From contig RPFO01000702.1 in NCBI GenBank assembly GCA_009746045.1, forward strand, positions 124,001 to 188,000: a stretch of DNA of 64,000 nt, in the 5' to 3' direction. The notes below the pieces were generated by a model. It was given only the letters and a program-made list of their open reading frames with translations, was not told where the DNA came from and ran no database searches. Shown here piece after piece: positions 1 through 64,000 of the stretch (the stretch's first letter is position 1; every line of letters starts with the position of its first letter). This DNA is from Mesostigma viride (taxonomy: Eukaryota > Streptophyta > Mesostigmatophyceae > Mesostigmatales > Mesostigmataceae). The translations under genes were made by a program, and so were the position numbers.

Positions 1-166
1 GCTGATATAGAGATTAACTTTCTAATCCGAAACTTGCATAAATTAGAGGGAATTGTTACAATTAATAAAAGCTTGTTAAATAACTCTTTTAAACATCTAT
101 CTCATTAAAAAACACCAAAAAAGAAGAAAGAAAATACCTTTGATCTCTCTCCTCTTAGAATATAGT

Positions 167-3100
167 TTAAAATAAAAGTTTTAACTTTAATGTACCCTGA
201 TGTCCAACGTATTTTTTCTTCAGATGGCAGTTATAGCTAGCATCTATTTCAGTATTATTACGTTTTACAAGTACACTACCGCCAATATTGTAACCTAATT
301 TCGGTAATTTACTGGTATTTGTATCATTTTCAAATTCCCTATCGGCCCACTGTAATTTAACTTTTCCTTGCTTTATCTTATCTTGCAATATCCTTTCCAT
401 GGAAAAGTTTAAGGAAGGTATAAAATGTATATTCCCAGCTACCACCTGAGGCATCGAGGCCTTAATTCCCGCTATACCGCTGAATATTTTTCTAGATTTA
501 CTTGTTACTGATAAATTGAACACATCATTACCAGTTTCATCGTATGCGCCATCAGCTATTTTACCGTATTTAAATCCTATACTAGGTGTTAATACAAATT
601 TATCGATGTTAAATTTATAACTTAATTGACTTCTAATGTTATAACCTTTGGTATTGAACTTACCGGTAGCCGTCTCATATATACCATCATCGATTAACTT
701 AACACTCTTATTAACCACTTTACCTTTTATAAAGGAAACTGCTCCTTGAAGTAATAATCTATTAACAACTTCACCCTGACCATAAATCGAAAACGTATCA
801 TGATTAACATTAAACTTATCGCCTCTAGTTTGAGACATTTTAAATTTAGAGCGAGCCTTACCATAAGCTATTCCAATCAGATTAGCTTCATTTTCCCCTA
901 AATTGATATCAGCACCAATAGTAATTCCCCCTATATTAGTTCGGTAAGCATCAGCATTTGAGCTAGAACCTTGCTTGGCACCACCATAAAAGCCGCTAAT
1001 CCATACGCTTTTGTTTAGTTTCTTAACTTCTTCACCAGCAGCAACTCCCACCATTAACATTCTATTTTCAATTTGTGTAAACACACTGCTAAATAGGATA
1101 TTACTTATTTCTGGAGTTATTAAATTAGCCCGTTGTTTAAAATGGCTTATTCCTTGCTCAATTTCCTCACTTTCTAAATTTTGCATCGCAGATAAATATC
1201 TTGCAGCTTTATTCATAGAAGAAGTTGAAGATGATTCGTTAGTATTATTTGGATCTTGCAAGCTTTCATTGAAGTCAAAATCAACTTCCGAAAGCAGCTC
1301 AGCCGTTTTTTCTGGATTTTGTTTAGCAGCTAAAATTACCTCTTGTGCTTTTGCCTTTTTTAACTTGATTTTTTCATGATGAGCAATCAGTTCTTTAATT
1401 AAATCTTTCTTGATTTCATTACTGCCTTCAGAATTTAAAATATCATTTATTAATAATTCAGTTTCTTTAATTAAATCTTTCTTGATTTCATTACTGCCTT
1501 CAGAATTTAAAATATCATTTATTAATAATTCAGTTTCTTTAGTTAAAGGCTCTGATATTTCAGCTACAACATCTGGTACAGAACTATCTAAAGGTTTCCC
1601 AGCTAGTAGAATTGAGCCAACAGCATAATCAACACCAACATCCTTTCTTACCGTCTCTACTCCCTCTACAGCTGGCAATTCAGAACCAATGCCTATAACC
1701 TTAGATGTTATTAAAGGATTTTGAACAGCTAATTGAGGTAAAGTTTCTATATCACTTGATAAACCTAAATTTTTACCACCGCTTACAGAACGCACTACTA
1801 TAGCATTATTAAACTTAGGACTTGCTTCAATACTAACTATATCCGATACTGAATCTGTTAAAACCCTTCCATTTCCTAATACTCTTAAAGCTTCATTATC
1901 GTTAACAACTAAAGGCTCTGATATTTCAGCTACAACATCTGGTACAGAACTATCTAAAGGTTTCCCAGCTAGTAGAATTGAGCCAACGGCATAATCAACA
2001 CCAACATCCTTTCTTACCGTCTCTACTCCCTCTACAGCTGGCAATTCAGAACCAATGCCTATAACCTTAGATGTTATTAAAGGATTTTGAACAGCTAATT
2101 GAGGTAAAGTTTCTATATCACTTGATAAACCTAAATTTTTACCACCGCTTACAGAACGCACTACTACAGCATTATTAAACTTAGGACTTGCTTCAATACT
2201 AACTATATCCGATACTGAATCTGTTAAAACCCTTCCATTTCCTAATACTCTTAAAGCTTCATTATCGTTAACAACTAAAGGCTCTGATATTTCAGCTACA
2301 ACATCTGGTACAGAACTATCTAAAGGTTTCCCAGCTAGTAGAATTGAGCCAACGGCATAATCAACACCAACATCCTTTCTTACCGTCTCTACTCCCTCTA
2401 CAGCTGGCAATTCAGAACCAATGCCTATAACCTTAGATGTTATTAAAGGATTTTGAACAGCTAATTGAGGTAAAGTTTCTATATCACTTGATAAACCTAA
2501 ATTTTTACCACCGCTTACAGAACGCACTACTACAGCATTATTAAACTTAGGACTTGCTTCAATACTAACTATATCCGATACTGAATCTGTTAAAACCCTT
2601 CCATTTCCTAATACTCTTAAAGCTTCATTATCGTTAACAACTAAAGGCTCTGATATTTCAGCTACAACATCTGGTACAGAACTATCTAAAGGTTTCCCAG
2701 CTAGTAGAATTGAGCCAACAGCATAATCAACACCAACATCCTTTCTTACCGTCTCTACTCCCTCTACAGCTGGCAATTCAGAACCAATGCCTATAACCTT
2801 AGATGTTATTAAAGGATTTTGAACAGCTAATTGAGGTAAAGTTTCTATATCACTTGATAAACCTAAATTTTTACCACCGCTTACAGAACGCACTACTATA
2901 GCATTATTAAACTTAGGACTTGCTTCAATACTAACTATATCCGATACTGAATCTGTTAAAACCCTTCCATTTCCTAATACTCTTAAAGCTTCATTATCGT
3001 TAACAACTAAAGGCTCTGATATTTCAGCTACAACATCTGGTACAGAACTATCTAAAGGTTTCCCAGCTAGTAGAATTGAGCCAACAGCATAATCAACACC

Positions 3101-5866
3101 AACATCCTTTCTTACCGTCTCTACTCCCTCTACAGCTGGCAATTCAGAACCAATGCCTATAACCTTAGATGTTATTAAAGGATTTTGAACAGCTAATTGA
3201 GGTAAAGTTTCTATATCACTTGATAAACCTAAATTTTTACCACCGCTTACAGAACGCACTACTACAGCATTATTAAACTTAGGACTTGCTTCAATACTAA
3301 CTATATCCGATACTGAATCTGTTAAAACCCTTCCATTTCCTAATACTCTTAAAGCTTCATTATCGTTAACAACTAAAGGCTCTGATATTTCAGCTACAAC
3401 ATCTGGTACAGAACTATCTAAAGGTTTCCCAGCTAGTAGAATTGAGCCAACAGCATAATCAACACCAACATCCTTTCTTACCGTCTCTACTCCCTCTACA
3501 GCTGGCAATTCAGAACCAATGCCTATAACCTTAGATGTTATTAAAGGATTTTGAACAGCTAATTGAGGTAAAGTTTCTATATCACTTGATAAACCTAAAT
3601 TTTTACCACCGCTTACAGAACGCACTACTATAGCATTATTAAACTTAGGACTTGCTTCAATACTAACTATATCCGATACTGAATCTGTTAAAACCCTTCC
3701 ATTTCCTAATACTCTTAAAGCTTCATTATCGTTAACAACTAAAGGCTCTGATATTTCAGCTACAACATCTGGTACAGAACTATCTAAAGGTTTCCCAGCT
3801 AGTAGAATTGAGCCAACGGCATAATCAACACCAACATCCTTTCTTACCGTCTCTACTCCCTCTACAGCTGGCAATTCAGAACCAATGCCTATAACCTTAG
3901 ATGTTATTAAAGGATTTTGAACAGCTAATTGAGGTAAAGTTTCTATATCACTTGATAAACCTAAATTTTTACCACCGCTTACAGAACGCACTACTATAGC
4001 ATTATTAAACTTAGGACTTGCTTCAATACTAACTATATCCGATACTGAATCTGTTAAAACCCTTCCATTTCCTAATACTCTTAAAGCTTCATTATCGTTA
4101 ACAACTAAAGGCTCTGATATTTCAGCTACAACATCTGGTACAGAACTATCTAAAGGTTTCCCAGCTAGTAGAATTGAGCCAACAGCATAATCAACACCAA
4201 CATCCTTTCTTACCGTCTCTACTCCCTCTACAGCTGGCAATTCAGAACCAATGCCTATAACCTTAGATGTTATTAAAGGATTTTGAACAGCTAATTGAGG
4301 TAAAGTTTCTATATCACTTGATAAACCTAAATTTTTACCACCGCTTACAGGGTTTAGTGATAAAGCAATATTAGAGACTGGTTCTTTGTTGATACTTTCT
4401 GCTTCTGTAACTGCTCCTATTAAATCTTGTCCCATAAGTTCATCAATATTTGATGTATCTGGGGTAGGCTGCAATAAGTTCAAGAAATCTACATTTTTTA
4501 TATGTGCTAATAAAATAGCCGCATCTCTTTTATTTTTTGAGGTATAATTATCTTCTTTTTCTTCTAAAAAATCAAAAAAAACTTGATCTAAAGCATTTAA
4601 TATTACCATCCTACTATTACTCAATTTTCCATTGGTATCTATAAGTGGTAGTGATACACCATCAAAACTATCAAAACCTTTATCCCTTGCAAGAGTTGTA
4701 AGCTTGGTTTTAAGCCTTCTCTCTAACTCTAAATCTTTTACATGAAGACGCTCTATAAAGCTTTCTTTTATATTTCTTAATATAGAATCAGCGCTTTGTT
4801 TTATTTGACGAGAACTAGATTGTATAGTAAGGAAATCAGAATGTATTTTATCTAATCTCTGTAATATTTGTTGCCTTTCTTCAACAGATAATTGTGCTTT
4901 TTCAAATGGTTTAGATTCTTTATCGTAGATCCCTTTTTCCATAGCAAATTTTATAAGCCCATCCTGTAGTCTGCGCTGTAAAATAAGTATAGGTTTATCA
5001 TTACGTAAAACCATTTGATCACTGTTATATGATGAAATACTAGTTTTAGATTGGCTAATTTTACTTGTTAGACTAGCATAATCATTATAACTGGGAACTT
5101 CTTTAGCCCCATTATTTGGAAATTCTGCATCTAGATCTACAGCAGAATGAGTACTACTCTTGGATTTAACTGAACGGCTCGGACTTAAATGATCACTCTG
5201 AATCTCTCTTAACACTCCACCTGGAAATTCTGCTTCTAGATCTATAGCCGAACGAGTACTACTCTTAGATTTGACTGAGCGGCTCGGACTTAAATGATCA
5301 CTCTGAATCTCTCTTAACACTCCACCTGGAAATTCTGCTTCTAGATCTATAGCCGAACGAGTACTACTCTTAGATTTGACTGAGCGGCTCGGACTTAAAT
5401 GATCACTCTGAATCTCTCTTAACACTCCACCTGGAAATTCTGCATCTAGATCTACAGCAGAATGAGTACTACTCTTGGATTTAACTGAACGGCTCGGACT
5501 TAAATGATCACTCTGAATCTCTCTTAACACTCCACCTGGAAATTCTGCATCTAGATCTACAGCAGAATGAGTACTACTCTTGGATTTAACTGAACGGCTC
5601 GGACTTAAACTAGATAATCTTCTGAAATGTTGTTTTTGAGGAGAATTAATTACTGCTGAAGTAATATCTACAAGTGCATCTGAAACTATCAAAGGAATAT
5701 GGCTGATTTTAACACTTTGCCTAGGAGGTGTAACCAAAACTGAAGCATTTAGTTTACCTTTAGATGAAGTAATTGCAAGGCCATTAGTTTTAGATGAAGC
5801 AATTGCAAAGCCATTAGTTGCAAATATGAGTAAAAAACTAGTTAAACCTATTATCAACCATTTCAT
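167..5866 (-). CDS. Sca-like autotransporter adhesin with long tandem repeats
   Basis: This 1,899-aa protein is predicted to be a surface autotransporter (type Va). It starts with a hydrophobic signal peptide (MKWLIIGLTSFLLIF...). A block of 35-aa repeats follows (about residues 86-250), then a helical charged region, then about 7.7 copies of a 122-aa repeat (roughly residues 505-1440) and a duplicated 24-aa segment. The last ~280 residues form an autotransporter beta-barrel: GFYGG motif, alternating hydrophobic strands, C-terminal phenylalanine (LKLLF). This layout matches rickettsial Sca (surface cell antigen) proteins, which act in adhesion or motility. Which Sca member it is cannot be told from the sequence. 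The repeats are almost identical at DNA level, so copy number may vary between strains or be collapsed in assemblies. No clear Shine-Dalgarno lies before the ATG. It is the last gene of a minus-strand run, and a 13-bp hairpin sits just upstream. Confidence 0.88.
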   Translation of the reverse strand: MKWLIIGLTSFLLIFATNGFAIASSKTNGLAITSSKGKLNASVLVTPPRQSVKISHIPLIVSDALVDITSAVINSPQKQHFRRLSSLSPSRSVKSKSSTHSAVDLDAEFPGGVLREIQSDHLSPSRSVKSKSSTHSAVDLDAEFPGGVLREIQSDHLSPSRSVKSKSSTRSAIDLEAEFPGGVLREIQSDHLSPSRSVKSKSSTRSAIDLEAEFPGGVLREIQSDHLSPSRSVKSKSSTHSAVDLDAEFPNNGAKEVPSYNDYASLTSKISQSKTSISSYNSDQMVLRNDKPILILQRRLQDGLIKFAMEKGIYDKESKPFEKAQLSVEERQQILQRLDKIHSDFLTIQSSSRQIKQSADSILRNIKESFIERLHVKDLELERRLKTKLTTLARDKGFDSFDGVSLPLIDTNGKLSNSRMVILNALDQVFFDFLEEKEDNYTSKNKRDAAILLAHIKNVDFLNLLQPTPDTSNIDELMGQDLIGAVTEAESINKEPVSNIALSLNPVSGGKNLGLSSDIETLPQLAVQNPLITSKVIGIGSELPAVEGVETVRKDVGVDYAVGSILLAGKPLDSSVPDVVAEISEPLVVNDNEALRVLGNGRVLTDSVSDIVSIEASPKFNNAIVVRSVSGGKNLGLSSDIETLPQLAVQNPLITSKVIGIGSELPAVEGVETVRKDVGVDYAVGSILLAGKPLDSSVPDVVAEISEPLVVNDNEALRVLGNGRVLTDSVSDIVSIEASPKFNNAIVVRSVSGGKNLGLSSDIETLPQLAVQNPLITSKVIGIGSELPAVEGVETVRKDVGVDYAVGSILLAGKPLDSSVPDVVAEISEPLVVNDNEALRVLGNGRVLTDSVSDIVSIEASPKFNNAVVVRSVSGGKNLGLSSDIETLPQLAVQNPLITSKVIGIGSELPAVEGVETVRKDVGVDYAVGSILLAGKPLDSSVPDVVAEISEPLVVNDNEALRVLGNGRVLTDSVSDIVSIEASPKFNNAIVVRSVSGGKNLGLSSDIETLPQLAVQNPLITSKVIGIGSELPAVEGVETVRKDVGVDYAVGSILLAGKPLDSSVPDVVAEISEPLVVNDNEALRVLGNGRVLTDSVSDIVSIEASPKFNNAVVVRSVSGGKNLGLSSDIETLPQLAVQNPLITSKVIGIGSELPAVEGVETVRKDVGVDYAVGSILLAGKPLDSSVPDVVAEISEPLVVNDNEALRVLGNGRVLTDSVSDIVSIEASPKFNNAVVVRSVSGGKNLGLSSDIETLPQLAVQNPLITSKVIGIGSELPAVEGVETVRKDVGVDYAVGSILLAGKPLDSSVPDVVAEISEPLVVNDNEALRVLGNGRVLTDSVSDIVSIEASPKFNNAIVVRSVSGGKNLGLSSDIETLPQLAVQNPLITSKVIGIGSELPAVEGVETVRKDVGVDYAVGSILLAGKPLDSSVPDVVAEISEPLTKETELLINDILNSEGSNEIKKDLIKETELLINDILNSEGSNEIKKDLIKELIAHHEKIKLKKAKAQEVILAAKQNPEKTAELLSEVDFDFNESLQDPNNTNESSSTSSMNKAARYLSAMQNLESEEIEQGISHFKQRANLITPEISNILFSSVFTQIENRMLMVGVAAGEEVKKLNKSVWISGFYGGAKQGSSSNADAYRTNIGGITIGADINLGENEANLIGIAYGKARSKFKMSQTRGDKFNVNHDTFSIYGQGEVVNRLLLQGAVSFIKGKVVNKSVKLIDDGIYETATGKFNTKGYNIRSQLSYKFNIDKFVLTPSIGFKYGKIADGAYDETGNDVFNLSVTSKSRKIFSGIAGIKASMPQVVAGNIHFIPSLNFSMERILQDKIKQGKVKLQWADREFENDTNTSKLPKLGYNIGGSVLVKRNNTEIDASYNCHLKKKYVGHQGTLKLKLLF
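1392..1535. repeat. Two tandem 72-bp direct repeats in the autotransporter gene
   Basis: Units 1392-1463 and 1464-1535 appear identical and encode a duplicated 24-aa helical segment (ETELLINDILNSEG...) between the large repeat array and the beta-barrel domain. The 72-bp unit keeps the reading frame. Confidence 0.9.
1544..4350. repeat. 366-bp tandem repeat array, about 7.7 copies
   Basis: The same 366-bp (122-aa) unit recurs with landmarks at 1551, 1917, 2283, 2649, 3015, 3381, 3747 and 4113. By eye the copies differ at only two positions. One is a synonymous A/G in an alanine codon (for example aacagcat at ~1620 versus aacggcat at ~1986). The other is a T/C that swaps Ile and Val (ctatagc versus ctacagc). 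Such homogeneity means recent amplification or continuing gene conversion. The unit is an exact multiple of three, so copy-number changes leave the frame intact. Confidence 0.95.
5117..5609. repeat. 105-bp tandem repeat array, about 4.7 copies
   Basis: Landmarks at 5176, 5281, 5386, 5491 and 5596 are spaced by exactly 105 bp and encode a 35-aa unit beginning LSPSRSVKSKSS. Two variants alternate: HSAVDLDAEF and RSAIDLEAEF. In protein order they run H, H, R, R, H. The unit is Ser/Lys/Arg-rich and lies right behind the signal peptide. Confidence 0.93.
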
Positions 5867-5886
5867 GAAATAATACCGATTATTGT

Positions 5887-5929
5887 TAGGAATTCTTTTG
5901 TTAGCTTTGTAAGCAAAAAAGAATTCCTA
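5887..5929. terminator. Hairpin between the TPR gene and the autotransporter gene
   Basis: A perfect 13-bp inverted repeat (taggaattctttt / aaaagaattccta) with a 17-nt loop lies between the end of the TPR gene (5946) and the autotransporter start (5866). There is no long T-run after the stem on the minus strand, so it may be an mRNA-stabilising or attenuating hairpin rather than a classical intrinsic terminator. Confidence 0.5.
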
Positions 5930-5945
5930 TAACTTTGCTATTTAA

Positions 5946-6950
5946 TTATGCAAATAGATCATTTATTGCATCGTAGTCACAGTGTTCTATATCACCCAAT
6001 ACTTTTAATGTAAACTCATCTGATTGCATACCCTTAGCTAATTTATCAGACATAGATGCTAAATCTTCTTTGATAGTTTCTAAAAAGGTAGCATCAATTA
6101 TTTCATTTTGAACGTGGCCAAGAGTCAAGAGCATTGTTATTGCAACTTTTTGATTACCAGTATTGTACAAATGTAAAGCATACTGTTCTAAATCTAATAC
6201 TATTTTCTTAGCTATTCCATTAATTTTATCTTCTATTAAGGTAAGGATTTCTGTAGCACTTTCATCATTGTTCTTAGCCAGATACCCAGCTATTAAACGA
6301 TTGTATATAAAAATAGCTTCTTCCTGATGTCTTACTTGAACTTCAGTATCTAATTTAGAAAACATTTTTGATGCTAACTCTACTACATCATTAACATCCT
6401 CATCTAATAGTAATTGACACTCTATTAATTTACAGTAGGAATTTATCTGAAGTTCTAAAGGAAATTCATCTTGGGAAAATTCTTTACCTAAAAGTTCAGT
6501 AAATTCTATTTTAGCTCTGTCATACTCACCTTTCCTTAGTAAAGCAAGGCCAAGGTTATAAAGTATAATAGCATCCTCAGATTCATAACTCTTAGCTCTT
6601 GTAAAACTATGAATAGCAGCATCTAAGTCACCTGCCTTTTGTTGCAATCCTAAATTATAATAAGCAACCGCAAAATTCTTATTAAACTCTGTTGATCTAA
6701 AACCCCTATCATATGCTTCTGTAAGAACGTCTATGGCTTCATCTAATTTACTTTGGGCAACTAATGATGCAGACAGATTAATGTATGTTTTTTCTAGATT
6801 TTCTGTGACTACATCAGAATTTCCTGCTTGAGAATATTCTCTAACCGCGTTTTTTAATAACTCTTCTGCTACAGGAAAATTTCCTTCTGCATACGCTTGA
6901 TTTCCCTGCATAAGTGCAAGTCTTCCAGCGTTTTCATGTGTTTTTGACAT
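5946..6950 (-). CDS. Tetratricopeptide-repeat protein
   Basis: This 334-aa soluble protein is made of helical pairs. Its TPR signatures include AEGNFPVAEELLKNAVREYSQ, EAIDVLTEAYDRGF, AAIHSFTRAKSYE and AIILYNLGLALLRKGEYDRAKIE (roughly residues 20-160). The second half is helical with weaker repeats. It has no signal peptide or membrane segment. TPR folds bind other proteins; the partner is unknown. A strong Shine-Dalgarno (AAGGAG, about 7 nt before the ATG) supports the start. It lies between the ankyrin-like gene and the autotransporter on the same strand. A role in host interaction is only an inference from this context. Confidence 0.8.
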   Translation of the reverse strand: MSKTHENAGRLALMQGNQAYAEGNFPVAEELLKNAVREYSQAGNSDVVTENLEKTYINLSASLVAQSKLDEAIDVLTEAYDRGFRSTEFNKNFAVAYYNLGLQQKAGDLDAAIHSFTRAKSYESEDAIILYNLGLALLRKGEYDRAKIEFTELLGKEFSQDEFPLELQINSYCKLIECQLLLDEDVNDVVELASKMFSKLDTEVQVRHQEEAIFIYNRLIAGYLAKNNDESATEILTLIEDKINGIAKKIVLDLEQYALHLYNTGNQKVAITMLLTLGHVQNEIIDATFLETIKEDLASMSDKLAKGMQSDEFTLKVLGDIEHCDYDAINDLFA

Positions 6951-7033
6951 AATCTACTCCTTTTAAAAATAAATACTACCTAAACTAATTAAAAACTAGT
7001 GTTCCAATTTATTATAAACACTTCCAATAACCT

Positions 7034-9460
7034 TTATATATCATCAGATGATTCCCCAAGCACTGGTGGAAGATGATTCTCAAGAAGACTAGTATCTACC
7101 ACTGAGACTGGTAGTAAAGGTTTTACTTCAGATACGCTCGAAGCCATTACAGCAGCTGATTGTAAAACACTTTCTTTATATTCGTCATCAAACTGTCCAT
7201 TACGTCCTAAATCTGAAAGAGCAGAAAAGTGAGTGATAAAAGTTGCATTACTGACAGTATCATAATCAACATCACTTTTTATCCTTCCTAATAATTGTTG
7301 TGCCATAAGAGATAAATCACAACTTTCATAATGGCTAATTATTAAACCTTTTACAAGGCTTATTGGTTCTACTATTTTAGACATAGATGGATCGTCTGAT
7401 AGAATTTTAATGGCACTCTTCAATTCTTTTAATAAAGCAAATGTTTTTTTAGAAACAGTCAAATTCTCTTCTGCATAATAAACTTTACCAGATTCTATCA
7501 TCATTTTTATGCATTCACATAATTTTGGTATTTTTCTTAGAGCAGCTTCTTTTTTTACTTGATCTCCTTGAAAACGCCTTAACTCTGATAATTCTGTTAA
7601 ACCATCCAATGCTTTATTCAAGATATTATATTTCCCATGTTCTGTAGATAAACCACCTCTATCAGTGATACCTTGTATTATATCACTTCCAGAGTTAATA
7701 TAGCATTCTACGGCTTTGATATTAGCATATTTTATTGCTTGAGACAAAATATAATGCCAATCTATTATGATACTATCCTGTTCGTTTAACAAATATTCTA
7801 TTATACTTATACTATTATACTTAATAGGTATTTCGAATATACTATTGGTACTTCCTGAGTATACTCCTAACTCAAATCCTTTATTTAATAATAGTTTTGC
7901 TAGATCAACTTGATCCCTGGCACACGCTAAGCCATAAGCACTTAATTTTCTGCTATTATCAGTTGTCAAAAGATCATGTGCTTCTAACTCTCCTATATAT
8001 TCACTTAAAAAATCACGTGTATTTTTAGTAGCTACACCAAGCTGTTTCGCAGCAACATGTAAGACTTTTCCAAAATAATCACCTGGTAAAGCTAACATAG
8101 ATATAAAAGAATGTAATTGAGTATAATTTATTCCGAGATCATAAGTTAAATGTTCAGTACATTTTTTACTTCCTTGCAAACAACTCGTCACACTTTCTGC
8201 ATAATCGTGTATGCTAACTACTTTCGTAACAGCTTTAGGTTTTATAGAGGGTCTGTCAACTGGTTCTGATAATAGACTTAAACTAGGGGTGGAAATTACG
8301 CTAATCTTTTGAGATTCAACACTACCTAGTTCTCTTGCTTTATGCTCTAATGCCGAATGATCTACTGAATGGCGTGCCCCTGAGTTTACAGAACTAAGTA
8401 CTACAGCACTATCTAAAGCTATTAGTGGTACTCCATGTTTAACAGGATTAGTAGGTATATCCCCATCTACAATTAAACCTACTGCGCTAACTTCAACAAA
8501 ACCTAAAGGATTTAGGGATCCTTCTACAAAATAATATTTTAATTGTTGAAATTTACCACCCTCAATTGCGTCGACTTTAATAAAATCTTCTAATTGCATA
8601 GCAGACAAGGTGCCATCTAGGAACTTGGCAGCACATTTATGTAATATACATTGACGTATCTGAGAAAAATTCTCAAAATTTTCAACACTTAATAAATGAG
8701 ACCAATCTTCTATTGATAAATTCCAATCTTTATTTTGATCATTTAATATATTCATTAATCGCATTACTTTTATAAAACTGCTATGATCAACAGTTAAAAT
8801 ATCAGACCAGTAATCTTGAAATATTACACTAAAAACATTACTAGAGTTAGCTGTATTAACCTTATTAATTTCTTGTACTACGTATGGAAGGTATCTCAAA
8901 AACTGTACTTGGACCACGTGATGTTCTTTATTAAACAAAGCAAAAATGTCTACACAACCGGCACGTATACTTTGTGTAAAAAAATTATGCGCTGTTGGTT
9001 CGTCTCGAAATATATATTCTAAAGGAGAGAAAGCTACAGCTCTACCACCGTTTTTTTGAAGAATAGCAGTATAACCTTCACTTGTTAAAATGGCTCCCAC
9101 TTGACTTAAAGTTTGTAAAGCAGTTGGATTATGAATTACTGCTATATGTGCTGGGGTCAATCCAGATAAATTTACGCTATTTATACATTCGTTTAATTTA
9201 GAAAATGAAGATTTCTCCCTTGATAATATGTCTTGTGATTTACTTCCAAAAAAAGTTGGAAGAACCATTGATAGCACACCCTTATGGGATAAATAATGAA
9301 ATATATTTTGTCCTTTATATATCTCAAAAAGTCCTATTGATTCAACACCCCAATCTATAAAACCAAATAATTTATATGGTTTACCATTTTCAATAAAACT
9401 GTTAAGCTTTGGTACATCTATTAAAGGTTTATCTAGTTCATTAATTAACACTTGCTTCAT
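7034..9460 (-). CDS. Ankyrin-repeat-like protein, putative effector
   Basis: This 808-aa protein has no signal peptide. Near residue 100 there is an ankyrin-type helix pair (LSGLTPAHIAVIHNPTALQTL). A second cluster starts near residue 510 (SAYGLACARDQVDLAKLLLNKGFEL, then SISIIEYLLNEQD and IKAVECYINSGSDI). The remainder is helical and unrecognised. Several serine/valine-rich stretches (for example near residues 350-400 and the C-terminus) look like linkers. Ankyrin proteins of Rickettsiales are often secreted by type IV or type I systems into the host, but no secretion signal can be confirmed here. The gene lies directly upstream of the TPR gene (84-bp gap) and may be co-transcribed with it. 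Confidence 0.72.
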   Translation of the reverse strand: MKQVLINELDKPLIDVPKLNSFIENGKPYKLFGFIDWGVESIGLFEIYKGQNIFHYLSHKGVLSMVLPTFFGSKSQDILSREKSSFSKLNECINSVNLSGLTPAHIAVIHNPTALQTLSQVGAILTSEGYTAILQKNGGRAVAFSPLEYIFRDEPTAHNFFTQSIRAGCVDIFALFNKEHHVVQVQFLRYLPYVVQEINKVNTANSSNVFSVIFQDYWSDILTVDHSSFIKVMRLMNILNDQNKDWNLSIEDWSHLLSVENFENFSQIRQCILHKCAAKFLDGTLSAMQLEDFIKVDAIEGGKFQQLKYYFVEGSLNPLGFVEVSAVGLIVDGDIPTNPVKHGVPLIALDSAVVLSSVNSGARHSVDHSALEHKARELGSVESQKISVISTPSLSLLSEPVDRPSIKPKAVTKVVSIHDYAESVTSCLQGSKKCTEHLTYDLGINYTQLHSFISMLALPGDYFGKVLHVAAKQLGVATKNTRDFLSEYIGELEAHDLLTTDNSRKLSAYGLACARDQVDLAKLLLNKGFELGVYSGSTNSIFEIPIKYNSISIIEYLLNEQDSIIIDWHYILSQAIKYANIKAVECYINSGSDIIQGITDRGGLSTEHGKYNILNKALDGLTELSELRRFQGDQVKKEAALRKIPKLCECIKMMIESGKVYYAEENLTVSKKTFALLKELKSAIKILSDDPSMSKIVEPISLVKGLIISHYESCDLSLMAQQLLGRIKSDVDYDTVSNATFITHFSALSDLGRNGQFDDEYKESVLQSAAVMASSVSEVKPLLPVSVVDTSLLENHLPPVLGESSDDI

Positions 9461-9697
9461 AATAACTTTTAATTTGTTTTTTTATAAGTTTAAGCCCAAT
9501 TTATTTTGGATCTAATTACCCTCTAATTTAAGAGTGATAGTACAAAATACCATTAGGTTAGTCAAGATAAAAAGAAAGATATATTCTATATCATACTATT
9601 TTTACATTAGAAAGTTATAAACTTTTGGAACTATTAAAATAAAATGCGAGTTTCGTATTAATTACGAAATATACTACACTTATAATTGATTAAAAAA

Positions 9698-9877
9698 TAA
9701 AATTTTTAGATTTATCAAACGATATAGAAACTTCACCTCAATCAGCTGTTCAAAATCCTTTAATAACATCTAAGGTTATAGGAGGCTGTGGAGACAGCAA
9801 AAAAAGATGTTGGTGTTGATTATGCAATTAGATCAACTCTATTAACTCCAACTTTGGTTAAGAAAGTAGATGAATAG
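9698..9877 (+). pseudogene. Decayed copy of the autotransporter 122-aa repeat
   Basis: On the plus strand, translation gives LSNDIETSPQSAVQNPLI followed by TSKVIG, which matches the repeat unit of the autotransporter at 167-5866. An internal deletion of about 24 nt removes the IGIGSELPA stretch. The match then resumes in a shifted frame as AVETAKKDVGVDYAI and runs to a TAG at 9875-9877. There is no start codon and no beta-barrel. This is the remnant of a second, opposite-strand copy of the Sca gene or of its repeat. It explains part of the 460-bp gap between 9461 and 9921. Confidence 0.8.
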
Positions 9878-9881
9878 CTGA
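9843..9881 (+). repeat. 39-bp segment shared with 24174-24212 (inverted)
   Basis: The end of the autotransporter remnant (aactccaact...gaatagctga) recurs in reverse orientation at 24174-24212 with one mismatch. The two copies flank the accessory island on its left and right sides. Confidence 0.75.
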
Positions 9882-9888
9882 AGGACTA

Positions 9889-10598
9889 GGTATAGTTTAA
9901 TAGCAGCAAAAGCAATAAAAGCTAGGAAAGCGCTATCCAACTTATCAAAACGCATAGATAATCCGCTGTTTTCTTTAGCTTTGTAAAGAAGTTTTCAATC
10001 AACAATCTTAGCTTATACTTAGTTTTATCGTATAAAATAGCCTCCTTCCTATTTTTACGTCCCGGAATTACAGGAATATTATTATTAGACAGGAGATTTT
10101 GTCTGTGGTTATTACAATCATATTCTTTATCTTCTATAACGTAGCACCCGGATATGTATGCCGTTAGCGCACCTGCAATGCTAATATCATCGGTGTTACC
10201 GTCCATCAGGAAGCAGTCTATAATTTGAAGATTAGGCGTTATTGCCAAGTACAACTTTGTTGTCATGCCAGATACGCTCCTACCTTTTAACTACTGCCTT
10301 TTTTTAAGCCGCTGCCGTGACGGTGAAACTTAAAACTACTTGAGTCGTATAAAACTACATTCATTTTAAATTTCTTTTGTTGCTGAAGATCTAAATAGAT
10401 AATATGCCCATTGCCGAAGCATTTCGGTAAATCCTTCCATGGTATTCCAGTCCCTAATACATATAATATTGCACAAAATACCTCATAATAACTTATCTTC
10501 GGCAGCCTTCCTTTCCATATATAACTTTTTTCTATAGTCGGTTGAACTAAGCTGTCAAACAAATTCCGTTCTATTGGGTAGAGACTTTTATCCATCAC
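9889..10598 (-). pseudogene. Broken IS5-family transposase
   Basis: Two open pieces make up this element. Residues from 10598 to 10287 carry the N-terminal IS5/IS427-type domain (LYPIERNLFDSLVQP, GTGIPWKDLPKCFG). Then the middle of the family's usual sequence is missing and the text jumps to the KFKMNVVLYDSSSFKFHRHG segment. The second piece (10266-9922) carries the DDE core region (TTKLYLAITPN, IPVIPGRKNRKEAILYDKTKYK, ENFFTKLKK). Near 9965 another frameshift hides the expected C-terminus, which can be read in the next frame as MRFDKLDSAFLAFIAFAAIK. With at least two frame breaks and a deletion it cannot encode a working transposase. It marks the left edge of the accessory island, 153 bp upstream of the CDPS fusion gene. 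Confidence 0.85.
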
Positions 10599-10751
10599 TT
10601 ATCCTACTTTTTTATTGCAGTTTACTCTCGACTCCCTATTTGCAAACATTTGTTAACAGTACCAAAAGAATTATTCGTATATCTAAAAATTAGCTTGCAA
10701 TTCTGTCATATTTTAATAATTTAAAACTAATTCCTTTTTTACTTAAGATCT

Positions 10752-12581
10752 ATGAAAAATATGATTGATTACCAAATAATTGATGCTGTAGACGCTAGCA
10801 TATATTGGAAAGATTTATCTGGTAAATATATTGGCTGTAATAAGTACATGTCAAAAATGGCCGGAATGAGCCGTAATCAAATAATAGGAAACACAGACTA
10901 TTTACTTCCTTGGAAAAATCAAGCAAATAAGATTAGAGAAGTAGATTTGTGGGTTATAAATAACCTTAAAGAATATAAAATAGAGGAAACAGCAATAGTT
11001 TATGGAGGTATTAAGAAGATATTTTTAAGTTCAAAGAGTCCTCTACTTAATGAAAATGGTGATGTTATAGGCATTATAGGAGTATCAATTGATATTACAC
11101 ATTATAAGCGATTTGAAGAAGAATTTAAGCAAACTGAAATGTACTTAAATAAATACTCATCTATCAAAAATAGATTTCTTGATAAGTTTAGTCAGGAATC
11201 ACGAATCCCTTTGAGTAATATTTTATCATTATCCCAATTATCAAGAGATAAATGGGATCAATTGGATGATGTAGCGAAACGTCAAAATATGGAATTAATA
11301 TTCAATAAAACAAGTCAACTATCTCAATTTATTCTTAATGTCTTTGATGCATCTATTTTTTTTAAAGATAGGATACAACTTGAACTAACATTTGCTAACT
11401 TTTCTAATTTTGTAAAAGATACAGTCAAACAATATCAAGAAAACTATTGCGATGTAAAAGTAAATATAGAGATGAACCATTTTGACGATTACTGTTTTGC
11501 ATTTGATCAAAAATTAATTACCCGAGTGATTAATAACTTAATGATGAATGCTATTCAATATTCAAATAAAAACAAAGCAATAACGATTAGTTTGTACAAA
11601 ACATACTTAAAAGACACTGAAATACCGGCAGTACAATTTTGTATTCGAGATGAAGGAGTCGGAATTCCCGAAAACGAGTTAGGATCTATATTTGATCCAT
11701 TTGTTGAAAGTAGTATTACTAGTTCAAAAGATTGGGGTGTTGGATTGGGGCTTGCTATATGCAAAGAAATTATTGAGGCACATTTAGGAAATATTTGGGT
11801 TGAAAATAATATATTAAGATCAGGTACCACTTTTAATTTTACTCTTCCGGTAAGTTTGTCTTCTAATAATTTTAATAATATAGATAAGAACACTGAAGAT
11901 AAAGGTGAGTACAACAATATTATCAGAAAGAATTTAGAAGAATATACAAATCCTATCAAAAAAGAACCATTTGCTTTAATTGGTATTAGTCCATTCAATA
12001 GTTATTTCTCTACTGAGAAAATTCTAAAAATCTGTGAATGGATAAATAGCAGATATAATGATTTTGCTATATTTATTCCTGATGAAATTTCTAGATATAC
12101 TTTTGAAGCTTTGGGATATACAGAATCACGAATTGGAAGAAAAATAAAAAAGCAGGATAATTATACTCTCAATAAAACTTATACAGCGTTATCTTATTTT
12201 TATAATAATCATCCACAAAAAAAAGACCAAATTAGAGTACATACTATTTCTCAGTTAAAACACGAGAAATCTTTTCAAGACATATATCATATATATTCAC
12301 ACAAATTCATTTCTGATAAACAATTTAGACAAAATTGTTTAGAGGTTACTGAGTGGGTATTGTTGAATAATAACACTAAAGATCATAAAATAGAAGAATT
12401 TCATAAAAACATAGCTGCACAATACTTTTTAACAGAACTACCTATACTAACTAATGCAACAAATATTTTAAAAGTAGAGTCATGCGATTTTGTGTATCAT
12501 TCTATTCCAAAGTTTTTAAAGCAGCTTTATCTTAGTAAAGAAATAGTATCTTCTAAACAAAAATTCTTGATTCTTCAATAA
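10752..12581 (+). CDS. PAS / kinase-like ATPase fused to cyclodipeptide synthase
   Basis: A 609-aa protein with three parts. Residues ~6-115 are a PAS sensor domain (ASIYWKDLSGKYIGCNKYM ... GIIGVSIDIT). Residues ~140-375 resemble a histidine kinase, but the H-box reads FLDKFSQESRIPLS, so the phospho-accepting His is Gln148. The ATP-binding motifs remain: N-box NNLMMNAIQYS near 261-271, G1 box DEGVGIP at 300, G2 box GVGLGLAI near 330. Residues ~400-609 are a tRNA-dependent cyclodipeptide synthase: GISPFNSYF with catalytic Ser413 and Asn416, a Lys/Arg-rich tRNA-binding helix (RIGRKIKKQ), Y558-x3-E562-LP, and Tyr582-His583 exactly 20/21 residues after Glu562. These match AlbC S37, N40, Y178, E182, Y202, H203, hence the NYH subfamily. 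CDPSs join two amino acids from aminoacyl-tRNAs into a cyclic dipeptide. The products here cannot be predicted. The domain calls are from motifs; regulation of the synthase by the PAS/ATPase part is inferred. IS5 and IS6 debris on both sides suggest transfer. Confidence 0.85.
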   Translation: MKNMIDYQIIDAVDASIYWKDLSGKYIGCNKYMSKMAGMSRNQIIGNTDYLLPWKNQANKIREVDLWVINNLKEYKIEETAIVYGGIKKIFLSSKSPLLNENGDVIGIIGVSIDITHYKRFEEEFKQTEMYLNKYSSIKNRFLDKFSQESRIPLSNILSLSQLSRDKWDQLDDVAKRQNMELIFNKTSQLSQFILNVFDASIFFKDRIQLELTFANFSNFVKDTVKQYQENYCDVKVNIEMNHFDDYCFAFDQKLITRVINNLMMNAIQYSNKNKAITISLYKTYLKDTEIPAVQFCIRDEGVGIPENELGSIFDPFVESSITSSKDWGVGLGLAICKEIIEAHLGNIWVENNILRSGTTFNFTLPVSLSSNNFNNIDKNTEDKGEYNNIIRKNLEEYTNPIKKEPFALIGISPFNSYFSTEKILKICEWINSRYNDFAIFIPDEISRYTFEALGYTESRIGRKIKKQDNYTLNKTYTALSYFYNNHPQKKDQIRVHTISQLKHEKSFQDIYHIYSHKFISDKQFRQNCLEVTEWVLLNNNTKDHKIEEFHKNIAAQYFLTELPILTNATNILKVESCDFVYHSIPKFLKQLYLSKEIVSSKQKFLILQ

Positions 12582-12633
12582 TTCAAAAAGCAGTTCTTTA
12601 TATTTAAGAACCTTGGACTAAAAGACTGTAAGC

Positions 12634-12932
12634 AGCACTGTTGCAAATAATGAGGTAAGGGAGTACAATAAGTGTTCTTAATAAAAAAGAATACTAAATT
12701 TATGAATCTATTCAAGCATCACCATTTCAAGCATGACATAATAATCTGGATGATAAGATAGTACTGCAAGTACGGCATCAGTTATCGTGGTTTAAGGAAA
12801 TGCTTATAGAAAGAAGGGTAGAGGTAGATCACTCCACAATTTATTGCTGGGTTCAATACTATGCTCCTAAATTATTGGAGAAACTTAAATGGCATTGGAA
12901 ACCTAAGCTAGAGCTTAGTTGGAGAGTTGATT
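12634..12932 (+). pseudogene. IS6-family (IS26-like) transposase remnant with left end
   Basis: GCACTGTTGCAAAT at 12635-12648 is the terminal sequence typical of IS6/IS26 elements. About 55 bp further on, an ATG at 12702 opens a reading frame FKHHHFKHDIIIWMIR, then a stop where the family has Trp, then YCKYGISYRGL. After a frameshift it continues EMLIERRVEVDHSTIYCWVQ and YYAPKLLEKLKWHW, the IS6 N-terminal helix-turn-helix region. The catalytic part is missing and no right end was found. The remnant fills most of the 409-bp gap between the CDPS fusion gene and the MFS gene. Confidence 0.85.
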
Positions 12933-12990
12933 GTCATTGTTTAAATAACTGCTTTAATAGGAAAAGTTTATAAAATAATCATTAATTTAA

Positions 12991-14277
12991 ATGCAAGAAG
13001 CACAACAGAGAAGTCTTACCAAAGAACAAAAAGAAGCAGTAGGTATTTTATCAATAGGAACGTTTTTTGAGCAATTTGATATAATGCTTTATATTCATAT
13101 GGCTGTTTTATTAAATGAGCTATTCTTTCCTCAAACAGATCAAAACGTTGCTTCGTTACTTTCTGCTTTTACATTTTGCTCTACATTTATTTTCATACCA
13201 ATTGGAGCTCTTATATTTGGATGGGTAGGCGACAACATAGGTAGAAAGTCAACAGTAGTTTTAACAACCCTTCTAACAGCTTTATCGTGCCTTACTATTG
13301 CATTTCTACCTACTTATGCTGAAATAGGAATAAAAGCTTCCATTATAATGATTGGATGTAGAATACTCCAAAGTATGGCATCTATGGGAGAAGTTATAGG
13401 AGCTTTAGTATATATAACTGAATTTACAAAACCTCCTATAAGGTATTACGCTGTAGCACTTATACCTGTTCTAGGGTATAGTGGAGGTCTTGCTGCTTTG
13501 GGTGTTGCATCACTTATTGTGTATGCTGAAGTAAATTGGCGAGGTATTTTTGTCTTTGGAGCTTTAATAGCATTAGTTGGAATAGCGATAAGAACAAAAT
13601 TAAGCGAAACCAAAGATTTCGCTAACGCCTCAAAAAGACTACAAACCCAATATAATGTAAACCCTGACGAAGAGGATTTATTTTACGATGCGAGTTATAA
13701 AAAAACTTCATTTGCTATGTTTTGCACCCAATGTGCATGGCCTTTGTGTTTTTACTTTGTTTTTATTTATTGTAGTCAAATGCTAAAAAGTCAATTTGAG
13801 TATTCTGTATTAGATATAATAAAACATAATTTTGTTATTTCGATATTTCCCGTAGTATCCTGTTTTATTAGGGCTAAATTATCAAAGAGACTTCATCCTT
13901 TAATTTTATTCAAATATAGTTTAATTATTTCTTTTTTCTTCTTTATTATTATAGCTTTTTATTTAGATAGTAGCCCTAACCCTTTAGGGATAGGAATTTT
14001 TCAATCATTACTATTAATGTTTACTCCAAATGGATATTCGGAGTCATCTGTAATGTTTCCTCATTTTCCTGTGTTTAAAAGATTTCAATCTGCATGCTTG
14101 TCCTATGCTTTTTCTCGTGCGTTTATGTACATTGCTACTTCTTTTGGATTAATCCTTATAATAAAATTGATTGGAATATCATGGGGGTTAATATTCGCTA
14201 CATCTTGTGTTTCTGCTATAGGAGCATATGGGTGTTTTTATTTCTTACGGCTTGAACAAAAGAATATAATGATTTAA
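12991..14277 (+). CDS. MFS transporter, metabolite:H+ symporter type
   Basis: This is a 428-aa inner-membrane protein with about 12 hydrophobic segments. The MFS motif A loop reads GWVGDNIGRKS after the second helix. The N-terminus (GTFFEQFDIMLYIHMAVLLNE) resembles the MHS family (ProP/KgtP-like: FEWYDF-type first helix). Rickettsiae carry many ProP-like paralogues of unknown substrate. It lies on the same strand as the CDPS fusion, separated by an IS6 remnant. MFS exporters often accompany CDPS genes, so export of the cyclic dipeptide or a precursor is possible, but MHS members are mostly importers and there is no direct evidence. Its last 33 bp overlap the convergent SpoT-like gene. Confidence 0.8.
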   Translation: MQEAQQRSLTKEQKEAVGILSIGTFFEQFDIMLYIHMAVLLNELFFPQTDQNVASLLSAFTFCSTFIFIPIGALIFGWVGDNIGRKSTVVLTTLLTALSCLTIAFLPTYAEIGIKASIIMIGCRILQSMASMGEVIGALVYITEFTKPPIRYYAVALIPVLGYSGGLAALGVASLIVYAEVNWRGIFVFGALIALVGIAIRTKLSETKDFANASKRLQTQYNVNPDEEDLFYDASYKKTSFAMFCTQCAWPLCFYFVFIYCSQMLKSQFEYSVLDIIKHNFVISIFPVVSCFIRAKLSKRLHPLILFKYSLIISFFFFIIIAFYLDSSPNPLGIGIFQSLLLMFTPNGYSESSVMFPHFPVFKRFQSACLSYAFSRAFMYIATSFGLILIIKLIGISWGLIFATSCVSAIGAYGCFYFLRLEQKNIMI

Positions 14278-14922
14278 ATCATTATATTCAACTAACCTAT
14301 TATTTTGATTCTTTAATAAATCCCTTTTTGGATTGTAATCCAAAATTTTATTTACAATATTACCAATTATAAACTCTATATTAATATCTTCTAAATAAGT
14401 AGCAGCTAGCAATACAGTATTTAAAGTTTCTTTAGCTACTTTTATCTGTTTATCTGCTGTAAGGAAATGTATGTTTTGTAGATTGTGTAACCTATCAAAT
14501 ATTTTAATTAATAACACCTCTTTATCACCATTTTTATAAGCCATCCTAATGATTTCCTTTACACTTAACTTTGTTCCATCTGGTCTATCACGGGTAAGTC
14601 TATCAACCATCTCAGCTATTCTCCGTCCAAAAGTTTCAAGAATCATTTCTACAGTAACTTCGGTATCTTCAACGATATCGTGTAATATGCTAGCTGCTAT
14701 TACATCCGTTTTTAAATTGTAATCCGAGATTATATAAGCTACTTCTAATGGATGGCTATAAAATGGCTCGCCGCTTTTTCTCAGCTGCCCATCGTGATAT
14801 TTTTTAGCAAAATAAATAGCTTTATTAATTAACCCAAAGTCTAGTACCCCGTTAGTATCTAGCAACTTTAGTTTTTCTATTAATCTTACTGAATATTTGC
14901 AGGATATTGAATAATCCATCAT
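14245..14922 (-). CDS. spoT: Short SpoT-like (p)ppGpp hydrolase (HD domain only)
   Basis: This 225-aa protein contains only the HD hydrolase domain of the RelA/SpoT family. The signatures are YHDGQLRKSGEPFYSHPLEVA, the HD pair in SILHDIVEDTEV, and KIFDRLHNLQNIHFL, with metal-binding His and Asp residues present. The synthetase, TGS and ACT domains are absent. Such stand-alone hydrolases are common in rickettsial genomes, where they occur as multiple spoT paralogues and probably degrade the alarmone in the cytosol. It overlaps the 3' end of the convergent MFS gene by 33 bp. A full-length RSH gene begins at 62953 in the same window. The symbol follows rickettsial usage; substrate has not been tested. 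Confidence 0.82.
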   Translation of the reverse strand: MMDYSISCKYSVRLIEKLKLLDTNGVLDFGLINKAIYFAKKYHDGQLRKSGEPFYSHPLEVAYIISDYNLKTDVIAASILHDIVEDTEVTVEMILETFGRRIAEMVDRLTRDRPDGTKLSVKEIIRMAYKNGDKEVLLIKIFDRLHNLQNIHFLTADKQIKVAKETLNTVLLAATYLEDINIEFIIGNIVNKILDYNPKRDLLKNQNNRLVEYNDLNHYILLFKP

Positions 14923-15097
14923 TTAAGGATTAATTAATAATATAATTATATAATAGCTGATTATGAATTAAATTATAAGTAAATTATGAATAACTTATTA
15001 AATTATTTTCTCTAATATTATAATTACGTATTAAAAAAATAAAACAATAGAAAAACATTTAATTAGAACAATACTTATGGTTATGACCTCCATAGGT

Positions 15098-15152
15098 TGA
15101 TCCTGTATTAGTTTTCTGGACACAAAATGTGTTAAGAACTAATACAGGATCA
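15098..15152. mobile_element. 55-bp MITE derived from the IS3 element
   Basis: It has perfect 16-bp terminal inverted repeats (tgatcctgtattagtt / aactaatacaggatca). Its first 38 bp are identical to the left end of the IS3 element at 19667, and its last bases (caggatca) match that element's right end at 24024. It is therefore an internally deleted IS3. The triplet GGT directly borders both ends (15095-15097 and 15153-15155), a 3-bp target duplication as expected for IS3-type transposition. It sits at the broken 5' edge of the epimerase gene. Confidence 0.85.
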
Positions 15153-15848
15153 GGTGCTCCAATCAATAAAAAATGAACTAATTCTTATAAAGAAGTGTTA
15201 ATAGATAGTAGATTGGAAATAACAAAGAATTTAATTCTGTTAATTAAATCACTAAAAACAAAACCAAATTTGCTAATTAGTGCTTCTGCAATAGGTTACT
15301 ATGGTAATCAAAGCAATAAATACATAGGTGAAAATTCATTATATATAAATGACTTTACTCATAAATTATGTAATTTATGGGAATTAGAAGCTAAGAAAGC
15401 AGAAAAGCTTGGGGTAAGAACTTGTATTACAAGGCTCGGAGTAGTTTTAGGCAAAAATGGCGGAGCATTAGAAGAGATGTTACCAATATTTAGATTAGGA
15501 CTTGGTGCTAAAATAGGTTCGGGAAAACAGTTTTTTTCTTGGGTTCATATAGATGATGTAATCGGTGCATTTAATTTTTTAATTAAAGATAAAACACAAA
15601 AAGGAATATATAATTTAACATCTCCTAACCCAGTTACTAATTATAGATTTACCAAAGAGCTTGGTAAAATGATAAATCGACCAACTGTCTTAACTATACC
15701 AAAATTTGTAATCAAAATGATTTTTGGAGAAATGGGAGATAAGCTATTGTTAAATGGATCAGCAGTATATCCAAAAAAATTATTAGATAGTGGTTATGAA
15801 TTCCAATTTAAAACTATAGAGGCATCATTAGAAAATATATTAAAGTAA
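15153..15848 (+). pseudogene. TIGR01777/YfcH-type epimerase, 5'-truncated
   Basis: The readable part (GTG at 15195 or upstream codons, to 15848) matches the middle and C-terminus of the SDR39U1/YfcH sugar-epimerase-like family: SRLEITKNLI, SASAIGYYG, TRLGVVLGKNGGALEEMLP, WVHIDDVIGA, GIYNLTSPNPVTN, and the C-terminal DUF1731 region (NRPTVLTIP...LLDSGYEF). The N-terminal ~80 residues with the NAD(P)-binding GxxGxxG are gone. Right after the MITE the frame reads GAPINKK, then TGA where the family usually has Trp, then TNSYKE. So there are at least two lesions: loss of the 5' part around the MITE and a nonsense codon. In other bacteria this gene often sits in photolyase clusters, as here. Confidence 0.8.
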
Positions 15849-15858
15849 AATAGATAAA

Positions 15859-16578
15859 ATGAAGGTTGCTATTATTGGAGCCAGTGGATCAATTGGAAAA
15901 GCTTTTGTAGAACATTTTTTAAAAAGTTGGGAAACAAAAAAGCTATATTTATTCTCACGATCAGATATTAACTTTGATGATGTAAGGGTAATTAATCATT
16001 TTATTGATATTGAAGATGAACACTCTATAGAAAAAGCAGCAAGAGAGATTCCTGATAATGATTATCTCGATTATACTATTATTACTACTGGGGTTTTATT
16101 TACCCATAATATTACTCCAGAAAAATCGATAAAAGATCTAAGTTATGAAAAGTTTAATAAACTGTATGCAGTAAATACTATTGGCCCTGCATTAATAGCA
16201 AAACATTTTATACAAAAATCAAACAAAGATAGTAAGTCAATTTTCGCAGTACTGTCAGCAAGAGTTGGTAGTATTTCTGATAATATTTTAGGTGGTTGGT
16301 ATTCTTATAGGTGTTCTAAGTCGGCATTAAATATGATAATAAAAAACCTTAGTATTGAAATGAGACGCAGAAATCCTAACCTGATTACAGTGGGTTTACA
16401 TCCAGGAACTGTAAAAAGTAAATTATCCGAACCCTTTTCTTCAGCAAGTTCACACAATAGCAATAATATATTTACCGCCGATTATTCAGTATCAAAAATG
16501 ATTAATGTACTTGAAAATTTAACGACTGAAGATTCTGGTAAATTATTTGCTTGGGATGGAAAAGAAATAGATTTTTAG
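15859..16578 (+). CDS. SDR oxidoreductase, CsgA-like, in the photolyase cluster
   Basis: A 239-aa classical short-chain dehydrogenase. The Rossmann glycine motif is GASGSIGK at residues 7-14. NTIGPALIAKHF is the NNAG-helix equivalent, and the catalytic Tyr/Lys pair is in WYSYRCSKSALN (YxxxK). The C-terminus (GLHPGTVKSKLSEPF ... SGKLFAWDGKEIDF) resembles the C-factor/CsgA-like SDR subgroup that co-occurs with photolyases in gammaproteobacteria. It uses NAD(P)H; the substrate is unknown. It starts 10 bp after the epimerase remnant and ends 4 bp before the photolyase, so it is probably in one transcript with the two photolyases. Confidence 0.85.
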   Translation: MKVAIIGASGSIGKAFVEHFLKSWETKKLYLFSRSDINFDDVRVINHFIDIEDEHSIEKAAREIPDNDYLDYTIITTGVLFTHNITPEKSIKDLSYEKFNKLYAVNTIGPALIAKHFIQKSNKDSKSIFAVLSARVGSISDNILGGWYSYRCSKSALNMIIKNLSIEMRRRNPNLITVGLHPGTVKSKLSEPFSSASSHNSNNIFTADYSVSKMINVLENLTTEDSGKLFAWDGKEIDF

Positions 16579-16582
16579 AGCT

Positions 16583-18007
16583 ATGAAAAAATTGATTTGC
16601 TGGTTTCGCTGTGATTTAAGGACTCATGATAACCCTGCTTTATACAATGCCGCCAAGGAAGGTTTAGTTCTACCAATATATATTTTGAATGGTGATAGCC
16701 TAAGTGAACGGCCAATAGGATGCGCTAGTAAAGTATGGCTACATCATTCTCTTGTAGATTTGAATAAAAAACTTGCAAATAATTTAATTGTTAGAAAAGG
16801 CAATCCTATTGATATTTTAGCGGAATTAGTGAATTTTCATAAAATAGATAATATCTACTGGAATAGATGTTATGAACCATGGCAAGTAGATCGTGATAAA
16901 AAAATCAAAAAGATTTTTGAAGATAAGAACATAAAAGTTAAAAGCTATAATGCATCACTGCTATGGGAACCATGGAATATTCTAAAGAATGACGGAACAC
17001 CTTATAAAGTATTTACACCTTTCTATAGAAAGGGTTGTCTAGGTAATGATGAACCGAGAATTCCTTTACCCAAACCAGAAGGAATATCTTATGTTAAAAA
17101 TAATAATTCTACTAATATTAGAGATCTTAAGCTATTACCTGAAATTCAGTGGAATAAGAAATTTGACAAATACTGGAATATTGGCGAGGATGCGGCATGT
17201 AAAAGATTGGATGATTTTTTAGAATCTGGTCTAAAAGGTTATAAAGAAGGTAGAAATTTTCCGTATAAGGACAATACATCTTGTCTATCACCTTACTTAC
17301 ACTTTGGTGAAATTTCTCCAAATTATATTTGGCATAAAGTTATATCTCAAGAAAATAAAGGATATATACAAGATATAGATCATTTTTGCAGTGAGTTAGG
17401 GTGGAGAGAATTCTCCTATTACTTATTATATCATTTTCCATATTTGCCGAAACAGAATTTAAACAGGAACTTTGATATTTTCCCCTGGCGTGAAGATAAA
17501 ATAATATTAAAACTATGGCAGAAAGGAGAAACCGGTGTACCAATTGTTGACGCCGGTATGAGGCAGTTGTGGGAAATGGGGTATATGCATAATCGCATGC
17601 GAATGATCGTTGGATCTTTCTTAGTCAAAAACTTACTGTTGCACTGGAAATACGGAGAAAAATGGTTTTGGGATTGCTTAGTTGACGCTGATCTTGCGAA
17701 TAACTCTGCAAGCTGGCAATGGATTGCTGGTTGCGGAGCAGATGCAGCGCCGTATTTTCGCATTTTTAATCCAGTTACTCAAGGTCAAAAATTTGATCCA
17801 GAAGGCAGCTATACTAGAAAATTTGTTCCTGAACTCAAAAATCTTCCAAATGAATATTTATTCAACCCATGGGAAGCGCCAGAACATATACTTAGCAAGG
17901 CTGGAATAAATCTAGGAATAGATTATCCAAAGCCTATAGTCAACTTAAAAGAATCACGTGATCGTGCTTTAATATCCTTTGCATCATTAAAAAACAAGAC
18001 CCCATGA
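16583..18007 (+). CDS. phrB: Deoxyribodipyrimidine photolyase, class I CPD type
   Basis: This 474-aa cytosolic flavoprotein is predicted to split UV-induced cyclobutane pyrimidine dimers with blue light. The N-terminal antenna domain starts LICWFRCDLRTHDNPALY. The C-terminal FAD domain contains SCLSPYLHFGEISP, ELGWREFSYYLLYHFP, VDAGMRQLWEMGYMHNRMRM, KNLLLHWKYGEKWFWD and DADLANNSASWQWIAG. These are the class I signatures, including flavin-binding and electron-transfer tryptophan positions, and the length is normal. It overlaps the next gene by 4 bp (ATGA), so translation is likely coupled. A photolyase is unexpected in a strictly intracellular lineage and suggests a light-exposed host or a transmission stage in the environment. 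Confidence 0.95.
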   Translation: MKKLICWFRCDLRTHDNPALYNAAKEGLVLPIYILNGDSLSERPIGCASKVWLHHSLVDLNKKLANNLIVRKGNPIDILAELVNFHKIDNIYWNRCYEPWQVDRDKKIKKIFEDKNIKVKSYNASLLWEPWNILKNDGTPYKVFTPFYRKGCLGNDEPRIPLPKPEGISYVKNNNSTNIRDLKLLPEIQWNKKFDKYWNIGEDAACKRLDDFLESGLKGYKEGRNFPYKDNTSCLSPYLHFGEISPNYIWHKVISQENKGYIQDIDHFCSELGWREFSYYLLYHFPYLPKQNLNRNFDIFPWREDKIILKLWQKGETGVPIVDAGMRQLWEMGYMHNRMRMIVGSFLVKNLLLHWKYGEKWFWDCLVDADLANNSASWQWIAGCGADAAPYFRIFNPVTQGQKFDPEGSYTRKFVPELKNLPNEYLFNPWEAPEHILSKAGINLGIDYPKPIVNLKESRDRALISFASLKNKTP

Positions 18008-19536
18008 AAAATTTAAGAATTATATTGTATGATCAATTAAGCCATGAAATATCATCTTTATCAGATATTGATAAAGATGAAGATATAGTCCTTATGGTTG
18101 AGCTCCATTCGGAATTTACTCATGTAAAACATCATAAAAAGAAGATAGCATTTCTTTTATCTGCGATGCGGCATTTTGCCAAAGAGCTTAAGGATTCAGG
18201 TGTCAATCTTCGCTATGTAAAAATAGATGATCAAAATAATAAAAATTCTTTAAAGGATCAAATAAAAGAAGTTATAGAAAAATATTCAGTAAAAAAGGTA
18301 ATAGTAACATTCCCTTCAGAATATAGAATTTTGCAAGAGATAAAAAGCTGGAAAAATATAATCAATATTCCGATTGAAATACGAGAAGATAATCGTTTTT
18401 TATGTACACCAAACGAATTCAGTAAATGGGCAGGTGAAAAAAAACAACTGAGGATGGAATTTTTTTATCGTGAAATGCGAAAAAAGCATAATATTTTGAT
18501 GAATGGTGATGAACCAGAAGGAGGAAAGTGGAATTATGATAATGAAAATCGTAAATTACCACCTAAGGATCTCAATATCCCAGCAAATTATAAGATAAAG
18601 CAAGATCAAATAACAATGGAAGTTATTAAATTAGTAAATGAACACTTCTTTGACCATTTTGGTGATCTAGAACCATTCTTTTTTGCAGTTACACGAGATG
18701 ACGCAAGATTAGTACTAATCGATTTTATTGAAAAGAGACTCAAAAAATTTGGTGATTATCAAGACGCTATGATAGAAAATGAACCTTGGATGTTTCATTC
18801 ACATTTAAGCTTTTATCTGAATTGTGGCCTCCTTACCCCGATAGAATGTGTAAAGGCAGCAGAGTATGCATATCATAGAAAAAGTCTCCCTATAAACTCT
18901 GTTGAAGGCTTTATCAGGCAAATTATAGGATGGCGTGAGTATATAAGAGGAATCTACTGGCATAGGATGCCTAGCTATAAAAACGAGAATTTTTTTGGGG
19001 CTAATCGTAAGTTACCAAGTTTTTTTTGGGAAGCGGATTCAAAGATGAACTGTGTTGATCAATGCGTTAAAGAAACAAAAAAACATGCATACGCACATCA
19101 TATTCAAAGATTAATGGTGCTAGGTAATTTTGCACTTCTAGCCGGAATTCATCCAAACGAAGTCAATGAATGGTATCTGATTGTATACGCCGATGCATAC
19201 GAGTGGGTAGAACTACCGAACGTAACGGGCATGATATTATTTGCAGACGGAGGGTATCTTGCAAGTAAACCCTACGCAGCAGGTGGCTCTTATATTAAAA
19301 AAATGTCTAATTATTGTACAAATTGTTCTTTCAAAATAAATATTAAAAATGGTAGCGAAGCCTGTCCGTTTAATTATTTATACTGGAATTTTCTGGTGTG
19401 CAACCGAAGCAAGTTAGAAAGAAATCATAGGATATCTATGATGTATAAAACATATGATAAAATGAGTAGCTCACAAAAAGAGGCAATAGCGTCTGATTCT
19501 AGAAAGTTTTTAAACAACATAAAATATGACTATTAA
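18004..19536 (+). CDS. FeS bacterial cryptochrome/photolyase (PhrB/CryB type)
   Basis: This is a 510-aa member of the FeS-BCP clade, whose studied members repair (6-4) photoproducts and carry FAD, a lumazine antenna and a [4Fe-4S] cluster. The N-terminus has the clade pattern (LYDQLSHEISSL, MVELHSEFTHVKHHKKKI, SAMRHFAKEL). Four cysteines stand at residues 350, 438, 441 and 454 (MNCVDQCVKE; YCTNCSFKI; EACPFNYLYW), the positions used as cluster ligands in the Agrobacterium protein. FAD-site motifs include FIRQIIGWREYIRGIYW and HHIQRLMVLGNFALLAGI. The start overlaps phrB by 4 bp. The gene's last bases overlap the ATG of a truncated FAD oxidoreductase, so the operon originally continued. Full length and intact by eye. 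Confidence 0.92.
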   Translation: MKNLRIILYDQLSHEISSLSDIDKDEDIVLMVELHSEFTHVKHHKKKIAFLLSAMRHFAKELKDSGVNLRYVKIDDQNNKNSLKDQIKEVIEKYSVKKVIVTFPSEYRILQEIKSWKNIINIPIEIREDNRFLCTPNEFSKWAGEKKQLRMEFFYREMRKKHNILMNGDEPEGGKWNYDNENRKLPPKDLNIPANYKIKQDQITMEVIKLVNEHFFDHFGDLEPFFFAVTRDDARLVLIDFIEKRLKKFGDYQDAMIENEPWMFHSHLSFYLNCGLLTPIECVKAAEYAYHRKSLPINSVEGFIRQIIGWREYIRGIYWHRMPSYKNENFFGANRKLPSFFWEADSKMNCVDQCVKETKKHAYAHHIQRLMVLGNFALLAGIHPNEVNEWYLIVYADAYEWVELPNVTGMILFADGGYLASKPYAAGGSYIKKMSNYCTNCSFKINIKNGSEACPFNYLYWNFLVCNRSKLERNHRISMMYKTYDKMSSSQKEAIASDSRKFLNNIKYDY

Positions 19537-19669
19537 AAAACAGGATATTGCTATAATCGGCTCCGGTATATCAGGTTTATCTATTGGCCATATGCTTAAT
19601 CACATAGCTAATGTAAAAATTTTTGAAAAATCAAGAGGGGTAGGAGGTAGAATAGCTACGCGTTATTGA
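19526..19669 (+). pseudogene. 5' fragment of an FAD-dependent oxidoreductase
   Basis: The ATG at 19526 overlaps the end of the FeS photolyase gene. The peptide (IAIIGSGISGLSIGHMLN, then VKIFEKSRGVGGRIATRY) is the FAD-binding start of a renalase/amine-oxidase-like NAD(P)/FAD oxidoreductase, a usual partner in photolyase clusters. After 47 codons the frame enters the left end of the IS3 element, and the TGA of that end is the stop. The rest of the gene is not found beyond the right end of the IS3 at 24024. This implies a deletion next to the insertion, in line with the absence of a target duplication. Confidence 0.85.
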
Positions 19670-19722
19670 TCCTGTATTAGTTTTCTGGACACAAAATGTG
19701 TTAAAATAAAGAGAGAACTAAT

Positions 19723-19995
19723 ATGAAAAAGAAAATCGAAAAATACAGTTCTGAATTCAGGAAAGAAGCTGTTAGACTAGCATTACAAACCGAGCAACCA
19801 AAAGCTGTTATAGCAGATGAACTCGGTATAAACAGGAATACTTTATATACTTGGATACAAAAAGCAATGCAAGAAAGAGTAGATTTACCAAAAACTAAAA
19901 ACCAGAATATTAGCGTTAAATATCAAAACTTTGAAGAAGAGAATCGAACTCTGCGAGCTAAAATAAAAAGGATAGAGCAGGAGCGCGATATATAA
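19723..19995 (+). CDS. IS3 transposase OrfA (helix-turn-helix)
   Basis: This 90-aa protein has the Transposase_8-type HTH (EFRKEAVRLALQTEQPKAVIA ... INRNTLYTWIQKAM) and a C-terminal leucine-zipper-like helix (EENRTLRAKIKRIEQERD). In IS3 elements it binds the ends and is joined to OrfB by a -1 ribosomal frameshift. An A-rich run (taaaaaaaag, ~19992-20001) at the orfA/orfB junction is suited to slippage. Because OrfB is broken, this copy cannot move by itself. Confidence 0.85.
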   Translation: MKKKIEKYSSEFRKEAVRLALQTEQPKAVIADELGINRNTLYTWIQKAMQERVDLPKTKNQNISVKYQNFEEENRTLRAKIKRIEQERDI

Positions 19996-20002
19996 AAAAA
20001 AG

Positions 20003-20698
20003 CCGCAGCATATTTTGCAAGCCAAGATCTGTAAGATACGCTTTTATCAAGAAACATGGAGCCTGCTATCCGATAAGGCTCCTTTATGAGATTCTTGGCA
20101 TTTGTAAATCAGGATACTATAACTGGCTTAATCTTCCGGTAGGTAAAAGAGAGAAGAAACAAAATGAATTACGGCAAATGATAAAGATTATATTTAACGA
20201 ACATAAATCTAGATATGGCTCTACTCGTATTTTTCATGAATTGAAAGCAAGAGGCATTCCGTGTACCAGAGCAAAAATAGCAGAGCTCATGAATGATATG
20301 AATTTGATAGCTAAAGCTAGAAAGAAATACAAAGTTACTACTGATTCGAATCATAACAAACAGGTTGCTCCTAATCTACTAGAGCAGGATTTTAGAGCTA
20401 CAGAACCTAATGAAAAATGGGTTTCTGATATTACATATATTCCAACTAGCGAAGGGTGGCTATACCTCTGCGTATTTATTGATCTATTCTCTAGATCGGT
20501 GATTGGTTGGTCAATGAGCAGTAGGCTTAAAGCCAACATGCTTACTGATGCGCTAACAATGGCGCTATTTAAGCGTAAATTTCCGAGTAAGGTAATTGTT
20601 CACTCCGATCGCGGTTCTCAATATTGCAGCGATAAATACCAAAAATTATTGAAGACCAACAGCCTAATATGTAGTATGAGCGCTATAGGTTGCTGCTA
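20003..20698 (+). pseudogene. IS3 transposase OrfB, N-terminal and core part
   Basis: The expected orfB frame opens KKAAAYFASQ directly after orfA, hits a stop, and resumes in another frame (RYAFIKKHGACYPIRLLYEIL...), showing a one-base indel near 20020. The rve integrase core follows: EPNEKWVSDITYIPT (first Asp), VIVHSDRGSQY (second Asp). The gene is then cut at codon SAIGCCY (20698) by the serine-recombinase element. The missing part with the catalytic Glu (NAAMESFFHTLKVE) is found at 23800. Confidence 0.88.
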
Positions 20699-20727
20699 TT
20701 ACCCCCTGAACGCAATTGACACATTTT
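20699..20727 (+). repeat. Left 29-bp terminal inverted repeat
   Basis: Reads ttaccccctgaacgcaattg and continues acacatttt. It is the perfect reverse complement of 23771-23799. The match stops sharply on the inside. Confidence 0.9.
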
Positions 20728-21110
20728 CCATAAGTCGTATTATTTCCTTGAATGATCATCCAATTTATAGTGATGGTCGTAGGTTTGCTGTATATCGTTG
20801 GGGAATTTCCTCAAAGCTTGATATATTAAAGGAAAATGGGGTATGCAAGGTAAAAGGGAAAAGTCAAAATGGAAGGTTAGTACCCAAAGTGTCTATATCT
20901 TTGGACGAGAACAACGACTGCAATCAGCATATGAAATTATCCTATCAACTGAAAGAATTAAGCTAGAGCAAAAAGATGACATTAAATTTAAAACTTTTAA
21001 AAATAGGATTGTACGCTAGGGTCTCAAGTGAAAAGCAAGCTCAAGAAAAAACTATTAATTCTCAAATAGCGAGATACCGTCTTAATAGTCAATACTTTTT
21101 TTACACAACT

Positions 21111-22064
21111 TTAATTTTTTTCATTAAATAAAGTTTTGTTTTTTAGTACCCCATAAATAATATGAATCAACTTGCGCATCGCAGCTATAACTATAACCAT
21201 CTTTGGTTTTCCTGTAATACTTAGACGTTTAACAAAACCTTTAATAACCGGATTGTATTTAAGGGAAACTATAGCAGGCATATAAAAAGCTTTACGTAAT
21301 TCCGCATTGCCTGTTTTGGATATTCTACTGGTCCCACGTACAGAAGTTCCAGATTGGCGTTGTTTTGGATTAAGTCCAAGAAATGCTATTACTTGTTTTG
21401 AAGAATTAAAATTATCAATGTTAGATAAGAAGGTCAGTACCTGAGATATTGTTTTTTCTCCTACGCCAGGAATAGAAGCAAGTAGTGTACTTTTTTCAGA
21501 TAAGTCTTGGTGTGTTTTTATATGATTAGCAATAAGTTGTTCAACCTCCTTAATTTGCTTATTCAAAAAAATAATATGATCTTTTATATTAGTTGCAACC
21601 AAATCAGATAGTCCTTCTAGCCTATTAGTTTCTTGATTTTTGATAGAAATTAAAGCATCTAAGCGGTTTACCAACTGTTGCAATTCTTGTATATGTAAGG
21701 ATGTTGGTTTCCAAAGATCTGGTTTCATTGTTTGACAAAAATGAGCTATTAAATCACTATCGGCTTTGTCCGTTTTAACCCTGCAAAGTTTACTTTGAGC
21801 AAAGCCTTTTATACGAACTGGATTTACCACACTAACCTTGAAATTATTTTCATAAAGATATCGAGCTAACTTTAATCCATAAGAGCCAGTTGCTTCCATG
21901 CAGGCATAACCAGTATCAACCCCTTTAGTTTTAAGCCACTGGATTAGTGTATCAAACCCTTTTTTATTATTGTCAAATTTTCTATTTTTTACTTTGTTAT
22001 CAATTAATAGAGTAACATCAAATGTTAGTTTTGAAATATCTATACCTAAAATTACATTAGTCAT
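21111..22064 (-). CDS. IS110-family transposase (DEDD / bridge-RNA recombinase)
   Basis: About 317 aa from the ATG at 22064 (MTNVILGIDISKLTFDV). An upstream in-frame start would add 13 residues unlike the family. The RuvC-like DEDD domain shows GIDISK, ACMEATGSYG and CRVKTDKADSDLIAHF. The C-terminal Transposase_20 domain shows LLASIPGVGEKTISQVL, VIAFLGLNPKQRQSG and SRISKTGNAELRKAFYM. These enzymes use a bridge RNA made from the element's non-coding end to pair donor and target DNA and recombine at a short core. The frame is complete, so it may be the most recent and still active layer of this nest. Confidence 0.92.
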   Translation of the reverse strand: MTNVILGIDISKLTFDVTLLIDNKVKNRKFDNNKKGFDTLIQWLKTKGVDTGYACMEATGSYGLKLARYLYENNFKVSVVNPVRIKGFAQSKLCRVKTDKADSDLIAHFCQTMKPDLWKPTSLHIQELQQLVNRLDALISIKNQETNRLEGLSDLVATNIKDHIIFLNKQIKEVEQLIANHIKTHQDLSEKSTLLASIPGVGEKTISQVLTFLSNIDNFNSSKQVIAFLGLNPKQRQSGTSVRGTSRISKTGNAELRKAFYMPAIVSLKYNPVIKGFVKRLSITGKPKMVIVIAAMRKLIHIIYGVLKNKTLFNEKN

Positions 22065-22287
22065 AAAACACCATATTATATTAATAATAAATAGAATACT
22101 CAAAGATCAACCTTGTCAATACAGGCTCATTGCTTAACTTCAAGGCCTAAGATACCGTTCGATCTTTAATGAATATGTGAAGGCTAGTTACTTATCTCGC
22201 TAACAGGATCATAGTCCTAAGTCTTGCAACAGTATATTTAGCCTTCTACTTAAGTGCCCTTAAGTATCTTATAGTTATTAACTAAAG
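22065..22287 (-). ncRNA. Candidate IS110 bridge RNA region
   Basis: The 223-bp non-coding end lies upstream of the transposase, where IS110-group elements encode their bridge RNA. On the minus strand it contains ACGGTATCT (22158 to 22150). This is identical to the element's own right end plus core (minus strand 21080 to 21072), as expected for a left donor guide. It also contains TAGCGAGATA (22202 to 22193). Its first seven bases (TAGCGAG) are complementary to the core plus target flank CTCGCTA, as expected for a right target guide. A weaker ATACTGTT (~22235) resembles the left target flank ATATTGTC. The RNA ends and fold were not computed. Confidence 0.5.
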
Positions 22288-23770
22288 ACAATATCAAGAT
22301 ACAAGTATTGTAGAGTATACAAATTCTTTAGAAGAAAAAATTGATCCAGATTTACATTTTATTGATGATGGGGTTAGTGGAGCTTCATTAGAGCGTCCAG
22401 GTTTAGATCGTCTTAGAGATAAGGCACTAGCAGGAGAAGTAACAAAAGTATATATATTAAGCCCTGACAGATTATCAAGGAAAAGTGCCCATCAAGTCCT
22501 GCTTATTGAGGAAATGAGACGATTAGGTGTAACCTGTGCTTTTGTTAATAGACAAATTGGCGATACACCTGAAGATCAAATGCTACTACAAATTCAAGGT
22601 GTAGTGGCAGAATATGAGCGAGAAAAAATCATGGAAAGATCTAGACGTGGTAAGCTTTATGCTGCTAGAAGTGGCAAAGTAAATGTGTTGGGTGGAGCAC
22701 CTTATGGTTACTATTATCAAAAAGCTACGGAGAGCAAAGATGCTAACTATCTTATTCATCCTGAGGAAGCTCCAATAGTTAAGGAGGCGTTTTTGCTTTA
22801 TTGTAACAAAAATTTTAGCATAGGAGAAATTGCAAAACATTTTACAAACAAGTCTTATCTTACTCGTAGTGGTAAAACATTTTGGGAAAGGTCAGTAATA
22901 TGGGGTATGTTACGTAACCCTGCGTATAAGGGATCAGCAGCATTTAGAAAGACAACTAGAGTTAAAAGAATCAAAAAAACCAAGCTGGCATTAAGCAGCA
23001 AAAATTCTTTGCGCAGCGAGCTTTCCAGTACAAGAGACAGACCAAAAGAGGATTGGATTTACATACCTGTGCCAGTAATAATTGAAGAAAAAATATTTGA
23101 CTTTGCCCAACAAAAATTAAAAGATAATATAAAATTTGCTCCTCGCACAACAAATAAAAAACACAATTATTTATTAAGTGGATTATTACGCTGTAAAACA
23201 TGTAGTTATTCTATTTATGGAAAGCCGGCATCTAATAGTAAATATAAAAGATTATATTATCGTTGCATGGGACAGGATGGCCACCGTTGGCCAGAGGGTA
23301 GAGTTTGTACTGGACACCCTGTTAGAACTGAAGTGCTGGATGATTTAGTATGGAAGTCGGTAAAAAATCTTTTATTAACTCCTGAAACTATTTTAGATGA
23401 ATATCAGCGACGCTTAAAGACTTATGAAACTGATTATGAAGCTATTATTACTGAAAAAAGCAATGAAATTAATCGCTATAAAAGAGAACGAATTAAGCTA
23501 GAGGAAGTAGAAGCTAAATTAAAAGGCGTTCGTGCAAAAATGGAGCAACTTAATAACGAGATTAATTACCTAAATAATCAAGAAGAAGAATCAAAAAAGC
23601 TATTAACTGTAATTCGCAATTTAGATGATTTTTCCAGTAAAATAAGTAAAAATTTAGATTCACATACTTTTGAAGAGAAAAGGAGCATAGTGAAGTTTTT
23701 AATTGAAGAGGTAGAGGTTGATACTATGCATGATGTAATAAATGTAAAACATATTATTCCGTTAGATCTT

Positions 23771-23799
23771 AAAATGTGTCAATTGCGTTCAGGGGGTAA
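23771..23799 (-). repeat. Right 29-bp terminal inverted repeat
   Basis: Perfect reverse complement of 20699-20727. It lies inside the open frame of the recombinase and encodes its KMCQLRSGG end. Confidence 0.9.
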
Positions 23800-23995
23800 C
23801 GATAATGCTGCTATGGAATCTTTTTTCCATACTTTAAAGGTAGAATTGGTACACGGAGAGAACTATCGTTCTCAAAATGAAGTTAGCTCTTCTATTGCTT
23901 ATTATATAGAAGCGTATTATAACAGAAAAAGGCGCCATTCTGCTATTAACTATAATATACCTTTATTATATGAAAGTTTGGCTGTTGCTGCCTAA
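23800..23995 (+). pseudogene. IS3 transposase OrfB, C-terminal part
   Basis: DNAAMESFFHTLKVELVHGE followed by NYRSQNEVSSSIAYYIEAYY, NRKRRHSAINY and a TAA at 23993-23995. This is the catalytic-Glu region and C-terminus of the IS3 transposase, continuous with the core part that stops at 20698. It is currently in frame with the preceding serine recombinase. Confidence 0.9.
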
Positions 23996-24024
23996 TCCTA
24001 AACTGTCCAGTTTTCTCAGGATCA

Positions 24025-24127
24025 GTTTCTTTGTGTCACAGGTAAGTAGAGATTTGTTATACCATGGCTCAAATCCTTTATAACAATCATCGACAAAACA
24101 GAATAAACTATCGTAATCTATACTCAT
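24025..24127 (-). pseudogene. N-terminal fragment of an IS982-like transposase
   Basis: From the ATG at 24127 on the minus strand the peptide is MSIDYDSLFCFVDDCYKGFE followed by PWYNKSLLTC. It resembles the start of IS982-family transposases (..FC.VDDFC..FEP..). It is cut off by the right end of the IS3 element at 24024 and the remainder is absent. Confidence 0.6.
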
Positions 24128-24173
24128 TAGGGTAATCTTTTTTCTTGAAAAATTTCAGAATACCTTAATATCC

Positions 24174-24212
24174 TCAGCTATTCATCTACTTTCTTAACCA
24201 CAGTTGGAGTTA
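24174..24212 (-). repeat. Inverted copy of the 39-bp segment at 9843-9881
   Basis: On the minus strand it encodes TPTVVKKVDE-stop, the same end as the autotransporter remnant at 9877, with one mismatch. The remaining DNA between 24213 and 24437 is A+T-rich and shows no gene or repeat to my eye. Confidence 0.75.
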
Positions 24213-24437
24213 TGAATTAAGTAATTTAGTCAAAAGTTACAACAGAGTAGAGGATAAATTTCTAAAAAGCTTATATATTAACTCTAAAGCTTATGGAATC
24301 TTGAAAATTTCTATAGTAAACGAAAAAAGAATTACTTAATTTATATTTGCGAACCTCAAGCTAAAAGGTCGTAAGCTATATTATACATTAGCTTTCTCGT
24401 TCTCAGAATTTGGAAAGTCAATAATTGTAGCACATGG

Positions 24438-24527
24438 CGGAGAGAGAGGGATTCGAACCCTCGATAGAGATATGATCCCTATACTCCCTTAGCAGGGGAG
24501 CGCCTTCGGCCACTCGGCCATCTCTCC
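24438..24527 (-). tRNA. tRNA-Ser (anticodon GCU)
   Basis: A 90-nt class II tRNA with a long variable arm. The acceptor stem is GGAGAGA/TCTCTCC with discriminator G. The anticodon loop CTGCTAA within CTCCC..GGGAG gives GCT. The T arm is GAGGGTTCGAATCCCTC. CCA is not encoded. It forms the right border of the accessory island, a typical integration site, although no element end was identified at it. Confidence 0.95.
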
Positions 24528-24630
24528 ATGACATGCTAGGTATAACACTGAATTTTTTACTTTTCCAGCTTTATTTTATTAAATAGAGCAAAATATTATA
24601 AAACCTATATCCAAGTAAAACTATACAATA

Positions 24631-25062
24631 TTAAAATTTTCCGAAAGGCGATAATTCATGCGGACTACCTATCTTAGTAACAAGAGCAAAAGCAATAGCA
24701 ACCGGATAGTCATCTGAGAGAGAAATATAAATAGAGTAATTATCTAGATAACTAGCTGTTTTATTAAAAATTTTTGCACTTGGGGCTCCCCTCAAATCAT
24801 TAAATATTGCTATTTCTTTAAAGCTCATTTTAGCTCCAATACCTAACCCAAAAGCTTTTGATATAGCTTCTTTAGCAGCAAATCTCTTGGCCAAAAACAA
24901 GCAGTGTTTTTCCTTGGTTAACTTCCAGAAATCTTTTATTTCAAGTTCATGATAATTTCTAAGCAAAAACTGCTCTCCGAATTTTGCATACAACTTTTCT
25001 ATTCTGGGTATCTGGACTATATCTGTACCAATACCTACAATAAGGCTAGGCAAATTTTGCAT
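24631..25062 (-). CDS. acpS: Holo-[acyl-carrier-protein] synthase
   Basis: This 143-aa enzyme moves 4'-phosphopantetheine from CoA to acyl carrier protein, the activation step for fatty-acid synthesis. Family motifs are present: VGIGTDIVQIPRIEKL with the Mg-binding Asp, and FLAKRFAAKEAISKAFGLGIG with the catalytic/metal Glu. The C-terminus reads ISLSDDYPVAIAFAL. The length is slightly above the usual 120-130 aa because of a short N-terminal MQNLPS and a C-terminal tail. The gene follows the pentapeptide-repeat gene on the same strand with a 31-bp gap. Confidence 0.93.
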   Translation of the reverse strand: MQNLPSLIVGIGTDIVQIPRIEKLYAKFGEQFLLRNYHELEIKDFWKLTKEKHCLFLAKRFAAKEAISKAFGLGIGAKMSFKEIAIFNDLRGAPSAKIFNKTASYLDNYSIYISLSDDYPVAIAFALVTKIGSPHELSPFGKF

Positions 25063-25093
25063 TTTAATTTTTGATTACTATTTTAGTATCTCC

Positions 25094-26836
25094 TTAATTA
25101 CCAAGACCAGATACAGATACTAATTCAGCATTTTTAATATTAACATTTGTAACAAAAGCTCTCCTAAAATCCAGATTATTTAATTTAGTTGAGCTTAAAT
25201 TTGTTTCGTTTACAGTCGTTTTCTTTAAATTAGCATCAGTAATTTCTGATCCAGAAAAATCCGCCCCAGAAAAATCTGCATTGCTAAAATCCACATCCTT
25301 AAACACACAACTTATGAACTTAGAATCTACCAGTTTTGCCCCGTTCAGAAGAGAACCGTTAAAATTTATTTGCTTTACTTCAAGGCCTGAAAAATCTATG
25401 TAAGCCATGTTCAAATTTGATAAATCCCGGCTAGCCATTAATTCACCCATTGAATTATAAGAATTTAGGATCACCATATTAGCTAACCCTTTATTATTAA
25501 GTAAAATAGTACGTGACACAGGTGAATTAATTATAACCGATGCGATATTAGTTACCTCTCTAATCTGGGAATTGCTAATTGGAGAATTATTAAACACTAC
25601 TTCCTCGAGATTGGAATTTATTATAGCTATTTTGTTAAGAACACTTGCTGTAAAATCTGTTCTTTTGATTTCTGATTTTAAGAAAATTGCCTTACTTAAA
25701 TCTGAGTTTTTAAAAGAAGAATCTTCTACGCTATAATTTTCAAACAAAGAATCAGATAAGTTAACTTTAATAAATTCTCCCTTGCTCAAGGTATTATTTG
25801 AAGAATGAAGATTACTCAAATTAGAATTAGAAATTTTAAAATCTTTTAAAGAAGCCTTTTCCCAATCACCATTCGTGATGGATACATTATCCATATAAGA
25901 ATTAAAAATATCAGCTCCAATAAATTTTGAATTATCTAGATATGTATCCTGGATTCTGCTCGATTTCATAACTAATCCTGTAAATACCGTGTCTTTCATA
26001 TTACAATTACTAATCAATATTTTATCAAATCGCACGCGCTTAAATGAAGCATAAGGAAATAAAGAAGAGGCAAACTTTGTGCTTCCAGTAAATTTAGAAT
26101 CATCCAAGATAATTTGGCTAAAATCCGCTTCCGTAAAAATACCATCTATAGATTCAATTTCACTTAAATCTGAGGATTCAAAGCTACAATTTTGCGATGT
26201 TACACTTGTTAATTTTGCCTTCCTCATATCCACGCCAAAAAAAGCGGAATTTTTGATATTAACATTAACAAATATAGAAGATATTAAATTAGCTTTTTGA
26301 AAATTAGAATTCTCAATTATAGCATCTTGAATAGTGACTTTTGATAAATTAGCCTTATCAAACTTTGAATTTTGAATTTTAGTCCCAGTAAATTCTGCCT
26401 CTTCGAAATTGCAATATGAAAAGTCTGAATCTATAAACTGTGATTTATTGAATACAGATGCCTGAAAATCAGCCTCCGCAGCTGTAAAATTACTGAATAC
26501 TACTCCTGAAAAATCACTTTCTTGAATTGTTGCTCCTTGAAAATTAACGCCATTCAAATTGCATCCAGAAAAGTCAACTCTGGCTATTTCTGCTCCTGAA
26601 AAATCAATGCCGGATAAATCCGCCCCGGCGAGATTAACTCCTGTTAATTTTATCCCTTTTAAGTTATTTCCAAACGTATTTTTTATATCAATAATTTGCT
26701 TTTTCTGAGATCGCAAATAAATATATTCTCTTATTTTATCGTTCTCAACTTGTGACAACTGTCCCTTATTTTGAGTGTTCTCATCGCTGCACGCTAGCAC
26801 CAGACATAACAAAGGAAGAAAAAATAATTTTTTCAT
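25094..26836 (-). CDS. Pentapeptide-repeat lipoprotein
   Basis: I chose the ATG at 26836, which gives MKKLFFLPLLCLVLACSDEN, a lipoprotein signal with lipobox LVLAC. The longer frame to 26863 adds nine residues that spoil it. The ~560 mature residues are almost entirely pentapeptide repeats of the A(D/N)Lxx / F(S/K)N type, for example LTGVNLAGADLSGIDFSGAE near the start and DVDFSNADFSGADFSGSE near the end. These build a right-handed quadrilateral beta-helix. The protein is probably anchored to a membrane on the periplasmic side. No function is known for such rickettsial proteins. It lies 30 bp downstream of ntrX on the same strand and is probably co-transcribed with it and acpS. Confidence 0.85.
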   Translation of the reverse strand: MKKLFFLPLLCLVLACSDENTQNKGQLSQVENDKIREYIYLRSQKKQIIDIKNTFGNNLKGIKLTGVNLAGADLSGIDFSGAEIARVDFSGCNLNGVNFQGATIQESDFSGVVFSNFTAAEADFQASVFNKSQFIDSDFSYCNFEEAEFTGTKIQNSKFDKANLSKVTIQDAIIENSNFQKANLISSIFVNVNIKNSAFFGVDMRKAKLTSVTSQNCSFESSDLSEIESIDGIFTEADFSQIILDDSKFTGSTKFASSLFPYASFKRVRFDKILISNCNMKDTVFTGLVMKSSRIQDTYLDNSKFIGADIFNSYMDNVSITNGDWEKASLKDFKISNSNLSNLHSSNNTLSKGEFIKVNLSDSLFENYSVEDSSFKNSDLSKAIFLKSEIKRTDFTASVLNKIAIINSNLEEVVFNNSPISNSQIREVTNIASVIINSPVSRTILLNNKGLANMVILNSYNSMGELMASRDLSNLNMAYIDFSGLEVKQINFNGSLLNGAKLVDSKFISCVFKDVDFSNADFSGADFSGSEITDANLKKTTVNETNLSSTKLNNLDFRRAFVTNVNIKNAELVSVSGLGN

Positions 26837-26866
26837 AAAAGGCCAATATAATTTGTAAGTCAATAA

Positions 26867-28291
26867 TTAAACTAGATCAAGTTCCTTTTCCTGATCTGTT
26901 ATTTTACTTGCCGAATGTATACTTAACATTTTTAGCTTTCTATGCAATGCAGATCTTTCCATGCCCACAAACATGGAGGTTTTTGATATATTATTATTAA
27001 ATCTATTCATTTGGGCAGACAAATATTGCCTCTCAAATACTTCCCTTGCTTCACGCAGCGGCATAGACATCATATCTAAATTATTATCAGGTTTAGGTAT
27101 ATTTACACTATTGCTTATAATATCTTGCGGCAGCATGTCGGATTTTATTCTTTCTATAACTCCAGATGCCAGGGGATTCATTATCAAAGTCCATTCAATA
27201 ACATTTCTAAGCTGCCTTACATTACCTGGCCAATAATAAGCTTGCAATGCCGCTATTGCTTCATCAGAAAATTCTCTTTCTTTTAACCCAGAAAATCTAG
27301 ATAATTGCTTAACAAAATATTTTACTAGTAGAGGTATATCTTCTTTCCTTTCTGATAAATTCGTTACATAAAGGGGAACAACATTCAATCTAAAATATAG
27401 GTCTTGCCTAAATTTACCTTGAGCAATTTCCTCCTGCATATCTTTAGTTGAAGAGGTAATAAATCTTATATCTAATTTTACGGCCTTGTTGTTTTTTATT
27501 AAACTCTGATCCTGCAAAAACTTCAGCAATTTATTTTGTATAACCATTGGCAAATCGCCGACTTCATCTATATACAAGGTACCGTTGTGAGCTGCCTCTA
27601 AAACGCTAATTCTTTTATCAAAAACAGTTCCTTGTTCTTGTTTCTCTTCATCACCGAACAGTTCCTGTTGGATCTTAGTTACCGTAAGTGCAGTAGGGCT
27701 AAAAACTATAAAAGGGCCGCTTGCCTTTCTTGATTTTTTATGGATTAACCTTGCAGCCAGTTCTTTACCACTACCTCCACCTCCGTGAATCATAACTCTT
27801 CCAGAAGTTGGGGCTACTTTTTCAATCTCAGATTTGAGCTTGGTAATAACTGAAGAAGATCCTATAAGTTCTGTTTTATCAATAACTTTGGAACGCAACT
27901 CTATATTTTCCCTGCGTAATTTTGATGATTCACAGGCCCTTTTTAACAATATTATTAACTTATCATGGGTAAATGGCTTTTCCAAATAATCATAAGCTCC
28001 CATTTTTATAGCACTTACAGCTGTCTCAATAGTACCATGACCGCTAATGACTATGACCGGCATTAAAGGATATTGCTTTTTTATTATCTCCAAAATACCT
28101 AATCCATCAAGTTCGCTACCTTGTAGCCAAATATCCAGTATCACCGCATTTGGTACTTTTTCAGCAATTGCTTTAAATGCTTGGGTGCTATTTGCTGCAG
28201 TGCGGCTGGAAAATCCTTCGTCTCTTAAAATATCAGATATTATGTCCCTAATATCCATTTCGTCGTCTATTACAAGCACATCTAATGCCAT
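26867..28291 (-). CDS. ntrX: NtrX-like response regulator lacking the sigma54 loop
   Basis: 474 aa from the ATG at 28291, which has a strong Shine-Dalgarno (GGGGAAGG). The longer frame to 28354 has no such signal. Domains: receiver ([11 protein letters not shown], phospho-Asp in VILDIWLQG, Lys in LEKPF), AAA+ domain (Walker [16 protein letters not shown], Walker B-like [12 protein letters not shown], arginine region [15 protein letters not shown]), and a C-terminal Fis-type HTH ([24 protein letters not shown]). The GAFTGA loop that should follow ELFG is replaced by [14 protein letters not shown], so it cannot contact sigma54 in the usual way. It therefore probably acts as a conventional transcription regulator with the sensor NtrY encoded just upstream. 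Confidence 0.92.
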
Positions 28292-28479
28292 AAACCTTCC
28301 CCAAATACAAAAACAGTTTTGTTCGCTTAACTTTACTCTAGAAATATTAAACAATTAACTATAAATAATACCTTTAAGTTATCCTTATAAAAAATATAAA
28401 TCAACATAAATAATAGCATTTATGCAACATATTGTTCTAATTTTTACAAAAAAGTTAAAACATTAACAGTCTAAAAGGT

Positions 28480-30303
28480 TTATTTTAACTTAACTCTTAA
28501 CTCTTTAGCATTAAAAGTTAACTTCACACATCCTCCGCCTTCTTCTCTGTTAAAAATATTTAAAGTACCAAGATGATCTTGGACAATCTTATCAACAATA
28601 GCAAGGCCAAGCCCTGTACCTTTTGCTTTAGTCGTAAAATAGGCTTTCGTTGCATTTTCTAAAACATGAGGAGAAAAACCCAAACCGTTATCTAGAACAG
28701 AAATAGCAATAAAATCTCCATCTAACATAATATGAACAGTAATTCGCTGTTGATAGCTAATATTTTCAAGAGCATGCTCCGCATTTTGTAATAAATTAAC
28801 CAAAACCCGATTTAATTGCGTACCGTCACATACTAATTCAAATAATTTCACATTCGAAAAAACTTGATACAAAATTTTATCATTGATAAGACGTCTTTCG
28901 TCAACTAGCTGATTAATAATTGAGACTATTTCATGCTTGGAAAAATCAGGGGAAGGTAATCTTGCAAAATTAACAAACTCCGAAACTATCATTCTAATTT
29001 CGTTGGAGTTTTTTATAATATTATTAATATATTTTTCAAAGGAGTCTTGATCTTGTACTTGGTTTTTAAATTTCTTAAGCAACATCTCTGCACCAAGATG
29101 AATCGGCGTTAATGGATTCTTGATTTCATGAGCTACCTTTCTTGCTACGTCAGACCATGCTAGCGCTCTCTGGGCAATAAGTAAATCACGTTGCTGCCTG
29201 TCTATTTGCTTAACCATTCGGTTGAAGGCTAAAGACAATATTTTTATTTCATCTTTTTTTAACCCTTCTTCAGGGACTTGAGCCGTCAAATCTCCGTTTT
29301 TTACTTTTTCTGCAGCAATTACCAATTCTCTAATTGGTTTTACGAGCTGTTCCGCAAAATGTCTTCCCCAAATAATTGCCGCTAAAAGCAAAATTATTGC
29401 TAGTAAAATAAAAATCATAGCAAATTTTACTTGTAGATCAAATATATGGCCCTTTAGCCTAAAATATTCCTGAGCTGTTCCATTTGCTCTATTAATGTGA
29501 TCAATTATTTTCTCATCTATTAACCTCCCTATTAATAGATAAGTATCATTGTAATTCCTGAGTTTTATTAAAATTCTCAGCTTAGTCGGATCAGAGGAAA
29601 TTTGTACCACTTCTCCTTTACTGGCTTTATCAAAAACATAAGACGGAATAGCCAAAAAAGATAAAGAAAAACTTAAAGCTGTTTGAGCTAAAATCGTATT
29701 GGTATCTTTCTTAAAAATTATTGCCTCATCAAGAGTTCTCATTTCAGCTTGTCCTGTAAGAATTTCTTGGAATAACTCAGGGTTATAAACCAGCTTATAA
29801 TATAAATCGTCATAATCATCGGAAATTGAAATCGCCGTTTCTTTTAATTGCATTATATGCTCATTTATATAAGATTCTCCAACGATAATAGATTGTTCTA
29901 GCACCCTGGAAACTTTATCGTCAAACCATGATTGCACTCCAAAATTAAAAAAATACGTAGAAAAAACAGCAACGATAATGGTTGGTACTGCTGCGCCAAA
30001 ACTAAAAGCAATGATTATTCTCTTTCTTAACTTGTATGCCCTTTTTCTAGTTCTTTTAATAAAAGAAAACAAACTAGAAACCGGATTATTTAATAGCAAA
30101 ATAACAAAAAGAAGAGATCCTACCAGAATAATTAACATTAACCCAATAACACTTACCGGATCGACTTCACTATACTGAAATTCTAGATAAACAAAAAAAC
30201 TGTTAATTAAGAGAAATATTACAGCTGCAGCAATAATAGTATATGGAACATTTTTACTGTAACGGTGTTTAACTATACTTTGCCAAAATTTTTTTAAAAA
30301 CAT
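28480..30303 (-). CDS. ntrY: NtrY-like sensor histidine kinase
   Basis: This 607-aa inner-membrane kinase has three hydrophobic segments in the first ~120 residues (IIAAAVIFLLINSFFVYL, VIGLMLIILVGSLLFVILLL, IIIAFSFGAAVPTIIVAVF). An extracytoplasmic loop follows, then a fourth segment near residue 290 (FAMIFILLAIILLLAAIIWG). Next come a HAMP domain (QLVKPIRELVIAAEKVKNGD), the H-box (VARKVAHEIKNPLTPIHLGAEM) and ATPase boxes (LLQNAEHALEN, VLDNGLGFSP, GTGLGLAIVDKIV). All catalytic motifs are intact, so it is a working kinase by appearance. Its presumed partner is NtrX, 188 bp downstream. In free-living alphaproteobacteria NtrYX controls nitrogen or redox responses; the signal here is unknown. No PAS domain is obvious. 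Confidence 0.92.
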   Translation of the reverse strand: MFLKKFWQSIVKHRYSKNVPYTIIAAAVIFLLINSFFVYLEFQYSEVDPVSVIGLMLIILVGSLLFVILLLNNPVSSLFSFIKRTRKRAYKLRKRIIIAFSFGAAVPTIIVAVFSTYFFNFGVQSWFDDKVSRVLEQSIIVGESYINEHIMQLKETAISISDDYDDLYYKLVYNPELFQEILTGQAEMRTLDEAIIFKKDTNTILAQTALSFSLSFLAIPSYVFDKASKGEVVQISSDPTKLRILIKLRNYNDTYLLIGRLIDEKIIDHINRANGTAQEYFRLKGHIFDLQVKFAMIFILLAIILLLAAIIWGRHFAEQLVKPIRELVIAAEKVKNGDLTAQVPEEGLKKDEIKILSLAFNRMVKQIDRQQRDLLIAQRALAWSDVARKVAHEIKNPLTPIHLGAEMLLKKFKNQVQDQDSFEKYINNIIKNSNEIRMIVSEFVNFARLPSPDFSKHEIVSIINQLVDERRLINDKILYQVFSNVKLFELVCDGTQLNRVLVNLLQNAEHALENISYQQRITVHIMLDGDFIAISVLDNGLGFSPHVLENATKAYFTTKAKGTGLGLAIVDKIVQDHLGTLNIFNREEGGGCVKLTFNAKELRVKLK

Positions 30304-30337
30304 ATATCAAACACCTAAAATTAGCAAATATCTTATG

Positions 30338-30580
30338 TTATAGCCCCAGCTCCTTCATTTTTTTTCTCAAAGTATTTCTATTAATACCTAATATCTTAGA
30401 AGCTTTGATTTGAACACCATTTGTATGGCTAATAGTTTTTCTAATAAGAGCTCTTTCAACTTCTCTTACCACTCTTTCGTATAAACCGGTCTCAGGAGAT
30501 TTGCCTTCGTGCATTTCAAAAAATTTATCGATTTTTACTTCAATCGCATCAATGATCGACTTATATTCCCTATCTCTCAT
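30338..30580 (-). CDS. fis: Fis-family DNA-binding protein
   Basis: 80 aa. The C-terminal half is a Fis-type helix-turn-helix (IKASKILGINRNTLRKKMKELGL) and the N-terminal half is a charged helix. It sits 15 bp downstream of dusB and 34 bp upstream of ntrY. dusB-fis is the classic enterobacterial pair. In alphaproteobacteria, however, this place (nifR3-ntrB-ntrC-ntrY-ntrX) is held by ntrC, whose C-terminus is also a Fis domain. It may therefore be either a true Fis or the surviving DNA-binding tail of NtrC. The symbol is by family only. Confidence 0.75.
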   Translation of the reverse strand: MRDREYKSIIDAIEVKIDKFFEMHEGKSPETGLYERVVREVERALIRKTISHTNGVQIKASKILGINRNTLRKKMKELGL

Positions 30581-30595
30581 AAAAATAACTTAGTG

Positions 30596-31618
30596 TTAAA
30601 TAGAACTATAAAATTCTTGAATTTTTTCTTTTACCACATCGGCATTGACAGTCCGATTAATAAAAGCCCTAAACTCGCTAGAATTGGGGAGTCCACTACT
30701 ATACCATCCCAAATGCTTTCTAGCCAGTTTTACTCCAGCATCCATACCATAGTAATTTATCATATCATCATAATGATTTAAGACAATTACTAGCTGCTCT
30801 TTTAGGGACGGATCAGGTAATTTTTTGCCAGTTTTTAAAAAATGGGCAACCTGTGAAATAAGCCATGGTTTGCCGTAAGCACCTCGACCGATCATTATAC
30901 CGTCAGCGCCAGATTTATTTAGAGCTTCTTTAGCAGAATCGAAACACACTATATCACCATTCGCCACCACAGGAATTTTTATTGATTTTTTTACGTAAGA
31001 TATAAATTCCCAATCTGCTTTTCCTGAGTAGAACTGACATCTGGTCCTACCGTGTACCGTGACCATTTTTATACCGGCATCCTCGGCTATTTTTGCAATA
31101 ATGGGAGCATTTTTTGTATTATCATCCCATCCGGTTCTCATTTTCAAAGTAACCGGAATTTTTACCGCTTTCACTGTAGAATACAATATTTCAGCTGCTA
31201 ATTTTTCATCTTTCATCAAAGCCGAACCGGAATATCCACCTACAACTTTCTTTGCAGGACAACCGAAATTTAAGTCAATGATTTTAGCCCCCATGTCCTC
31301 ATTCATTCTAGCAGAATCGGCTATAACCTTAGGCTCACAACCAGCCAACTGAACACAAGCACCAGTTGCGTCATCATGCAATATAGCAGATTTCTTCATG
31401 GATTGGTGAGATTGGACAATCATAGCCCTACTTGCTATCATTTCCGAAACAACAAGACCAGCACCAAAGTGTTTAACTAATTTCCTATACGGCAAGTCAG
31501 TCACTCCGGACATTGGAGCAAGTATTACTGGACTTGATAACTCAATATTGTCAATATAAATTGTCACTTCTAATTTTATTTTCGGAAAAAACTCAATCTT
31601 ATAGCATAGGTAAAGCAT
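30596..31618 (-). CDS. dusB: tRNA-dihydrouridine synthase (NifR3/DusB type)
   Basis: An FMN-dependent TIM-barrel enzyme that reduces specific uridines in the tRNA D loop. Motifs: SPVILAPMSGVTDLPYRKLV, DLNFGCPAKKVVGGYSGSALM with the catalytic Cys, VTLKMRTGWDD, TVHGRTRCQFYSGKADW, PVVANGDI and GIMIGRGAYGKPWL. The frame begins at 31618. A GTG at 31567 (VTIYIDNIELSSP) would fit the family length better; neither start has a clear ribosome-binding site. It leads a probable operon dusB-fis-ntrY-ntrX-pentapeptide-acpS. Confidence 0.92.
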   Translation of the reverse strand: MLYLCYKIEFFPKIKLEVTIYIDNIELSSPVILAPMSGVTDLPYRKLVKHFGAGLVVSEMIASRAMIVQSHQSMKKSAILHDDATGACVQLAGCEPKVIADSARMNEDMGAKIIDLNFGCPAKKVVGGYSGSALMKDEKLAAEILYSTVKAVKIPVTLKMRTGWDDNTKNAPIIAKIAEDAGIKMVTVHGRTRCQFYSGKADWEFISYVKKSIKIPVVANGDIVCFDSAKEALNKSGADGIMIGRGAYGKPWLISQVAHFLKTGKKLPDPSLKEQLVIVLNHYDDMINYYGMDAGVKLARKHLGWYSSGLPNSSEFRAFINRTVNADVVKEKIQEFYSSI

Positions 31619-31736
31619 AAAATCATCAAATAATTCACCCCTTTGTTAAGAAATAAAATCAGATAGACCAATCGCTTGGCAAACTTTATTATAGGAAACA
31701 CTGGAGTTTATCAAATTGATAAAAAATAAAACCATT

Positions 31737-32531
31737 ATGAATAAACAAACAATATTAATTACTGGAGCTACCAGTGGCCTTGGCTATGAGATCGCTATGC
31801 AATATGCCACGCCACATGTTAGATTAATACTAGTCGGAAGAAACGTTTATCAGCTAAATAAAATAGCTAATTTATGCAACCTCAGAGGAGCTAAAACTCA
31901 TCTACTTGCCCTAGATATAAGAGAGAAAAAAGCACTAACCGACCATTTAACAGATTTTTGTAACCAATACGGAATTGATATTGTAGTTGCTTGTGCAGGT
32001 GTTTCCGCTGGAACTTTACAAGGGCCAGAGAGCCCCTCTCAAGTTCAAACAATATTTGATACTAATATTAACGGCGTCCTGAACACAATAATGCCTATAA
32101 TACCGCACATGATTAAAAGAAGAAAAGGAAATATAGTTATAATTAGCTCAATGGCAGGACTAATCGGCCTTTCCAGTGCTCCTTCGTACTCCGCCAGTAA
32201 AGCATGTATAAGGGTTTTTGGAGAAGCGTTAAGAGGATACCTAAAACAATATAACGTTCATACAACCGTTGTTATCCCAGGTTATATCAAAACTCCAATG
32301 ACTGAAGTTAATAATTTCCCTATGCCTTTTATGATTTCGGCAGAGAAAGCCGCTGAAAAAATAATTAAAGGGGTTAGCAATAATAAGGGAGTAATAGCTT
32401 TTCCAACCACTATTTATCTTCTTCTTAAATGTTTTAACACCTTGCCCAATCAACTAATAGATTATATCAACTCCAAAATCCCGGGGAAACCGGCTTTTGA
32501 AAATAATGAACCTAAAGAAGACGATCAATAA
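31737..32531 (+). CDS. Short-chain dehydrogenase/reductase
   Basis: 264 aa from the ATG at 31737 (MNKQTILITGATSGLGYEIA); an in-frame start 21 bp upstream adds a lysine-rich heptamer. Classical SDR features: TGATSGLG nucleotide-binding motif, ALDIREK for the second strand, ACAGVS (NNAG equivalent), catalytic Ser in IVIISSMAGL and Tyr/Lys in SYSASKACI, then PGYIKTPM. It resembles YqjQ/DltE-like SDRs of unknown substrate. It is a lone plus-strand gene between dusB and dedA, both minus. Rickettsial genomes carry a similar stand-alone SDR. Confidence 0.85.
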   Translation: MNKQTILITGATSGLGYEIAMQYATPHVRLILVGRNVYQLNKIANLCNLRGAKTHLLALDIREKKALTDHLTDFCNQYGIDIVVACAGVSAGTLQGPESPSQVQTIFDTNINGVLNTIMPIIPHMIKRRKGNIVIISSMAGLIGLSSAPSYSASKACIRVFGEALRGYLKQYNVHTTVVIPGYIKTPMTEVNNFPMPFMISAEKAAEKIIKGVSNNKGVIAFPTTIYLLLKCFNTLPNQLIDYINSKIPGKPAFENNEPKEDDQ

Positions 32532-32572
32532 ACTCTAGAATCTACAGTTGCTATTTATTGAAAAAGTTATTC

Positions 32573-33172
32573 CTACTGTTTTTGAGTGTTTTTCTTCCAT
32601 ACATAATACAGAACGAGTACGCCGACTAAAACCAGGAAAATGATATTAGCTTGTTTTAAGTACTTCTTTATCAAGTGCTCATTTTCCCCGATAACATAAC
32701 CTAATGATATTAAAACGGCACACCAGATAGTCCCCCCAAGTAAAGTGTATAGGCAAAAAGGTTTTAAATTCATTTTCGCAAGACCCGCAGGAAATGAGAT
32801 AAAATGCTTGACTCCTGGTAAAAATCTACCAGTAAAAACTGATATTGCCCCGTGGCTAGCAAAAAACTTTTCTATTTTTTCCAATTTAGATTGATTGATA
32901 AAAAAGTACTTACCTTTATTCGTAAATAATTTCCTTCCAAAAAAATATGCAATATAATAATTCGCCAGTGAACCTCCTAGAGTTCCAATACTGCTTACCA
33001 CCAGGACTAATAATCCATGCATTTCTCCCTTGTGTACAAGGTATCCGGCCGGAATTAAGGTAATCTCTGCTGGTATTGGTATAAAAGTGCTTTCAACAAA
33101 TGTCATGATAAATATACCTAGATAACCTAGGCTTTCGACAAACCAAACAATCTCAAGAAAAATCTCATACAT
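32573..33172 (-). CDS. DedA-family membrane protein
   Basis: 199 aa with about five hydrophobic segments. The DedA/SNARE-associated signatures are ESTFIPIPAEITLIPAGYLVHKG at residues ~28-50 and SHGAISVFTGRFLPGVKHFISFPAGLAKM at ~110-138. These hold the acidic and arginine residues needed for function in E. coli homologues. DedA proteins are thought to move lipids such as undecaprenyl phosphate or phosphatidylethanolamine across the inner membrane and support the proton gradient. The transported lipid here is unknown. It is downstream of sucB but separated by 132 bp. Confidence 0.88.
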   Translation of the reverse strand: MYEIFLEIVWFVESLGYLGIFIMTFVESTFIPIPAEITLIPAGYLVHKGEMHGLLVLVVSSIGTLGGSLANYYIAYFFGRKLFTNKGKYFFINQSKLEKIEKFFASHGAISVFTGRFLPGVKHFISFPAGLAKMNLKPFCLYTLLGGTIWCAVLISLGYVIGENEHLIKKYLKQANIIFLVLVGVLVLYYVWKKNTQKQ

Positions 33173-33304
33173 TACTATTTATACAACCCTTATTTAGATA
33201 AGTTAAGTTAACGTTTTTTAAAATTTGATTATAAGTTAGCAATTTAAAAATACTAGTGCAAAAAGCTTATAACTTAAAATTCTGCATCCATAACTCAAAG
33301 TAAC

Positions 33305-34513
33305 CTACAAATCAAAAAGTAATCTTTCCGGATTTTCAATAGCGTTTTTCACTTTAACCAAGAAAGTTACCGCATCCTTACCGTCAATGATTCTGTGGTC
33401 ATAAGATAGGGCAATATACATCATTGGACGAATTTCAATCTTCCCATCGATAACTACCGGCCTTTCTTGCGTATTATGCAAACCTATAATACCGCTTTGT
33501 GGAGGATTAATAATCGGAGTTGAAAGTAATGAACCATAAACCCCACCATTAGTAATAGAAAATGTCCCTCCTGTTAAATCAACCATTGCAAGTTTACCGT
33601 CCCGGGCCTTTGCTGCTAAATGTCCTATTTCTTTCTCAACCGTAGAAAAGCTCATTTTATCGGCATTCCGCAGAACCGGTACTACCAAACCTTGATCAGT
33701 ACCAACAGCTACGCCTATGTCGTAGTAACGCTTGTATATTATATCATCTCCGTCTATCTCAGCATTTACAGCAGGTATCTCTTTTAAAGCATTTACAACA
33801 GCTTTAACAAAAAATGACATAAACCCCAGCTTAACACCATGCTTTTTCTCGAATTCCTCCCGGTGTTTCTTACGTAAATTAATCACGTTTAACATATCAA
33901 TTTCGTTGAAAGTAGTAAGAATAGCTGCTGTATTTTGCGAGTCTTTTAAACGCTGAGCTATAGTCTTTCTAAGACGGGACATACGCACTTTTTCTACCGG
34001 CTTATCTCCAGGTATTACCGTTTCTATTTCTGGGGCTCTTACGGTAGTTGTTGCTAAAACATTTAGCACATCTCCCTTATTTATTCTTCCGTCTTTGCCA
34101 GTTCCTGCAATAGTTGCTGGATTTAGATTATTTTCTTTTACTAATTTCTGTACAGACGGTGGCATAGCACTTACTGAATCCACTTTTTTTTCTTGAATTG
34201 TCGGTCCTCTGGTTTCTATCCCAAGAACTGGAGTACTTGAGGCTTTTTGATTTACTTCTGTATTTTGGGTCGCTATTCCCGGTTTTATAGAACCTAAAAC
34301 TTGACCGATACTAACAACGTCTCCTTCTTGCTTTAAAATCGTATCTAATATCCCTTCTGCCACCGCACTAACTTCTAAAGTAACTTTCTCAGTTTCAAGT
34401 TCAAGTAATAATTCATCAAGCTTTACAACATCCCCAGCTTTTTTATACCACTTAGCAACAGTTGCTTCAGAGACCGATTCTCCTAACGCTGGTACTATAA
34501 TTTCAACATTCAT
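33305..34513 (-). CDS. sucB: 2-oxoglutarate dehydrogenase E2, dihydrolipoyl succinyltransferase
   Basis: 402 aa from the ATG at 34513, which has a ribosome-binding site (GGAGAA) a few bases upstream; the frame to 34525 adds MENF. Domains: lipoyl domain with the modified Lys in [13 protein letters not shown]; peripheral-subunit-binding domain ([31 protein letters not shown]); catalytic domain with QTG-type loops and the active-site His/Asp in [16 protein letters not shown]. It transfers succinyl groups to CoA in the TCA cycle. It follows sucA by 54 bp, the usual E1-E2 operon order. Confidence 0.96.
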
Positions 34514-34567
34514 AAAATTCTCCAATAATTTCTATAATATAAACGATCTTTTCCCGTTTGGGGTTAT

Positions 34568-37372
34568 TTAAAGTTCAAAAGCTTCTTCTAACAAAGTTTC
34601 CTGTTGTTTATTATGAATATACAAATAACCAACAGCTGGAGATGCGGACCTTTCCCTGCCAGTATAACTCACTTGTACTTTAATGCTGGCTTTTTCCAAG
34701 CATGAGTCTAACTGATGGCGTATAAACTTCCATGCTCCCATATTCCGAGGTTCTTCCTGACACCAAACAAATTTTGAAGCTGTCTGGTATTTCTTCATAA
34801 TTTTTATGACATCTTCTTCTATAAATGGAAATAATTGTTCAAAACGAATAATAACAATGTTATCTATTTTTCTTTCCCGCCTTGATTCAATTAAATCATA
34901 ATAGACTTTACCAGAACAAAAAATTACTTTTTTTACTCTTTCAGCTTTAATTTCTCTATCAACTTCATCAATTACCGGGATAAATTTTGTTCCTTCATCC
35001 AGCTCTGCAAGACTAGAAACAGCTAACTTATGGCGGAGCAAAGATTTAGGCGACATAACAATCAGAGGTTTCCTAAAATTTCTTTTCATCTGACGGCGCA
35101 GAAGATGGAATATTGAAGCTGGAGTTGTTGGGTAAGCCACGCACATGTTATCCTCTGCGCATAATTGTAAAAACCTTTCCAACCTTGCTGAACTATGTTC
35201 TGGTCCTTGGCCTTCCATTCCATGAGGTAAAAGCACAACAATACCACTCATCCTAAGCCATTTTGTTTCAGCAGAAGAAATGAACTGATCAAAAATAATC
35301 TGCGCACCATTAGCAAAATCACCAAATTGAGCTTCCCATATCACTAAACGGTTAGGATCTACTATCGAATAACCATACTCAAACCCAAGCACGCCATATT
35401 CAGATAAATTACTGTCCGCAATTTCAAAAAATGCCTGATCTTCCGATATATTATTTAAAGGTTCGTAAATTGATTTATCAGTTTGGCTGTGGAGTACGGC
35501 ATGGCGATGAGAAAAAGTCCCTCTCTCGACATCTTGGCCAGTAAACCTAATTGGTGTCTTTTCATTAAGTAATGTTGCAAACGCTAGTTGTTCCGCCGTG
35601 GCCCAATCAATTGGCTGGTCACTCATCAGATCATTGCTTCTTACTTCGAATAATTTAGCTAATTTATGGTTTATAGAAAAATCACCAGGGATGCTACAAA
35701 GTTTGATACCAATTTCCTGTAGCACGGACTTATGGACGCCTGTTAACAATTTATCCTCACTAAGACGATCAAAACCAGACCACTGCCCTTCTAACCACTG
35801 AGCTCTTGGTTTATAATTTTTAACCTCATTAAATTCTGAGTCTAAAAAACTCTTAAACTTTTGTTTCAGTTCTGGATAATAATTTCTAGCGATCAACCCT
35901 GCATTACTCAATTTCTCTGAATAGATAGCAGCTGGGGTTTGTTTATTTTTAATTACCTCATACATTACGCTCTGGGTATACATTGGCTCATCGCCTTCAT
36001 TATGGCCATATTTACGGTAGCAAACTATATCAACTACCACATCTTTCTGAAATTTTTGCCTATATTCGCAGGCAATTTTAGTAACTAATACTACTGCCTC
36101 TACATCATCTCCGTTAACATGAAATATTGGAGCACCAACCACTTTTGCCACTTCTGTACAATATCTACTAGCTCTTGAATCATAGCTATTAGCCGTAAAA
36201 CCAATTTGGTTATTAATTACTATATGGAATATCCCTCCTACATCATATGGAGCAAGACCAGACATTACTAAACTTTCTGCCACTACTCCCTGGCCGCAAA
36301 ATGCAGCATCACCGTGAATCAAAATACCCACGACTTTTCTACGGTCGCGATTCATACAATCTTGTTTGGCTCTAACTTTACCGGCAACTACCGGATTTAC
36401 AGCTTCTAAATGCGAGGGGTTTGCTGTTAAAGAAAGATGAACTTTTTTTCCGGATTTAGTAGTTTTATCTGAAGAATAACCCATATGATATTTTACATCG
36501 CCTGTTACACCAAGATCACTTGGAAAGGCACTGCTTCCCATAAATTCAGAAAAAATAGCTCTATAAGGCTTATTCATAATTTTGGTTAGCGTCGATAACC
36601 TTCCTCTATGTGCAAGACCAATCACCGCTTCTTCTGCTCCGATAGATGCTGACTCTTCAATTATTCTATCAAGACTTATTATGGAAGCATCCCCACCTTC
36701 TATAGAAAACCTCTTAGCTCCAGGAAATTTTACATGTAAATACTGCTCAAAACCTTCTACTTCCACTAGGTCTTGTAGTGTTTGTTTTTTTTCCTCTAAC
36801 GATAGGTTAATATGAGTACTAATACTATCTAATTTATTATATAACCATTCTTGGGCTACTGAGTTCTCCACATGCGAAAATTCCACTGCTACTGAACCGG
36901 AATAAGTTCTGTTTAAAACATTGACAAGTTCACCGAGAGTAATGATTTTTAGATCATCAAATTCCCCTGATACATCAACAAGCTCTGATAACTGATTCGC
37001 ATTAAAGCCAAAATCTGCTAAGTTTAATTTCAGCTCTTCCTTAGTTTTTTTTACCTCGAGTCCTAACGGATCTAGGTTAGCTAGGTAATGGCCATGCTCC
37101 CTATAGGCCTTAATCATGAACTTTGCTCTCAAAGAATTTTCTGCTAAAGAAGAACTAGTTGGCACGTCTTGATTAGAAGAAATAACCAGTTTATCCTGGA
37201 TAATAATTTTGGCAGTGGTTTTCAAAGGGGTGATATCACTTTGTACTGCAAAAAATTTTGCCCAGCTCGGGTCAATAGAATTTGGATCTTGTAAATATTT
37301 TTGATAAAGCTCCTCAATAAATACTGAGTTACTACCAAATAGAAAACTTGAATGTTCAAAATCCTTTCCCAC
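34568..37372 (-). CDS. sucA: 2-oxoglutarate dehydrogenase E1
   Basis: About 934 aa. Two tandem GTG codons open the frame (37375 and 37372). The Shine-Dalgarno AGGAGG lies only 2 nt from the first and 5 nt from the second, so the second is preferred. The thiamine-diphosphate-dependent E1 decarboxylates 2-oxoglutarate and loads succinyl onto SucB. Motifs: [20 protein letters not shown] at the N-terminus, [73 protein letters not shown] and [20 protein letters not shown]. Full length, with no lesions seen. Confidence 0.97.
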
Positions 37373-37375
37373 CAC

Positions 37376-37901
37376 TTCCTCCTAAAACAAAATAAATCAA
37401 CACTTATTAATTAGTATAAAACTACCAAGATTTATAAAATAAACTTTCCAATCCAATAGACAAAAATTTCTACTTCTAAATAAGCTTAGGTATTATTTCT
37501 GCATCACTATATAGTTTGGGCAAACGAAAGTGAAAAATAAGCGTTTTCTAAAGTAGTGCCTTATAACCATCAATCCCTGTTTACCAAATCCCCTTATATT
37601 TTACCACTCTACTTAAAAGCTTTAAATAATATTAGTCATACGATTATATTTAAAGTTACCTATAGTAGCTACACAAACAACAAATTCTTATATCACGTAT
37701 CCTGTTCTCTTAAATCTGCTTATGCTTACTAACATAACAAGATAACTCTTCTAATACCTTGATAAAAATACAAGGTTTTTAGTCTAACCTGTTAAATAAA
37801 TAACCAGACTTCATTGTAAAGAGAATAAGTATCTCTTTAAGCTACAACGTTGCAAAATTTTGTAATATTAATTTTTGCAACGTAAATAAATTCAGAGAAC
37901 T
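37376..37901. other. 526-bp non-coding gap between sucA and bamA
   Basis: A+T-rich DNA with no plausible open frame on either strand. It holds the ribosome-binding site of sucA (37378-37383 region) and one strong hairpin (37847-37883) behind bamA. The sucA promoter must lie here, but I cannot point to a convincing -35/-10 pair. Gaps of this size are common in decaying rickettsial genomes and may be the remains of a lost gene. Confidence 0.6.
37847..37883. terminator. Hairpin downstream of bamA
   Basis: A perfect 11-bp inverted repeat (acgttgcaaaa / ttttgcaacgt) with a 15-nt A+T loop begins 19 bp past the bamA stop codon. No clean T-run follows on the minus strand, so intrinsic termination is likely but not certain. 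Confidence 0.6.
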
Positions 37902-40190
37902 TTACAAGTTTGTAGAAAATTGAATATGAAAAGTTTGTTTTTCATCATATTTCTGTTTCTTCATTGGGAAACCCCAGTATACCTTGATAGGAGCAATTTT
38001 GGTTATCCATATAAAGCCAAAACCTACTGAAGCTCTTAGAGCTTTATCATTGTAGAATCCTTCTGGAGTAGAAGATTTTGAATCAGCATCCCATAAGGAA
38101 CCAGCATCCGCAAAAACGGCTCCCGTCACATTAAACTCCTGCGGTAATCCTAGTGGAAAATTCAATTCTGAAGATACAGTATAATATTTCTGACCGCCAA
38201 AACCTTCATCGGTTTTTTTATCCCTAGGTCCTATACCTCCCGGGGCAAAACCCCTCAGAGAAGCATCTCCCAAATTAAATCTATCCGAAATCCTTACTTT
38301 TTTACCGCTTACACCTTTAATATGACCAGCAGCAGCAGACAGCTTTAATGTGTATTTATTCTCAACAAAGGACTTGAAATATTTACCGTCAAGTTCATGT
38401 TTTAGATATTTTGTATTGCCGCCAACCCCAGCAAATTCCTGGCTTCCGACTATTAAATAGCCGTTTTTAGGCAATATCCTACTGTCAGTTCTATCGTAAG
38501 TCAAACTGTGGCCAATAGCCGAAGTCGTAAATTTACCCATTTGCTCTTTAATAAATACAGAAGCAGAATCTGATGGGCCACTTAGTTTATCCTGTTTAAG
38601 TAAATACTCAACCTCATGAGATAGATCGTCGGTTATGTCATAACCAATCGATGTCTTACCCCCGGTAGAAGTTTTAGAGTAATTCTGTTCACCGTTACCA
38701 AAACCACTACCGCGACCATCCTGGGTTCTAAAAAAATTCACTCCTAAAGACAAATCTTTATCAAGAAAATGAGGATTTGTCACACCTCCATAATAGCTAA
38801 TGCTTTTTTTACCGACTTGTATACCAGCATTTAAATATTTACCAGTACCAAGTAAATTCCTTTCTAAAAAGGATATGCGCCCAAAAGGACCGCCAGCAGT
38901 ATTATATCCAAGATCTAGTCCAATAGAAGAAGTAGATTTTTCTTCAACATCTATATTAATATCGTAACGGTCTCTTCGATCAGTAGGAGCTATTTTTAGC
39001 ATTAATTTATCGAAATAATCCAAATTACGAATATTTTGCTCACCTTTTTCAATCTTTGAGCGATTAAATATATCACCTTCTGCTATTTTAAGTTGACGTC
39101 TAATAACATGGTCCTCGGTCTTCAAGTTGCCTTCAATATTGATTTTATTTATAAAAATCTTATCAGCCTGATCAACTACGATTACCACATCTACTATTCT
39201 AGCTTCCCTATTTGGTTTTATATCAGGATAAACCTCTACTTGCGGATAGCCACGACTTCCCAAATAACTGGTTATTTTCTCGGCAATCGATTCCATAGCG
39301 TCTAAATTAAAAGTTTCTCCCTTTTTCTGAGAAATAAACTTTTCCACTTCTGCCGTTTCGACATTTTTTAATTTATTATTAACTGTAATATTCCCAAATT
39401 GATATTTATTACCTTCATCAACTGAATAAGTTAATATAAATCCCTCCTTTGTCGGAAGTAAATCCGCTGTAACTGAAATTACGTTAAAATCTGCAAATCC
39501 TACTGAATTATAGAATTTGGCAAGCAGATGCTTATCATATTCTATCCTGTCAGGATCATAGGTATCATTAGTCTCTAAAAACCTAAACCATTTAGATTCC
39601 TTGGTCATTATAACAGATCTTAATTCAGAATTTGAATAATTCGCATTACCGGCGAAGTAAATGGATTTCACTCCAGTTTTTGGACCTTCAGTAATTTGAA
39701 AAATAACTTTGACGGCATTGTTTCCCTGTTCCTCAATTTTAGAGTTAACGTTAACAGAAAATCTACCAGAACGTTTATACATTTCCTTAATTTTTTCTAC
39801 GTCTGCTCTCAGTTTTGCTTTTCTTAACGATTCACCCGCAACAGTTGAGATTTCATTTGTAAGGATTGCAGATTTTATCTTGGAATTTCCGGTAAAAGTT
39901 ACTTTGCTTACAAAAGGTGTTTCTTTTACATCAACTCTTAAAACCCCGTTTACAAAATTTATGGAAACATCTTCAAATAATGAAGTTGCATATAGACTTT
40001 TAACGGCATCATTTTGAGATTCTAAAGAAAATTGCTGTCCTTCCCTTAAACCTATATACTCTTCGATGGTTGATGTCTGAATTCTTTGATTCCCATGTAC
40101 AACAATCTTGGTAATTTTTTCATCGGCAACAGCACAGGAAAAAACAAACAAAGAGCTTGCCAAAAAAATTAGTCTTATTACTTTATTCAC
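37902..40190 (-). CDS. bamA: Outer-membrane protein assembly factor BamA
   Basis: About 762 aa from a GTG at 40190 with AGAGG upstream (the frame to 40214 adds MFFIRGVF before the signal peptide). The signal peptide ends near CAVADEKI. Five POTRA domains follow (first: KIVVHGNQRIQTSTIEEYIG; later VTFTGNSKI, IYFAGNANYSN, FGNITVNN, INKINIEGNLKTEDHVIRRQL). The C-terminal Omp85 barrel begins near SIGLDLGYNTAGGPFG and carries the lid/substrate-loop motif VRISDRFNLGDASLRGFAPGG region (VRISDRF ... RGF). It inserts beta-barrel proteins, including the autotransporter at 167-5866, into the outer membrane. The usual neighbours skp and lpxD are absent here. Confidence 0.95.
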   Translation of the reverse strand: MNKVIRLIFLASSLFVFSCAVADEKITKIVVHGNQRIQTSTIEEYIGLREGQQFSLESQNDAVKSLYATSLFEDVSINFVNGVLRVDVKETPFVSKVTFTGNSKIKSAILTNEISTVAGESLRKAKLRADVEKIKEMYKRSGRFSVNVNSKIEEQGNNAVKVIFQITEGPKTGVKSIYFAGNANYSNSELRSVIMTKESKWFRFLETNDTYDPDRIEYDKHLLAKFYNSVGFADFNVISVTADLLPTKEGFILTYSVDEGNKYQFGNITVNNKLKNVETAEVEKFISQKKGETFNLDAMESIAEKITSYLGSRGYPQVEVYPDIKPNREARIVDVVIVVDQADKIFINKINIEGNLKTEDHVIRRQLKIAEGDIFNRSKIEKGEQNIRNLDYFDKLMLKIAPTDRRDRYDINIDVEEKSTSSIGLDLGYNTAGGPFGRISFLERNLLGTGKYLNAGIQVGKKSISYYGGVTNPHFLDKDLSLGVNFFRTQDGRGSGFGNGEQNYSKTSTGGKTSIGYDITDDLSHEVEYLLKQDKLSGPSDSASVFIKEQMGKFTTSAIGHSLTYDRTDSRILPKNGYLIVGSQEFAGVGGNTKYLKHELDGKYFKSFVENKYTLKLSAAAGHIKGVSGKKVRISDRFNLGDASLRGFAPGGIGPRDKKTDEGFGGQKYYTVSSELNFPLGLPQEFNVTGAVFADAGSLWDADSKSSTPEGFYNDKALRASVGFGFIWITKIAPIKVYWGFPMKKQKYDEKQTFHIQFSTNL

Positions 40191-40214
40191 AAACACGCCT
40201 CTTATAAAAAACAA

Positions 40215-40544
40215 ACTAAAACTTATAGAACAAAATTATGCCCAGAACTAATAGTTTTTATAGCAGTTAGAACAAAAATTACAACAAGAAAAACTATTAG
40301 GAGACTTACGATCGATATAAATTTTATTAACTACGGAATTTCGGAGCTAAAAACAGATATTACCGGCAAAAATACTCACTATTTTTATTAATTTGTCAGT
40401 TTTAATAACATTAAGATTTAAGAAAACGGCTTACAGAAAAACACCAGTGAATTTCAGATAACCATAGAGATTTTTTACAGAAAATATAAATAGCAAATAT
40501 TGCTTAGTAAAAAGGAGGGAATTTTAAAAATCCTTGACATATGG
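40215..40544. other. 330-bp non-coding gap upstream of bamA
   Basis: A+T-rich stretch between bamA and tRNA-Asp. I see no open frame with codon structure and no repeat. It should contain the bamA promoter (minus strand); none is convincing by eye. Confidence 0.5.
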
Positions 40545-40618
40545 CGGGAGTGACGGGACTCGAACCCGCGGCCTTCTGCGTGACAGGCAGATGCTCTAAC
40601 CAACTGAGCTACACCCCC
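40545..40618 (-). tRNA. tRNA-Asp (anticodon GUC)
   Basis: The acceptor stem is GGGGGTG/CACTCCC with one G-T pair and discriminator G. The D arm is GCTCAGTTGGTTAGAGC. The anticodon stem-loop TCTGCCTGTCACGCAGA gives GTC, and the T arm is GCGGGTTCGAGTCCCGT. CCA is not encoded. Confidence 0.95.
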
Positions 40619-40814
40619 TCCCTAATATAATAGACTTGCCAAATATATATTAATTTAAGCTGCTACGCAAGTATTATATGGGTAAATTTACTCTAAAACT
40701 TGAATTAATCATGATACTAGATCAATTACCTTATCTTACCCTAAAGGATGGGGAATGGGTAAATCCCTATTCCGCCAACAGTATAGGATTAAATTTATCT
40801 TTACTATCAAGCCC

Positions 40815-43800
40815 TTACATATCACAATGATCCTGCATCGAGCCATTATCGCCTGACAAGAATTTTTCTAATGGGATCGTATCTGATGAGTCTACACCTA
40901 CTGGGACTGGATGCCAAGAAAGTTCTGTACCCGCTCTGGTAGCTCTTCCCGGTATTGTTGTTATCTCTCCGTCTGACCCAAGTACAACCTCAGATATAGA
41001 GGAAGATGATGTAGAGGAGGAAGAATAGGACATACTACCCGAAGAGGAGGATGAGGAAGAAGACGACGATGACGAAATCGAATATGACGGCATACTACTG
41101 CTAGATGAGGATGATAATGAAGAACAGGATGAGCTACTGTCCTTGGTAGGATCATACATCTTTTGTAGATAAATAGTCTGTTCTATTTCATCACTCGGTA
41201 CCTCCTTCTTCGTCTTAAGAAATTCATTGACTACTTGACGGGCGGTTTCAAATGTTCCATCATACTTTTCAAGGTCAATTGAATAAATCACTGTTGCTAT
41301 ATAGGTATTTATTATTGAAGCAATTAGTTTATTTTTTGAACTAATTACCATATCTAATACACTTTGATCTTTATCATTTTTAATTTTTAACCCTAAATGC
41401 GGGCACTTGAGCCATTCAGTTGGTGGATAAACATCAGTAAGAACAAATTTATAGAAAGCAACTGGATCCCCTGCTCTGGTAAAAGGTATATGAAGCGGGG
41501 TATCACCTTGTTTATTCTGTTCATTTAAACCAAGAAATTCTTTGAAAGAGTTAATGCTTATTCCTAAGTAATCTGACGTTACTGATGATGCTAAATAATG
41601 CCCTGGTGTATTATCCATAAAGTCAAAATTTTTAAAACTATCATCCTTACTATTGATCCGGCCTATCATTTTGGTTAAAATACTAGAGATACCCTGTTTT
41701 GCTTCCGCCGGAATGGGTATTGAATAAAAAAAGTCAAACATATCCCTACAAAATAAATGCAATAAGTTCCTTCCGTGCGAATCATAATCTGTTAAGCCTA
41801 ACTTAGGAACTAATGTTTGGTTAGGTAATAATTTTTTATATAAATTGTTATATAAATATGGAGTTTGCTCACCAGATACCATGCTAAAAAGAGTTGTTAA
41901 AAACCCGTTGTGAGTAGTATCTTTCAAATTAATATCTGCTCCTTGTCCTATGAGACATAAGCCAACATCTATTAATTTATCTTGTTTTTTAGGATCAATT
42001 TTAAACTTCTTATTCTGCGGTATACCATACATTTCTTTATAATTCAATTCTGGTACCCTACCAACTTTTGCAAGTTGTTGAGCTACTAAATTTAGTAAAG
42101 TTCTTCCTTTATACTTCTCATTAACGTCTCCTACTGGAAATGATTCAATCATTCCTACATCTACGTAACCTGATTCAATTAGCTGTCCAAGTAAAAAATC
42201 ACCATCTTTCTTTAATGCTGCTACCTTTTCTAAGTTTTCCTTATTAAGCAGTTTTTCTGGGGTACACTGTGTATGATCAATAAGTCTGGTTAAAAATTCT
42301 AATAAATTATATGATTCTAATTTGCTAGAATATGTTTTGCTAGTTTTATAATTAATTAAATAAGTAAAATTATCTAGTACCGATTCTTCCTCAGCAATAA
42401 TACTTTCAATAAAATTTTTAATTTCTAGGCTAGACTTCTCAGTAAGGTATTTTTCTAGTATTGTAATTTTTGGCTTTAACAGTTTATCGTTTTCATTTAA
42501 GGACTTTATATTCGCAAAATTCAAAAATTCAGTTATGTAGATAACTAGATCTATTATTTTTTGAATAAACTCTAAAACACTTTGTGGTCTTGAATATATT
42601 TTTAAAAATTTACTAGAATCTAAATCAATTTGAATTAGGTCTAGCGTTTCAAGAGCATATTTTAAATATGGACGCTTTGATTTATCTTTTAAGATAAACT
42701 TATCAACAATTTCGAGTTTTTCCTTGATTTCTAAAAAAAGTGACAACTTTTGGTTAAACTCATACTTTTTAAGCTCGCTTAAATAGTTAAATTCATCAAT
42801 TAATCCAGCATATTCTGATATAATAAAAATAAGATTTTCATCCTTCAAATAATGAGAAATATATGAAAATGGATTATCATAACTTGGCAAGCTGCTCACC
42901 TTAGATTTATCAATGCTTATTGCTTCAGTAGGCAGGTTAAATTTACAGAAATTTAACCATGTGATTGCTATATCTGTATATTCTATTTGTTTTTGATAAT
43001 ACTTAACTCCACCAAAAAATGAAGGGATAATACCTAAATATTCCAGTATAATAGAAGTCAAAGAGTGTTCCACGCTGTATACACTTGAAGCTCTGCTTAA
43101 GGCCGGTTTCTCCCCCTCACTTCTTTCAGTATCAAAACATGATGTAATAATTATCTTTGACAAATTTTCATGATACTTTTTTCCTATTACAAATGTTGTA
43201 GGGCTTTCGCCTCTAAATTCTTGGAAAAATTTATGATGGAAATCAATTTGTTCTTGTAAAGATTTTCTGTATTCTCTTAGTTTTAATATTAAACTTTCTC
43301 GAGAGTTTTTAGCAATAATAGAATCATAAAATAAAGAGTAATCTTCTGTTAAAGATTCTACATTTTTTATTAATTCGGCTAATTTGGTCAAATTTTGCCC
43401 TTTTAGCAAGCTAAATAACCCACATCCAGATTTTGCAGTGTTAACCTGTTCAGTAGTTTTAACTTGTAAGCTCTTATTAGTAATAAGTTCAATATACTTA
43501 GAGGGATTTTCCCATAACTTAAGTTGACCCCTTAAATCAATTAGAAGATATAATGAACTTGAAAATATATTTGTAAGTTGTGCATATAATTGGTGGTCAT
43601 AAATAGAAATAACCCCCATTTTTTCTTTAAAACTATTTATTACATGCAAAATACTATCTTTATCACCTGGTTTTTTAGGCAATTTTGCGAGTAAAGGTAA
43701 TTTTTCTTTTGTGGTTTCTAGGAAATCTTTTCTTAAATCCACTTTGGATTTAAGTGTCTCGGTAGTAGCTATGGAAATCAGACTATCGATAGTATTGATT

Positions 43801-44465
43801 AATTCCTGGGAAGAGGTTTTTTCTGTCAAACTATTTACTTTATCTAATATTTCTTTTGATGAGGCTTGGTGATAAGGAAAAATAAGCGAATCAACCATTT
43901 CGGATGGTTGCAAAGGTTTATGAGTCAGATTCTCTAGTACTTCCAAATCTTCAAGCTTTTCATTTAGTTCTTTATTTAATTTTACCCTCAGTGCTTCTAG
44001 TGGAAACTTTATCTTTTCGAGTTCTTCAGTTAGCTCTTTGTTGAATTCCGCTCTCTTTCCCTGCATTGAGGCTTTTATTTTTTCACTTTGTTCTGGGTTG
44101 GATTCGATTATAAGTTGTTCTTCCTTATTTAGTTTTTCCAAGGACTTTCTAATATTCTCCCTCACTCTATTAAGCTGAACTTGTTCTTTATCATTTACCT
44201 CCACGAGTTTTGTTTGTATATTTCCTATTTCTTGCTTAAGGCGTATTATTTCTTTTTCCTTGGGCACGAGTTTTGTCTTTTCCAGCCTTTTCGTTTGCAA
44301 AGCAATTTTGCTTTTTACTATCGTTAACTCTTCTGGCCCAGAAGAAGGCAAAATCTCGGCTAACTTCTCCAAAGCTTTAAGAATATCTTGAGGTGATATA
44401 ACTATCCCCTTTCCTCTTAATTTATGCTCCTTATGCTCTTCAACTCTTTGCTCACGTTTTTTCAT
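40815..44465 (-). CDS. Giant ankyrin / coiled-coil protein with poly-Ser tail
   Basis: 1,216 aa with no signal peptide. Residues ~1-200 are highly charged coiled coil (KLVPKEKEIIRLKQEIGNIQ, LEKIKFPLEALRVKLNKELN). Residues ~200-770 are helical and unrecognised. Residues ~780-1080 hold degenerate ankyrin-type repeats (YKGRTLLNLVAQQLAKVG, YDSHGRNLLHLFCRD, NKQGDTPLHIPFTRAG, NDKDQSVLDMVISS). Residues ~1109-1160 are almost pure serine (over 35 Ser), then an acidic tail ends QDHCDM. The mix of eukaryotic-like repeats and a disordered serine tract suggests a secreted host-acting protein; secretion route and target are unknown. It lies opposite to the next gene, with a hairpin between them. Confidence 0.8.
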   Translation of the reverse strand: MKKREQRVEEHKEHKLRGKGIVISPQDILKALEKLAEILPSSGPEELTIVKSKIALQTKRLEKTKLVPKEKEIIRLKQEIGNIQTKLVEVNDKEQVQLNRVRENIRKSLEKLNKEEQLIIESNPEQSEKIKASMQGKRAEFNKELTEELEKIKFPLEALRVKLNKELNEKLEDLEVLENLTHKPLQPSEMVDSLIFPYHQASSKEILDKVNSLTEKTSSQELINTIDSLISIATTETLKSKVDLRKDFLETTKEKLPLLAKLPKKPGDKDSILHVINSFKEKMGVISIYDHQLYAQLTNIFSSSLYLLIDLRGQLKLWENPSKYIELITNKSLQVKTTEQVNTAKSGCGLFSLLKGQNLTKLAELIKNVESLTEDYSLFYDSIIAKNSRESLILKLREYRKSLQEQIDFHHKFFQEFRGESPTTFVIGKKYHENLSKIIITSCFDTERSEGEKPALSRASSVYSVEHSLTSIILEYLGIIPSFFGGVKYYQKQIEYTDIAITWLNFCKFNLPTEAISIDKSKVSSLPSYDNPFSYISHYLKDENLIFIISEYAGLIDEFNYLSELKKYEFNQKLSLFLEIKEKLEIVDKFILKDKSKRPYLKYALETLDLIQIDLDSSKFLKIYSRPQSVLEFIQKIIDLVIYITEFLNFANIKSLNENDKLLKPKITILEKYLTEKSSLEIKNFIESIIAEEESVLDNFTYLINYKTSKTYSSKLESYNLLEFLTRLIDHTQCTPEKLLNKENLEKVAALKKDGDFLLGQLIESGYVDVGMIESFPVGDVNEKYKGRTLLNLVAQQLAKVGRVPELNYKEMYGIPQNKKFKIDPKKQDKLIDVGLCLIGQGADINLKDTTHNGFLTTLFSMVSGEQTPYLYNNLYKKLLPNQTLVPKLGLTDYDSHGRNLLHLFCRDMFDFFYSIPIPAEAKQGISSILTKMIGRINSKDDSFKNFDFMDNTPGHYLASSVTSDYLGISINSFKEFLGLNEQNKQGDTPLHIPFTRAGDPVAFYKFVLTDVYPPTEWLKCPHLGLKIKNDKDQSVLDMVISSKNKLIASIINTYIATVIYSIDLEKYDGTFETARQVVNEFLKTKKEVPSDEIEQTIYLQKMYDPTKDSSSSCSSLSSSSSSSMPSYSISSSSSSSSSSSSGSMSYSSSSTSSSSISEVVLGSDGEITTIPGRATRAGTELSWHPVPVGVDSSDTIPLEKFLSGDNGSMQDHCDM

Positions 44466-44506
44466 AAAAATACCACCCTTGCCATTACCTAATCTTAAAA
44501 TACAAA

Positions 44507-44531
44507 AACTATAGATTTTTAATCTATAGTT
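44507..44531. promoter_or_regulatory. 11-bp perfect hairpin upstream of the ankyrin gene
   Basis: aactatagatt - ttt - aatctatagtt lies in the 283-bp region between two divergent genes, 42 bp upstream of the ankyrin-protein start. A partial echo (aacttatagttaa) occurs at about 44580. It could be an operator, a 5'-UTR structure or a rickettsial palindromic element; nothing in the sequence decides between these. Confidence 0.45.
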
Positions 44532-44748
44532 GAATATTCATTTAAAGCATTATTCTAAAAATTCTATTTATGTCAAGTTTAACTTATAGTTAAATTTGGA
44601 TTTACTAAAAATAACTAACAGCATAAGCTAGTTTCTTTAATCAAAAGGTTAAATTAATCCAAGCTATTACAACCATAGATAAATTTAATAGTTGAAAAAT
44701 GAAAAAAATAATATATTTTTGGCCTCAAATTATTAAAATAATATTATT

Positions 44749-45729
44749 ATGGGATTTATTAATTATTTATACTGTTGTTTTGAGGCGATATTCGATTGCT
44801 TAAGCTGTTGTTTTCGTAATAAAGACAACAGGCCATCATTAACCGACTTAATGAATGCAACCAATACTAATGAAGATTCTCAACAAAAAAAATCTGAAGT
44901 GGAGCTAATAATAGTATCTCCTACAATCGACAATGAAAAATCATCTATAAAACCAAAATTTGAACATAAAGAATTCAAACCGAGGTTAGGGCTTGTAATA
45001 CCAGAAAGCTTTGATCGTTTGGATAAAAGGCTGGAAAAAGCCCCTGAAGATGAAACATTAATTCAGATTTATCAAAAATTATCGCCATTGGCGATATCTC
45101 AAAAAATCTCAACTGAGTTGTGCTCTAAAATTATGGATAGAGACCTAGAAAATTTAAAAAACTATTTGGAATTAACAAAAAAACTAAGGATACACAAACT
45201 AATTGAACAAGATGAACTTGACGTTATATTAAGCACTTGTTTATCCTTTAGTGCAGAATCCGGATCAATAAAAATCTTAGAAGAGTTGATGTCTTTTATA
45301 TCACAATTTCGAAAAAGTGATCAAGAATATATTTTAAAAGCCTATCCATTAGCTCTTAAAGTAGCAGTAAAAAATGGTCATACAGATTTTATAAAAGAAT
45401 TAACTGATTATTTTTCCCAAATTGTATCTGATGATCGTAGCTTTTTTGAACGAGCCAAAACAGAGGCTATAATCAAAGTAAAAAGTCTCTATGACGCTCC
45501 AAAAAACCAGGAAGAAATTTTAAAGACTTTAGAGTCGTTAAAATATGAAGTTCCACAAAAAGACGTTATTATTGACTTAACAACAGCACTTACTGCCACC
45601 GCACCCGAACCAGTTCTCAGTATAAGAGAAGCACTCCAAACGTCTCCCCCTACTGATCTTTCTAATCCTCAAGAATCAACAGTTGATCAGATCGGAGACT
45701 TAGAGGGATCATCCATGTATGTATATTAG
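44749..45729 (+). CDS. Cys-rich N-terminus protein with degenerate ankyrin helices
   Basis: 326 aa, unrecognised. The first 23 residues (MGFINYLYCCFEAIFDCLSC, then CFR) are hydrophobic and contain five cysteines (9, 10, 17, 20, 21) after a Gly at position 2. This resembles eukaryotic lipid-modification (palmitoylation, possibly myristoylation) signals more than a bacterial signal peptide. After a polar linker, residues ~95-270 form helix pairs like worn ankyrin repeats (MDRDLENLKNYLELTKKL, AESGSIKILEELMSFI, AVKNGHTDFIKELTDYF). The tail is Pro/Thr-rich. It is placed beside the giant ankyrin gene, divergently, and abuts lysK end-to-end. A host-membrane effector is a reasonable guess only. Confidence 0.65.
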   Translation: MGFINYLYCCFEAIFDCLSCCFRNKDNRPSLTDLMNATNTNEDSQQKKSEVELIIVSPTIDNEKSSIKPKFEHKEFKPRLGLVIPESFDRLDKRLEKAPEDETLIQIYQKLSPLAISQKISTELCSKIMDRDLENLKNYLELTKKLRIHKLIEQDELDVILSTCLSFSAESGSIKILEELMSFISQFRKSDQEYILKAYPLALKVAVKNGHTDFIKELTDYFSQIVSDDRSFFERAKTEAIIKVKSLYDAPKNQEEILKTLESLKYEVPQKDVIIDLTTALTATAPEPVLSIREALQTSPPTDLSNPQESTVDQIGDLEGSSMYVY

Positions 45730-47298
45730 TTATATCCTGGAATTTATTAGTTTTATAGTATCTTCAATACCAAAAAGCTTAATAAATGATCCAAGACGCG
45801 GGCCTTGAGTCTGACCAAGTAAAATTTCATACAATTCCTTAAAAAAATCTCGGAGGTTCTCATAGCCAGCATTAGAACCAATAGCATAAATCTGGTTTTG
45901 AATTTCTTCAGCAGTTATGTCTAGGGAAGAATTAACTAACATTTCTTTAATCTGCAACAATAATTTTTTATGGTTTTCATTCGGTGCAAGATATTTCTTA
46001 GTAGCTTTTACAAAATCATTATAATAGGTAATTGCATAACCGACCATATGATCCAGGTACGGAGCATTTTCCGGATTGGCTTTTGGTGCATATTTACTGA
46101 TAAATCCCCATAGTACTGATTTATCCTCAGGGTTACAAACTGCTGCTAGATTAAGCAGTAAACTAAAACTAATTCCGTAGGTATCTATCTTCGGAACATT
46201 ACCTTTATGGATATGAAAAACAGGATTAACCAGTTTTTTGGTTATATCTTCTTCTTCGTGATATTTACTATTAAAAACTAAATATTCATCAACAGTCTTT
46301 GGTATTACATCAAAATATAGCCTTTTTGCTTTACCAGGTGATTGATACATAAATAGAGCAATACTCTCTAAAGGCGCATAATGTAGCCACTCATCGACGC
46401 TTATGCTGTTGCCTTTGGATTTTGAAATCTTGCTTCCCTCCTCATCCAGGAATAATTCATAAAAAAACTGAATCGGTACTTTACCACCGAGAATTTTACA
46501 TATGCTACTATAAATTTCACCGTTTGGTAGATGATCCTTACCGTACATTTCATAATCGACGTCAAGAGCGGCCCAGCGCATACCGAAGTCCGGTTTCCAC
46601 TGCAATTTGCAATTCCCTCCAGTTACCGGAACTTCGACTAATTCATTTCGCTCATTACGATAAAACACTGAACCGTTTTCGAAGCTAACTTTTTCGATTG
46701 GCACTTGCAGCACCACGCCTGTCTCAGGACAAATAGGCATAAAAGGTGAATATGTTTTCTGACGTTCCTGACGAAAAGTAGGAAGCATCAAATTCATTAT
46801 TTCATCATATTTCTCGATTGTTTTAAGCATCATATGATCGAACATACCGGCTTTATAACATTCTGTTGCACTATAAAAACTATACTCAAAACCGAACCTG
46901 TCTAAAAACGACCTAAGCTTTGCATTCATATAATGCCCAAAACTTTCTGCCTCCCCAAAAGGATCAGGTATAGATGTAAGAGGTTTTCCCATATGACTCG
47001 CAACCATTTCCTGATTAGGAATATTAGATGGAACTTTTCTTAATCCATCCATATCGTCGGAAAAACAGATTAACTTTGTCGGGATATCGCAAATCTGTTT
47101 AAACGCTTCCCTAACCATAGTAGTTCTTGTAACCTCGGCAAAAGTACCAATGTGAGGTAATCCAGACGGGCCATAACCTGTTTCAAATAGAATATAACCT
47201 TTTGCAGGAGTTACCCCGCCTATAAGGTCATAAATCCTTTTTGCCTCTACAAAAGGCCAAGCAGTTGATTTTAGTAAATCATCAAAGTTAAATGCCAT
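45730..47298 (-). CDS. lysK: Lysyl-tRNA synthetase, class I
   Basis: 522 aa. This is the archaeal-type class I LysRS also used by alphaproteobacteria including Rickettsia, instead of the usual class II LysS. The Rossmann-fold signatures are present: a HIGH-like motif in [19 protein letters not shown] and the KMSKS equivalent in [19 protein letters not shown]. Further family text includes [17 protein letters not shown] and the alpha-helical C-terminal anticodon domain. It charges tRNA-Lys for translation. The stop codon lies directly against that of the convergent upstream gene with no gap. Confidence 0.96.
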
Positions 47299-47383
47299 AA
47301 AAACCTAAAAATATTCTTGCAAATTACCATAAGAATTATAACCTATATAACTATAAATTTATAGCGCAAAACTAAAAAAACTT

Positions 47384-47857
47384 ATGTTAACAAGAAACCC
47401 TTATATTTTACTGCTTTTACTGGCAAGTTTCTGTTTGTTTAGTGCTTATTTTGTTGAATACATAATACAATTAGCCCCCTGCCCTTTATGTATATACCAA
47501 AGATTTCCATATCTAATATTTATTTTCGTCTCAATAATTGCAATAGCCGGAAAGGAATATAAAGCATGCAATACTTATTTAGTAATAACAGCACTCGGCG
47601 CAATAGTTCTAGCAGGTTATCATACAGGAATCGAAAGAGGTATTTTTGAGCTCTCAAGTCTATGCAAACCACTAATTTCCGTAACAGATAATATTTCAGT
47701 GCAAGATTTTACAAAATTGCTATATAATCAGAAAATAGCGATGTGCAACAAACCATCACTAGTGGTATTTAACCTCTCCATGGCAGAATGGAACTTATTA
47801 TTGAACATAATACTGCTTGTTTTCTTTATCAAATACAGAAACTTTCAGGAAAAATAA
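47384..47857 (+). CDS. dsbB: DsbB-family disulfide bond formation protein
   Basis: 157 aa with four hydrophobic segments. The first periplasmic loop has the quinone-linked redox pair in APCPLCIYQRFPY (CxxC). The second loop has cysteines in LSSLCKPLIS and AMCNKPSLV, as in DsbB. It would reoxidise DsbA and pass the electrons to ubiquinone, which fits the Coq7 gene 19 bp downstream. It is first in a short plus-strand run dsbB-coq7-sixA. Confidence 0.9.
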   Translation: MLTRNPYILLLLLASFCLFSAYFVEYIIQLAPCPLCIYQRFPYLIFIFVSIIAIAGKEYKACNTYLVITALGAIVLAGYHTGIERGIFELSSLCKPLISVTDNISVQDFTKLLYNQKIAMCNKPSLVVFNLSMAEWNLLLNIILLVFFIKYRNFQEK

Positions 47858-47876
47858 TTTAGGGAATAAGTAAAAA

Positions 47877-48422
47877 ATGCCAAAACCATTCTTTAATGAT
47901 ACTCATAGTAAAAGAATTGAGGAAATTATCCGTGTTAATCATGCAGGAGAATTCGGGGCTAAAAAAATATACCAAGGGCAGATAAAATACTGTAAAAACC
48001 CTGATGCCCAAAAAGTACTGAAGATCATGCTCGATCAGGAGCAAAAACATCTGGAATATTTTAGTAATAAAATCCAAAAAGGCTTCTCACGACCGACAAT
48101 ATTTATGCCACTATGGAGCATAGGAGGCTATTTAATGGGAGCAATATCAGCTAAAATCAGTCTGAAAGCTGCTATGATCGTGACTGAAAATGTTGAAACA
48201 GTAATCGAAGATCATTATGCCACACAAATAAATTACCTTGAAACTCATGATGCAAAAAACCCAATACTAGATAATATCAAAAAATTCCAAGCTGATGAAA
48301 TAGAACATAAAGATATAGCTATAACCCACATTCAAGATAACAGTAATATATTGGATAACTTCCTTGGAAATTGTATAAAAACTATTTGCAGGGCAGCAAT
48401 TTTTTTGAGCAAAAAATTATAA
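47877..48422 (+). CDS. coq7: Demethoxyubiquinone hydroxylase Coq7
   Basis: 181 aa, a diiron ferritin-like four-helix protein that hydroxylates demethoxyubiquinone in late ubiquinone synthesis. The ligand motifs are visible: IIRVNHAGEFGAKKIYQGQ (Glu), LDQEQKHLEYF (ExxH), TENVETVIEDHYATQI (Glu) and ADEIEHKDIAI (ExxH). The product is the electron acceptor of complex I, encoded further on. It probably starts at 47877; upstream spacing to dsbB is 19 bp with AGGGAATAAG before the ATG. Confidence 0.94.
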   Translation: MPKPFFNDTHSKRIEEIIRVNHAGEFGAKKIYQGQIKYCKNPDAQKVLKIMLDQEQKHLEYFSNKIQKGFSRPTIFMPLWSIGGYLMGAISAKISLKAAMIVTENVETVIEDHYATQINYLETHDAKNPILDNIKKFQADEIEHKDIAITHIQDNSNILDNFLGNCIKTICRAAIFLSKKL

Positions 48423-48434
48423 TCCTATACTGTT

Positions 48435-48887
48435 ATGAAGCTGTTTTTAATGAGGCATGCCGAAGCAACAACGCTAAATCATCAAGATGACCGTCTTAGA
48501 GAACTTACACAAAAAGGAATAAAAGAAGCTGAAGAAGCAGCAGCGTTTCTACAAAAATATAAGATTGATAAAATCCTGGTGTCAAATGCTGTGCGAACAA
48601 TCCAAACAGGAGAAATTATATACAATAAGATAAACTCTGCTAAGTTTGAAATTTGCCTGGAACTATACGCTAGCACTTCTGAAGATATAATAGAACTAAT
48701 ATCCAGACAACAAGATCAAGATAAAAATATACTAGTTATAGCACATAACCCAGGTATTTTTGAGGCTGCTTTAGAACTAGCACATGGATCACCGGAATAC
48801 GAATCCATAGTAAAAAACGGCATGCCAACTGCAAGAATTATTAAATTAGAACTTGATAATATAAGTAGCTGGCGAAATATTAATTAG
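48435..48887 (+). CDS. sixA: SixA-like phosphohistidine phosphatase
   Basis: 150 aa of the histidine-phosphatase superfamily. The catalytic RH motif is LMRHAEATT at residues 5-13. VSNAVRTIQTGEII and the second catalytic His in VIAHNPGIFE match SixA. SixA removes phosphate from histidine phosphotransfer domains (ArcB or the nitrogen PTS in E. coli). Possible partners here are unknown. It follows coq7 by 12 bp. Confidence 0.85.
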   Translation: MKLFLMRHAEATTLNHQDDRLRELTQKGIKEAEEAAAFLQKYKIDKILVSNAVRTIQTGEIIYNKINSAKFEICLELYASTSEDIIELISRQQDQDKNILVIAHNPGIFEAALELAHGSPEYESIVKNGMPTARIIKLELDNISSWRNIN

Positions 48888-48973
48888 TTTTCTCTTATCG
48901 TCTGTGCCTGTGACGTGATTTTCTAAACTTAGATTTCCCCTGTGGCTCACCCTATAAAAACCCTTATTAATCC

Positions 48974-49690
48974 CTAATTTTTATCATCATCAAGAACAGT
49001 AATTATGCCTCTTAAGATTTGCAATTCTCCTTGTGAAAGCTTATCTATTCTAGAAAATAAGTTCCTAATTTTATTAGTCATATGTTCTTTTTTCTCCGGC
49101 ATCCTGAAAAAATTTTTCTCTTCCAGTTTAGAAAATAGATGGCTATAAAAATAATTTAGTTCAGCACACGTAGCTAACTTATGGGTGTTATTTAAATCTC
49201 CTCTTTTTTGCCTTTTTATACCAAACAGTTCATAACACACAATTGATACTGCATGAGCAATATTTAGGGAAGTAAAATTCTTATCGGTATCTATTACTAA
49301 TATCTTATTAGCATATGTTATTTCTTGATTATTAAGACCACAATTTTCACGGCCAAACATTATTCCTATAGAATAATTACTATCTATATCTTGCTTTAAA
49401 TTTCGCGATAAAACGTAGTTTTTGTTAATAGCTCTAACTACTCCGGTAGTAGCATAAATAAAAGATAAATCGCTAACAGCCTCTTCTATTGATGAAAAAA
49501 CTTTAGCCTGATTTATTATATCAATTGCTCCTACCGACATACTTTCTGCTTTTTTATTAGGCCAGCCGTCCCGTGGCGCAACAATACGCAAATCCCTTAA
49601 GCCAAAATTTTTCATAGCTCTAGCACTCGCTCCTATATTTTCCCCTAATTGTGGAGCAACTAAAATTATAGCAATATTATTATTTATCAT
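48974..49690 (-). CDS. trmJ: tRNA (Cm32/Um32) 2'-O-methyltransferase TrmJ
   Basis: 238 aa SPOUT-class methyltransferase of the TrmH/TrmJ group. Motif 1 region: IILVAPQLGENIGASARAMK then NFGLRDLRIVAPRDGWPN. The knot motifs are SIGIMFGRENCGLNNQEIT and NFTSLNIAHAVSIVCYELFG (SAM binding). The Pro/Trp-bearing DGWPN and the C-terminal helical extension favour TrmJ, which modifies position 32 of the tRNA anticodon loop, over other TrmH homologues. It lies 47 bp downstream of birA on the same strand. Confidence 0.88.
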   Translation of the reverse strand: MINNNIAIILVAPQLGENIGASARAMKNFGLRDLRIVAPRDGWPNKKAESMSVGAIDIINQAKVFSSIEEAVSDLSFIYATTGVVRAINKNYVLSRNLKQDIDSNYSIGIMFGRENCGLNNQEITYANKILVIDTDKNFTSLNIAHAVSIVCYELFGIKRQKRGDLNNTHKLATCAELNYFYSHLFSKLEEKNFFRMPEKKEHMTNKIRNLFSRIDKLSQGELQILRGIITVLDDDKN

Positions 49691-49737
49691 GACAAATCAA
49701 AAGCGTTATAAGAAATCAACAGGGTATATCATACTAC

Positions 49738-50493
49738 CTATCGGTAGGTAACCCGCCCAGAAGAAAAACTGCATAATTCTCCATTTACAAGTTCCACACA
49801 AATAGCCCCTTCATTATCTATCCCTCTAAATATTCCGGAAACTTTTCTTATCCCATCATCCAAAGTTATATCTTTATTCAAATTATACGAAAATTCAAGC
49901 CATCGCTTCTTGATACTATCAAAGCTATCTGGTTTTTGCCATCTAGAATAATGAATTTGAAACCTATCCATAAAAGTGTTTAAAAAACTATCTGGGCTTT
50001 TTAAAATAATCCCCTCACTTAATAAACTTGTGGCTGATATATTTGGTATATTAGGTATAAAATGAGTATTAACTCCAACACCAATTATAACATAATTTAT
50101 ACCTTGTATATTTGTAGACTCCAGCAAAATACCAGAAACTTTCTTCCCTTCTATTAGAACATCATTAGGCCATTTCAATTTAATATCAGCTTTTGGAGCT
50201 TTAAGCGTATCTATAAACTCCAGAATTGCTTCTCGTAGCACAATAGCAGTAAGAAAAGATAATTCTTTTATACGATTTATACTTACCGCTGGCTGAAGCA
50301 AAATGCTCATATGCAGATTGCCGATAATAGATTCCCATGGTTTACCCTTCGTTCCTCTGCTATTAGTTTGAGCTTTTGCTACAATTACAAAATTACCCTT
50401 TATCCCACTTTTTGCAAGTCGAAGAGCCTCATCGTTAGTGCTATCAATCCGGTCAAAAAGCAGTAAATTATAATCCTTTGGCCACGGTAACAT
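49738..50493 (-). CDS. birA: Biotin-[acetyl-CoA-carboxylase] ligase (BirA, no HTH)
   Basis: 251 aa from the ATG at 50493; the frame starts 15 bp earlier with a TTG that is unlikely. The class II-like ligase fold is shown by FDRIDSTNDEALRLAKSG, KAQTNSRGTKGKPWESIIGN (the biotinyl-AMP-binding GRGRxGR loop, here degenerate), ADIKLKWPNDVLIEGKKVSGILLE and NYVIIGVGVNTHF. There is no N-terminal repressor HTH, so it is a pure ligase. It attaches biotin to the acetyl-CoA carboxylase carrier protein. It directly follows nuoN. Confidence 0.92.
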   Translation of the reverse strand: MLPWPKDYNLLLFDRIDSTNDEALRLAKSGIKGNFVIVAKAQTNSRGTKGKPWESIIGNLHMSILLQPAVSINRIKELSFLTAIVLREAILEFIDTLKAPKADIKLKWPNDVLIEGKKVSGILLESTNIQGINYVIIGVGVNTHFIPNIPNISATSLLSEGIILKSPDSFLNTFMDRFQIHYSRWQKPDSFDSIKKRWLEFSYNLNKDITLDDGIRKVSGIFRGIDNEGAICVELVNGELCSFSSGRVTYR

Positions 50494-50541
50494 TATTTTG
50501 ATAACCAATAATCTATATATAGAAAATTAAATCTTTTAGAC

Positions 50542-51951
50542 TTATAAAAGATATGATGAAGCAAAAATAAAGAAAAACAATGTAAATCCTACAGAAATAA
50601 CCGATACTGATAATAAACCACGATTCGTAGGTATAATTGCCGTTTTTTCAACTGCTTCCATGAAATACATATATTTTACTACCTTTAAATAGTAAAATGC
50701 AGCTATTACACTGCTAATGACACCCAATACCGCCAAGGTAACTTCACCCTGTATAATAGCGTTATAAAAAACATAGTACTTGCCAAAAAAACCGGCAAGA
50801 GGCGGCAGACCTATCATTGAAAACATTATTATTGCTATTGATGCCGCAATAGTTTTTCTTTCTGCAGACATCCCTTGCAAATCAGCAAAACTAGCTATAT
50901 CGCTTTTTTCGCCAAACAAAGCAACTAAACAGGTAAAAAAGCCTATAGTACCAATAACATAAATAACCATGTAAATAATTGCAGAGCGGAAACCTTCCTC
51001 CGAATGAAGGGAAATTGCTATTAAAACATACCCTACATTTAATATCGTGCTATATGCCATTAACCTTTTTAGCGAAGACTGCATCATTGCTCCTAAGGCT
51101 CCTATAAAAATCGATAAAATAGCGGCTATTTTTATAAGATCTACTGAAACCCTTAAATAGTTTCCTGTCACTAAAGTTACAAAATTTATAAGCACAATTA
51201 GAACTCCCACTTTTTGCGCTACAGCAAAGTATGTAACTGCAGAAACAGGGGCTCCTTCGTAAACGTCCGGTGTCCAGATATGAAGAGGGGCGGCAGATAG
51301 TTTAAATAATATGGCAGCTAAGACAAATATTGCCCCTACCACCAACCCTATATTAAATTCGCCATCCAATGCAGCTCTTATATCATTAAAATAAATGCTA
51401 CCAGCAAAGCCATAAAAGAAAGATATTCCAAGTAACATTAAACAGCTAATTAAAGACCCCAGGACAAAATATTTTAAGCCTGCTTCTGATGATTTTACAT
51501 CTTTATTATTAAAAGCTGCCATTGCATAACCAGAGAGGGCTTGTAATTCTAATCCACAAAAAAGAATTATAAAATCCCTAGCAGAAATAGAAATAAAGAC
51601 TCCAACGGTTGATAACAGAATTAAGGTAATAAATTCTACCTTAATTACTTTATCAGAAATTTTTATTAAGCTTTTATATATTACAATACTCATGACACTT
51701 AAAAACAGCACCAAAGACTTGAGTTTGTAGATACCTGGGGAAACTTCAAAAGAATTAGAAAATATAAAGATGCTTCCTTGCGGAACAAAATTTATAATAT
51801 AAGTACCAAGAACTAATAAAACAGCTATAGTCAAAAGACTGATAAGCCGTAAGTGATTTTTAAAAAACACTGCTAACAATTGCATACACATAGCAACAGA
51901 CGTTAAAACAATCTCCGGAAAAATTAAAATAAATTGATTTAGCATGTCCAT
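50542..51951 (-). CDS. nuoN: NADH-quinone oxidoreductase subunit N
   Basis: 469 aa with about 14 membrane helices of the antiporter-like proton channel family. Typical text is FCGLELQALSGYAMAAF (conserved Glu), APLHIWTPDVYEGAPVSAVTYF with the channel Lys/His region, and RLMAYSTILNVGYVLIA. It is the last of eight nuo genes in order G-H-I-J-K-L-M-N. Full length. It pumps protons in the membrane arm of complex I. Confidence 0.96.
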   Translation of the reverse strand: MDMLNQFILIFPEIVLTSVAMCMQLLAVFFKNHLRLISLLTIAVLLVLGTYIINFVPQGSIFIFSNSFEVSPGIYKLKSLVLFLSVMSIVIYKSLIKISDKVIKVEFITLILLSTVGVFISISARDFIILFCGLELQALSGYAMAAFNNKDVKSSEAGLKYFVLGSLISCLMLLGISFFYGFAGSIYFNDIRAALDGEFNIGLVVGAIFVLAAILFKLSAAPLHIWTPDVYEGAPVSAVTYFAVAQKVGVLIVLINFVTLVTGNYLRVSVDLIKIAAILSIFIGALGAMMQSSLKRLMAYSTILNVGYVLIAISLHSEEGFRSAIIYMVIYVIGTIGFFTCLVALFGEKSDIASFADLQGMSAERKTIAASIAIIMFSMIGLPPLAGFFGKYYVFYNAIIQGEVTLAVLGVISSVIAAFYYLKVVKYMYFMEAVEKTAIIPTNRGLLSVSVISVGFTLFFFIFASSYLL

Positions 51952-52032
51952 TTCTAACTTAAATATTTAAACTACTTTGTTTACCAAAACTATTTTTTAT
52001 CTACTTAAAATAACTTCTTTCCTGATAAACTT

Positions 52033-53523
52033 TTATAAACCGCCATATAAATCAGCAATTTTCATCACTGGTAGCTGGATAATACGCAAAACTTCATTAG
52101 GGAAAATTCCAATATAAATAACCAAAATAATCAATGGTATTAATGCTGCTTTCTCATATAAATATAGATCTTCGAATTTTGCGACATTTTTGTTCGTAAC
52201 TTGGCCAAATATCACAATCTTATAGAGTTTTAGCATATAAATTGCTCCAAGAACTACCCCGAAAGCACATATTATACCCATAAATGGATTTACTTCATAA
52301 ATACCAGCTATACTTAAAAACTCTCCAACAAAACCGCTAAGACCCGGCAGACCAACTGAACCAAGCATAGCAATCATAAAGAGAGTAGCTAAAATAGGCA
52401 TACTAGCTGCCACACCGCCGTACTTACTTATTTCCTTAGTATGATGCCGATCATATAGAATTCCTACCGCCAAAAATAATGCTGCAGAAATAAGACCATG
52501 GCTTATCATCTGAAATATTGCACCATTTATTCCTTTCTCTGTAAAACTAAATATACCACCAGTAACATACCCCATATGGGCAACTGAAGAATATGCTATC
52601 ATCTTCTTCATGTCTGTCTGGACATAAGCTACAAGGGAAGCATAAACTACAGCAAAACTGCTTATCCAAATTACATATTCAGAAAATGCTTCTGAAGCTG
52701 ATGGGAGCATTGGCAAGGATATTCGCAGAAAAGCATAGCCACCTAGTTTTAGTAATATTCCAGCGAGCATCACTGATCCAGCGGTGGGAGCTTGAACATG
52801 CGCATCTGGCAACCAAGTATGAAAAGGAGGCATAGGTACTTTTACTGCAAAAGAAATAAACATGGCGATCCATACTAATTTCTGCGCTTTACCATCTAAC
52901 CCCGGCAAAAGTGTATTTAATTCATTCATGTCAAATGTACCGGTCTGGGTGTAAATATAAATTAGTGCCAGAAGAAAAAATACCGACCCCCAAAACGTAT
53001 AGAGAAAAAACTTAACAGCAGCATAAATTCTGTTTTCACCACCCCATACGCCGATAATAATATACATAGGAATAAGTATTACTTCAAAAAATCCGTAAAA
53101 AAGAAGCAAATTAAGCGAAGAAAAAGCACCTATGCAAAAAGATTCAAGCAATAAGAAGCAAAGTAAAAATTCTTTGATATATTTCTTGATTGTAAAAAGA
53201 CTTGCAACCATACATACAAGACTGAGCAGCGCAGTTAAGAAGATAAAAAATAATGATAAACCATCTACCCCGACAAAATATTCTAATCCAATCTTATCAA
53301 TCCAGCGATATCTTTCTACAAACTGAAAGGAGTCTTGATATTTATCAAAACTGAATAATAAATAAGTTGTAGCAATAAGGGTTAATACCGAGCTTAAGAT
53401 TGCTACGTAAATAACATAAATTTGTTTTCTCGGAGATCTACTTTGGCTAATAAAAAAGGTAATATACAATGCGCTAAAGAGCGGTAGTAAAATACTAATT
53501 GATACGATGGGCAGATCTAACAT
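52033..53523 (-). CDS. nuoM: NADH-quinone oxidoreductase subunit M
   Basis: 496 aa with about 14 membrane helices. NuoM signatures: ILIPMYIIIGVWGGENRIYAAVKFFLYT (conserved Glu upstream in FYGFFEVILIP), KVPMPPFHTWLPDAHVQAPTAGSVMLAG, KKMIAYSSVAHMGYVTGG. It starts directly after the nuoL stop codon with no intergenic base, so translation is coupled. The start MLDLPIVSISILLP is normal for the family. Confidence 0.96.
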   Translation of the reverse strand: MLDLPIVSISILLPLFSALYITFFISQSRSPRKQIYVIYVAILSSVLTLIATTYLLFSFDKYQDSFQFVERYRWIDKIGLEYFVGVDGLSLFFIFLTALLSLVCMVASLFTIKKYIKEFLLCFLLLESFCIGAFSSLNLLLFYGFFEVILIPMYIIIGVWGGENRIYAAVKFFLYTFWGSVFFLLALIYIYTQTGTFDMNELNTLLPGLDGKAQKLVWIAMFISFAVKVPMPPFHTWLPDAHVQAPTAGSVMLAGILLKLGGYAFLRISLPMLPSASEAFSEYVIWISSFAVVYASLVAYVQTDMKKMIAYSSVAHMGYVTGGIFSFTEKGINGAIFQMISHGLISAALFLAVGILYDRHHTKEISKYGGVAASMPILATLFMIAMLGSVGLPGLSGFVGEFLSIAGIYEVNPFMGIICAFGVVLGAIYMLKLYKIVIFGQVTNKNVAKFEDLYLYEKAALIPLIILVIYIGIFPNEVLRIIQLPVMKIADLYGGL

Positions 53524-55455
53524 TTACGCACTCCAAGCTACCGGCAAATATTTAAAGACAAAAATTGTTATACATAACACTAAGGTAAAAATTATGTATA
53601 GTACATAATTAACTATATATCCTGTTTGAAACCCGCATATACACCAACTAATTCCCCGAGTTAAATGGGCAAATCCGTTAGGGCCAAATCTATCTATTAA
53701 TTTAATATCAAAATATCCTGCTAAACAGCTTAAAACTTTAGTAAATTTTATAAAAATTTTATCGTACAGTTCATCGAAGAAATATTTATTCTTTAACACA
53801 CAATATATAAGACTCAAGTTGTTAGAAATTTTCTGGTATGTATTTCCTCTATAACAATATATACCGATTATAGAACCAGTTACGCCAACCATTAAAGGCA
53901 AGAGCTGAATAAACAAGGATACATGATGTTCATGGTGAGCAGTGTGTAAGTTAAAAATACTTCCAGAAAAATATCCGAGCGGACTGTCAATGGACAAAAT
54001 ATAATAACCTAACATTCCAGAAAATAAAGCTCCTGCTACTAAAACAAGTAAAGGTGTATTCATAATTTTTGGTGACTCATGAACATGGCTAAAAACATCT
54101 TTAGAAAGACTGGTGTTACCATGAAACGTAACCATAATAATTTTTAAAGAATAAATAGCCGTTAAAAGAGCTGCAAAAATTCCTAAGACAAAAGCAAAAA
54201 CGCCTACTCCAGACGCTATATAAGCCGATTCTAAGATAAGGTCCTTAGAGTAAAACCCAGCTAGAGGAAAAATTCCAATAATTGCTAGCGAACCTACCCA
54301 AAAATTAGCATAAGTGATCGGCATTTTTTGCCATATCCCTCCTATTTTAAATATTTCCTGCTCGGAGGTTGAATGGATAACACTTCCTGCTGAAAGAAAA
54401 AGTAGAGCCTTAAAGAACCCATGAGTAACTAAGTGAAAAATTCCTGCCTGATAAGCAGAAACGCCGCAGGCAAAAAACATATAACCAAGCTGGCTACAAG
54501 TCGAATAAGCAATAATTTTCTTTATATCGGTTTGCGCTATTGCAATAGTTGCAGCAAATAGGCAGGTAATTGCTCCCACTACAGTAATAATAGCTAAGAC
54601 ATTTGGGCTATATTCAAACATAAATGAACAACGGGCTATTAAAAACACTCCGGCCGTAACCATGGTAGCTGCATGTATTAAAGCAGAAACAGGTGTTGGA
54701 CCTTCCATTGCATCAGGAAGCCATACGTGCATTCCTATTTGAGCAGATTTCCCTGTACATCCAATAAATAACATCAAGCATATAATATCCAGTACTTTAA
54801 ACTCATATCCCAATATAGTTATAGCCGTGTTAGCTAAATCCTGACTTTGTCTGAAGACTCCACTAAATTCCACGGTACTTGCATAAATCAGCGTAATAAC
54901 AATACCGATAATAAAGGCAAAGTCACCGATTCGGTTAACTATAAAAGCCTTAACAGCAGCCCTATTTGCCGAATCTTTTTGGTAGTAGTAGCCAATTAGT
55001 AAATAGGAACATAAACCCACTCCTTCCCAGCCGAAGAATAACTGAAGAAAATTATCGGCAGACACTAAAGCCAGCATAAAGAAAGTAAATAAAGATAAAT
55101 ATGACAGAAATTTCGGTAAGTTCTTGTCATCTTTCATGTAACCTAGTGAATATAGATGAACTATAGCTGAAACAAAGGTTACTAGTATAAACATTATGGC
55201 AGTAAGTTGATCAACATAAATAGCCCAGCTTACAGAGACTAATTCAATATTTATCCATTTTGTGATAATTATATGGATAGTTTCTTTATTAATTCCAGCA
55301 GCTACAAAAATATAAGAAGCACAAACTGCAGAAAGAATAATAGGAACAATAGCTGTAAAACTTGCCTGGTTATTGCTTAATTTTTTACAAAAAACACCAT
55401 TAAATATGCCAGAAATTAAAGGCAAAAAGATAATCAATTTGGTAATAAGTAACAT
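53524..55455 (-). CDS. nuoL: NADH-quinone oxidoreductase subunit L
   Basis: 643 aa, the largest antiporter-like subunit at the tip of the membrane arm, with the long lateral helix at the C-terminus. Motifs: [20 protein letters not shown] (Glu), [53 protein letters not shown]. The C-terminal ~150 residues are less conserved and end in a hydrophobic helix. The gene begins 12 bp after nuoK. Confidence 0.96.
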
Positions 55456-55467
55456 ATTTTACCTCTC

Positions 55468-55785
55468 CTACCCTTTCATCTGGTTAACATCCTCAATCTC
55501 AATTGAGCCGCGGTTACGGAAATATAACACTAAAATTGCAAGACCAATTGAAATTTCTGCCGCCGCAATCGATAAAATTATTAGACTAAAGACTTGGCCT
55601 ACTATGTCCTGCAGATATACCGAAAATGCCACAAAATTTATATTTACAGCAAGGAGCATTAATTCAATTGACATTAAAATCGTGATGACACTTTTGCGAT
55701 TCATAAATAATCCAGTTACTCCTATTGAAAAAATAAGAGCCGCTAAAATTAAATAATGCTCTAAAGAAATATTGCTAATCGTCAT
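55468..55785 (-). CDS. nuoK: NADH-quinone oxidoreductase subunit K
   Basis: 105 aa with three membrane helices. [23 protein letters not shown] and [10 protein letters not shown] contain the conserved Glu of helix 2; a second Glu is in [15 protein letters not shown]. The start overlaps the end of nuoJ by 11 bp. NuoK forms part of the proton route next to NuoJ. Confidence 0.96.
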
Positions 55786-56395
55786 AATTCAAATTTTCTA
55801 AACCAGATTTTCCCGTATTTTGTGCAAAAAACAGGCTATTTTCCTTATTTTTTTGCAATTGATTGCCAGGTTTTTGCCTTTTAACTCCGTCTCTTAAACG
55901 AAAAGTCAGAGAAATACTTGCAATCATTGCTGTAAATAATATTAGCCCAGCAGTTTGGAACGGTAAAATAAAATCAGTATATAAAACCCTGCCAATAGCA
56001 TAGGCGTTGCCAATATCAGGATTGAGGATAAATTGCAAGTTATTGACCGGTATAATAACTTTGATTCCAAGCAGAATAACAACTACAAGATCAGCAAATA
56101 GAAAGAATGCTATCATCGCAGCAACTCCGATTTCTGTGCCTATTATTCCCTTGAATTCAGCAACTTTTATATCCAGCATCATTACGACAAAAAGGAATAA
56201 TACTGCCACTGCTCCAACATAAATGATGATTATCATCATTGCTAAAAACTCAGCTCCCATAAGAACCATAATTCCGGAAGCATTACAGAAAGTAAAAATT
56301 AGCCATAAAACAGCATATACAGGATTACGGCTTGTTATTACCATAACACTACCAAGCACTAATAGAAAGGCAAAGAAATAAAAAAATATCGCCAT
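55775..56395 (-). CDS. nuoJ: NADH-quinone oxidoreductase subunit J
   Basis: 206 aa with five membrane helices: [49 protein letters not shown] (the pi-bulge helix), and a C-terminal helix [21 protein letters not shown] soluble tail of about 35 residues ([19 protein letters not shown]...) follows. It is 8 bp downstream of nuoI. Confidence 0.95.
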
Positions 56396-56403
56396 AAATT
56401 ATA

Positions 56404-56889
56404 TTACCTGTATGGATAATCATCCTTTAATTTTCTTGCAAGTTCCTGCTCCCAAATTTCTCCGTTACGTAACAACCTTTCTTTGTTATAAAGTAACTCT
56501 TCGTGGGTTTCAGTAGCGAACTCAAAATTCGGCCCTTCGACAATTGCATCTACCGGACAGGCTTCCTGGCACATCCCGCAATAAATACATTTTGTCATAT
56601 CAATATCATACCTGGTCGTACGCCGACTCCCGTCTTCTCTTGGCTCAGACTCAATTAAAATAGCCTGAGCAGGACATATCGCCTCGCATAATTTACAGGC
56701 AATACAACGCTCCTCGCCATTCTCATAACGTCTTAGGGCATGCTCACCCTTAAACCGAGGACTAATAGGGCTTTTTTCGTACGGATAATCAATTGTAACC
56801 TTTTGCTTAAAAAAGTATTTTAAGGTTAAGAACATTCCACACAAGATGTCATATAGCACAAATGATTTAATATATTTTATCATACTCAA
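56404..56889 (-). CDS. nuoI: NADH-quinone oxidoreductase subunit I (two 4Fe-4S)
   Basis: 161 aa ferredoxin-like subunit of the peripheral arm. Two clusters are clear: [16 protein letters not shown] and [16 protein letters not shown] (CxxCxxCxxxCP). They bind the N6a/N6b [4Fe-4S] centres that pass electrons to N2. The N-terminal amphipathic segment fixes it to the membrane face. It follows nuoH by 10 bp. Confidence 0.97.
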
Positions 56890-56899
56890 TTCTAAATAA

Positions 56900-57913
56900 T
56901 TACGGCAAATTGCCTGTTATCACAAGCAGAGACGCTACCAGCACTACCCAAAACAAGGTTAGCGGTAAAAATACCTTCCACCCAAGGTGCATAAGTTGAT
57001 CATATCTATATCGTGGCAAAGTAGCTCTGATCCACAAGAATACAAACAGCAAAAAACAAATTTTTAAAACAAACCAAATAAAACCCGGTATCAAATATAG
57101 AAAACTTATACCAAAAGGCGGTAGGTATCCTCCCATGAAGAACGTCACTGTCATGGCACTGACTAATATCATATTCGCATATTCACCGAGAAAAAATAAA
57201 GCAAAACTCATAGACGAATACTCAACATTATAACCTGCCACAAGTTCGGATTCAGCTTCTGGTAAATCAAAAGGCAAGCGATTGGTTTCTGCTAAAACAG
57301 AAATGAAAAATACCACTGCCATAGGGGCAAGCAGCAGATGAATCCAAAACGGCATGTCTCGCTGGTGCTCAACTATTTCACTCAAATTTAGGCTTCCTGT
57401 TACAAGCAGCACTGTAACAATCACTAGCCCCATGGAAACTTCATAAGATATCATTTGTGCTGAAGACCTAATGGCACCTAAAAATGCATACTTAGAATTA
57501 CTTGCCCAGCCAGCCATAATAATACCATAAACGCCAAGAGAAGATACAGCCAGAACATATAGTACTCCGACGTTCATATCAGATAATACCCACCCTTCAG
57601 AAAAAGGTATTACAGCCCAGCCGACTAGGCTTAAAATAAAAGTAATCATCGGAGCAATCATAAACACTATTTTACTTGCTGGCGTCGGGACGATTGTTTC
57701 CTTAAATATAAGTTTTACCGCATCGGCAATTGGCTGCAAGAGACCAAAAGGACCCACTCTATTAGGTCCTCGGCGCATTTGCATAAGCCCTATTACTCGG
57801 CGTTCAGCATAAGTTAAATAAGCTACTGATAATAGCAAAGGTAATACGATTAAAATTACCTTAAGAGCAATAAAAATTAATGGGACAACATATTCATAGA
57901 ATAAATCCATCAT
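56900..57913 (-). CDS. nuoH: NADH-quinone oxidoreductase subunit H
   Basis: 337 aa from the ATG at 57913, which has GAGGGAG about 9 nt upstream; the longer frame to 57931 overlaps nuoG and adds six unrelated residues. The eight-helix quinone-channel subunit shows [37 protein letters not shown] in pieces, [29 protein letters not shown] in pieces, and [20 protein letters not shown]. It links the peripheral arm to the membrane arm. Confidence 0.96.
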
Positions 57914-57914
57914 T

Positions 57915-60032
57915 TTATGCTGCTCCCTCAATCGTTTCTTTAAGTTCTTCTGTTGCCTTCATCTCACTTATCGCTTTTGTGCATTTTGCCATCGTAACAG
58001 AAGCCCGACTAATTGGATCTGTCATATAATAATTCATAGCTACTTTTTCTAAAGGGTGCTTGCTCAGTTTTATGCTAGACTTAAAGGGTAGAAAATCATT
58101 AACCATGATCTCATCAATATGGTTAAATATATCATATTCCTGTGCCATCATCTTACGAATTAAATGCAATTCATCTGCTTTAATCTCAAGGTCAAGTGCT
58201 TCTGCAACCATATGAATAATTTCTATTCCGGTTTTAGCAGAACCTGGGGGGGATACCGCTGCTCGAGCAAACTGAGGTCTACCTTCCATATTAACATAAA
58301 TTCCATCCTGTTCAGTATAAGCAGCTTCAGGCAAAATAACGTCTGCTCTATTAGCCCCAACATCACCGTGGTGTCCCTGATAAATGACGAAAGTACCTTC
58401 CCCTATTTGGCTTATATCAATATCATCTGCGCCAAGTAAATAAAGAATTTTGATCTCACCATTTTGGGTCTTTTTTAGGATTTCGTCAGTTCCAGTACCC
58501 GAATTACCATAAACAAAACCAAGGTCCAATGCCCCTACCATGGAAGCATGGTTATGTAAAATGTTAAATCCATTCCAATTCTCTCGCACAATTTTGTATT
58601 TTTGGATAATTTTATGTAAAAGATCTAATATTGCATGAGCATCTGGGCGCAGTAGCGCTCCATCCCCAACAATAATCATAGGATTAGCTGCTTTCTCTAG
58701 AAGTTTAGTAAATGCTAATATGGATTTATCCTTATTTTCCTCGTTACCAAGATTAATCGAAACTAAGCTTTCCAGGATATCAACATCCCTACCCAGTTCC
58801 ATAATTTTATATGTTTGATTATCCGCTTCTCCAATTCTCCCAACAATCAAGTTTCCTGCTCTAACCATTTTACCAATTCGAGCGTTCAATACAGGAGCTA
58901 CTTGTCTTGTATTAGCGCCCACAAGCAGGCAAACGTCAGCTTTTTCTATACCAGCGATAGTAGTGTTAAACAAGTAATTACCTCTAGCTGATAAATCAAA
59001 TCTGTAACCGAGTTGATTAGCATCGCCCATAGCAGACCCAAGTTTGGAGAGCAATTTTTTCATTAAAAACATACTCTCACAAGGCGCGGTAAAGCCTGCA
59101 ATAGCAGCAATAGCTGACTTATCGTGTGTGGAAGTGAATTTGTTAGCAATTGAAGAAAGTGCACTTTCCCAGCTTACTTCTTGAAAGCGACCACTTTTTT
59201 TGATATAGGGTCTATCCAGCCGTTGATTTTTTAGACCATCGTAAGAAAATCTTGCTTTATCAGAAAGCCATTCTTCATTTATATCTTCATTAAGTTTCGG
59301 CAAAATACGCATTACCTCCAGCCCCCTGGAATCGACGCGAATATTCGAACCAACAGCGTCCATAACGTCTATTGACTCAGTACCTTGCAGTTCCCAGCTT
59401 CGAGCAGTAAAGGCATAAGGTTTAGAGTTTAAAGCACCTACAGGGCATAAATCTATTACATTACCTGATAACTCAGAGGTAAGGGTTCTTTCCAGATAGC
59501 TCACAATTTCCATATGCTCGCCCCTACCGATTGTTCCCATTTCTGGAATACCTGCAACATCAGTACAAAACCTGATACAGCGGGTACAATGTATACAACG
59601 CGTCATATGGGTCTCAACTAAAGGACCAAGGTTTTTATCTTTAACTGAGCGTTTGTTTTCAGAATATCTACTTTTGCCCTTACCATATTTAAAAGCTTGA
59701 TCCTGCAAATCACATTCTCCACCCTGATCACAAATTGGACAATCTAGAGGATGGTTGGCAAGTAAGAACTCCATTACCCCCTCCCGGGCTTTTATTACCC
59801 TTGCGCTAGTAGTATTAACTACCATGCCCTCACTTGCCGGCATAGCACAAGACGCAACAGGTTTAGGAGATTTCTCAATATCCACTAGGCACATACGGCA
59901 ATTACCAGCAATTTTTAGACGCTCATGGAAGCAGAAATGCGGTATCTCCAACCCAGCAATCTCACAAGCTTGCATCACAGTCAAGCCTTCTTCTATTTCT
60001 ACTTCTTTGCCATCAATAATTAATTTCGGCAT
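57915..60032 (-). CDS. nuoG: NADH-quinone oxidoreductase subunit G
   Basis: 705 aa, the large iron-sulfur subunit. The N-terminal [2Fe-2S] domain has [20 protein letters not shown] with a further Cys in ASCAMPA. The His-Cys cluster is in [20 protein letters not shown]. The [4Fe-4S] ligands are in [20 protein letters not shown] and [10 protein letters not shown]. The remaining part is a molybdopterin-oxidoreductase-like domain without cofactor. It is the first nuo gene of this block; nuoA-F are not in the window. Upstream is a 246-bp region shared with the divergent pyrH. Confidence 0.96.
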
Positions 60033-60278
60033 TTTACCACCTAATAAAACCTGTTTTCTATAACTTATTACATGATATATTATGGCTATTTAAAACTAAA
60101 GTTTTTTTAAATAATCCCGATTTTTATTAATTGCTATTTTCTTGCACTTGACAAAAATAATACTTGCTTTAGCATGAACCAATAAAAAATTTAATTACAT
60201 CTAACTCAAAAGCTAGGGAAATTCAAACCATAACTGATTTATTTTTATTAATTTTGTATCATTGTAGTAAAAAAATTT

Positions 60279-60995
60279 ATGTCAATAAACTGCAAAAGAG
60301 CCCTTTTTAAGGTTTCTGGTGAAGCTCTGATGGGAAACAAAAGTTTTGGACATGATTTTGAAACTCTCCAAACTATAGCAGAAGATATAAAAGAAGTTGT
60401 TAACCTTGGCGTGCAGGTATGCGTAGTAGTAGGAGGTGGGAACATTTACCGTGGAATTGATGCAGCCGTGCTAGGAATGGAAAGAGCAGCAGCTGACTAC
60501 ATGGGAATGCTCGCTACGGTTATTAATGCTTTAGCATTACAAAATACTATGGAAAAAACTGGCATATATACTAGAGTTCAGTCCGCAATCCCAATGACTA
60601 CGATTTGTGAGCCCTTTATTAGACGACGAGCTATAAGACATATGCAAAAAGGAAGGGTTGTAATTTTTGCAGCAGGAATTGGAAACCCCTTTTTTACAAC
60701 TGATAGTGCAGCTGTGCTTAGGGCTATAGAAATGAATTGTGATATTCTATTTAAAGGTACAAATGTTGACGGGGTTTACGATTCTGACCCTAAAAAGAAC
60801 AAGGATGCCAAAAAATTTGCAGAACTAAACTATACGGAAGCTTTAAGAGATAATTTAAAAGTAATGGATATGGCTGCGATTGCCGTAGCACGAGAAAACA
60901 ATTTACCTATAAAAGTATTTTCTATAAAGAAACCAGGTAATTTTGCACAGGTACTACAAGATAAAGGGGAATTTACTATTATAAAGGGCAATTAA
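60279..60995 (+). CDS. pyrH: UMP kinase
   Basis: 238 aa of the amino-acid kinase fold. It phosphorylates UMP to UDP with ATP and is a hexamer regulated by GTP/UTP in bacteria. Motifs: [47 protein letters not shown] and [17 protein letters not shown]. The 246 bp upstream of the start, shared with nuoG, holds TTGACA at 60148-60153 but no convincing -10 partner, so the promoter is not assigned. It forms a pair with frr (28-bp gap), the widespread pyrH-frr order. Confidence 0.96.
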
Positions 60996-61023
60996 GTTTT
61001 AAGAATTTTACTAAGGAGGCATC

Positions 61024-61581
61024 ATGGATCAAGCACTTAAAAATGATTTAACTGACAAAATGAATAAGGCAATTATTATTCTTGAGAAAGAATTATCCGG
61101 TCTTAGAACAGGAAGATCTTCAGCTAATTTACTTGATCCGGTCGTTGTCGAGGTCTATGGAAGTAAAATGCCTATATCTCAGGTTGGCACAGTTTCAACT
61201 CCGGATGCTAAGACCATATCCGTGCAAGTATGGGATAAATCTATGGTCAAAACCGTTGAAAAAGCTATTGCTGATGCAAATCTTGGTCTTAATCCGAGTT
61301 CTGACGGCCAAATAATCCGAATGAGTTTACCTATCTTGAGCCAGGAAAGAAGACACGAACTGGTAAAAATTGCTCATAAATACGGTGAAAATACTAAGGT
61401 TGCTTTAAGAAACATCAGACGAGACGGCATGGAACATCTGAAAAAAATGGAAAAAGACAGTGCTATATCAAAGGATGATCACCATAATATTGGAGAAGAA
61501 ATTCAAAAACTAACCGACGATTTTACAAGTAAAGTTGATCAGCATATAAAAACTAAAGAGGAAGAGATTTTAAAGGTATAG
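61024..61581 (+). CDS. frr: Ribosome recycling factor
   Basis: 185 aa. With EF-G it splits post-termination ribosomes. The family text is complete: [78 protein letters not shown] and [17 protein letters not shown] very good Shine-Dalgarno (AAGGAGG, 6-7 nt before the ATG) supports high expression. Confidence 0.97.
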
Positions 61582-61701
61582 GTAACAACTCTATTAATTT
61601 AGTCTTACCGCAAGAAAAACCACAGTTTTAAAAATACCCCCAATGCGTTTTTATAGATAGTTTAAGCTTCCAGGCGGTCTAATTCATAAAACAAAACATA
61701 T

Positions 61702-62178
61702 ATGAACCAACAAATAAGTACTAAATCAATTGCACGAATAGCAGCTATTCAAACTTTGTATCAATTTGCCAGTTCCCAAGATACGCTCGATATAAATTCG
61801 GTATTGCTGAGAATAAAAGAATTTTACAAAGATGTAGATTTTAAAAGCGACCACGATATTGATCAAAAGAGTAAGCTCAAACTTAAACCAAGCTATAGCT
61901 ATTTGGATGAGCTAGTAAAATATACTCATAGTAATTTATTAGAGATTGACAAAGAAATATCTCGATTTCTTACTAAGTCCTGGACTATTACTAATTTACC
62001 TATGCTTCTTCATGCCGTGTTAAGAGTCGGTATTTGCGAGCTTGCTTATTTTCCGGAAACTCCTAAAAAAGTAATAATTAACGAGTATACTGATATAGCA
62101 AATGATATGCTAGATGAAAATGAAATTGGATTTGTAAATTCTATTTTACATAATTATGCACAGTCAGGACAAAAATAA
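61702..62178 (+). CDS. nusB: Transcription antitermination factor NusB
   Basis: 158 aa all-helical RNA-binding protein. It binds boxA with NusE and supports rRNA transcription. Matches: [20 protein letters not shown] (Arg-rich first helix), then an insert of charged residues, [26 protein letters not shown] in pieces, and [15 protein letters not shown] with VNSILHNYA. Length is within the family range. It overlaps the long frame of the next gene by 23 bp. Confidence 0.92.
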
Positions 62179-62185
62179 CCTATTT

Positions 62186-62869
62186 ATGTCTGTATCTAGT
62201 GGTTATCGGGGTAAATTTACTAAAGTTAAAACTGCAAAAGGGAGAAAAAAATCTTCAACTCTTTGGCTTATGCGTCAGCTTAATGATCCTTATGTTGCCA
62301 AATCAAAATTAGACGGTTACAGATCACGGGCAGCTTATAAGCTACTTGAAATAAATGAAAAATTCAGGGTACTAAGCCCAGGAATGAATGTTGTAGATCT
62401 TGGCGCAGCGCCTGGAGGATGGAGTCAAGTAGCAGCTAAAATCATTCAATCAAATAACAAAAATGCCACAAATAAACTAATTGCTATCGACCTGCTACCT
62501 ATAGACCCAATAGCTGGAGTAGTTAACTTACAGAAAGATTTCTTTGCTGAGGATGCAAAAACTTTAATAATCAATAATTTGGACAATCAACTTGCCGATG
62601 TAGTATTAAGTGATATGGCAGCTAATACTACCGGACATAGTGCTACAGATCATTTACGAATAATTGATCTTTGCGAAAATGCTTTTCAGTTTGCCATAAC
62701 TATCCTTAAACCGGGAGGACATTTTATTGCTAAAATTTTCAGAGGCGGAGCAGAAAATGATCTGCTGAATAACATAAAACAAAATTTTACAACGGTTAAG
62801 CATTTTAAGCCTGATTCAAGCCGCAAAACATCCAGTGAATTTTATTTAATAGCACTAAAAAAAAAATAG
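62186..62869 (+). CDS. rlmE: 23S rRNA (uridine 2'-O-) methyltransferase RlmE
   Basis: About 227 aa from the ATG at 62186 ([11 protein letters not shown]), which fits rickettsial homologues; a start at 62156 would overlap nusB. The FtsJ/RrmJ fold is clear: [31 protein letters not shown] (catalytic Lys), [15 protein letters not shown] (SAM site), [13 protein letters not shown] (catalytic Asp), [12 protein letters not shown] (catalytic Lys) and [10 protein letters not shown] (Glu). It methylates U2552 in the ribosomal A loop. Confidence 0.93.
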
Positions 62870-62952
62870 TTTACTCTTACTTTCTATAGATATATTCTAG
62901 CTCTACATAAATATCAAATATTTCAAAAATTAAACCAAATTATAATTATTAA

Positions 62953-64000
62953 GTGCATTTAGACCATCAAAAGATATTAGAAAAATACAAATCTTATAAT
63001 ATAACAGTAGACGAAGCAAAGATAAAAAAAGCTGTTGAATTTGCTATAAAATACCATGGTATACAACAAAGGGCATCAGGCGTTCCTTATTATTCTCACC
63101 CTCTTGAAGTAGCTGAAATAATTGCAGAAATGCGTTTGGATACAGATTCCATCATTACTGCTATACTACACGACACTATTGAAGATACAGACTTAACACT
63201 TGAGGAAATCGAAGAGAATTTTGGCAAAGATGTCGCAAAATTAGTTGATGGTGTTACTAAACTTACAAAAATAAAATTTCACGAAGATAATGTTCGTCAA
63301 GCTGAGAATTTTCGAAAATTGCTAATAGCACTAAGTGATGATATCAGAGTTTTACTTATTAAACTTGCTGATCGTCTTCACAATATGCGTACCATAGATT
63401 TTATTAGTAATCCGGAAAAAAAGAAAAAAATAGCCTTAGAAACCCTTGAACTATATGCACCGCTAGCTGAAAGAATAGGAATGCAACAAATAAAAACGGA
63501 ATTGCAGGATATTTGTTTTGGAATATTAAACCCAGATATTAGAGAATCAATAGTTCAGAGATTTAAATCCATTGAACTTGAATCCGGACAAAATAAGTTT
63601 ATCCCACAAATTATTAATGAGCTGCAAAAAACTCTTGAAGTACAAGGCTTAAAAGCAGAAGTTTCTGGAAGAAAAAAAACTCCTTATTCCACGTGGATGA
63701 AAATGAAGCAAAAAAATATTAGCATAGAACAATTATCAGATATAATAGCTTTCAGAATAGTAGTAGATAATGTTGAGAATTGTTATAGAGCCCTTGGTAT
63801 AATCCATACAAGCTATAAAATGATTCCTGATAATTTTCAAGATTTTATCAGCACTCCTAAAAATAATGGATACCAGTCTCTCCACACAGTGATTATCGGA
63901 CCATTACTCCAAAAAGTTGAAATCCAAATTAGAACCCACAAAATGCATGATATAGCAGAGCTTGGAGTAGCCGCTCATTGGCGTTATAAACAATGCCATG
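62953..64000 (+). CDS. spoT: Full-length RelA/SpoT-type (p)ppGpp enzyme (partial, 5' part)
   Basis: It starts at a GTG (62953) preceded directly by an in-frame TAA and runs off the window. The 349 visible codons contain the HD hydrolase domain (YHGIQQRASGVPYYSHPLEV, ILHDTIEDTDLTLEE, KLADRLHNMRTIDFI). Most of the synthetase domain follows (GRKKTPYSTWMKMKQKNISI, IAFRIVVDNVENCY, FQDFISTPKNNGYQSLHTVI, VEIQIRTHKMHDIAELGVAA then HW). Key residues look intact, so it may be bifunctional. Many Rickettsia have only fragments of spoT, so an apparently complete copy is notable. TGS/ACT regulatory domains would lie outside the window. Confidence 0.92.
   Translation, partial: MHLDHQKILEKYKSYNITVDEAKIKKAVEFAIKYHGIQQRASGVPYYSHPLEVAEIIAEMRLDTDSIITAILHDTIEDTDLTLEEIEENFGKDVAKLVDGVTKLTKIKFHEDNVRQAENFRKLLIALSDDIRVLLIKLADRLHNMRTIDFISNPEKKKKIALETLELYAPLAERIGMQQIKTELQDICFGILNPDIRESIVQRFKSIELESGQNKFIPQIINELQKTLEVQGLKAEVSGRKKTPYSTWMKMKQKNISIEQLSDIIAFRIVVDNVENCYRALGIIHTSYKMIPDNFQDFISTPKNNGYQSLHTVIIGPLLQKVEIQIRTHKMHDIAELGVAAHWRYKQCH

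What the first reader, a model, noticed from the sequence alone, without database searches (positions are those of the whole stretch)
10752..12581. PAS and kinase-like ATPase fused to a cyclodipeptide synthase
Seen: an H-box with Gln at the phospho-His position (Q148), intact N/G1/G2 ATP boxes, then a CDPS with S413, N416, Y558, E562, Y582, H583 at AlbC-like spacing (E562 to Y582 is exactly 20 residues, as in AlbC E182 to Y202). Known: CDPSs (AlbC family, NYH subfamily) are normally stand-alone ~230-aa enzymes that use charged tRNAs. Inferred: the sensor/ATPase half gates peptide synthesis directly, with no response regulator, so an intracellular bacterium could turn a signal into a small diffusible cyclic dipeptide. 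I do not know of a described signalling system with this layout.
Basis: partly seen in the sequence, partly recalled or inferred. Interest (0 to 1): 0.93.

Follow-up and report, generated by a model that had tools for sequence, protein, structure and literature searches.

The report
Sensor kinase fused to cyclodipeptide synthase
A bacterium that lives inside algae carries one protein joining a signal-sensing, kinase-like half to an enzyme that should make tiny ring-shaped peptides; related bacteria also keep these two parts together, which hints at an unstudied chemical signalling system.

Summary
ORF 10752-12581 (609 aa, intact) is PAS + degenerate HisKA + HATPase_c + a complete NYH-type cyclodipeptide synthase (CDPS); all but HisKA pass a Pfam cut-off. 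It is not an artefact: the same fusion forms 19 distinct groups at 90% identity (31 database rows), with the CDPS catalytic residues unchanged in all 31. The Gln at the phospho-His site is a derived loss in the window's lineage: 16 of the 18 groups with that column keep His. Elsewhere CDPSs and PAS-kinases are joined differently: CDPS-PAS-kinase fusions, adjacent CDPS and PAS-kinase genes (also in two Legionellales), and XYP-type CDPS-PAS-kinase fusions with a small PQ-loop ORF upstream. In 343 genomes of the window's order, all 7 with a convincing CDPS are kinase-linked (one decayed); one stand-alone-length Rickettsiaceae database CDPS has unread context, and three CDPSs in the wider class show no kinase nearby. 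Most likely this is a synthase-plus-sensor signalling module; PAS may sense the cyclodipeptide. In the window copy the phospho-acceptor is lost while PAS, ATPase and CDPS stay constrained, so cis control is plausible. Product and direction of coupling are unknown. A CDPS/PAS neighbourhood link and quorum-sensing guess were published in 2018; I found no paper on the fusion.

The parts
10752..12581 (+). PAS-HisKA(degenerate)-HATPase-CDPS fusion gene, 609 aa
10782..11102 (+). PAS domain (residues 11-117)
   Evidence: Pfam PAS_4 36.6 bits, PAS_9 30.2 bits; highest mean pairwise identity of the domains, 67.5% in 18 representatives
11166..11348 (+). Degenerate HisKA/DHp domain (residues 139-199)
   Evidence: 14.7 bits, below cut-off 26.9; lineage-specific acceleration 17:1 with outgroup P0004
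11193..11195 (+). Codon of Gln148 at the phospho-His position
   Evidence: 26 His, 2 Gln, 1 Tyr, 2 gaps in 31 rows
11505..11852 (+). HATPase_c domain (residues 252-367) with N, G1 and G2 boxes intact
   Evidence: 82.5 bits; N262, N266, D300, G302, G331, G333 invariant in A1
11859..11951 (+). Variable linker (residues 370-400) between ATPase and CDPS
   Evidence: 28% mean pairwise identity
11952..12575 (+). NYH-type cyclodipeptide synthase domain (residues 401-608); S413, N416, Y558, E562, Y582, H583
   Evidence: PF16715 139.7 bits, TIGR04539 151.1 bits, PDB hits, AlbC fold match
9922..10598 (-). IS5-type transposase remnants in two ORFs, just upstream of the fusion gene
   Evidence: DDE_Tnp_1_3 and DUF4096 over Pfam cut-offs; NF033580 below its cut-off
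12590..12985 (.). Stretch between the fusion gene and the MFS gene with partial copies elsewhere in the genome; probably a mobile-element remnant
   Evidence: 83-84% matches at C1:808698 and C1:1214829, shorter ones at three more places; stops in all six frames

Best explanation
The gene encodes a single-chain cyclodipeptide synthase plus PAS sensor. SHOWN BY SEQUENCE: a complete NYH CDPS is covalently joined to a PAS-GHKL sensor; the fusion is a conserved family; the same two modules recur joined in other orders and as neighbouring genes, with two CDPS subfamilies. INFERRED: the CDPS uses two aminoacyl-tRNAs to make a small cyclodipeptide (its P1 pocket is lined by Leu/Gly/Ile/Phe, so hydrophobic residues are likely); the cytosolic PAS binds that product or a closely tied metabolite; in most relatives this sets His phosphorylation and a phosphorelay, i.e. 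a built-in signal synthase and receptor, in the manner of autoinducer-synthase/sensor-kinase pairs. In the window copy the phospho-His and the constraint on the DHp domain are gone while PAS, ATPase and CDPS remain constrained, so this copy probably no longer phosphorylates a partner; PAS and the ATP-bound domain are then expected to act on the attached CDPS, the output being the cyclodipeptide itself. Rough odds: CDPS catalytically active 0.85; PAS ligand is the CDPS product 0.37; cis control of the CDPS in this copy 0.4.
For: Domain and active-site evidence. Fusion family: 31 of the 32 hits carry both HATPase_c and CDPS (the length rule kept stand-alone CDPSs out). Recurrent linkage: adjacent genes in G362, G751, G752 (two loci) and G789 (HATPase_c for G362 and G789); G397 and P0033 CDPS-PAS-kinase fusions (receiver-like tails by eye); Legionella lytica plasmid CDPS overlapping a PAS-HisKA-HATPase-REC-Hpt gene; XYP CDPS fused to PAS-kinase in G155, G226, G111, G107, each with an 87-105-aa PQ-loop/SemiSWEET-like ORF just upstream (profile hits in the two tested; the other two by eye); XYP CDPS next to PAS-PAS-kinase on an Endohaliclona plasmid. 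PAS more conserved than the kinase core in two of three linked triples: 67-72% vs 42-49% and 52-71% vs 31-43%. Window lineage against sister P0003, outgroup P0004: DHp changes 17:1 (p 1.5e-4), PAS 10:8, ATPase 15:15, CDPS 15:11; 8 control pairs with intact His, 4 domains each: none of 32 tests under p 0.05. Precedents: synthase and sensor genes usually adjacent (PMC3376566, passages); VqmA PAS binds the autoinducer DPO (PMC8284805, passages).
Against: The PAS type is not exclusive to CDPS loci: kinases of G146, G147, G184 with no CDPS in the 3.3-8.0 kb read score 86-91 bits against the fusion PAS profile, within the range of CDPS-linked ones outside A1 (62-114), and linked PASs are not one clade (4 label changes). 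The PAS excess is missing in the third linked triple (69-78 vs 61-82), and one of two unlinked triples has a small excess (34-43 vs 27-36; the other 32-37 vs 35-68). CDPSs without a kinase nearby exist: G374, G477, G460; 23 of the 27 hits are CDPS-only and 214-265 aa long, context unread, among them P0040, named a Rickettsiaceae protein. The only same-type locus read besides the window has no MFS or PQ-loop gene by eye. The model's pTM is 0.43, so it says nothing about contact between halves. The DHp skew is weaker with outgroup P0009 (14:4, p 0.03), was one of 18 tests, and with outgroup P0005 the CDPS also leans to the window branch (18:8, p 0.08). No product, ligand or activity is known.
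Confidence: 0.4

Rival explanations
1. Sensor-gated synthase: PAS senses an outside or metabolic cue unrelated to the product, and the kinase half opens or closes the CDPS in cis; no product sensing.
For: In the window copy and in P0032 the phospho-His is gone (Q, Y) but the CDPS residues are intact; in the window lineage the ATPase keeps the same rate as its His-bearing sister (15:15, 16:15, 14:16 with three outgroups). PAS folds sense many cues.
Against: Domain order differs among relatives (kinase before or after CDPS, or separate genes), which argues against one allosteric geometry; 26 of 29 fusion rows with that column and all 13 CDPS-linked kinases read outside A1 keep the His (G397 by eye), and some have REC/Hpt, so phospho-output matters there. 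In P0032 the ATPase also drifts with one of three outgroups (24:6, p 0.0014).
Confidence: 0.27
2. Tethered but uncoupled: the fusion only ensures co-expression; the kinase half of the window copy is decaying and the CDPS works alone, making a secondary metabolite for host interaction or defence.
For: Phospho-His lost and DHp relaxed; linker poorly conserved (28%); stand-alone-length relatives nest among the fusions in the CDPS tree (P0035-P0037), though they may be fragments; G119 keeps only pieces. Defensive symbiosis is the published guess for 'Ca. Megaira' CDPSs (PMC10132079, passages).
Against: PAS and ATPase show no relaxation in the window lineage: 0 of 37 and 1 of 24 near-invariant columns changed (HisKA 0 of 7, CDPS 1 of 61). 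The 18 other groups keep the fusion, but the search admitted long proteins only, so that is partly by construction.
Confidence: 0.21
3. Pathway-specific regulation: the PAS-kinase is an ordinary local regulator of a natural-product gene, without binding the product; such kinases may sit beside various biosynthetic genes.
For: A related PAS-kinase without CDPS lies next to a type I polyketide synthase gene on a Legionella adelaidensis plasmid; PAS types are shared by linked and unlinked kinases.
Against: Does not explain repeated covalent fusion, nor PAS being more conserved than the kinase in two of three linked triples.
Confidence: 0.11
4. Artefact: two genes joined by a sequencing or assembly error.
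For: None for this gene; one chimeric-looking database protein exists (P0010, a CDPS piece matching the window 100% joined to DnaE-like sequence).
Against: 18 further groups at 90% identity, down to 48% identity to the window, have the same order of domains.
Confidence: 0.01

Closest known systems
AlbC-type cyclodipeptide synthases, NYH subfamily (PF16715, TIGR04539; AlbC 3oqv, 6ez3, 6ztu, 3oqh)
   Same: Profile, fold and catalytic residues.
   Different: Those PDB chains are separate enzymes of 232-289 aa; here the CDPS is the C-terminal third of a sensor protein. P1 motif LGIIIILF (AlbC positions from PMC5816076; mapped by hand) is not among the motifs in the part of Table 2 that I saw, so no product is predicted.
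[quoted passage not shown]
   Same: CDPS within a larger chain; the CDPS part of CDPS 71 was active on its own.
   Different: Partners there are tailoring or transport domains on the C-terminal side of the CDPS; here a sensor kinase half on its N-terminal side.
CDPS gene neighbourhoods with PAS domains (PMC5767969, section 9 read whole; other passages)
   Same: PAS domains reported among the commonest non-biosynthetic domains near CDPSs; quorum sensing suggested; MFS the commonest efflux domain.
   Different: Its one mention of fusion concerns methyltransferases; 'kinase' and 'Rickettsi' do not occur in the main text.
'Ca. Megaira' antiSMASH CDPS calls (PMC10132079, passages)
   Same: Same organism group; the window genome's sizes equal those printed for strain MegNIES296 (PMC9098888, passages). 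The window gene may well be among the CDPSs discussed.
   Different: The main text has no 'histidine kinase'; defensive symbiosis was proposed. Its supplements were not read.
Autoinducer synthase/sensor kinase pairs CqsA/CqsS, LqsA/LqsS (PMC3376566, passages)
   Same: Small-molecule synthase genetically linked to a sensor kinase.
   Different: Different chemistry, membrane sensors, separate genes; sensing is untested here.
DPO-VqmA (PMC8284805, passages)
   Same: Cytosolic PAS domain as receptor for a small autoinducer.
   Different: VqmA is a transcription factor, not a kinase; fusion to a synthase is not described in what I saw.

Membership tests
Cyclodipeptide synthase (PF16715 / TIGR04539) | Profile match above curated cut-off | tested here: met
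   139.7 bits (cut-off 27) and 151.1 bits (cut-off 45)
Cyclodipeptide synthase (PF16715 / TIGR04539) | Catalytic Ser, Tyr, Glu, Tyr at AlbC positions | tested here: met
   S413, Y558, E562, Y582 in 31 of 31 rows; aligned to AlbC
Cyclodipeptide synthase (PF16715 / TIGR04539) | NYH signature | tested here: met
   N416 31/31, Y582 31/31, H583 30/31
Cyclodipeptide synthase (PF16715 / TIGR04539) | AlbC-like fold | tested here: met
   Foldseek to 3oqv TMt 0.81, rmsd 3.1
Cyclodipeptide synthase (PF16715 / TIGR04539) | Makes cyclodipeptides from aminoacyl-tRNAs | not testable with these tools
   needs enzyme assay
Histidine kinase | HATPase_c domain with ATP boxes | tested here: met
   82.5 bits; N/G1/G2 residues invariant in A1
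Histidine kinase | HisKA domain with phospho-acceptor His | tested here: not met
   Window: Q148, and 14.7 bits against cut-off 26.9. The His is present in 26 of 29 rows with that column
Autoinducer synthase/receptor pair | Synthase and sensor genetically linked | tested here: met
   fused here and in relatives; adjacent genes elsewhere
Autoinducer synthase/receptor pair | Sensor domain conserved with the synthase beyond the kinase core | tested here: inconclusive
   clear PAS excess in 2 of 3 linked triples, small in 1 of 2 unlinked triples and absent in the other; PAS type not CDPS-exclusive
Autoinducer synthase/receptor pair | Product binds and controls the sensor; product leaves the cell | not testable with these tools
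   needs ligand-binding and LC-MS work

The most novel reading that the evidence does not exclude
A previously unrecognised class of cyclodipeptide signalling in host-associated bacteria, in which an aminoacyl-tRNA-dependent signal synthase and its PAS receptor kinase are often one polypeptide. It was assembled more than once from NYH and XYP synthases, is served by a PQ-loop transporter in the XYP branch, and in the algal symbiont of this window has become a pseudokinase whose sensor/ATPase acts directly on the attached synthase.
Probability: 0.35. Interest if true: 0.9.

Novelty: new variant of a known kind. Interest (0 to 1): 0.72.

Why it matters
CDPSs are mostly discussed as makers of secondary metabolites. 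A repeatedly built physical link to PAS sensor kinases in bacteria that live with algae, amoebae, sponges and other hosts would make cyclodipeptides a signalling currency there, tie signalling to aminoacyl-tRNA supply, and give a one-gene test object for the 2018 suggestion that cyclodipeptides encoded near PAS domains are quorum signals. It also offers natural pairs (His-bearing and His-lost) for asking which half controls which.

Tried and rejected
Sequencing error or chimera: rejected. Operon with the MFS gene 12991-14277: not supported; a 409-bp gap with a repeated stretch lies between, the MFS near G397 is only 24% identical over the matched part, and the same-type fusion locus L009 has no MFS gene among its 22 listed ORFs (by eye). 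A PAS type found only with CDPS: rejected. Viral copies: no pattern match in viral contigs. Anti-phage defence: no PADLOC family on P0001 or P0033; one match on P0061 in its kinase region. RNA element near the gene: none at gathering score in 9500-15000. Promoter/terminator scan near chance (27 vs 23.3; 3 vs 1.8). Empty site in sister genome G165: flanks 98-99% identical, but its contigs end within about 140 bp of both breakpoints, so gain or loss is not shown. Product prediction from pocket residues: no match seen, so none claimed. Protein search with the XYP domain of G155 returned only itself (P0061) at E<=0.001. Stand-alone-length relatives: context cannot be fetched, so whether a kinase gene lies next to them is unknown. 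Of the plasmid CDPS hits I looked at the neighbours of 1 of 23 records and 1 of 4.
Full report
1. What is there. The window holds one intact 609-aa ORF at 10752-12581 (+). Pfam finds PAS_4 (11-117), HATPase_c (252-367) and CDPS PF16715 (401-608, 139.7 bits against a cut-off of 27); HisKA is sub-threshold (14.7 against 26.9). NCBIfam TIGR04539 scores 151.1 (cut-off 45). The CDPS half matches seven distinct PDB sequences at E<=0.01; six are CDPSs by name and the seventh, yvmC, is one by recall. An AlphaFold2 model from 31 sequences (mean pLDDT 77, pTM 0.43) matches AlbC 3oqv with target TM 0.81. The low pTM means the arrangement of the halves is not predicted.

2. It is a family. A search with residues 385-609 gave 32 proteins; by the tool's length rule only proteins of about 335-1066 aa could appear, so stand-alone CDPSs could not. 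31 of 32 carry both HATPase_c and CDPS; one, P0010, is a CDPS piece matching the window 100% joined to DnaE-like sequence and looks like a chimera. Thirty of them plus the window form alignment A1 (48-99% identity to the window; P0010 and P0033 left out; P0016 and P0018 lack the N-terminal part). P0002 (99%) stands for the window's own cluster, and 12 rows are near-copies of each other (96.7-100%); at 90% identity there are 19 groups, the window's included. S413, N416, G411, Y558, E562 and Y582 are invariant in 31 of 31, H583 in 30 of 31. The phospho-His column reads 26 H, 2 Q (window and P0002), 1 Y (P0032), 2 gaps; by groups 16 H, 1 Q, 1 Y, 1 gap. So the Gln is a local loss.

3. The loss has a footprint. 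Against sister P0003, changes on the window branch versus the sister branch with outgroups P0004, P0009 and P0005 are: HisKA 17:1, 14:4, 14:1 (p 1.5e-4, 0.03, 0.001); PAS 10:8, 8:8, 6:9; ATPase 15:15, 16:15, 14:16; CDPS 15:11, 18:11, 18:8 (lowest p 0.08) (six segments by three outgroups, uncorrected). Eight control pairs with intact His show no domain under p 0.05 (32 tests). The second His loss, P0032, shows a weaker HisKA skew (13:5, 14:4, 14:6) and, with one outgroup of three, ATPase drift (24:6). In the window lineage, then, the phosphotransfer domain is the one clearly relaxed; the ATPase still seems to have a job.

4. The two modules are joined again and again. (a) PAS-kinase-CDPS: the family above, also G168 (its contig has the length of JAHDGL010000003.1, which holds P0008). 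(b) CDPS-PAS-kinase: P0033 and G397 (receiver-like tails by eye, Pfam gives no Response_reg there). (c) CDPS gene followed closely by a PAS-kinase gene: G362 (16-bp gap), G751, two loci in G752 (one CDPS in two broken frames), and G789, whose kinase has a sub-threshold Response_reg match. (d) Legionella lytica plasmid: CDPS overlapping by 14 bp a PAS-HisKA-HATPase-REC-Hpt gene. (e) G119: kinase C-terminal piece followed by CDPS pieces in broken frames. (f) XYP-type CDPS: G155 is PAS-CDPS-PAS-kinase-REC, G107 CDPS-PAS-PAS-kinase, G111 CDPS-PAS-kinase, G226 (two copies, kinase cut by contig ends) CDPS-PAS-kinase; each has an 87-105-aa PQ-loop/SemiSWEET-like ORF just upstream, from a 17-bp overlap to a 31-bp gap (PQ-loop profiles for G155 and G226). 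These CDPSs score below the curated cut-offs with TIGR04539 (E about 1e-7 to 1e-8). A profile of these four and the Endohaliclona CDPS hits PDB CDPS 5ocd with E 2.6e-73; of its 19 hits at E<=1, 17 are CDPSs by name, one is uncharacterised and one a methyltransferase. hhalign to NYH CDPSs gives 96.4% probability. G111 has Phe at the AlbC Y178 place. (g) XYP CDPS followed by PAS-PAS-kinase on a Candidatus Endohaliclona renieramycinifaciens plasmid (TIGR04539 22.4 bits, below cut-off); the CDPS occurs in four plasmid records.

5. How often, and what does not fit. The window's order: TIGR04539 over 343 genomes gave 7 genomes at E<=0.01; one (G127) is a glutathione-transferase-like ORF by eye; the other six, plus G226 which that search missed and which came in through its PAS-kinase, make 7, all kinase-linked, one decayed. 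The search is not exhaustive, as G226 shows. Order of G362: 3 of 42 genomes with CDPS, 4 loci, all linked; order of G397: 2 of 49, both linked. Class sample: 9 of 385 at E<=1e-3, 6 over cut-off; 3 of these 6 are linked and 3 (G374, G477, G460) show no PAS or kinase in the 4-9 kb read; the 3 sub-threshold ones show none either, in 1.8-9 kb. Phylum sample: 1 of 398, the window's own. So linkage is the rule in the branches near the window, not for CDPSs at large. A CDPS search at usual CDPS length found 27 proteins: 2 carry HATPase_c, 2 are short pieces, and 23 are CDPS-only at 214-265 aa. Their neighbours could not be read. Three of them (P0035-P0037) nest among the fusions in the CDPS tree, and P0040 is named a Rickettsiaceae protein, so a kinase-free CDPS in that family is possible.

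6. Trees. In 41 PAS domains (29 linked, 12 unlinked) the linked label needs 4 changes (shuffled mean 10.6, 0 of 500 as low): clustered, but not one clade. In the CDPS tree the Legionella CDPS falls with a group that includes two named Streptomyces proteins, away from the other kinase-linked ones (86/81, midpoint root), while its PAS falls with the Rickettsiaceae fusions (87/82): the pairing seems to have been made more than once, with modest support.

7. Direction of coupling. Among the fusions the PAS has the highest mean pairwise identity (67.5%; CDPS 65.0, ATPase 58.7, HisKA 55.9). In triples chosen by me the PAS exceeds the kinase core in two of three linked groups (67-72 vs 42-49; 52-71 vs 31-43) and not in the third (69-78 vs 61-82); of two unlinked groups one has a small excess (34-43 vs 27-36) and one none (32-37 vs 35-68). 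I read this as a constant ligand, the obvious constant being the CDPS product; the sample is small. Variable domain order and REC/Hpt partners also point to a sensing output. Against this, the window copy has lost the phospho-acceptor and keeps its ATPase, which favours cis control there. I therefore give synthase-plus-sensor as the frame, with cis action in this copy, at 0.40.

8. Surroundings. IS5-type remnants (9922-10598) lie upstream and a repeated stretch (12590-12985) downstream; the MFS gene beyond is absent from the one other same-type locus read. Same-species G163 and same-genus G164 (77% complete) and G165 lack a CDPS hit; G165 has both flanks but contig ends near the breakpoints. 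This fits a mobile cargo gene but does not show it.

9. Prior knowledge. Seen: PMC5767969 section 9 whole and passages; passages of PMC5816076, PMC2922099, PMC10132079, PMC11828895, PMC9098888, PMC13220807, PMC3376566, PMC8284805. PMC2922099 (2010) found its CDPSs stand-alone with no fusions, noted CDPSs in intracellular bacteria, and lists 'Hiskin+rec' among figure abbreviations, so a nearby kinase may have been drawn there. Ten paper searches listed no paper whose title or shown start of abstract describes a CDPS-kinase fusion; the library holds open-licence papers only, and supplements were not read. Novelty is therefore a new variant: the association was hinted at; the fusion family, the His loss and the XYP/PQ-loop branch were not found described.

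Noticed in passing
L041:96-3656, L051:1-1576, L052:1-1531, L057:1164-3484, L058:396-2742: XYP-type CDPS-PAS-kinase fusions in four other genera of the window's order, each with a tiny PQ-loop/SemiSWEET-like ORF just upstream; the G155 protein (P0061) has no CDPS domain among its precomputed Pfam domains.
   Followed up: partly
L073:2455-5104: XYP-type CDPS gene (annotated hypothetical) followed by a PAS-PAS-kinase gene on the plasmid of the sponge symbiont Ca. Endohaliclona renieramycinifaciens.
   Followed up: partly
L014:5243-6300: G119 carries decayed pieces of a kinase-CDPS gene: ATPase C-terminus, then CDPS in broken frames.
   Followed up: partly
P0010: Database protein joining a CDPS piece matching the window 100% to DnaE-like sequence; looks like an assembly chimera.
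   Followed up: no
window 167-5866 (-) and about 9710-9890: Large autotransporter-like ORF with many near-identical long repeats; a short degraded copy of the same repeat seems to lie just upstream of the IS5 remnants (by eye).
   Followed up: no
G000 chromosome and plasmid: 16 further matches to the window protein, 25-38% identical, nearly all in the kinase part; eight in ~930-970-aa frames, two broken by stops: amplified kinase genes in an endosymbiont.
   Followed up: no
window 14245-14922 (-): Stand-alone 225-aa HD_4 protein resembling only the hydrolase part of SpoT/RelA.
   Followed up: no
window 16583-18007 and 18004-19536 (+): Two adjacent ORFs that look like photolyase and a photolyase-related protein (by eye), in an algal endosymbiont.
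   Followed up: no
L072:1-5581: A related PAS-kinase without CDPS sits directly after a type I polyketide synthase gene on a Legionella adelaidensis plasmid: this kinase type may accompany natural-product genes more widely.
   Followed up: no
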